A stretch of DNA of 34,468 nucleotides from Bodo saltans (lineage: Eukaryota > Euglenozoa > Kinetoplastea > Eubodonida > Bodonidae), in the NCBI GenBank assembly GCA_001460835.1, contig CYKH01002245.1, forward strand, positions 1,253-35,720, read 5' to 3'. How positions within the stretch are numbered: the first letter of the stretch is position 1; every line of letters begins with the position of its first letter. The position numbers were made by a program, and so were the translations under genes. This document shows, piece by piece, positions 1-34,468 of this stretch. Under the pieces are notes generated by a model. That model saw only the letters and a list, made by a program, of their open reading frames with translations, made no database searches and had not been told where the DNA came from.

Positions 1-253
1 GGCATTTTTTGGGGGAGCCTTGGGTCCTCAGAAATTCTCGATGCGCGCATTTGAAAGATGAAGCAAACATGAGCTAATTAGCGGGGTTTTAGGTGGATCA
101 TCGAAAGTAGCGAGGGTCGATATTTGTTCGGAGTGGGAGTGTCGCGTCCTTTATTTCCGCCCAACAGGCTCGTAAGGTGCTAGGTTCGACAATGATCTGG
201 GGAGAGTTCCATGCTGTGGCTGGTGTGAAATTCAATTCAAAAACACTACTAAG

Positions 254-1340
254 ATGGTGGGCGCAAGGGATGTGGCCACCCCATGCACCGCGGACATTTG
301 CCTCAAGAACGTGAAAGTCAGCGCAGTGAAGTCAAACACCATTTCGCTCAACAACAGCACACTTGCTGTGGCAATTGCCGAAGTCATTTTTGGAACACTC
401 GCTGAAAGGGCCAAACGACGACGAACCGTGACTTTGGCAGATAACCTTTTTTTCCGCGTCAACAGTGGACCCTTTACTGGGTAGAATGCTTTCGTGTCCC
501 AAAGCGCTTGGGGTCGTCTTCCGGCCTCCCTTCGCTGGTTGTGTTACTGACACTGTCGAACACATGTTGTCGGGGCCACTTGCCCCAAAGTTGCTGATCG
601 TGACCCTCTGTGACACAGCCCTCTGTTTCACTTCCAGTGCAATTGCTGTTGCAGCGTGTCTGCCGCTAAATTCGTTGGACGATCTCAACTACAACGATCA
701 ATCTGCGTTGTTCCTCCTAGCTGTCAGTACTCCCCACAAAGCCGTCATGTCTAAGTGCGACGTCACACCCGTTGCCATCCGAGGAAAGAAACTCGAGAAA
801 CTCGAGTGCACCAACCACTACCACAGCCATTAGTATCAATACGGCAGTTGTTCATGCCACAATATTTGCGGAGGCGGGTCTGGTCGAGGTGCTGTTCCCG
901 CCTGCAACGTGCAAGCACGGTTCTACTTGGCTATTGGCAATGTTGCTTCTGTGGCATGTTTTTCCGTTTTATTGGTGCCGAACTGTGGCGAGCGCGTTGG
1001 ATCGGTGGAAGCTTCGTGCTGGAAAGTGTCCCCGTTTTGTCACGTATCACGAGAGGCCTCACCTTTTAGGGGCCCTTCAATTTCCTGCTAACTCCTGTGG
1101 ACCGCTGGATTCACCAACCAAAATCACAAACCAGTAAACGACAGGAACAGGACTCGGCGTTCCTCCTGGAGAACATGGAGGCGGTCTTGGTGGGTATGTT
1201 CGCCATCGGGAGTGGTTCTTCGCGGTGGAGTGGACAATTAGCATCGTAAGTGGAGTGGCGCTCGGCAGTTGCGCTTGATGGCGATGCGCTGCAGTGGGCT
1301 GGGGGGTGCTCCATTGCTTTCAGTGCGACGCATCTGCTGC
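254..1340 (+). pseudogene. Decayed surface membrane-protein gene (C-terminal part)
   Basis: No intact gene is present, but a coherent protein trace moves through the frames. One open frame covers 254-484 (contains ISLNNSTLAVAIAE, like an extracellular beta-helix strand), a second 465-833, and a third 772-1137, ending at a TAA at 1135-1137. The third frame reads on past that stop to a TGA at 1276-1278, and the trace then moves to another frame until about 1338. The part after 1137 reads GYVRHREWFFAVEWTISIVS, then SGVALGSCA, then a hydrophobic WAGGCSIAFSATHLLLCV. This parallels GYRGGWWRMFFVVELMTAVL, CGVVLGIAEAM and WSSVSVAAISASLAALV in the intact LRR gene ending at 17409. I infer an inactivated member of a surface family sharing that polytopic C-terminus. 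I see nothing definite in 1-253, which may hold more decayed sequence. Confidence 0.6.
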
Positions 1341-1868
1341 TGTGCGTGTGACTGCGACCATCGATGTTGGGTGACTTCTTTGATGTGAAGGCGCCTTCTT
1401 CGCTCTTCTCCTTTTCTTCAGCAATACCTAATTTGCGATGAGTGCCACTTGTTTTGGTTTCAGTGGCTCGAAATTCGAATGTGCTCTTTTAAAAAAACAA
1501 AGCACGACACTCTTGTGGACCTATGCGACGATCAAACTTTTCGTCCACTCTCGCATCAAGAATAAAATACTATGTAGTTTCGCTTCCCTTTCTTGTTGCG
1601 AAACGACGGAACACTTCATGTTGCACTTCACCTACATTCTCAGGATCAAGGAGTTGCTAAGTAGTCTGACCCTTGGCTGAACTGCCACGCTCACGCTTGC
1701 TTTCTTTCTTTGACTTTCTGTCTTCAGCAACAAGGGTCAGAGAAACATCCATAGGTTTACGTACGTTTCGCCGGAGCCGAACGCTACACGTACTTTCACA
1801 AATGGCGATAAAGCCATTGCGCTTGACTGCTCCTCATGCATGCAATAGACACCTTGCTTTACTGAGAT
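1341..1868. other. Unassigned AT-rich spacer
   Basis: I see no convincing gene here. A short open frame at 1438-1680 begins with ATG but has no recognisable domain, and another at 1673-1873 is Arg/Leu-rich noise. The stretch carries several pyrimidine-rich runs (for example 1393-1420) typical of kinetoplastid spacers. Confidence 0.4.
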
Positions 1869-1905
1869 TCTAATCTTGTCCTCCGTTTTGCAACTTTTTG
1901 ACAAG
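1869..1905 (+). promoter_or_regulatory. Probable trans-splice acceptor for the 1917 ORF
   Basis: A pyrimidine-rich run containing CTTGTCCTCCGTTTTG and CTTTTTG is followed by AG at 1904-1905, only 11 bases before the ATG at 1917. This is the kinetoplastid spliced-leader acceptor arrangement and supports the short ORF downstream. Confidence 0.45.
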
Positions 1906-1916
1906 GAAAAAGACAT

Positions 1917-2225
1917 ATGCTGCGTCTTTCGCTCAAGTCACTCTCCGTCATCCGTGCGATATCACTTGTCGCGCCTATCAGCGGCCAATCCTTCGTGGAG
2001 GCTCGTCGATTGTCTTCGTCATCAAAACTCAACGCTCAAGATGTCGACACATCGAAGCTGAATCACATGTATTGGGATGACGATGTGCTCCTCCCATACT
2101 TGCTGAGTATGATGGATGAATTTGGTGATGAATTTGGGGGTGAGTCATTGAACTTTGTACCTCCCAACGATTCTAACCTCCTACAAAATGAGTTCCTGAA
2201 GCAAGAACAAGTCAGGCAATCTTGA
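1917..2225 (+). CDS. Small putative mitochondrial protein
   Basis: This ORF of 102 codons starts with ATG just after a plausible splice acceptor. The first 38 or so residues are rich in Leu, Ser and Arg and lack acidic residues except near VEARR (MLRLSLKSLSVIRAISL...), which fits a mitochondrial presequence. The rest is acidic, with a conspicuous YWDDDVLLPYLLSMMDEFGD stretch. I recognise no family. The split between a basic amphipathic N-terminus and an acidic C-terminus is the main reason to treat it as real. It lies between a pseudogene and the acid phosphatase gene. A chance ORF cannot be excluded at this length. Confidence 0.45.
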   Translation: MLRLSLKSLSVIRAISLVAPISGQSFVEARRLSSSSKLNAQDVDTSKLNHMYWDDDVLLPYLLSMMDEFGDEFGGESLNFVPPNDSNLLQNEFLKQEQVRQS

Positions 2226-2382
2226 TTCGGTGATTATTTTGGGCTCCTTCTCGACTGCCCGTTTGGAGAAAGGGTTGCGAGATGCGTGAAGTCGTCATCA
2301 CAAAAAAATTATGCAACAAGATGTTTTTAACGTTTCATTAATGAAGAGGAGATAAATGCATTACTCTTGTATTTGCCCCACA

Positions 2383-2420
2383 CATCTTTCCGTTTTTCTT
2401 CAACCTTTAACACAACCAAG
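2383..2420 (+). promoter_or_regulatory. Probable trans-splice acceptor for the phosphatase gene
   Basis: The pyrimidine-rich run CATCTTTCCGTTTTTCTTC is followed by AG at 2419-2420, giving a short 5' leader of 26 bases before the ATG at 2447. This supports that start codon. Confidence 0.55.
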
Positions 2421-2446
2421 AAACGATTGGGTTTTACAACACGTTA

Positions 2447-3886
2447 ATGCATCAACACATACACCGAATTGCCCTTGTGGCACACTTATTTTTTTGTGCC
2501 GCAGCCATTTCTCCATTTCATGTAGCGGTTGTGCATCGCCACGGTGCACGCAACACGATTGTCAACGTGAACCAAAGCGGTGTTTGCCCCTCGTTCCACG
2601 CCCCAAATGGAGGCTGTGGGACATTGACAGTCGAAGGAAAAGATATGCTGTACCACCTTGGGCTTTTTCTTGGGAGTTCCTACGGTGCCCATGGTGGACT
2701 GTTTGAGGAAGCCATTCACTCCTCGTACGATTCCACGAGATTTGTCTCGCGCTCCACTGACGTTGGCCGTACCATCCAAAGCGGCTCAGCGATGATTCGC
2801 GGGTTGTTCTCGTCCCTCGAAGGAACGCCCCAACGAGCGTACCCGGTGCTGCACAACCGGCCAACTAGCCAAGATGTTGCCTTGTTGGTGTGGAATGGCA
2901 ATCCCTCGGTAGTTCTGTGGATGGATATCATGCAAGATGATCTGCTTCAGTTTCTTAATCAACACACTTTAGAGCTTTTCGAAGGGAACACCACATTGCT
3001 CGAGGAGATTGGGAGGGAAATCGGTCTGTTAGATGAATGCACGCCGTCCGACCCAGAGCGATGGGCCCCGTTTCAATGTGGTCTTGACATCCAAGATGCA
3101 GTAAATTGTGCGCTCTCCGCTGGATTCGCAGCTGAGAGGTATCCGACGGGCGTGGCGAACTTTGAACAGCTTACGAAAATTCTCGAGGATTACAACGCCT
3201 ACACAATGTGGGGAATCGACAATATGGAAAATGGTGGGAAGTACCAAGCTGCAACGGGGACACTGGGCTTCGTGTTGGCTCAAGAAATCATTGAGACTGG
3301 TGTCGCTGCTGCTGCCGCTGCAAGAACAACATCGTCGCCATATGTATTGCTCAATCATTACAGCGGGCATGACACGACGCTGATGCCACTGTGGATGACG
3401 CTTGGGAATGATTCGTTGACCAATCCCCTGTTTGGTGCAGCCATGATTTTTGAATTCTATTTCGTGTCCGCCGACGACGACAGCAGCCACTCTGACAGTG
3501 ACGTTTGGGTTCGCGCTCGAATCGGTGCGCCTGGTCAGCTCCCGGGTGACCATAACTACACATTTGAGTGGTATCAGCTGTATTGCGTCAACACCGACGG
3601 ATCGACGTATCGGCCTGACGCCGAGATGGGCTGCCCACTCGCGGATTGGAATGCCTTTGTTCAACTGCAAGGCCCATCCATCAACATCCCAAATGCTGGA
3701 GCTGGTGGTGCGTCTTGCTACTACGATGAGGCGTGGATGGCAAGTGTGAATTGTACACCACAAGATACGGTCAGCACCACCAGCGACCCATCATCAAAGA
3801 TTTGCCGAGACTTTAGGACCAACTGCATAAATGCGTGTGGCCAACATCATGCAATGACGTCGCACCTTGACTGTGTTGCAATTTAG
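2447..3886 (+). CDS. Secreted histidine acid phosphatase
   Basis: This is a 479-residue member of clade 2 of the histidine phosphatase superfamily, which removes phosphate from monoesters through a phosphohistidine intermediate. The N-terminus (HRIALVAHLFFCAAAIS) is a signal peptide. It is followed by the catalytic RHGxR motif in VVHRHGAR (R31, H32, G33, R35). The second family signature, His-Asp, is at H308-D309 in YSGHDTTLMPL. Cysteines cluster near the C-terminus (CRDFRTNCINACG), consistent with a disulfide-bonded secreted enzyme. No C-terminal hydrophobic segment is visible, so unlike the membrane-bound acid phosphatases of trypanosomatids it is probably released into the flagellar pocket, a food vacuole or the medium. 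The ATG follows a short spliced leader region. Substrate is unknown; a digestive role in a bacterivore is inference. Confidence 0.9.
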   Translation: MHQHIHRIALVAHLFFCAAAISPFHVAVVHRHGARNTIVNVNQSGVCPSFHAPNGGCGTLTVEGKDMLYHLGLFLGSSYGAHGGLFEEAIHSSYDSTRFVSRSTDVGRTIQSGSAMIRGLFSSLEGTPQRAYPVLHNRPTSQDVALLVWNGNPSVVLWMDIMQDDLLQFLNQHTLELFEGNTTLLEEIGREIGLLDECTPSDPERWAPFQCGLDIQDAVNCALSAGFAAERYPTGVANFEQLTKILEDYNAYTMWGIDNMENGGKYQAATGTLGFVLAQEIIETGVAAAAAARTTSSPYVLLNHYSGHDTTLMPLWMTLGNDSLTNPLFGAAMIFEFYFVSADDDSSHSDSDVWVRARIGAPGQLPGDHNYTFEWYQLYCVNTDGSTYRPDAEMGCPLADWNAFVQLQGPSINIPNAGAGGASCYYDEAWMASVNCTPQDTVSTTSDPSSKICRDFRTNCINACGQHHAMTSHLDCVAI

Positions 3887-3959
3887 TTTTTGCCGATCCA
3901 CATTCCATTTTCCGTAGAATGAGGAGAGCCAGCGGTTCTTAACCAGTGAGAACAATCAA

Positions 3960-3990
3960 CTTTTTTCTTGGTTCTTCACTCCACTCCAAG
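3960..3990 (+). promoter_or_regulatory. Probable trans-splice acceptor for the giant surface-protein gene
   Basis: The tract CTTTTTTCTTGGTTCTTCAC continues with CTCCACTCCAAG, ending in AG at 3989-3990. It is a better acceptor than the weaker TTTTCCGTAG at 3908-3917. Using it places all sequence upstream of 3990 outside the mRNA and makes 4036 the first ATG. Confidence 0.55.
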
Positions 3991-4035
3991 AATAAACAGA
4001 AAACAGCCACACGAGCACAAAGAATAGGCACGATC

Positions 4036-7000
4036 ATGAAATCACTTTGTAAAAGTGGGCACAGTCACGATCTAAAAAAATCAGTCATCACAACAGGTAC
4101 TATCCTTCCGACGAGGTTGTTACTACTGTTACCGCTCCTTTTGCTGTCGCGAGTGGAGAAAGCGACGGTGGGCGCTAGTGCATCACCTCTTGCGTCGTGC
4201 ACTACGGCAACAGAATCATCTCTGTCTCTACTCGCGCTACAATGGACAAACGCAGCATTGATAGAGTATGTGTACCCTCCTGCGGGCACCACCCTTCATG
4301 GTGGTCCTGCAGGCTCGTTTTTATACACCACTGGAGTTTCCACATCTTCACCAACCACTTCTCCGGCTGTTTGCTCGTGGTCAGTAGGGACTGAGCCTCA
4401 GCTCGCCCTTCTGTCAACATCCTCATCATTCATCACAACGTGGAACGCAACATTTGCACAGTGGGACGAAGCGTTCTCCAAACTCAAGAACGTTACCTCC
4501 ATCGATGGAGTTACCGGCTCTACAGCTCAATCTTCATCCTCACCGTTGGCGAATACTTCCATCATGAGCACCGGCACGGTGCTACTCCCATCAGAACTAT
4601 GTTTCGCGAAGCCTTCGATTGCAACTACACCCAACAACGCATCGGCGTTTTGCGTGGCATCGCTAAGTTCCTCAAACACTCTTGGCTGCTTATTAGACCC
4701 TGACAATGTTATCCAGAACATCACCACTTCGACCGTCGCGGACTACTTGAACCGAGTGGTAGCTCAGCGGGCATTGTCCCGTCGATGGTTTTCTGCCTCG
4801 ATTGATTTTGCTATGGAAGCTCAACAGGCCTATGCGTTCTATTCATCAACAGCTGCAAGCGTTGCATCGTCGGCAACCGTATCCAACGTATCTGCAGCAG
4901 AGAGAGATTTAGTACTGCGCGGTATCGCCTCGTCGCTCCAGCCATTGCTGGAAGCACACTTCATCGACACTCTCACACAAAAATGGCAGTGGATCGAGTC
5001 GCTCATTGCCACAAGTAACCTTGCGTTTCTTTCTGCGGCTTCGTCCACCAGCACGACGTCTGACTGCCCAACTGAATTTCTGTCAACGTGGATGACCGCA
5101 TCCAGTGTTTCGATGGGCATCAGCATCGTGGAGGCTGCGCTGGGGACCGCAGTGTCACTTCTTCTTGCTGCGCAAAGCGACATGCAAGTTCGTGTGCGAA
5201 CGCAATGCGTGTTGGAAACGTATGCCGTTGCTCGCTTCCTTGAAGAAGATCTTCCGGTGTTCGTGACGACGTCCCTGCAGCCCCAAGCAAGCACGTGGAC
5301 GGCAACGACGTTGATGACGCTCGCCAACTTACAGCTCGCCACTAACGTAGGTCGACTTGAGAATATCATCTCCACCCGTCTGACGCTATCAGCAGTGCTA
5401 GCGATGCTGAACTTGCTCCCATCGTCGCCGTCGGGTGCAGCGACCTTCTCGCCACCAGTGGCGCTTGTTGCGCAATGTCTCGCCGATTGGTTTTCTAACA
5501 TCACAATGGCCACTTCTTACATCCCCAGCGCCGATGATTGGAGCGCATCATCTTCATCATCTGCCGCTGGTGCCTTCCTTCAGTGGCTTCGACAAAGCTC
5601 ATCTACAGGTGTGTCGCAGTGCTTCACCCTCCAAACATCCAGTGTGACGCCCATCGGCTATCAGGGCGAGGACAGCAATGAGCCCGTGGAAGACATGGAA
5701 TGGTTTCTGGACTTCACAAATGCAACGAACTCAATTTCCTTCGAGCAAATTACCGTCGGTAATGCGACCATTTCAAGCGCGATTCGTGGTTCACTGCGGA
5801 CAAGCGGCATTCCAAGGCTCCGCTCAGTGAGCGACCAAGGCCTGGTGCCGGTGCTGTTTACGTTTCTTATGCCGCCGTCAGCGATTGCATCAACGTTAGG
5901 GTCGTCCAGCGCAGCCGTTATTGCCGCGTCCACAACCTCTGCGATTCGATCTGCCGGCCTTCCCCTGGGAGGTGGTGGGTCCCTTTTCGGAAACGTGTTC
6001 GCTCTGATAAACCCACCCGTTTCAGATCTTCGACCTCTTCCTGCCGCCACCACCACGGCATCATCTGTGTCCTCCTTCATTTGGAACGACACAGTGCAGG
6101 GTGGCCCTGTGGCTTCAAATAGCTGTGGCCCAGGATATCTTCAACTGCGAGACTACGACACAAACGACACCATCTGTGAGCAGTGCCGCAATGAACCACC
6201 AGCGATGCTCACTACTTCCACAACTCTCTCCTCAACATACCTCTTTTGCACTGGTGACGGCTATGCGCGTGCGTGCGTGAACAAACCAGGCGGAGTTGGC
6301 AACGACAATATTTCTGCTTACATCCCGCAAGGTAATTCGCAGCTGAATTCATCAGACTGCCCATTTTATTGTCGCAGCTATTATCAGTACCGCAACGGAA
6401 GCCGATGTGTGGATACCGGCGTCGGGAAGTACGCGAATTCCAATACGTCGCAAGATGACTGCGCCACACATCCAGCGCTTTTCTCACAAGTAGTGAGTGA
6501 CCTTATCGTGACACCGGCAACTGTTTCCGCAGATTTTGTGAAGTGGTCAGCGTACGTTTCGCCTGGTGCGTTTCAGGCTCCGAACAGCTGCGCATTTTCT
6601 GTGCGGCGGCGAATGATTTCCGAACGATTTGATGTGACTGGTGGGCCAGGCAGTGCGGCGAGCACTGCTGTGGGAGGAAGAACTCTCGCTAACACGTTGC
6701 TGTGGTGCAACAGAAGCTCACAGAATTTTGGGCGAGGATCGCCAGCGCCTCCAATTGGGCTACAACTCCGTTTGCAAGGGTTGTTTACCGCGTCAGATGT
6801 TTTGGCTGCTCATCGAAAGGCAGGAAGCACAAGACTGGCGTTTCAGCTTGCTGAAGTATTCGGCGAAAACGAATCCATCGCCGCGTCATCCACATCATCA
6901 GCATCATCTAGCGAAGCAGACACAACAAGCGGCGGTTGGAGCTGGTACTTGGTGACTTCTATTGACGTGGTTTCGAGCACAGCGCTGCCTTCCACCGTCT

Positions 7001-10000
7001 CAATGCAGTTGTGGTTCAATGCGTCGTTTGTTGCCTCTGGGAACCCAACGGCATTTGCCAACGCCCCGCATTCTCTCTTGTTCTTTTCGTTCAACAAAAC
7101 TTATTCGTGGTCAACATTTGTCACAACAGTGAGTGCGGCAACTGGAAAAAAGACCTTTTCAGCTGGCGTAAGTCTGAACCTGGAGTCAGGGCTCTTATCA
7201 TTCTCACTTGACGGCAAGGTCCTTGGACCAGTGCAGAGTATCCCATGGACGACGTCGCTCACCACAGCTCCATGCGTGACCAATTTCAGCGCCGCTTCCG
7301 CACAAAAAGGCAAAACGCTTCGACTGTCCATCGGTGGCTGGCTGGCATCGTTTGATTCTCCTCTAGGAATGGTGGTCACACGACTTGGCATATCTGATGA
7401 GCTTCCCCAAAGCTTTTACTTCCTCCCTATCAACCTCACGCGGGTTGGATTCAGCGGTGTTCCGTTCGGTCGGTCTCATTTCACATCCTCAACAACTGGC
7501 ACATCCGCGACAACAACCAAAGATGTTTGGTCTGAACTTGTCGTGCTTCCCTCCGTGGAGAACGTCACCGGCGGTTCGTCATCCTCATGCAACGCAACAA
7601 CAACAGCAAGCAGCAGCAGTTTTGTGCTACGTACTCGCGTCGACGATGGATCCGCCTTCGCAGCCACGCCGCCCAATCGAGTCAATCATCTCGTTTACCT
7701 GAACAGTCTGTCCTCCCTCTTCCAGCAAAGCAACGTGACATGGAACGGTGTGTGCCGTGGTGGAACATATCAAAACAACTTTGGGAGCCAACTCCTTCGA
7801 TCATCATGCACTGTTTGTCCGCTAGGCTCAATGTGGCAGACAACTGCCTCGGTATTAAACAGCAGCACGTCGTCGTCGTCGTCATCAACGAGCTCGTCTT
7901 CGTCGCTGGCGCAGCGCTGTTCTTGCTTGTCGACTCGAGCTCTCGTGAATAACACTTGCATACCGTTGAGTCCAGCGTACGGCACACCAACTTTTGTGGA
8001 AAGCAACACCACCACGTCAATCACCGATGGATCAGCGATGATCCTGAACACAAACAAACGTGAGAAGACGTTTCTGTTCGCTGTCGCAATGAACACAACA
8101 TTAGCAACGACTTCTTCAGCAACGACTGCTAATTCCACTTCAACAGCAGCATCGTTAATTCTGAACGGGACACTTGAGACCACTGTCTCCTGCACCTCGA
8201 CTACCGTATTTGGAGTGCCCCTGACTGAAATTGTCATTGACTGCGACGACCCATTGAGAAAGACCCTGTGCTCGGTATACGTGACGCTGACTGTCGACTT
8301 CAGCAACAGCGCCACTTCGTCGTCGTCTGGGGCAAAAGGAGACCTTTGCCGGATTTCAATCCGTACGACTCAGTTGTATCGGTATCCCAGCAGCACCATC
8401 GCTCGACAGTACACCTTCTGGCCAAAGCCCCCAGCTGTGGGACAAGGGAATCTGAACACCGTCAACGGAACAATTCTCGCCGATACGGCGACAAATATTT
8501 CCTTGTCAGTGAGAAACTATTCGTTCTACAGCACTGCGTCGACTTTTTTCCTTGCACAAGCAGCCAATACGCTGTTCACCAACAGCAGCAGCAGTGGTGC
8601 TAGCAGCAGTGTTGACTCACCCACCCTATCACTTCTGCAAGCGATGGCCAGCAGTGCTACGGCAAGTTGTCAAATGGTTGTTCTGCTATCGTTTCACACA
8701 TCGCCACCTCCTCCTGCGATCAGCACCACATCCTCATCATCATCGTGGTCATCGGCGTCGACACTCGTTCCAATGACGTCGCCTGTCATGTTCGTGTTCC
8801 CTGCCACGACCGCAGTCAACGGCATGACGTTAGACTTTTCGCTTTCCACGTCGTCCACCTCCGTCTCTCCGTTTTCAGGAAACGTGGCAGTTCTCAATAT
8901 TTCAATCACATCGTCCGCTGGGTACTTTGCGCCCAGCGACTCCCTTGTTGTCTACGTGGTATCGGCGTCTTACGTTCAAGGGCAGCTCACACCGGTACCT
9001 AATTCTGCTGCGAACGCCCTTGCACACCCTGCGGTGATCGCGCTGGGAATCTTGACGCTTTTTATGACCTCTGGGGCCTTCGTGTGGACGATTCGGCGTC
9101 GCCCACCGAGCTGCTTTGGAAAGCTGTGCCAGCCCCAAGACGAGAAATCGCCCGACAACAGCGATTCGGCGTCGGCATCATCTGAAACGACGTATGATGA
9201 TGATGATGATGATGATGATGAGTTCTCATCGAGCTCAGAGAGCGGAGGAGGAGCTGGTGAACAATGGGACGACCAGCTTTCTCGAAGAAGCGCGGCTTCC
9301 AGAGCTTCCGGGGCTTCCGCAGCAGTAGCACAACAGCTACCTTCGTCCGGTGGTGGTGGTCGTGGGGTAGGCCCAAGTGCGGCAACCACAATATCATCAC
9401 AGCATTCGAATATCCCAAGTCAATCCGCGACTCGTGTACCACCACAACGGTCATTCACGCACTCTCCTTTTGGTAGACAGCAAGAAGACACCACTTCAGT
9501 GACGCCGCAGCAACATCGAGACATACAACCATCGGCACCCACGATTGACATTGTTGGTGACGCGCACACAACATTTTCTAGTCATAGCGCTGGCGGCAGT
9601 GTATTTTATGACATGTCGTTTGACCGCTCAGGAGGTCCACTCGCTCCTCCTCCCGCTCCAAGGGGACGAGGAGCCGATCCTTCGTTTATGACCAGCAGTA
9701 GCCACGTCACGATGTCAGGCAGCATAGATCACGAGCTCAGTCGATCTGCACGCAGTCGTTGGCGTCAAAGAACTATCGCAGCTCAAAGTGGAAGTGACGA
9801 CCTTAGAAGGACCGTTCCACTCGATGACGCAAGCATAGCTGTGCAGGCCCCGGTTGAAAACAATCATCGATGCATTGCAGAGCCTGCCCTGTTGAGTAAC
9901 AATGCAAGCGACAAACAACAAAAACGAAGAAGCCATTCAGGAGCAACAGACAAAAAACATGAAACAGACAAACCCGGAACGAAAGAGGAACGACGGAAAA

Positions 10001-10182
10001 ACGACGAGCGCGAGGAAAGACGCCAAAATTCATCAGCCGTTGTTGCTTTAAGGGTGCAACAACAACACCAACAATCAAACAATGCGCCTCAACCGACACT
10101 TGTTTCAACCAACAGCAAGGAAGTGCCCAACCAACGCCCCTGGAAAACAGCACCCCCCTTGCCTCCACCGTTTGATCGGTAA
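4036..10182 (+). CDS. Giant type I membrane surface glycoprotein, unknown function
   Basis: From the first in-frame ATG after the splice acceptor this encodes 2048 residues. A hydrophobic run near residues 28-38 (LLLLLPLLLLS) is a signal sequence. The long ectodomain is Ser/Thr/Ala-rich with many Asn-X-Ser/Thr sites. It has two cysteine-rich blocks, near residues 694-811 (CxxC pairs such as CEQCRNE, CPFYC) and near 1238-1313 (CTVCPLG, CSC), resembling the small disulfide modules of growth-factor-receptor-like proteins. Between them is a beta-rich stretch with SLNLESGLLSFSLDGKVLG, possibly a lectin or laminin-G-like fold (weak inference). One transmembrane helix lies near residues 1667-1690 (VIALGILTLFMTSGAFVW), followed by basic residues and a tail of about 358 residues. 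The tail has eight consecutive Asp, Ser-rich runs, Gln-rich runs and a terminal PPLPPPFDR. Role in adhesion or recognition is a guess. Confidence 0.85.
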   Translation: MKSLCKSGHSHDLKKSVITTGTILPTRLLLLLPLLLLSRVEKATVGASASPLASCTTATESSLSLLALQWTNAALIEYVYPPAGTTLHGGPAGSFLYTTGVSTSSPTTSPAVCSWSVGTEPQLALLSTSSSFITTWNATFAQWDEAFSKLKNVTSIDGVTGSTAQSSSSPLANTSIMSTGTVLLPSELCFAKPSIATTPNNASAFCVASLSSSNTLGCLLDPDNVIQNITTSTVADYLNRVVAQRALSRRWFSASIDFAMEAQQAYAFYSSTAASVASSATVSNVSAAERDLVLRGIASSLQPLLEAHFIDTLTQKWQWIESLIATSNLAFLSAASSTSTTSDCPTEFLSTWMTASSVSMGISIVEAALGTAVSLLLAAQSDMQVRVRTQCVLETYAVARFLEEDLPVFVTTSLQPQASTWTATTLMTLANLQLATNVGRLENIISTRLTLSAVLAMLNLLPSSPSGAATFSPPVALVAQCLADWFSNITMATSYIPSADDWSASSSSSAAGAFLQWLRQSSSTGVSQCFTLQTSSVTPIGYQGEDSNEPVEDMEWFLDFTNATNSISFEQITVGNATISSAIRGSLRTSGIPRLRSVSDQGLVPVLFTFLMPPSAIASTLGSSSAAVIAASTTSAIRSAGLPLGGGGSLFGNVFALINPPVSDLRPLPAATTTASSVSSFIWNDTVQGGPVASNSCGPGYLQLRDYDTNDTICEQCRNEPPAMLTTSTTLSSTYLFCTGDGYARACVNKPGGVGNDNISAYIPQGNSQLNSSDCPFYCRSYYQYRNGSRCVDTGVGKYANSNTSQDDCATHPALFSQVVSDLIVTPATVSADFVKWSAYVSPGAFQAPNSCAFSVRRRMISERFDVTGGPGSAASTAVGGRTLANTLLWCNRSSQNFGRGSPAPPIGLQLRLQGLFTASDVLAAHRKAGSTRLAFQLAEVFGENESIAASSTSSASSSEADTTSGGWSWYLVTSIDVVSSTALPSTVSMQLWFNASFVASGNPTAFANAPHSLLFFSFNKTYSWSTFVTTVSAATGKKTFSAGVSLNLESGLLSFSLDGKVLGPVQSIPWTTSLTTAPCVTNFSAASAQKGKTLRLSIGGWLASFDSPLGMVVTRLGISDELPQSFYFLPINLTRVGFSGVPFGRSHFTSSTTGTSATTTKDVWSELVVLPSVENVTGGSSSSCNATTTASSSSFVLRTRVDDGSAFAATPPNRVNHLVYLNSLSSLFQQSNVTWNGVCRGGTYQNNFGSQLLRSSCTVCPLGSMWQTTASVLNSSTSSSSSSTSSSSSLAQRCSCLSTRALVNNTCIPLSPAYGTPTFVESNTTTSITDGSAMILNTNKREKTFLFAVAMNTTLATTSSATTANSTSTAASLILNGTLETTVSCTSTTVFGVPLTEIVIDCDDPLRKTLCSVYVTLTVDFSNSATSSSSGAKGDLCRISIRTTQLYRYPSSTIARQYTFWPKPPAVGQGNLNTVNGTILADTATNISLSVRNYSFYSTASTFFLAQAANTLFTNSSSSGASSSVDSPTLSLLQAMASSATASCQMVVLLSFHTSPPPPAISTTSSSSSWSSASTLVPMTSPVMFVFPATTAVNGMTLDFSLSTSSTSVSPFSGNVAVLNISITSSAGYFAPSDSLVVYVVSASYVQGQLTPVPNSAANALAHPAVIALGILTLFMTSGAFVWTIRRRPPSCFGKLCQPQDEKSPDNSDSASASSETTYDDDDDDDDEFSSSSESGGGAGEQWDDQLSRRSAASRASGASAAVAQQLPSSGGGGRGVGPSAATTISSQHSNIPSQSATRVPPQRSFTHSPFGRQQEDTTSVTPQQHRDIQPSAPTIDIVGDAHTTFSSHSAGGSVFYDMSFDRSGGPLAPPPAPRGRGADPSFMTSSSHVTMSGSIDHELSRSARSRWRQRTIAAQSGSDDLRRTVPLDDASIAVQAPVENNHRCIAEPALLSNNASDKQQKRRSHSGATDKKHETDKPGTKEERRKNDEREERRQNSSAVVALRVQQQHQQSNNAPQPTLVSTNSKEVPNQRPWKTAPPLPPPFDR
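9196..9219 (+). repeat. (GAT)8 microsatellite inside the surface-protein gene
   Basis: Eight perfect GAT triplets encode eight aspartates in the cytoplasmic tail, about 30 residues after the transmembrane helix. Being a triplet repeat, length changes would keep the reading frame. Confidence 0.9.
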
Positions 10183-10330
10183 GAGATTCTGTGACTTGCT
10201 GCAACTCCTTTTTTCCCCCACACACAGTTCTTTGTAGTTTTTTTTGTTGTTTTTTTCCCGTTGGGTAATTTGCTGACAAGAAGAAAAAGGTTTGCAGCTG
10301 TCATGCGCGAAACTTTTTTTGCACATCAAA

Positions 10331-10370
10331 GCTTTTTTCTTTTTGATCTCTTTCTCTTCCACGAATTTAG
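10331..10370 (+). promoter_or_regulatory. Probable trans-splice acceptor for the LIM-protein gene
   Basis: A strong pyrimidine tract (CTTTTTTCTTTTTGATCTC then TTTCTCTTCC) is followed by AG at 10369-10370, 32 bases before the ATG at 10402. The spacer from 10183 holds no gene. Confidence 0.6.
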
Positions 10371-10401
10371 TCTTGCCAAAGGGGGGTGGAAGCAATAAAA
10401 T

Positions 10402-11064
10402 ATGCTTCGCCGAGCAACAGCATTTCAAGCAGCACCACTGTGTTTTGCAGGTGTTGTTGCGCACGCACTCACGTCCTCCTCGTCGTCGTCAGTCCAAAAT
10501 AGCTGCATCTCATCCTCAGCGCTCACTGTACAGCAACGCTTTGTGCATGGAAAGCCAGCAACATCACATAAAAAGAGAACCCAACACACTCGTCAATGGT
10601 GGAACCAAGCAAAAGCGCGCCACCTCACCGCCCGACCTCACGACGAATCACCCATTAAGCCACACTTTCCTGCGTACAGCGAAGATGTCGATGCGCCGAT
10701 GATTGTTCCCCGCGATGCTGCATGCTTTAACTGCAAGAAGCGAGTGGATACGGAGAAGGGAGTGAGTCACTACGTATGGATTCCGTCAGGCAACGCCCGG
10801 TACCCCACGCCTCAAGGGTATGTGTTCCACATGGACTGTTTCAAATGCTGGAGCTGCAAAACACGTATGCACCACAACAAATTCTTTTCCAAGAATGATC
10901 GAGCATGGTGTTTGGATTGTGCCGTTGGCCGCGAAAAAGGCGTCCCGACGCGTCGCTGGCATTCACCATTCGTCAACGGCGATCGCACATCCTCGAGAAT
11001 GGCGGGGGCGTTTTTCCCTAGGCACAAACACCAAATTGAATTCCTCTTCAATCCTGAAGAGTAG
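10402..11064 (+). CDS. Mitochondrial LIM-type zinc-binding protein
   Basis: This protein of 220 residues starts MLRRATAFQAAPLCF, a typical kinetoplastid mitochondrial presequence, followed by a basic, low-complexity linker. Residues 108-173 contain a LIM-like double zinc module: CFNC, a long spacer of 31 residues, then HMDCFKCWSC with the canonical H-x2-C-x2-C-x2-C spacing, and CLDC 17 residues later. The first spacer is longer than the usual 16-23, so the first zinc site has an insertion (PSGNARYPTPQG). After the module comes a basic tail. LIM modules mediate protein-protein contacts and are normally cytosolic or nuclear, so a mitochondrial version is unusual. A structural subunit of a large mitochondrial complex such as the mitoribosome is possible but not shown by the sequence. 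Confidence 0.8.
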   Translation: MLRRATAFQAAPLCFAGVVAHALTSSSSSSVQNSCISSSALTVQQRFVHGKPATSHKKRTQHTRQWWNQAKARHLTARPHDESPIKPHFPAYSEDVDAPMIVPRDAACFNCKKRVDTEKGVSHYVWIPSGNARYPTPQGYVFHMDCFKCWSCKTRMHHNKFFSKNDRAWCLDCAVGREKGVPTRRWHSPFVNGDRTSSRMAGAFFPRHKHQIEFLFNPEE

Positions 11065-11652
11065 TTGTTCGCCGCGTTGTAGACAGTCCTGCACAAATTT
11101 TCATCCGCGTGAGACTTTTCGTATGAGAGATATCAGTTGTTGTTTGTTGCCGACCGAATGACCAGAAGAGAGCTTTGATTTTTTTGACGTCTGCTCTTCA
11201 TCTCTCGTGTTTGTGACGGGATTGTTTCCTTTGATGTGAGTATGTGTGTTTGTGTCTTGTCAGACTGTCAAAAAAGAATTTAGCTTCAATTATTCCTTGC
11301 CAACGATATCACCTGACCGTCCTATCGCATTTTTCAATTTTGTTGCTGTATCGTACATTTCAGCTTAGGGGAAAAACAAGAAAAAGGAAGTGAGCATCAT
11401 CTGAAGAAAGAGAAACGAGAACAATCAACACCAGCAGGGTTTTTGCTGCATCGCTCGACCAGTATCCTTTTTGTTTTTGCTCCACGACGACTCGAGAGTA
11501 GACGTAGACGACCAAAGTGTTATCTGCGCGCTCCGAATATTTCTCTGTCTCCCACAAAACATCCCAACGAAAAGTCGCGCACAACTGAGCAGAGAGTCAA
11601 AAGAGAGAAATACCGCATTTGGAAAGGAAAAAAAACAACAACAACAACAACT
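11065..11652 (+). promoter_or_regulatory. Spacer and 5' leader of ATG4, with splice acceptors
   Basis: The 588 bases between genes hold no coding region. Candidate acceptors are the AG at 11362-11363 after ACATTTC and the AG at 11461-11462 after TTTTTGCTGCATCGCTCGACC. No ATG occurs between 11363 and the ATG4 start at 11653, so the leader is free of upstream starts even if the first acceptor is used. The leader ends in an (ACA)n run (11635-11650) directly before the start codon. Confidence 0.5.
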
Positions 11653-12666
11653 ATGGAACTCATGATGCTCGCAAAAGACATCATGCAGAGGAAGCAGAAC
11701 CCCATCACGTACCCGTGCTACATCCTCAACACACGCGTCGACACCGAAGAAGAGCTCAACAGTGAACTCAGCAAAATTTTTCTCTTCACCTATCGATCTG
11801 GTTTTGACCCGCTGCCCAAGAGTTCGTGCAGAACGGATAAAGGGTGGGGATGCCTCGCACGGTCGTGTCAGATGATGATCGGCCGAATGCTTGCCATGCA
11901 CTTTCGCACAGACTTAAGATTTGCGTACTTTCGCGATGTCGACGAGCCTGATGCACCCTTTAGTATTCACAATTTAGTGCGAGGGATGTTGAATCAGAGT
12001 TTGACATTTCAGCCGAATTTCTGGAGTCCCACGCAGGGCTGCGAAGCGATTCGCTATGCCGTGGCAGCCGCAGTCAATCGAAAGCTTGTCAAGACTCCCG
12101 TGAGCGTACTGGTCGCAGAGGGTGGCACCGTCAGCCACCGAGATGTAGAATTTCGTTTGAATGAAATGGGGTCTGTCATGCTGCTCATTCCTGTTCGCGT
12201 TGGCATCAAACGGCATATCAATCAGCAAACGTTTATGGCCCTAGAACACATGATGCAGACCCGGCTTAGTTTAGGCGTCATTGGCGGAGTGCCTAGGAGA
12301 AGTTATTATTTAGTGGGGACATGTGGTCAGCGGCTGCTGTACCTCGACCCCCACTCCGTCAAACCCGCGATGATTCGCGCAGAGGATGTGAGCTGTGACG
12401 TAGAAATTGCAAAAACGCTGCCCGCTGTGTCGTGGGATCGTATTGACACTTCGTTGCTGTTTGGATTTTTCTTGAAATCACACGACGATTGGATTGAGTT
12501 TTCTGCGCACGTCAAGAAGAACACCGAGTTGTGTGGGATCGAGCGGTTGTTCTACTTGGACGTCGGCGATGGCCGCCGTCCTGATGCTTCAGACTTGCTC
12601 AACAACGGACAAAGAGCAGAGGATGCAATTATGACGTGGTCTTCTAGCGAAGAAGACGACAGGTAG
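11653..12666 (+). CDS. ATG4: Autophagy cysteine protease ATG4
   Basis: ATG4 (peptidase C54) trims the C-terminus of ATG8 to expose its glycine and later releases ATG8 from phosphatidylethanolamine on autophagosomal membranes. This 337-residue protein shows the family signatures in order: YRSGFDPLP, then the catalytic-cysteine box GWGCLARSCQMM with C67, then GGVPRRSYYLVGTCG and the Asp-Pro-His box LDPHS with D232 and H234. These three form the Cys-Asp-His triad. The common RxGQM after the active site is changed to RSCQM. Start: the open frame continues 210 bases upstream, but only through non-ATG codons. The first ATG follows an ACA-repeat leader and begins a sequence typical of the family. 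The C-terminus is short and acidic (SSSEEDDR). Trypanosomatids carry two ATG4 paralogues; I cannot tell which this matches. Confidence 0.93.
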   Translation: MELMMLAKDIMQRKQNPITYPCYILNTRVDTEEELNSELSKIFLFTYRSGFDPLPKSSCRTDKGWGCLARSCQMMIGRMLAMHFRTDLRFAYFRDVDEPDAPFSIHNLVRGMLNQSLTFQPNFWSPTQGCEAIRYAVAAAVNRKLVKTPVSVLVAEGGTVSHRDVEFRLNEMGSVMLLIPVRVGIKRHINQQTFMALEHMMQTRLSLGVIGGVPRRSYYLVGTCGQRLLYLDPHSVKPAMIRAEDVSCDVEIAKTLPAVSWDRIDTSLLFGFFLKSHDDWIEFSAHVKKNTELCGIERLFYLDVGDGRRPDASDLLNNGQRAEDAIMTWSSSEEDDR

Positions 12667-13262
12667 TGGGAACGCAGCGCACGCAGTGTTTTTTGTGTTT
12701 TTTTTGATGTTCGTTTGTTGTGTTGGCATGTTGCTTTGTATGTCACACATGTTTTTTTTCATGGTTCACCCTTCTCCAGGTCGTCGGTGAAGAGGGCTTC
12801 TTGGAGTGCCGTTGCACAAGTCTCCACGGCAAAAAGAAAAAGAAAAAAAAGAGATTTCTCGGAAGCGCAGGACGTCAACACTACTGTCTCTTTGAGTCTG
12901 GTGTTAATGCAATATTGTTTTTTTACGGCTTCGGTTGACTCCTCCAACGTGCACCTCCCAACATTCTCACGTAAAAAAAGAGAAAAAAAACGTTGCATAT
13001 TTGCGGAATATCTTTAATGAACAGTTTTTGCTTTGAGGAGCTCAAAAGGACCAACACAACAACAACAACAGGGGAGACCCACGATGAATTTATTTATTAT
13101 TGGCTTGTTTGCGCGTCGAGTTTTCATTGACGATGTTTTATTTTTTGTATTGCATTCGCGACACAACGAAAACAAATGATTTTCTTTGACCTTTGTGTTA
13201 ATAGCTGAGAAAAGGCGTTCTTTTTTTTTTAAAAAATGGAATGATGCTTGAGTCGCGTTGCA
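12667..13262. other. Intergenic spacer with pyrimidine tracts and a splice acceptor
   Basis: This holds T-rich and A-rich runs, a (CAA)n run near 13055-13070 and no convincing ORF. The best acceptor for the LRR gene is CGTTC plus ten T at 13216-13230 with AG at 13251-13252, giving a 10-base leader before the ATG at 13263. The earlier AG at 13203-13204 would leave short upstream ORFs starting at 13236, 13241 and 13244. Confidence 0.5.
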
Positions 13263-16200
13263 ATGGAACGCTCTTTTGATCTGTTTCTCCTGGCCGTACT
13301 GACATTGTCGATCTTTCCTTGCGATGTTGCTGGACTATGCTCTTGTAGCAGCACTGCAGAGGCATTTCGATCGCTCTACGAGGCCACGGGTGGCGCGACG
13401 CACTGGGCGAAAAAATGGGACACGACTGGCGCTGACGCTCCTTGTGGATTTTATGGGATTGTGTGCAGCGTGACTGACGGCTCTGTTTCCATCGATCTGG
13501 CAAGTGTTGGGCTCACAGGAACGTTACCAGACGCACTCAGTTCCCTCGGCGCACTCGTGACAAGAGTTGCTCTGAGCAATAATTCACTTCATGGGGTGCT
13601 TCCGTCCTCCTATTCATCGTGGACGCGCATCACCAGTTTTGACATCGCCTTCAACGGATTTACCGGTTCGTTGCCATCGAGCTACGCCTCGTGGACACTC
13701 ATCACGGAGTTCCTCGCGACCGAAAACAAATTCAGTGGTTCGATTCCGTCAGCGTTTGATGCCTGGCGTGCAATGGCACGGTTTCGTGTGGAGACCAATT
13801 ATTTGTCAGGCACACTTCCCCCGTCGCTTGGGTTTGCCTGGGCTAACAGTCTCAGAGAATTCGCGGTCGCATTTTCGAATATTTCTGGAAGTCTGCCTGC
13901 GGAGTATAGTCAGTGGAATCTCATTTCAGTATTCTCCGTTGAGCAAACAAACATCAACGGAACTCTTCCCGAAAGTTACAGCAGCTGGGGGAAGTCCATC
14001 ACGGCGTTCCACATCCCCACGACGAACATCTCAGGAACACTTCCGACCTCTTGGAGCACCTGGGGGTTGCTGACACACTTTCGAGCGCACGAGACACAAC
14101 TCAACGGTACCGTCCCAGATGAATACAGCAATTGGACGAGTTTAGTGCAGTTCTACATCGCTGATAACCCTAGGCTCGGCGGAACGTTACCAGAGATGTT
14201 TTCGGCGTGGAAAAGCATAATGGAGTTCTCAATTCCTTTCTGCAACTTCAGTGGCACGTTGCCTGTCAACTACGCTCAATGGGGGACGAGCCTTTCCATT
14301 ATCCGAGTCCGAGGGAATCAGCTAATCGGCACGTTGCCGAAGGAGTACAGTGCCTGGACTAATTTGACCTACTTCACAGTGCGAGAGAACCGAGGGATGT
14401 ACGGAACGTTGCCACCGGAATACGCAGCGTGGACGAAGCTTGGGCTAATTGACACGCACAATTGTAGTTTCTCCGGGACGCTACCTCCAGAATACGAATC
14501 GTTTTCATTAATAGAGGAAGTGAGATTTAGTGCAAACAACTTTTCAGGATCGTTGCCGAGTGCGTACGGAAGTTGGGTCGCTATCATCAATTTTGTGATG
14601 GATCACAATCCTTACTTGGGTGGGGCGCTGCCGAAGGAGTATCGTTCCTGGACAAACTGCTTGCAAGTGTATGCAACCGACTGCGCCTTGTCCGGCACAC
14701 TTCCGTCAGAGTATTCAGAAATGAAGTCAATGCGCGTCCTATCGCTCGCCAACAACAAGTTGACAGGAACGCTGCCGAGTTCTTATGCCGCGTGGAAAAA
14801 CATCGAGCAAGTTTACCTGAGCCAAAATGATCTCACAGGTGCTATCCCCAATGCATGGCCGCTCGCAATGTGTTCCACGTTGGTGTTGCTGATTCTCGCC
14901 GGGAATCAACTTTCCGGCACTATTCCGTCCGACTTCTCCACATGTTCAAAGATGTCCGTCTTTGCCATCAGTCAAAATAATTTTAGAGGGCAACTTCCAT
15001 CGAGTTGGAACACCGTGTCCATGCCCAAATTGGTAGGCCTCTCGCTCCAAGATAACCCGTTGTTGTCCGGGCCGATTCCGAGTTCTTGGAATGGCATTGT
15101 GAACGGGTTTATTGGACTTTTGTTTTTGTGCAATACTTCAATTTGTGGCTCGTCACTTTCGATCAGTCTTCCGTTTGGGTTTGCGTGCGTGCCTCGTGAT
15201 CGCGTCTTCGAGATGTACGGCCTGCTCAGCGTTGCAACCGATGCTGAGTCGTACCTGCTCGTCCGTACCTATTGTTCGTTTAACACCAGCGCTCCTTGTA
15301 ACAGCAGTAACTCTGCACAACAAACCACACCAGCACCGTCGTCACCGACAGCGAATGCCGCCTCTTCGCTCGAAGCCACACCTCGAGCGGCTGGCCNNNN
15401 NNNNNNNNNNNNNNNNNNNNNNNNNNNNNNNNNNNNNNNNNNNNNNNNNNNNNNNNNNNNNNNNNNNNNNNNNNNNNNNNNNNNNNNNNNNNNNNNNNNN
15501 NNNNNNNNNNNNNNNNNNNNNNNNNNNNNNNNNNNNNNNNNNNNNNNNNNNNNNNNNNNNNNNNNNNNNNNNNNNNNNNNNNNNNNNNNNNNNNNNNNNN
15601 NNNNNNNNNNNNNNNNNNNNNNNNNNNNNNNNNNNNNNNNNNNNNNNNNNNNNNNNNNNNNNNNNNNNNNNNNNNNNNNNNNNNNNNNNNNNNNNNCTCG
15701 AGCGGCTGCCGCAGGTGCCGTATCGTTGTTGGGTGGCATCATCATCGGTGCACTGTTTCCCAGTGTCACCGGCGCAACTCTGTCCCCCACAGCTGGAGGG
15801 CTGCCAATGATTCAAGGCGCGCTTGGGGTTCTTAGGCTTCGACGCCGCTGTGCTGCTGCCGCCTTCGATGGCGACGGAACCAATGGGAACAGCAGTAGTG
15901 CTTCGGAAATGACCACGCAACAACAGTTGTCCGTGATGGACAGCCCCACCCAATTATGTTTCGATACCCTTGGTCCACAAACTGCGTGTGCTGCTGGTGC
16001 TATTGCAGGGAACGTGGCGCTCATCGTGGCCGTGGGGTGCGTCATTCATGTTTGTGCGGCGTACTTTCGACCGTTGCTTCGTCGCAGCAGCATGGTGGTG
16101 GTGACGTCACCATCATCGGGAGTGCCGGCGGGAGGCAACACAGCGACGCCATCGTCGTGGTTATCAGTGTTGAGAGCATGTCTTCATCGTCATCTTCCCG

Positions 16201-16568
16201 ACGATCGCCTTCCAGGATCCGCCTACTGGACGTTTTCTTCGTTGCTGCAACCAACCACCGCCGCCGCTGTCGAAGAGAACGGCCCTCCTGCATCGAAGTC
16301 GTCGACTTTTTTTTTTATCCGCCTACTGGACGTTTTCTTCGTTGCTGCAACCAACCGTCGCCGCCGCTGTCCTCCTCTTAGGCCCTCCTGTATCGAAGTC
16401 GTCGATGCCCATTGGAGTGTCTGGTGTAATTGTTATCATCGTGTCGATGGGTTGGACGATTTGGATTGTGTTTCACGGAATTCCCGCTTCTCTCTCATCG
16501 TCAACACGAAAATTTCCTTTTGTGGCAATCCAACAACACCATCCTCCTCATCATGGAGAAAAAGGTAA
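13263..16568 (+). CDS. LRR surface protein, ectodomain and first membrane segments (frame broken at 3' end)
   Basis: The first in-frame ATG gives MERSFDLFLLAVLTLSIF, a signal peptide, then a plant-type LRR cap (CSCSSTAEAFRSLYEATGG, with a closing DAPCGFYGIVC). About 22 leucine-rich repeats follow up to roughly residue 616, with the pattern G(T/S)LPxxYxxW and a period near 24 residues, for example SGTLPPEYAAW. A Ser/Thr/Pro-rich stalk runs into an assembly gap (15397-15696), which keeps the frame at its stated length. After the gap come two hydrophobic segments, GAVSLLGGIIIGALF and AGNVALIVAVGCVIHVCAA. The true frame is lost at a 100-base duplication (16217-16416), so about the last 84 codons before the stop at 16568 are probably out of frame. 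The natural C-terminus is encoded in the next frame to 17409. The function is probably surface recognition or adhesion (inference). Confidence 0.85.
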   Translation: MERSFDLFLLAVLTLSIFPCDVAGLCSCSSTAEAFRSLYEATGGATHWAKKWDTTGADAPCGFYGIVCSVTDGSVSIDLASVGLTGTLPDALSSLGALVTRVALSNNSLHGVLPSSYSSWTRITSFDIAFNGFTGSLPSSYASWTLITEFLATENKFSGSIPSAFDAWRAMARFRVETNYLSGTLPPSLGFAWANSLREFAVAFSNISGSLPAEYSQWNLISVFSVEQTNINGTLPESYSSWGKSITAFHIPTTNISGTLPTSWSTWGLLTHFRAHETQLNGTVPDEYSNWTSLVQFYIADNPRLGGTLPEMFSAWKSIMEFSIPFCNFSGTLPVNYAQWGTSLSIIRVRGNQLIGTLPKEYSAWTNLTYFTVRENRGMYGTLPPEYAAWTKLGLIDTHNCSFSGTLPPEYESFSLIEEVRFSANNFSGSLPSAYGSWVAIINFVMDHNPYLGGALPKEYRSWTNCLQVYATDCALSGTLPSEYSEMKSMRVLSLANNKLTGTLPSSYAAWKNIEQVYLSQNDLTGAIPNAWPLAMCSTLVLLILAGNQLSGTIPSDFSTCSKMSVFAISQNNFRGQLPSSWNTVSMPKLVGLSLQDNPLLSGPIPSSWNGIVNGFIGLLFLCNTSICGSSLSISLPFGFACVPRDRVFEMYGLLSVATDAESYLLVRTYCSFNTSAPCNSSNSAQQTTPAPSSPTANAASSLEATPRAAGXXXXXXXXXXXXXXXXXXXXXXXXXXXXXXXXXXXXXXXXXXXXXXXXXXXXXXXXXXXXXXXXXXXXXXXXXXXXXXXXXXXXXXXXXXXXXXXXXXXXXRAAAAGAVSLLGGIIIGALFPSVTGATLSPTAGGLPMIQGALGVLRLRRRCAAAAFDGDGTNGNSSSASEMTTQQQLSVMDSPTQLCFDTLGPQTACAAGAIAGNVALIVAVGCVIHVCAAYFRPLLRRSSMVVVTSPSSGVPAGGNTATPSSWLSVLRACLHRHLPDDRLPGSAYWTFSSLLQPTTAAAVEENGPPASKSSTFFFIRLLDVFFVAATNRRRRCPPLRPSCIEVVDAHWSVWCNCYHRVDGLDDLDCVSRNSRFSLIVNTKISFCGNPTTPSSSSWRKR
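15397..15696. other. Assembly gap (300 N)
   Basis: Exactly 300 undetermined bases lie in the stalk region of the LRR gene. The same 12 bases, CTCGAGCGGCTG, occur just before the gap (15382-15393) and right after it (15697-15708), in the same codon phase. The gap therefore probably lies in a repeat, or the two contig ends overlap. Confidence 0.98.
16217..16416 (+). repeat. Imperfect 100-base tandem duplication that breaks the LRR reading frame
   Basis: Copy 1 starts at 16217 and copy 2 at 16317. The first 40 bases of each are identical, followed by two mismatches, an identical block (CGCCGCCGCTGT), a divergent 9-base block (GAAGAGAAC against CTCCTCTTA) and then near-identity to the shared GTCGTCGA. 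Copy 1 ends in a run of ten T. The offset of 100 bases is not a multiple of three. Removing one unit brings the upstream LRR frame and the downstream membrane-domain frame into register. Confidence 0.9.
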
Positions 16569-17409
16569 CAGAGACGATCGAAAGAAACACCACCTCAAAA
16601 GAACGCAGCGGTGGCGCATTGTGTACGACGCCTGGGCAAAGCGAGTCAAATACCCTCGCTGGCGTTGGAGGCCATCGCACGACGACCACAAGGCCAACAG
16701 TTATGACCTTGTGGCCGCAGCATGTTTGTTCGGAGGCCGTTATGGCGCATGTTTCACAGGATACCGTGGCGGGTGGTGGCGCATGTTTTTTGTGGTCGAG
16801 CTCATGACAGCGGTTCTGTGTGGCGTCGTACTTGGAATCGCAGAGGCAATGATCAACAGCGATCCTTCGGAGTGTGGCAATATCATTGTGTGGAGCTCTG
16901 TGTCTGTGGCTGCCATCAGTGCCTCACTTGCAGCGCTGGTGACTTATTTCCATCCGCTTGGCGAAAAAGTAGGGAATGGATCTTTGGTGCTAGTGTCCCT
17001 TCTTGCCTCTGCATCCGCCGCTTGTTCCGCCATTTCTAACAACGACGCCGCAACTTCTTCAGCGGACGGTTTGGCCTTTGCAGGCGGGCTTGTGGAGGCT
17101 GTGCTTTTGGTTCTCGGCTGTGCGAGCGCTTTCGTCGGTTGGTTGCTGAGCAACGCCTCCTCACGTGAGGACGAGCAGTCGCCGCTGGGACGTTTTGACA
17201 GCGCCGTCGATGGTGCACCTACACGGCATCGCGCTCCTTCTCGAAAAGAGCGCCACTTGGACATCCCGGAGATGTCAGTAGATGAAAACCTTCTTGCACC
17301 ACTTCACATTCACCCCTCTGGAGTTTCAGATTCAAGCAGTCGCGAAAAGGTTTTAGCAAAGCTTGTCCGGCTCGCAATTTCTGCTGGCAAGCGAAAAAGA
17401 AACACCTGA
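16318..17409 (+). pseudogene. Frame-shifted C-terminal polytopic domain of the LRR surface protein
   Basis: This frame encodes what looks like the natural continuation of the preceding LRR gene. It begins in copy 2 of the 100-base duplication with SAYWTFSSLLQP, the same words the upstream frame reads from copy 1. It then has hydrophobic segments VAAAVLLLG, IGVSGVIVIIVSMGWTIWIV, MFFVVELMTAVLCGVVLGIA, WSSVSVAAISASLAALV, SLVLVSLLASASAAC and GLVEAVLLVLGCASAFVGWL. A basic cytoplasmic tail ends in AGKRKRNT. No ATG occurs before 16405, and no splice acceptor separates it from the LRR part, so I do not read it as an independent gene. The break may be a real inactivating mutation, or an assembly error joining two diverged copies. 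Confidence 0.75.
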
Positions 17410-17575
17410 ACACGTGCGGCAAATATTCGTTACAGACGAAGCAGCAGGAGACACACAACGTGTTTTTTTTCCTTTTTTTGTGTTTTTTTTTGAAAAATTA
17501 ATTTGCAAAGATATCAATCAATCGAGTCAGAAATTGAGTGAGTTTTTTTCTTTTCTTTTCATCCTGCACGTGTGA

Positions 17576-17674
17576 CCTTTCCTTTTCGTTTTTTCATATT
17601 TCCCATGTCGGACATCAATTTCTGACTAACTGTGCGCTTCTTATCATAATCACGTTTGAGTGTTGTGCAAAACA
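17576..17674 (+). promoter_or_regulatory. Probable trans-splice acceptor for the KH2F1-like gene
   Basis: The pyrimidine tract CCTTTCCTTTTCGTTTTTTC (from 17576) is followed by a mixed stretch and candidate AGs at 17659-17660 and 17673-17674, 30-45 bases before the ATG at 17705. The spacer from 17410 contains only T-rich runs. Confidence 0.5.
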
Positions 17675-17704
17675 GAAATTGGAAGAACATCTACACTTAA
17701 CATA

Positions 17705-19732
17705 ATGTCGCGTCGGTTGGCCTGCTCTTCAGGAGCAGCGCTGTTCGCGGCCTGTCACGCGCCAGGGACCCCATCGTCGGTGCCGCCGTCATTAACGTCA
17801 TCATGTTCGCTAGTCACGGGAAAAGTGGGGCAGCTCTTAGCTGCTGGTGGTTTCTTAAACACACGCGTAGTTCTTCAGAAAGCCGCAGGACTTCCTCGAG
17901 GTGGAGGCTCAGCGTCGTCGTCGCCCCTCGCTTCGTCAACGTCTTCGACGTCATCGGCAGCTCCGTCGAACTTTAACTTCTCTGTGCCACTCCTCTCGCT
18001 AGCTCCTCCTCCTGCATTCACACACGAGCACCTCGCATACGCTCATTGTCCCATTTGCCGACAGTACCTGCACGTCTGCGACATGTACCTGCACCTCACC
18101 TCAAAACACAAAGAGCTCAACCCAAAACATTGTCAAAAAATGTGCAACGAAAGACTTGAATTGTATCAACGTAAAATTGGTACCCCACTCACCAAAGACA
18201 CGTCGTTGTCCTCAACGTCAACGCTTTTCGGCGGTGCGGCAACTCCTGGTGGCACAATTGACACGACAAACAAGAAAGTGATGCATGATTTCTTGCCAAC
18301 GATTCTGGATGGTGGTGGTTACATTTGCAACTGGTGCGAACGGAGAGATATCATTCATGCCACTCGAGATCAATTCCTGCGACATGTTGTGAAGGATCAC
18401 CCAGAGCTTGATGTTGACGAAATCGAGGAAAAAATTCCTCGAAACGGAGGAGGTGCAGTCAAGAAATCTGTCGCTGGTGCTCCGGGTGGCTATTCTGCCG
18501 CTGCCGTGACTCCTTCTGCTGCGACGCCACGTCGGCGATTGGCCAACGTTATTCAAGGTATTGCGGAAACTGTCGTGTCGGCACCACCTGTCCCCTTCAC
18601 AACAGCATCGATCCCAAGTGCCCCACCAGCACCGTCATCGGCATCAACCACGACAGCACCACCACCAGATTTCACGTGCGAGCTGTGCGCAAAGCCGTAT
18701 CCTAACGAGTTATTCTTGTTACAGCACTTTGAGAGCGCGCATCCGTATGGCGAGCTGATCTCCTCATCATCGACGACTGTGTCGTTTTCTGAACACGATG
18801 GGAGACCGTCGCTGACATCTTCCGGTGGTGGTGGTGCCCGGAAGTTAGTGGAGAACATCAGCGACATATCACGAGCCCAGCAACTAGACGCAGTGATGGG
18901 CGTCGTTGCAGGAAATAAAGGTGGTTTCATTGCTGATTGCGATTTATGCGCGCCGAAACTCATGCGATTTACGCTGCCCTCGGCATTGTATGCGCACTTG
19001 AAAATAAAGCACCCTACTGTTGACGCCGAAGCTGAGTTGAAACGATTGTCAAAGAAAGACGTGAAGTCTTTCCCGTGCCCCGTTTGCAAGAAAGTGTTTG
19101 GATCCGCCGAAGCAATGAAAGCACACCACGGCGAGAAACACGGAGTCCAAGCAACGTCCACCAGCAATTCCACAGGGGGTGTATCCACAGCAGCCAGCAC
19201 ATTGCTCAACGCTGGCGCTCTGGCCAACCCATACTGGTGCCACACGTGCGAAAAAGGCTTCACCACCGGGAAGGCGCTTCTCGGTCATCTGACGACAAAG
19301 CATGGCATGTCCAGCGATGTCCACCCTTGTCCCGCTTGCAAGCGTGTGTTCTCCGACGCGTACTCACTGATTGAGCATGTGTCGCTTGTGCACAAGAGCT
19401 TATCCTCTAAATCCATTGTCGCCCCAGAGTACGCGTGCAGCGAGTGCGAAAGAGTATTCTTGAACACTGCCGACCGCGTAAAACACACCTCCAAGCATCA
19501 CCCCAACGCTGTGGCGAAGGATTCAGGCGTTTCTTTGATTCCCTCCGTCCCGCGTCGCGTGAAGTCAACAACGCTCGAGCCCCCAATGGCGGATTCAGAC
19601 CAAAATGCAGCAGCAACAGCAACAACAACGAATACAGGGCCAAGGAAAGCATCGTCGTCGCGTCGAGTGACGGTTGCTAATTCGAATGCGGAAACGACGT
19701 CAATCCGTTCAGAGGACATCGAAATCGTGTGA
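17705..19732 (+). CDS. KH2F1: Mitochondrial eight-finger C2H2 protein, KH2F1-like RNA-editing factor
   Basis: This 675-residue protein starts MSRRLACSSGAALFAACH, a mitochondrial presequence. It carries eight C2H2 fingers with first cysteines near residues 115, 208, 325, 412, 458, 512, 542 and 578, all of the C-x2-C...H-x4-H type. Fingers 5-8 are regular (FPCPVCKKVFGSAEAMKAHH and similar), while 1, 2 and 4 have unusual spacers. T. brucei KH2F1, the partner of helicase KREH2 in the REH2 subcomplex of the uridine-insertion editing machinery, is known as a mitochondrial protein with eight C2H2 fingers. The count and targeting match. Long Ala/Ser/Pro linkers separate the fingers here. An open frame reaches 45 bases further upstream but only through a GTG. 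Assignment rests on architecture, not on an alignment. Confidence 0.7.
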   Translation: MSRRLACSSGAALFAACHAPGTPSSVPPSLTSSCSLVTGKVGQLLAAGGFLNTRVVLQKAAGLPRGGGSASSSPLASSTSSTSSAAPSNFNFSVPLLSLAPPPAFTHEHLAYAHCPICRQYLHVCDMYLHLTSKHKELNPKHCQKMCNERLELYQRKIGTPLTKDTSLSSTSTLFGGAATPGGTIDTTNKKVMHDFLPTILDGGGYICNWCERRDIIHATRDQFLRHVVKDHPELDVDEIEEKIPRNGGGAVKKSVAGAPGGYSAAAVTPSAATPRRRLANVIQGIAETVVSAPPVPFTTASIPSAPPAPSSASTTTAPPPDFTCELCAKPYPNELFLLQHFESAHPYGELISSSSTTVSFSEHDGRPSLTSSGGGGARKLVENISDISRAQQLDAVMGVVAGNKGGFIADCDLCAPKLMRFTLPSALYAHLKIKHPTVDAEAELKRLSKKDVKSFPCPVCKKVFGSAEAMKAHHGEKHGVQATSTSNSTGGVSTAASTLLNAGALANPYWCHTCEKGFTTGKALLGHLTTKHGMSSDVHPCPACKRVFSDAYSLIEHVSLVHKSLSSKSIVAPEYACSECERVFLNTADRVKHTSKHHPNAVAKDSGVSLIPSVPRRVKSTTLEPPMADSDQNAAATATTTNTGPRKASSSRRVTVANSNAETTSIRSEDIEIV

Positions 19733-19905
19733 CCACAGAGGGCACCCTGGAATGGGGTGTTCCGTGTCTTCTTCTCCAGGATTGTTAAATTGGCACTACG
19801 ACACAGGCGCAGCAACGTGTTCACAAATTGTCGGTTCACACACACAAATATTGGATTGGAGCTCCCTCAAATCTCGTCACCTCGAATGAGGGCAGTTCTA
19901 AACAA

Positions 19906-19943
19906 CTCTTTTTTTTTTTTTTTCTATGAAATGTGTTCATGAG
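19906..19943 (+). promoter_or_regulatory. Probable trans-splice acceptor for the DENN-protein gene
   Basis: A CTC plus fifteen-T tract ends at 19923. The first AG after it is at 19942-19943. An ATG at 19926, in frame with the gene, lies between tract and AG and so would be removed from the mRNA. The next ATG in frame is 20061, which I take as the start. The 328 bases from 19733 to 20060 hold no other gene. Confidence 0.55.
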
Positions 19944-20060
19944 ACTCAATGGCATTTTTTTCAACAAGCGCCGCAAGCTCAAAATGGTTCCATTACTTTT
20001 TGTGTTTTGAACGAAAAGAAGAAGAATACGCAACAGGAAAATCCAGTTTTCATTTTATCA

Positions 20061-23000
20061 ATGGCCCAGCCGCACATACCCCAGCTGCATCTACCAAATC
20101 AGCACCGTGAACAACCTTCATTGTCCTCAGAGGGTACTTCCGCCGGTGATGCTGCTGATGACACTTCCACTGAACAGTCTTTGTCCCCGTCCAACATCAT
20201 CAGCGTATCCTACGCTCGGTTCGACACTCGGCTCGGTAACACCATCGCGTACACGTACCCTCCGAGTGTGGACTTGGCCTCGTTGGTCGACGCGAAGAAT
20301 TTGCAGGACTACTGCTTTCCGGACGGTGCTCATGGCAACATGACCGATACCGTCTGCGCGACGCTGCGGCGCCGACCATGTTCGTCTGCAAGTGGTCCGA
20401 GTGAGCAGCAACAACTTCATTCCACTTCCGATGAAGGCTCAGATGCGAATGTTGACGACAGAGAGGCATACTCCGCGACGTTCGGCGCGGTCCCAGAGGG
20501 CGGCCCAATTTTCGCGTTTTCACTGTACCATCAAAAACGAGACGCTAGTGCTGACAGAGGAGCCACTCAACGAGGTATCCTCATTTTATCCTCTCAGCCA
20601 TTGTGCTACGCCCTCCAGCAGCTCGCCAAGTTTTTCTGCGTTCCATTCTTTGACCTGGTGCCGATGTCCGAAGTTGCTGCTCATGAAATGTTTGCGCGAG
20701 CGTTGCATGTCTCGCTTGCTGAAACATTTTCTGTCAAAACTGGGCGAGCGGAGTGGAATGTTCAACCAAAGAGTCGCATTACGGAGGCCGTTGATTGCGC
20801 ACTGGACAAACGTGGCACAATGCTGATGTCGATGGATAAATTGCAATGCGACCAACGCGTCATCCGAATTCAAATGGAAGTTGTCCGTAATGATCCCGTC
20901 ACAGACCCACACTTTGTTCGGAGGCAGGTGGGAGATGCAAACCCTCAGCGACGACAACGACACACCTCTACCGGTGATCACGTTCATGATTCACACAACG
21001 GTGATAATGACGACAGAGACGATGTTCTATTTTCATCAGAGCTTGTCTTGCCTGTGCCCTTGCCACGAAATGGTGCAACGTTAACGCAGCAACTTGCATT
21101 TGGCGCGTCTCTCAAGAAACTCATGGCATGGTTTGGTGGTAAGATCGCCATCATTCACTGGTGCATTCCTGTGATGATGATTGGAGACTCTGCAAGCGAT
21201 GTGAGTGACGCGGTGCGAGCGTGCATTTTGTTAATGCAGCCGTTTGACATCGACGTCGTGCGGTTTGCGCCGTACTGCACGCTGGAGCACGTGGACTACT
21301 TTTCTGCAAATATGAGCTCGTCCGTCTACCTTGCACTCGGCGCGACCAATGCCTACGTGTGCCACAAAGATTTTCCTGGCGCCGCAAAGTGTGATTTGCG
21401 TAATGGGAAAGTAACGTTTGCTGACAACGGAAAGTTAGCCTCGCTGAAACATATGCCGAAGACTCATCCCAAATCCTTTGATGATTTATGCGCTGCTGCA
21501 ACGGATCCGGCGGTGGCAGAGTGTTACATCCGAGCTCGTTGCGCAAGGTTTAACGTGGCGATCGCGAAACAAGTGCTTACTGCACGGAGCGGAAATTACT
21601 ACGATGCACTGTGTCGCATTTCAAATATTTTAGAGCAACCGTTAGATGCCTCCGTGCGAGGGACGATACGCCACTGTGTGCCAAGGGGAGGCGGCGGATT
21701 AAATGACGGCGGTGATCGAGCAAGTGTTCCCGCAGACGTATCGACAACATCTGCAGCTGCGAACGACGACGGCAGTGGCGCCGCACTGGACCGTGACGCA
21801 ACCGATAGTGGTTTCTTACTCGTGGATGATGAAACGACAACTGCGAACCGATTTGCATCCCCCGCAGCAGCGCTACCACGTAACGTGACAGGTTCGCCAC
21901 CAAGCTCCCCTACGCGAAGTGAGCCGTCAGAAGCACTCCCCGCTGTCGATGTCGATGCCAACGATGAGACAACTGCCACAACACATGCTGCTGGTAGTCC
22001 CGACATCGTCGAACAAATGCTTGCCGGCATTGAAGATTCTCCACTGTCTACCGGCGGCAGTCATCATCCCTTGACGAAGGAAGATGGAGCAACAACATCA
22101 ACCCCCGACGCGCGACGAAACAAACTTCTGAGAGATCTGTCCTCCGCCATCAACATGTTCGATGAATACTCCAAGAGGAACCACCAGATGATCGTCGATG
22201 TTGACAAGTGGTACAAAGACATGTGTCACGTGATTCACACGATCGCAGGCGAGAGTGAACCTTGGCATGAGGCGATGGTGAGCGAGCTAGCATCCTTCTC
22301 GGCCATGAATGAGCTCCCTCCTGATCCAAGCGTGTGCTACTGTCCGTCGGAGTTGACAGGGGGCTGCACGTCACAGCAGCAGTGGGACCGCACGCAACGA
22401 CTTCGCATCGTGCAAGACTACAAGGAACGTGTGTTCTTGATGGTCGATGCCATTAGCAAAAACAATTCACGAGCACTGTTTCGCAAAACAAACCGATACA
22501 TGGCGGACTTCTTTCATTTCGCTGGATCTGAAGGTTACGCCATTCCCGCCCAGGTGCTTCTTCATCATACCAGCTGTAAAACTGTTTGGTACGTGCAGAA
22601 GACCAAAGTTTCCGCCGGAGGTTCAATGTTTCTCACCAAGAACTACCTTCTGTTCGAAGCAGGTTCGTTTTCTATTCGAAAACGACATCAAATTGTGCCC
22701 TTCGATTGCATCAGGTCCGTTGCCAAGGACCGCACCTCCGCATTTTCAACGTCTGTGAAAGTGCTGATCGACATCCCTGTGGATGCGGCAACCACATCAG
22801 CAGCAACCTCTCCAGCGGTTCTGTATCATCAGGGGCTGCTCGTTATCACAGACGTGCACGCATCGGAGGGGTTCTACCAACTTCTCCACGCGTTGACACA
22901 CCGACAACGACGTTTGGTGAAACTCATGGAGCACTTTCCTGCCCCCCACACGATCCCCAGTAGAATTCCTCTGAACGCGTCTCCATCGTCGTCCATAGGA

Positions 23001-23861
23001 AGCGGCGCGGCGCCCTCGATGTTCGTTCCTCGAACGATCCCTGCAGGGTTGTACTCGGCGCAAGAGCAATGGTTCGTGGATGAAGTTTGGGAGAATCAGC
23101 GGCTGTACCCAATCGTGGGATGGTCCTCGAAACTTCTCCTGGGAGACCCTTCCGCGTTCTCAGATTTTTCATGCACGCACACAATTGACAAAGACTCTTG
23201 GAGAATTCCTGATGGATTCCAAAAAGTGTATGACTGGCGCCTCGCCAAGGAAGCCCGTGAAATCGACTCAGAACTTGCAGTCCTTAGCGACGAGCGGCTG
23301 TTGCAGTACAGCAAACATCCCAATCCGTTTCAAAAGCTGGCGTCAACCTCATCGTCGTCACGAAGGGGTGGAGGTAGTGGCCTCGCGGCGTCTGTCCGAG
23401 CGGCAGTTGCGGGGCTTGGAAACAGTAGGTCAGAGACTGCTGGACATCAAGATGCGGACGAAACATTTAACACATCAGGGGATCGATCACCACGCGGAGC
23501 CCGTCCGGCTCATGCATTCCCGCTGCCAGCAACCACACCGGCAGCAGCGGCGCCAAGAGCATCAATCGAGTGGCTCTATTCCGCATCGTGGGCAAGTGGC
23601 ACTGATATTTTCCGCTGCGAGCCGTTCCTTGGCGGCACAATGCGACGCCGCTTATGGGTGCGAGTTCGCAAACTTGTTCCGGCGTCACAACTGTTCCAAG
23701 ATGCAGCAGGTGCTGCTGCTGGAGGTGAGCAGGAATCATCCAATGGGGCACTGTTGCGCCAGCGAACTTTGTCAACGTCCTCCGACGATGTTGTGGAATC
23801 CCCGCGCCACATTGCTGTTGGCGTGATGACACCAGAGACTGAGGAGACCGACGAGAAATAG
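20061..23861 (+). CDS. DENND6-like Rab exchange factor with GRAM and dysferlin-type domains
   Basis: This protein has 1266 residues. Residues 44 to about 560 form a DENN module of DENND6 type: an opening FDTRLGNTIAYTYPP, then RGILILSSQPLCYALQQL, and WCIPVMMIGDSASDVSDAV followed by a long core ending LALGATNAYVCH. DENND6 proteins activate Rab GTPases (Rab14 in animals) in endocytic recycling. A Ser/Thr-rich disordered insert and a helical block (about 680-827) come next. Residues about 829-953 look like a GRAM/PH-like lipid domain (GGSMFLTKNYLLFEAG). A DysFN-like segment starts near 1003 (VWENQRLYPIVGWSSKLLL), and a DysFC-like one near 1166 (WLYSASW, MRRRLWVRVRKLVP). DysF domains occur in dysferlin, fungal peroxins and TECPR1. 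An alternative ATG at 19926 is rejected on splice-site grounds. The fused architecture is unusual. Confidence 0.8.
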   Translation: MAQPHIPQLHLPNQHREQPSLSSEGTSAGDAADDTSTEQSLSPSNIISVSYARFDTRLGNTIAYTYPPSVDLASLVDAKNLQDYCFPDGAHGNMTDTVCATLRRRPCSSASGPSEQQQLHSTSDEGSDANVDDREAYSATFGAVPEGGPIFAFSLYHQKRDASADRGATQRGILILSSQPLCYALQQLAKFFCVPFFDLVPMSEVAAHEMFARALHVSLAETFSVKTGRAEWNVQPKSRITEAVDCALDKRGTMLMSMDKLQCDQRVIRIQMEVVRNDPVTDPHFVRRQVGDANPQRRQRHTSTGDHVHDSHNGDNDDRDDVLFSSELVLPVPLPRNGATLTQQLAFGASLKKLMAWFGGKIAIIHWCIPVMMIGDSASDVSDAVRACILLMQPFDIDVVRFAPYCTLEHVDYFSANMSSSVYLALGATNAYVCHKDFPGAAKCDLRNGKVTFADNGKLASLKHMPKTHPKSFDDLCAAATDPAVAECYIRARCARFNVAIAKQVLTARSGNYYDALCRISNILEQPLDASVRGTIRHCVPRGGGGLNDGGDRASVPADVSTTSAAANDDGSGAALDRDATDSGFLLVDDETTTANRFASPAAALPRNVTGSPPSSPTRSEPSEALPAVDVDANDETTATTHAAGSPDIVEQMLAGIEDSPLSTGGSHHPLTKEDGATTSTPDARRNKLLRDLSSAINMFDEYSKRNHQMIVDVDKWYKDMCHVIHTIAGESEPWHEAMVSELASFSAMNELPPDPSVCYCPSELTGGCTSQQQWDRTQRLRIVQDYKERVFLMVDAISKNNSRALFRKTNRYMADFFHFAGSEGYAIPAQVLLHHTSCKTVWYVQKTKVSAGGSMFLTKNYLLFEAGSFSIRKRHQIVPFDCIRSVAKDRTSAFSTSVKVLIDIPVDAATTSAATSPAVLYHQGLLVITDVHASEGFYQLLHALTHRQRRLVKLMEHFPAPHTIPSRIPLNASPSSSIGSGAAPSMFVPRTIPAGLYSAQEQWFVDEVWENQRLYPIVGWSSKLLLGDPSAFSDFSCTHTIDKDSWRIPDGFQKVYDWRLAKEAREIDSELAVLSDERLLQYSKHPNPFQKLASTSSSSRRGGGSGLAASVRAAVAGLGNSRSETAGHQDADETFNTSGDRSPRGARPAHAFPLPATTPAAAAPRASIEWLYSASWASGTDIFRCEPFLGGTMRRRLWVRVRKLVPASQLFQDAAGAAAGGEQESSNGALLRQRTLSTSSDDVVESPRHIAVGVMTPETEETDEK

Positions 23862-24018
23862 GAAGGAGCTTTTTCCCCATGGAAATTTCCACCTTTTCAC
23901 CGTAAGAAAAAATATCCACGTTTGCGTACTTTTACACCCTCCTTTTTTTTTTGCCAACGACTGATAGTTGCTGTTGATCGTCGTGAACGTTTTTGTATTT
24001 CGTTGAGAGTTGGCGTTC

Positions 24019-24075
24019 CATCTTTCTCGGTATTTTTTTTTTTCGAACCTTTCTCCTTATCCTTTATCCTGTAAG
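24019..24075 (+). promoter_or_regulatory. Probable trans-splice acceptor for the coiled-coil/PDZ gene
   Basis: A long tract (CATCTTTCTCGG, T-run, CCTTTCTCCTTATCCTTTATC) leads to AG at 24074-24075. The leader of about 40 bases ends in a poly(A) run of 16 directly before the ATG at 24116. The spacer 23862-24018 has no gene. Confidence 0.6.
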
Positions 24076-24115
24076 AAGTGTTGTGGGTGAGGATCATATC
24101 AAAAAAAAAAAAAAA

Positions 24116-25636
24116 ATGCAGCGGTCTCCCTCTGCAAAGCAGGAGGAACAATCTCACACTTCATCATATGCTCGCACGTCAGCAAAAAAGTTGCAGCAAC
24201 TATTGGACCAGTTTAGCGTACCACAGCAATCAGATGCAAGTGACTCTAACGTTTTCGAACATCAGAAGCCTGCTGCTGCAGCAACTTCACTTCGACTTAG
24301 TGTCGACATATCTCCGCTGCAACGAATGCTCGGTGACGTTGTCGACGTGATGCGAAGCCAGCATCTACAAATTGAGGATTTGCAAGAGCGATTGCAACGT
24401 TCTGAGGATCGTCATGCGCAAGAAATGGCAAGCCTCCGTCGCGAGTTTGATCAAAAGATGGCCTACACTGTTGACCATGTCGCCACGGCGATGGATGCTG
24501 TCAGGCGCGAAACGACCGCTTCGTGCCAACGAGCGCTACCCGACGCACAAGCGATTCCTGCGATTCTCGATAGAGTTCGTCGGACGGAAGAGGCGTTGGA
24601 ATCTCAACGGCAACTGAACGCTCAGCATCACGTTGAATTCATCGCCTTGTCCAACAACCACGGAGGCCTCACTTCTCCTGCATCTGGGTTTACTCCCCAG
24701 AGCCGCGGCATGAACTACTCGTCTTTCTCACCGATGCCAACTTCGGAGGTTTCGATAGTAGGAGGGGGCGAGGTGGAGCAGCTACGACGAGACGTCGATG
24801 ATTTGTTGGCTCTCTTTGAGATCCCCAACGTGTTCAGTGCCCGCACACAGCGATCCTTGACCTCGACATCATTGCACCGCGTTGCTGCGCTTGGCAGCGA
24901 CAAACGAGTGCAGTTCCTCCATGCGCTGCCTGCATTCCATTCCATTTGGATCGAGATGCATCGATTGTTTGAACAATCGCATCACCCCGATGGTCGTGGC
25001 AGCGTGGGAGCGGGAGGACTGCAGGGTGCAGCGGTGTTGCGTCCCACGTCACCGACACGGGGCCGCGTCCCACCACAACAAAAGTCGTTGAATTCGTATG
25101 CCTCCCCGTTTGTGGGGGAGGGGGGTTCAGCCCGATGGGAAGATTTCTTGTATGATGGAAGAGGAAACTCGGAGGTCCAGCAACCTACACTACAGCAATC
25201 CGCAGCTCGACCAACTTCGCCTTCGTCGGCCTCACAGCACCGCGTGAGAAAAGCAAGGGGACCTCCAATAACCGTCACAACAGACACCACTGGCGGCTCC
25301 GTAACCGTCGCAGTGCTTGGAGCGGATGTCGCTAACCATTCCGGCGCAACGAGCAGCTCTGGCCCTGCACGTGGAGTCGTTGTCCTGAGACTTGCGCATG
25401 GCGGGGCGCTGGAAGCAAGCGGTGCTACAGTTGGTGACGTTCTGACGCACGTCAACGACACCGCCATCGCTGGAAGTTTTCACCTGTTGGACATTATGAA
25501 TGAGTATGCTCGTGATCCTCAACGGCACTCGTGCACGGTATCGCTCGTACCTGCGGGACGAACGCAGTCCCTTCCCGTGTCGGTACGAATATCGCTTGCG
25601 ACGCTTGGAAACGCTTTTGACTTGGCCGAACGCTAA
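24116..25636 (+). CDS. Coiled-coil protein with C-terminal PDZ-like domain
   Basis: This protein of 506 residues starts at the ATG after the poly(A) leader; the upstream open frame uses only non-ATG codons and runs through the splice tract. Residues about 65-175 form a charged heptad-rich region (LEDLQERLQRSEDRHAQEM-like, with LRREFDQKM and RRTEEALESQRQ), predicted to be a coiled coil. A disordered Ser/Pro/Gln-rich middle follows. Residues about 383-480 resemble a PDZ domain: a beta strand SVTVAVLGADV, then GVVVLRLAHGGALEASGAT and VGDVLTHVNDTAIAGS, the usual PDZ pattern with GD and VN in place of VNG. The canonical GLGF loop is not evident. No family name is recognised. A scaffold role at the cytoskeleton or flagellum is inference only. 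Confidence 0.75.
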   Translation: MQRSPSAKQEEQSHTSSYARTSAKKLQQLLDQFSVPQQSDASDSNVFEHQKPAAAATSLRLSVDISPLQRMLGDVVDVMRSQHLQIEDLQERLQRSEDRHAQEMASLRREFDQKMAYTVDHVATAMDAVRRETTASCQRALPDAQAIPAILDRVRRTEEALESQRQLNAQHHVEFIALSNNHGGLTSPASGFTPQSRGMNYSSFSPMPTSEVSIVGGGEVEQLRRDVDDLLALFEIPNVFSARTQRSLTSTSLHRVAALGSDKRVQFLHALPAFHSIWIEMHRLFEQSHHPDGRGSVGAGGLQGAAVLRPTSPTRGRVPPQQKSLNSYASPFVGEGGSARWEDFLYDGRGNSEVQQPTLQQSAARPTSPSSASQHRVRKARGPPITVTTDTTGGSVTVAVLGADVANHSGATSSSGPARGVVVLRLAHGGALEASGATVGDVLTHVNDTAIAGSFHLLDIMNEYARDPQRHSCTVSLVPAGRTQSLPVSVRISLATLGNAFDLAER

Positions 25637-25937
25637 CAACAACAATTTTGTCCTTGTTGTTTCTGTTTTGTACTGTTTACCTTTGTTTTCCGACAAAACG
25701 CTTGCTCAACTTCTTTCGATGTGTTTATTTTGTTGAGCCTTTGCATATGGTATGGAAGGCCGTCTTGCTTTTTATTTTTGTTTTCCTTTTCAGTGCCCAG
25801 TCCATCGCGTGACCAAGTTGAGTTGTGTCAACAAAAATCGGACGACAGCGACAAAAAAACGAAAATAGTGAAAAGAATTGGAAGAGAAAACGACAGTTGG
25901 CCATTTCGCAATTTAAACAGCAACACCCAAACGGATT
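25637..25937 (+). promoter_or_regulatory. Spacer with strong trans-splice acceptor and PAN2 leader
   Basis: The segment 25763-25793 (CTTGCTTTTTATTTTTG, then TTTTCCTTTTCAG) is the clearest acceptor in the window, with AG at 25792-25793. The 144-base leader to the ATG at 25938 contains no upstream ATG. Nothing else is seen in the spacer. Confidence 0.65.
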
Positions 25938-28900
25938 ATGAGTCAGTCTGGATCTCCCTCATCTGTTCCCTGGCGATTCCGAGGAGCAGCAAACGCCGCA
26001 TTCAGCGGAGTGACCGCCATTGAGTTTGATCGCACATGCGAACTCCTTTGGCTTGGCGACGCGTTCGGGCACGTGACTTCCTTTGCCTTGTCAACACCGT
26101 CTGCAACCACATCAAGCCAGGATGAAATTGCGTGGTCCACGTATTCCTCATTCCGGCCGTTTGTGGATACACCGTGTCAGCACATTCAATTTCTGCATGA
26201 TTCATTGATCGCCATGGCCACGAACAACAAGATTCGCGTGACGAAGCGTGGCGGAGTCACCGTGCTGAATTACGATGCTCCTACCGCACTTCAGCGTCGC
26301 ATCGGTTTCTTTCAAACAGATTACGACGGCGGCGCAATGTACCTCGCTGGTGAAACCCCTGGCGTCCAGCGCATTACGTTAGCTCGGCCCGATGAATCTG
26401 AGCAGACAGCATCGGCTGAGGGAATCACCTCGGCCCTGCGCTTTGGTGATGATTGGGTAGCCGTGGGCACCACCGGTGGTAGTTTGAGCCTCCGACATCC
26501 GCTGACATTAGAACCGATTGCCTCCATCAAGCCCTTCGCCTCCCGCATCACTGCCGTTGCAGGCAGTGGCCAACACATCTGGGCCGCATCTTCTGAACGA
26601 AATCTTAGCAACGTCGTCAAAGTCTTTGACACGCGTCAAATGAGCGAACCGTTGAATGTGATTTCTGGTTTGCAAGGCGGCGCAGCTGCATCACTGCGCG
26701 TGTACACCGACCATGCGGCGATTGAGCGAGCATTCTTAGTAACCTCTCAAGGGTTCCACATGCTGCAAGTCGACGCCCCAATGCCGACGTACAGTTCGGT
26801 TGGGATGGAGGGCGGCTCCATCACTGCCGGCGCCGTGACTTCTAGTGGCATCGGCGCGGTGTTAGGAAACGACAAAGGTTACCTTCTCACCATGAGCAAC
26901 GCTGCATCGACTGAAGCGTTTTCGATTCACTCCCAGCCCCGTCAGCCACCCCAACCGAAGGCACACCACGACAACCACCACCATGCGTGGTCGCAGAACG
27001 CCACCAACAGAGGACAGCTGGACTCCGGATTCGATTATGAATATCCGGAAGGAGAATTGTGCTCCAATTGGCCCTCCAATGATTACATGCTTCTCTCTGC
27101 GGAGTCCAAGTTGAAGTTCATGAACATTCGCGTCCCTCAAGGTCAAGTGATGGTCAACACATGGAATTTGACTCGAGCAGATTTGTATGCACCAGACCCC
27201 AAGGACAAGGTGAACATTATCATCCCGAACCCATACCCGTACAATAGCGACTTGGGCGATGACCCTAGCAAAGTGCAAACACTCCTTCAAGACTTACGCA
27301 AGTCGAAGCGAAACGTCACCCGCGCCAAGGGAGAGACCACTGGTCTTTATTCCAAACAAGAGGAGGCACTGCAGGCGTGCTATGGAGGATCGAACCAAAC
27401 CGCGTTCCAGTGGGGCGCGTACAACCCCACTAGGGAAGTGATTGGCATCGACAACTCCACCCCAGAGTCGTGGGTGTCACCGGTGCTGCAAAGTTTGTAC
27501 TTATGCCATGCACCACACTACCCGGTGCGTAAAGCGTTTGTGAATCACGTGTGCAAGAAGGAGTACTGTATTGCTTGTGAGGTAGCGATTATCTTTACCA
27601 ACATGATGATCACCTCGTCGTCGAATTCCACAGCGGCTGCGTTAGGAAGTAGCGCGGCGTCGTTGCTTGCGCCAGTGGTTCAGCCAGCAGGATTGCTTCG
27701 GTGCATGACGCAGCTTCCTCTGTTTGTGGAGGCCGGTTTGTTCGTGCCGACCGTGGATCGCGACCATGCTGTCAGAAAAATTCACTTGACGCAAAAGTTG
27801 CTTCTGGAAGTTATTGACCGCGACCTGCGCATTGCCCCAGAGTTCAAATTCATCCCGCACGCTCGCCCGTCGAGCACCAACACTAGCGTAGCAGGAGCAG
27901 CAGTAGGTTTTACTGCAGCATCGCCCATTATGAGCACTCATTTGCCGTTCCTGGCTGCGTCGTCGGATGGAACGCTATCTCCTGGTATGGCGCTTTCAAG
28001 TCCACTGACAGGCTTTCCCATGCCTGGACTGCCATCGTTGTCGACAACGCCACCGCTGGCGCCGCTTCTTGGCAATAACCCCTTTGCTATTCCCTCCCTA
28101 CAGCAACAGCCACAAGCGCCGGTTGATCTTGACGGGCTGATGGTGACTTACTTTGGCACAGAGTTCCAAGTCTCGTCTCATCGCAACGCAGCTCACGGCG
28201 GGGCCCCTCCAGCGGACATCCCACCCAGATTCTTTTGGGAGGTGCCCGCGTCCGCGGTGAAGGTGGATGAAGGTCTTCAACATCTTCTGAAGCAGTTAGA
28301 ATCGTACAATGGCGACCCCGTGCAGATCAAGCGCTTGCCGCCGATTATCATTCTACTTCTCAACCCTGAGCACGGCAACCTCAAGCCCCCGTCAAGCCTT
28401 AAATTCTCACGCCCGCCCAAGGAGGAGTTCAACTATCTGCTGAGCTCCAACGTTCTGCACCTAGCGGAGGATGTGGACGATTCTGGTCTCTTCGTTGGGC
28501 ACCATCAGACTGGTGACCGCGAAAACTTTGTCCTTGTCAACGATTACTTAGTGTCGACACCGCAGCCGGAGGAGCTGCTCGAGGCGTCCATCCCAGCGAC
28601 CACAACGCATTCTGTGGTCTTGACATGCTACGCACTGGACTCGTTCCGCAGCAATCCAAAATATCAATCCAAAGATGTGGATGCCACTCGACCGCCGAAT
28701 TTGTTCGACACGCTCGGCCCCCTTCTGATTCACGACGATTTTGCAGCACCCCTGCAAAAATTATGGCGGCCCTCCCCCGACGGCGATGATGTGGCGCCTC
28801 CTCCGTTTCCGCAGAGGTTCCAGTCTGCCATCACGTCGCACCTCGACATTCAGCCGGGTGACATCGTCGCGATTGACGCTGAATACGTTGTCCTCGCATG

Positions 28901-29984
28901 GGGAAACAAACGACCAGATGAGCCGGAGTGGATTCGTCGACAGCGCAAGCCGCACATGTCCCTAGCACGTGTGAGCTGCATTTTGAGCGGCAAAGACGGT
29001 GATGAGAGAACGATCATGGATGATTACGTCCACACGCCTGAAGATGTGCTAGACTACGTGACGCTGTACAGCGGTATTCACGAAGGAGATCTTGACCCCA
29101 CGCGCTCCACGAAGAACTTGACAGCGTTGAAAGCCACGCAATATAAACTTCGAGCTCTGGTGGACAGAGGTGTGAGATTTGTTGGGCACGGACTTCCTCA
29201 AGATTTCCGTGTGTGCAACGTTGTTGTCCCCCCGAGTCAAATCATCGACACACTAGAGCTGTTCCACCGCTCCGGCCACAGAAAACTCTCCTTACGTTTC
29301 TTAGCGTACTTAGTGCTCGGCGAACGAGTTCAAGAAGATGAACACGACAGTGTGGAGGATGCCAGAACGTCGTTGAGGTTGTACCGCAAGTACCAGGAGG
29401 CGCAGCTTCTTGGTGTGTTCGAGACGCTGATGGACCACATCATTGCAAGGGGGCACGAAACGAATTGGTACGTACCAAGCTCTGCCATTTCCTCGCCTCC
29501 TCCTCCAGCGTCATCCTCGTCTGCGGTTGCGGATAGTAGCCCGAGTGGGTTGGGATTATTATCCTCGCCCCTCGAAGAGACTGTGTTGACTTCCACCAAC
29601 GACATTGGACTGGAAGGTGAGGGTGGTGACGACAGCGACAGCTCGACAACAGATGACAGCAGTCACAACGCAGCCCGAGTGCTTACGCTCAACCTGGGCG
29701 TCGATCTCGACGGTACGGGCGGGGCCAACGGAGTGTCGTCGTCATCGGCAGCAGTCCAAGCGCTCCTTGGTTCTCCAGGCAAGCTGGCGTCAGGATCTTC
29801 GTCCACTCTAAAGCCAACGACGCAGGGGGACTTTTCTTCACACGACGAAGAAGATGCAAGAAGAGACGCCAATAACTCCACGACGAGCAGCACCAACTCA
29901 GATGATCAACAGATGGAATCTGACTCTCCGTTCATTCCCACACGAGAGCCGACGGGCAACCGTGAACAAGGTGGAGATTTCTAG
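25938..29984 (+). CDS. PAN2: Poly(A) nuclease deadenylation subunit PAN2
   Basis: PAN2 is the catalytic subunit of the PAN2-PAN3 deadenylase, which shortens mRNA poly(A) tails in the cytoplasm. The 1348-residue protein has a WD40-type N-terminus (to about residue 330), a linker with FDYEYPEGELCSNWPSNDYM, and an inactive ubiquitin-hydrolase-like domain. That domain has the family phrase VLQSLYLCHAPHYP and CKKEYCIACEVAIIF but no catalytic cysteine box. The RNase D/DEDDh exonuclease follows. All five catalytic residues are present: D980 and E982 in VAIDAEYV, D1089 in GHGLPQDFRV, H1136 and D1141 in HDSVEDA. About 180 residues after the nuclease core are Ser/Asp/Thr-rich and look like an added disordered tail. 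An insert of low-complexity Ser/Pro/Ala sits inside the hydrolase-like domain. The enzyme should be active. Confidence 0.95.
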   Translation: MSQSGSPSSVPWRFRGAANAAFSGVTAIEFDRTCELLWLGDAFGHVTSFALSTPSATTSSQDEIAWSTYSSFRPFVDTPCQHIQFLHDSLIAMATNNKIRVTKRGGVTVLNYDAPTALQRRIGFFQTDYDGGAMYLAGETPGVQRITLARPDESEQTASAEGITSALRFGDDWVAVGTTGGSLSLRHPLTLEPIASIKPFASRITAVAGSGQHIWAASSERNLSNVVKVFDTRQMSEPLNVISGLQGGAAASLRVYTDHAAIERAFLVTSQGFHMLQVDAPMPTYSSVGMEGGSITAGAVTSSGIGAVLGNDKGYLLTMSNAASTEAFSIHSQPRQPPQPKAHHDNHHHAWSQNATNRGQLDSGFDYEYPEGELCSNWPSNDYMLLSAESKLKFMNIRVPQGQVMVNTWNLTRADLYAPDPKDKVNIIIPNPYPYNSDLGDDPSKVQTLLQDLRKSKRNVTRAKGETTGLYSKQEEALQACYGGSNQTAFQWGAYNPTREVIGIDNSTPESWVSPVLQSLYLCHAPHYPVRKAFVNHVCKKEYCIACEVAIIFTNMMITSSSNSTAAALGSSAASLLAPVVQPAGLLRCMTQLPLFVEAGLFVPTVDRDHAVRKIHLTQKLLLEVIDRDLRIAPEFKFIPHARPSSTNTSVAGAAVGFTAASPIMSTHLPFLAASSDGTLSPGMALSSPLTGFPMPGLPSLSTTPPLAPLLGNNPFAIPSLQQQPQAPVDLDGLMVTYFGTEFQVSSHRNAAHGGAPPADIPPRFFWEVPASAVKVDEGLQHLLKQLESYNGDPVQIKRLPPIIILLLNPEHGNLKPPSSLKFSRPPKEEFNYLLSSNVLHLAEDVDDSGLFVGHHQTGDRENFVLVNDYLVSTPQPEELLEASIPATTTHSVVLTCYALDSFRSNPKYQSKDVDATRPPNLFDTLGPLLIHDDFAAPLQKLWRPSPDGDDVAPPPFPQRFQSAITSHLDIQPGDIVAIDAEYVVLAWGNKRPDEPEWIRRQRKPHMSLARVSCILSGKDGDERTIMDDYVHTPEDVLDYVTLYSGIHEGDLDPTRSTKNLTALKATQYKLRALVDRGVRFVGHGLPQDFRVCNVVVPPSQIIDTLELFHRSGHRKLSLRFLAYLVLGERVQEDEHDSVEDARTSLRLYRKYQEAQLLGVFETLMDHIIARGHETNWYVPSSAISSPPPPASSSSAVADSSPSGLGLLSSPLEETVLTSTNDIGLEGEGGDDSDSSTTDDSSHNAARVLTLNLGVDLDGTGGANGVSSSSAAVQALLGSPGKLASGSSSTLKPTTQGDFSSHDEEDARRDANNSTTSSTNSDDQQMESDSPFIPTREPTGNREQGGDF

Positions 29985-30361
29985 AGCGCATACAAAGGGT
30001 TATACGCACAAAAGAGTCAACGGTCGGTTGCGCGTTTTGATGCATTTTTGGTCGGCGACACCAAAAACGAAGTGTGGTTGCTTCGTTGTTTTGGGGGACT
30101 CGCGAAGTGTTTTGTTCCTCCCTGCGAGGGGAGAACCATGACATAGGTGATGCGACAACAAAGTGCAAGGACACAAAGAAACAAACATTAGCATACGACA
30201 CAATCAAATTAAAAGAAAAGCAAGCTGCAAAGCGATCACAATATTTTTTTCTCTCTTGGAAAAAACGTTGCCTCAATTTCGTTATTTATTCCTTTTGTTT
30301 TCGAAACAAAAAAAAATATTTTCAGAGACCAACGAAATTGCGAAAACAACAAGAAAAAAAA
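29985..30361 (+). promoter_or_regulatory. Spacer, splice acceptor and leader of the RGG zinc-finger gene
   Basis: The 377 bases contain no independent gene. TTATTTATTCCTTTTGTTTTC (from about 30282) followed by an A-rich stretch and TATTTTCAG gives an acceptor AG at 30324-30325, 36 bases before the ATG at 30362. The reading frame is open upstream to 30074 but crosses this acceptor, so the extension is not coding. Confidence 0.55.
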
Positions 30362-31315
30362 ATGCTTCGTCGTGTTGCAAATTCGTCACGATCGGCTGCT
30401 ACGTGCTTTGCTGCTCTGCGCGCCTCGTCGTCTGTGCTGTTCAGCCCCTCACCAACGCTGTTATCCGCCACTGCACATGGAGGAGACAGCAGCAGCAGTA
30501 CTGCACCTGAGCCCACGACTTCCTCTGCTTCGTCACCACCCGAAGTCTATTTCAGGTCCAAACAACGACGCGGACCTCTGACCAACTGGACTTGCCTTTG
30601 TGGATACGAAAACTTTCAACCACAATGGTGCTACGAATGCGGAAGGTGCAAGCAAGAGACGTTTCCGGATGCGACTCCCGGCAGCAACACTGAAGGAAAT
30701 TCTGCCACCCAACCTCCAGACGCTGCCATATCCACAGCAGCAGGACCAGAGCGGCAGCGTGGACCGGTGCCGGAAGATGATCGTTTACGGAAAGATGTGA
30801 AACCTGAAAAGACGCCGCAACGAGGAGGACGGGGTGGTGGAGGTGGTGGTTACAGTGGCAGTTACAGTCGTGGAGGAGGTGGAGGGAGCTCTTACAACAA
30901 CAATACCAACCATTACAAGAAACCTCCATTTCAAAGCGGCGACGTGAACCAGCAGCACACTTCTTCCAACTCTTACGCTTCGCCTGCCCAAACAACGTCA
31001 CAACAATCACCACAGCCACAACAGTCCCAAGTCCCAACAGCACCAACGCATCATGTAACCCTCAACAACGCTGCGCACCAGATGCAACATCAGTCCTCTT
31101 CGCAAATGTATCAACACCACGCCGCGCTGCAACAAAACATTATCACTTCACAACAACAGGTTGCACATTCACATCATCAAGACCAACAGCAAGGGGCTTC
31201 ACATACGTCTCAACCTCAAGCTCAGCAACAAGCGACACCACAATCGCAACTACAGCCACCAGCAAAGAAGCTTGGTTTTAACGTCAAGATTGTAAAAATT
31301 GGAGGAAAGAAGTAG
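30362..31315 (+). CDS. Mitochondrial RanBP2-like zinc finger, RGG and Gln-rich protein
   Basis: This 317-residue protein begins MLRRVANSSRSAATCFAALR, a kinetoplastid mitochondrial presequence. Near residue 78 is NWTCLCGYENFQPQWCYEC, which matches the RanBP2 zinc-finger pattern (W-x-C, Asn, closing C-x2-C) except that the first pair is C-x-C and the loop is one residue short. Residues about 153-177 are Gly/Arg-rich (RGGRGGGGGGYSGSYSRGG), typical of RNA-binding RGG tracts. From about 213 to 300 it is Gln/His-rich and probably disordered. The end, KKLGFNVKIVKIGGKK, is basic. RanBP2 fingers often bind single-stranded RNA, and several kinetoplastid mitochondrial RNA-processing proteins use them with RGG tracts. 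I infer a mitochondrial RNA-binding role but cannot assign an orthologue. Confidence 0.75.
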   Translation: MLRRVANSSRSAATCFAALRASSSVLFSPSPTLLSATAHGGDSSSSTAPEPTTSSASSPPEVYFRSKQRRGPLTNWTCLCGYENFQPQWCYECGRCKQETFPDATPGSNTEGNSATQPPDAAISTAAGPERQRGPVPEDDRLRKDVKPEKTPQRGGRGGGGGGYSGSYSRGGGGGSSYNNNTNHYKKPPFQSGDVNQQHTSSNSYASPAQTTSQQSPQPQQSQVPTAPTHHVTLNNAAHQMQHQSSSQMYQHHAALQQNIITSQQQVAHSHHQDQQQGASHTSQPQAQQQATPQSQLQPPAKKLGFNVKIVKIGGKK

Positions 31316-31968
31316 AGGCCTTTTTTCCCCCAAGAACAAAGAGCCGTTACGAAAAAGAAAGGTTGTTTTTCTTCGCGGATGGAGGTTTTTTTTTCCTAGG
31401 AAAGAGCTGTTGATTTCTTTTCCTCGCGCCTTCCCATCACATCGTCAAGTTGGTCACAATTCCACAGTAAGAGAACGTTTTTGTTGTGGTGCTCTAAAAA
31501 TCATTTAACAGAATGAATGATTGCGCAAGGTATTTGCAAATTGACGCTGAAAACAAACATCGTGGATTGACGTACGTCAAAAAAAGATCTCAATTTCCTC
31601 GTTGTAATGATTAACGAAATTCGTTCAAGGTGGACGAGACACACCCAACACAAACGAAATCCTCCAGGTCATCATAATCCATAAAAGCGTCATCGCTCTC
31701 TTTCTTGCTGTAAAAGCGCTGGAGAATCACCCCCAAAACAACAGAACTGAATCGTTTGTGGTGACATGGGCCCAGTGTTCCCAGTGCATAATGGGACGAA
31801 ATGGTGCAAGTCCAACATGATCCCAAACGAGACACGTTGGACTCGGCGTTGACTGAGTTCAACTCATTTCACTTGCTGGTGATTGGGCGTTTGGTTCATC
31901 GCCACGCGAAATGGCGCCCTATGGAAGATGAAAACAAACTTAAGCAGCCTGGTTGCCCTCAGACTCGA
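31316..31968. other. Gene-poor spacer
   Basis: I see no supported gene. A minus-strand frame at 31611-31862 (83 codons, with an acidic ESDDAFMDYDDLEDF stretch) and a plus-strand frame from 31801 lack recognisable domains or splice signals. The sequence just after 31315 has T-rich runs that may serve as poly(A)/splice signals. Confidence 0.4.
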
Positions 31969-32087
31969 CAGCAATTCCCTCGGACGCTGCCACCTGAGTG
32001 GTCAAGCATGCACTCCTTTCGATGTACAACAACGATGCGGGGTCGCTCCCTAGCACGTGGTCAGCAATTGCAAAGCCATTGTGGAAA
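31969..32087 (+). pseudogene. Relic of an LRR surface-protein gene (two decayed repeats)
   Basis: Two LRR words of the same type as the gene at 32796 survive in different frames. One frame reads RTLPPEWSSM (around 31982-32010), matching SGTLPPEWSSM of the intact gene. A shifted frame then reads MYNNDAGSLPSTWSAIAK (around 32022-32076), matching the YxNxLSGSLPSxWSxM pattern. Deletions and frameshifts between and around them show decay. Its antisense also gives a short false frame resembling the antisense of the intact LRR gene, confirming nucleotide similarity. Confidence 0.7.
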
Positions 32088-32735
32088 CAACATGATATAA
32101 AGGCACACGGCAAGGGTCGATTCCGGTGTGGTAATCCATAAAGATGCATCGAGTGCAGCAATATCTTGATCTAAAGTTGGAAGCTGTTTCTGCTGCAAGT
32201 GGCAATTGAGCGTGCAGGTTCGCAGACAAAAAACCTGTACGTTATCTGTTGTTTTGATTGGTGTGGCTGACATGGTCCACATACGGTGACGCTCATAGAG
32301 GTCAGAAGTTTCACGAAAAGAAAACATGGGGCCCGGCACATCTCGCTCCTACTTCGATATTGAAGCGGAAAAGATCCAAGTTCAACAGCGAAGACCGCTT
32401 TTGACTATTTGGAGTCCTTTGGCACTTCACAACAACATCGATGTGGGGGCCACGCGCGAGCTTTGTGGCATGCTTGCACATAAATGTGATGGTTGTTTGC
32501 GCTTTTCTAGTCGCAATCGAAAGGTCATGGCGCATTTTGTACCCCTTCATTATTGCGGCGAGGATAATCTCAGTGCACTGGATGCGGAAGGACAAGGCAG
32601 TTTCAGCCGTTGGTACATCTTGATGATGGTATTGGGGGCCTAAATTCTCTTGGGCGTCGTTCCCCTTCTTCACAAAATCGATCAATCATTTGAGGTAATT
32701 TTTTTGAGAGTCGCATGGATTCTTTCAACATCGTT
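32088..32735. other. Unresolved region with opposed short ORFs
   Basis: An ATG-initiated plus-strand frame at 32326-32643 (105 codons, MGPGTSRSYFDIEAEKIQVQ...) faces two overlapping minus-strand frames at 32311-32685 and 32061-32339. Neither strand shows a family I recognise, and the plus ORF lacks a clear pyrimidine tract. The two minus frames overlap and together could be one decayed coding sequence. I cannot decide whether any is real. Confidence 0.3.
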
Positions 32736-32765
32736 CGACGTTTTGTCCATTGCGTTGCCTTGCAG
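32736..32765 (+). promoter_or_regulatory. Probable trans-splice acceptor for the second LRR gene
   Basis: CGACGTTTTGTCCATTGCG followed by TTGCCTTGCAG gives an acceptor AG at 32764-32765, 30 bases before the ATG at 32796, with no ATG between. Confidence 0.5.
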
Positions 32766-32795
32766 TAAAGTTTAAGATGTGAAACAAAACGATTC

Positions 32796-34468
32796 ATGCC
32801 CCTTTTCAGTCCGAGTTACGCCTTGTTGGTGGCCTTGTTGCTTGCAGGTCTGCAAGGTCTTGCCGTAGCCGCAACGCCCATGTGCGGCTGTGAGCACCGC
32901 TACGCACTGTTGATGGACTTGTACGTGGCTACTAACGGACCTCAATGGATCAATCGTAATGGCTGGTCCTTGACACCGTCTGACTGCAACGTAGATTGGT
33001 ATGGAGTGACGTGCAGCTCAGGAGACGTTGTTAGTATTGCGCTAGCCGCTAATAACCTTGTCGGCACACTCCCCTCGTCGTGGTGGAACATGACGCGCAT
33101 TCTGAGCATCACGTTGTACAGCAACGGCCTCTCTGGAACTCTTCCACCTGAATGGTCAAGCATGATGCAGATCACTACGCTGCTCATGTACGGCAACAGT
33201 TTGAGCGGGTCCCTCCCTAGTGCGTGGTCGTTAATGGCACGCCTCAACAACCTTCAACTCTTCAGCAATAATTTGAACGGATCCCTCCCAACCCATTGGT
33301 CCGCAATGTCCTCACTGCAGTTGCTCTACTTGTACAGCAACAAACTGAGTGGGTCGCTCCCTAGCTCGTGGTCAGCCTTGACCGCGCTCACCGGCTTGGC
33401 GCTCTCGAGCAATAGCCTCACTGGAACCCTCCCCGAATCATGGTCAGCGATATCCTCACTACGGATATTCTACTTATACAGCAACGGTCTCACTGGCACA
33501 CTTCCCTCGTCTTGGCGCAACATGACCAGCATGGTGGCCCTCCGGTGCTTTCTCAATAGCCTCTCTGGGACCCTTCCGCCTGAGTGGTCGAGCATGACGC
33601 AGATCACTACTCTTGCTCTGTACATCAACCACCTGAGCGGATCCCTCCCTAGCGAGTGGTCGCCAATGACAGGTCTTACCAACCTTCAACTCTACAGCAA
33701 CAGCCTGAGCGGGTCACTTCCTAGCGCGTGGTCAAGCATGTCCTCGGTGCAGCTGCTCTACTTGTACAGCAACAGTCTCAGCGGCACACTCCCCTCGTCT
33801 TGGCGCAACATGACCAGCATGGTGGACCTGACGCTTTCTGGCAACAGTCTGAGTGGTGGCCTTCCTCAAAGTTGGGCGAGAATGAGCAATCTTTGCCAAT
33901 TGAATGTGCAAGACAATTGCCTCTCTGGGGTGGTACCGCCGTCGTTCGTTAACCTGAGCCAACTGATAAGCTTCGGTGGTCTGAATTTATGTCACACTAA
34001 GGTACGAGGAGGCACCAACGTGTCCAGATGCACAGGAGGGGATTGGCCAACAGAATGCTATCGGCTTGTTTCCCAATCGCACACATTAGTGACAATATCG
34101 CCTACAGATCGCCGAAGAAGTCGTTCCTCAACGCAATCACCGTCTGATCCGATGGGCACGACTACTGTGAGCAGCGTATCGCGATCAAGCACCACATCGC
34201 AATCTCGTAGCGCGTCACACTCACTGTCGAAGTCCACAACCTCATCTATCGTGCAATGCGCACTTCTCCCTTCGGAAATGGTCGACGTTTTGCTTGCGCC
34301 GCTAACGGACGTGGCGGAGCTACTGTTAAGTAGTTCGTTGCTTGCAGCTGTCGTCTCTGGATCATCCTACACCTGGGTGAACAGCAACGACACCACTCTG
34401 CACATGATCGGATCCCCAATCGAGCGGCGCGTGCTAACGTCATTGCCGTATGTAGGACTTAACATCAC
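32796..34468 (+). CDS. LRR surface protein, 5' part (cut by window end)
   Basis: The frame is open from the ATG to the end of the window (557 codons, no stop). It starts MPLFSPSYALLVALLLAGLQ, a signal peptide, followed by an LRR cap with paired cysteines (CGCEHRYALLMDLYVATNG, then DCNVDWYGVTC). About 13 repeats of 24 residues follow, with the consensus SGTLPxxWSxMxxLxxLxLYxN, highly uniform in DNA as well as protein. A C-terminal cap (CLSGVVPPSF, NLCHTKV) and a Ser/Thr/Arg-rich stalk come next, then a non-repeat region with LAPLTDVAELLLSSSLLAAVVS. Repeat words use WSxM, whereas the first LRR gene uses YxxW, so the two belong to different subfamilies. The missing 3' part would show whether it has a membrane domain. 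Function is probably surface binding or recognition (inference). Confidence 0.88.
   Translation, partial: MPLFSPSYALLVALLLAGLQGLAVAATPMCGCEHRYALLMDLYVATNGPQWINRNGWSLTPSDCNVDWYGVTCSSGDVVSIALAANNLVGTLPSSWWNMTRILSITLYSNGLSGTLPPEWSSMMQITTLLMYGNSLSGSLPSAWSLMARLNNLQLFSNNLNGSLPTHWSAMSSLQLLYLYSNKLSGSLPSSWSALTALTGLALSSNSLTGTLPESWSAISSLRIFYLYSNGLTGTLPSSWRNMTSMVALRCFLNSLSGTLPPEWSSMTQITTLALYINHLSGSLPSEWSPMTGLTNLQLYSNSLSGSLPSAWSSMSSVQLLYLYSNSLSGTLPSSWRNMTSMVDLTLSGNSLSGGLPQSWARMSNLCQLNVQDNCLSGVVPPSFVNLSQLISFGGLNLCHTKVRGGTNVSRCTGGDWPTECYRLVSQSHTLVTISPTDRRRSRSSTQSPSDPMGTTTVSSVSRSSTTSQSRSASHSLSKSTTSSIVQCALLPSEMVDVLLAPLTDVAELLLSSSLLAAVVSGSSYTWVNSNDTTLHMIGSPIERRVLTSLPYVGLNI
33060..33930 (+). repeat. 72-base LRR tandem repeats with higher-order duplication
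   Basis: LRR units repeat every 72 bases. Near-identical blocks recur at multiples of that period. GGCACACT(T/C)CCCTCGTC plus the following TTGGCGCAACATGACCAGC is at 33495 and again at 33783 (288 bases, four units). The CCTGA(A/G)TGGTC(A/G)AGCATGA block is at 33147 and 33579 (432 bases, six units). Confidence 0.85.

Follow-up and report, generated by a model that had tools for sequence, protein, structure and literature searches.

A Bodo saltans protein that joins a divergent Avl9/DENND6-type DENN module, a probable GRAM domain and a dysferlin domain: a candidate Arf/Arl GAP

The window, a stretch of 34,468 nucleotides from the kinetoplastid Bodo saltans, contains on its forward strand an open reading frame (20061..23861) for a protein of 1266 residues, in which a DENN module, a probable GRAM domain and a split dysferlin (DysF) domain follow each other. 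The domain fusion is real: the frame runs over 1266 stop-free codons from the ATG at 20061 to the TAG at 23861, and all three parts lie within it at the positions given by the original prediction. The role that this prediction had attached to them, that of a Rab activator, is probably wrong and should be dropped as the default; an Arf/Arl GAP is the likelier function of the protein.

The longin (uDENN) part of the DENN module covers residues 44-200 (20190..20660, + strand). The Pfam family Avl9 (PF09794) matches residues 48-191 with an E-value of 2.6e-4 and 20.1 bits, which does not reach the cut-off of 22, and phmmer gives 35 bits between residues 42-199 and a DENND6-like paralogue, L015. Tblastn-type searches of the genome connect the two genes in both directions, with E-values of 5.4e-9 from the window gene to L015 and 3.3e-9 from L015 to the window gene. 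By this reciprocal match and the sub-cut-off Pfam match the N-terminal segment belongs to the longin part of DENN modules, and longin-DENN entries rank top among the structure matches of the DENN model, a model of low confidence (mean pLDDT 34). The cDENN/dDENN part, residues ~340-545 (21078..21695, + strand), is seen solely in a multiple alignment with L015 and two further DENN proteins of the genome, L034 and L030; it has no separate Pfam match and its structural model is of low confidence. Beyond it lies a linker, residues 561-828 (21741..22544, + strand), which is of low complexity by composition and then helical from residue ~690, according to a predicted model with pLDDT values of 32-57 in this region.

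Judged by its sequence, the window gene is a divergent DENN of the Avl9/DENND6 type. Its naming as 'DENND6-type' was justified in so far as a 'QKRD...RG..Q' phrase is common to DENND6, but against human DENND6A (an approximate sequence) L015 and L034 score 126 and 91 bits and the window protein 10, and the approximate human DENND6A and AVL9 sequences give the window DENN only 5-10 bits. L015 and L034, both without GRAM and DysF domains, thus fit DENND6 far better. The window gene, not being the best DENND6 match of its genome, is rejected as the DENND6 orthologue, and the label 'DENND6' should no longer be its default; L015 is likely to be that orthologue. By eye, L015 (G000:C370, ORF 362-2665) also shows a Cys-rich, zinc-finger-like stretch at its N-terminus (CGAC...CTSC).

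In the alignment of the window protein with L015, L034 and L030, 16 of the 289 gap-free columns are invariant, and only one of these is an arginine. This residue, R166 (codon 20556..20558, + strand), is a candidate arginine finger. It corresponds to residue 131 of the predicted model (mean pLDDT 34), where it is located between the predicted strands 116-123 and 134-142, and with its loop it is among the best-kept parts of the DENN module; at the level of residues, the finger arginine of DENN GAPs, which sits between longin strands 4 and 5, has a counterpart in all four rows. R166 aligns with R111 of human AVL9 (approximate sequence) in a pairwise stretch whose 0.6 bits carry no significance on their own. 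At this position the classical DENN protein L033 shows a gap.

A January 2026 preprint reports that Avl9 acts as a GAP on Arf and DENND6A as one on ARL8B; in such Avl9-type 'DENN GAPs' it puts the arginine finger in the longin loop that joins strands 4 and 5 (R111 in human AVL9), and it describes no RAB14 exchange by DENND6A (PMC12803157). For SMCR8, another longin-DENN protein, Arg147 has been placed in the ARF1 site (PMC8213707). Candidate substrates are at hand, since 10 of the 50 Arf-family matches in the genome score at least 120 bits. Because R166 is kept, and in view of the GAP activity of Avl9 and DENND6A, the position of SMCR8 Arg147 and the Arf-family candidates, the window protein may well be an Arf/Arl GAP, a reading that we hold with some, though limited, confidence.

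The C-terminal DysF domain consists of two halves, DysFN (residues 1001-1070; 23061..23270, + strand), found by profile and fold matches, and DysFC (residues 1169-1208; 23565..23684, + strand; W-x-Y ... RRRLWVRVRK), found by a collinear profile match and in the model. Composition and model both set them apart by a low-complexity insert of 98 residues (23271..23564, + strand), which has 70% disorder-prone residues and lies nearly entirely at pLDDT <50. A profile built from eight DysF segments of the same genome, with the window excluded, matches with 50.5 bits, compared to 5.9 for the best of 2000 shuffles of the window protein; DysFN alone accounts for 43.9 bits and DysFC alone for only 6.0. 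The DysFC strand of the model (504-516) lies in blocks at pLDDT 83-92 and aligns with TECPR1 jointly with DysFN, so that by profile and by fold the domain is of the DysF family and includes both halves. The N-terminal DysF domain of TECPR1 is its best match in sequence as well as fold. Among the eight stacked Trp/Arg positions named for TECPR1 as holding a long loop (PMC10476172), six are kept in the window protein (W122, W138, R159, R161, R165 and R167, TECPR1 numbering); W118 is replaced by K, and at W116 the window protein and six of the eight paralogue segments have a gap.

The tip of the domain differs more strongly. According to the same study, TECPR1 was no longer recruited to sphingomyelin-exposing vacuoles when any one of 12 residues at the tip (R76, W77, C84, L88, L89, S90, I142, D143, K152, K153, W154 and C157) was mutated (PMC10476172). 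Only R76, L88 and L89 are found in the window protein, the other nine, including W77 and W154, being different, with F and L in place of K153 and W154; the genome's remaining eight DysF segments retain two to five. The TECPR1-like sphingomyelin sensing suggested by the original prediction is not supported by these residues. The Pex30 DysF domain binds phosphatidic acid, apparently via aromatic and basic tip residues, and this lipid is also bound by other DysF domains of the Pex30 family and by the inner DysF domain of human dysferlin (PMC12101078). Membrane binding by the window DysF domain is plausible, because its tip carries R, L, L and L on one side and F-L on the other. Since the genome holds a sphingomyelin-synthase-type PAP2_C domain (71.3 bits, in a search that passed the cut-off in one of 14 control genomes), sphingolipid synthesis in Bodo saltans is likely. 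Two PAP2_C matches (L056/L057, G000:C479:55146-56129) lie within a single open frame of 1505 codons.

Between linker and DysF domain, residues ~829-953 (22545..22919, + strand) form a probable GRAM domain. Pfam PF02893 matches residues 833-901 with an E-value of 9.6e-4 for the whole protein; trimming to the segment brings this to 5.6e-5, but at 23.4 bits the match stays just short of the cut-off, 23.6. Of the five GRAM places in the genome search this one is the weakest, with 23.2 bits and above the cut-off only together with its neighbours in the frame; one of the control genomes of this search, that of Bacillus subtilis, also gave a sub-cut-off match. The predicted model does not resolve the segment. 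If the GRAM and DysF domains bind a particular membrane state, they would concentrate the DENN module there, and the concentrated module would switch off Arf/Arl proteins locally.

The DENN module might instead be a non-catalytic tether or scaffold, an effector that binds an active GTPase while GRAM and DysF bind membrane. The strong drift from the human relatives and the long low-complexity stretches would suit such a protein, and Avl9 has in addition a role as an effector of Rab8 (PMC12803157), while the Pex30 DysF domain acts at contact sites (PMC12101078). A mere tether would, however, have no need of R166 and its loop, and we regard this explanation as rather improbable. A DENND6-type Rab GEF linked with a pair of membrane sensors is less probable still. 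Rab exchange is the best-known role of DENN modules, DENND1A/1B-Rab35 structures appear among the fold matches of the DENN model, and DENND6A had earlier been reported as a GEF of RAB14 and RAB34, as cited in PMC12803157. Against this stand the retained finger arginine and the DENND6/Avl9-type affinity of the module, since for these nearest relatives the same preprint describes GAP activity and, in the case of DENND6A, no exchange on RAB14. An assembly error joining two genes, which the unusual combination of domains might bring to mind, is very improbable in view of the uninterrupted frame, a codon use that bears no sign of a junction and the further DysF fusions in the same genome.

The codon-score test is a weak one: in-frame scores are positive in all seven segments (0.034-0.090), but in the DENN part an alternative frame equals the coding frame (0.034). 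The third-position G+C content along the frame ranges from 0.45 to 0.66. A second in-frame ATG lies upstream at 19926 and would add 45 residues. A T-tract at 19909-19923 has its next AG at 19942-19943; both, read directly from the + strand (19909..19943), form a likely trans-splice acceptor, and since this would fall downstream of the ATG at 19926, the ATG at 20061 is preferred as the start.

Comparison with known systems reveals familiar parts in a different arrangement. With the 'DENN GAP' class of Avl9 and DENND6A (PF09794) the window protein shares the longin-DENN module and the arginine of the corresponding longin loop; neither of them is known to carry a GRAM or DysF domain. Unlike TECPR1, the window protein has an insert in its DysF domain and no propeller among its Pfam matches. 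The DysF fold is also common to the ferlins (dysferlin, myoferlin), in which an inner DysF is nested between DysFN and DysFC, and the domain order in the present matches agrees; in the window protein, by contrast, the insert is of low complexity and C2 domains are absent from the Pfam matches. SBF1/SBF2 (MTMR5/MTMR13) combine DENN and GRAM in one protein, as does the window gene, which has neither a myotubularin phosphatase nor a PH domain among its Pfam matches; SBF1/2 are not known to contain a DysF domain.

The eukaryotic search space was the window's own genome, 29.3 Mb in 934 contigs, which contains a gene for the kinetoplastid marker KMP11 (E 1.1e-51), whereas 14 control genomes gave none. 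In this genome DysF is joined to a second kind of GTPase regulator, which is the most suggestive part of the analysis and lies outside the original prediction: L018 (G000:C15, ORF 2991-4505) carries its DysF domain N-terminally, on a TBC-type Rab GAP (Pfam 2.5e-35) that keeps IxxDxxR and YxQ. A VPS13-like gene, L016 (G000:C171, ORF 1794-5726), has a VPS13 VAB domain (Pfam 8.9e-8) and, in its C-terminal part, a DysF-like C motif and one clear DysF domain at the end. It is tempting, though speculative and on balance doubtful, to regard DysF in this kinetoplastid lineage as a portable tag that addresses switch-off enzymes and lipid transport to membranes, in the likely Arf/Arl GAP, L018 and L016; one membrane state, for instance exposed or rich in phosphatidic acid, would then erase Arf and Rab identity jointly and call in lipid supply.

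A fusion of DENN with a dysferlin domain was not found in a literature search whose coverage excludes most subscription journals, nor, within the same coverage, was a protist protein combining dysferlin domain and VPS13. A 2021 PEX survey, with Bodo saltans, Trypanosoma brucei and Leishmania major among its species, records the Pex23 family and TECPR1 under fungi and metazoa (PMC8172628). The outcome of the literature search is weak evidence of novelty, because most subscription journals lie outside the literature search and the eukaryotic search covered the window's own genome. What is new would be the way in which known domains are combined. If the reading as a GAP is correct, the protein is a natural single-protein link from membrane-binding DysF and GRAM domains to an Arf/Arl off-switch. 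It would then also allow the 2026 proposal, which sees GAPs instead of Rab GEFs in DENN modules of the Avl9/DENND6 type, to be tested at a large evolutionary distance, and would give access to the roles of DysF outside animals and fungi. It also illustrates an annotation trap, as 'DENN' does not by default mean 'Rab activator'.

Several further genes were observed. L020 (G000:C698, ORFs 2539-4275 and 4549-6702) consists of adjoining DysF genes, the first with two DysF domains and a weak, sub-cut-off FYVE_2 match. At L030 (G000:C207, ORFs 1368-4538, 4721-6763 and 6986-8587) an Afi1/SPA-type DENN gene, with an internal repeated segment by eye, is directly followed by two GRAM genes, one of which encodes a DHHC palmitoyltransferase domain. 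Within the window, an ATG4-type peptidase (C54, 8.7e-49; 11443-12666) and a PAN2-like gene (RNase_T 5.6e-11, weak UCH_1 and PAN2_N; 25938-29984) share the strand of the DENN-GRAM-DysF gene.
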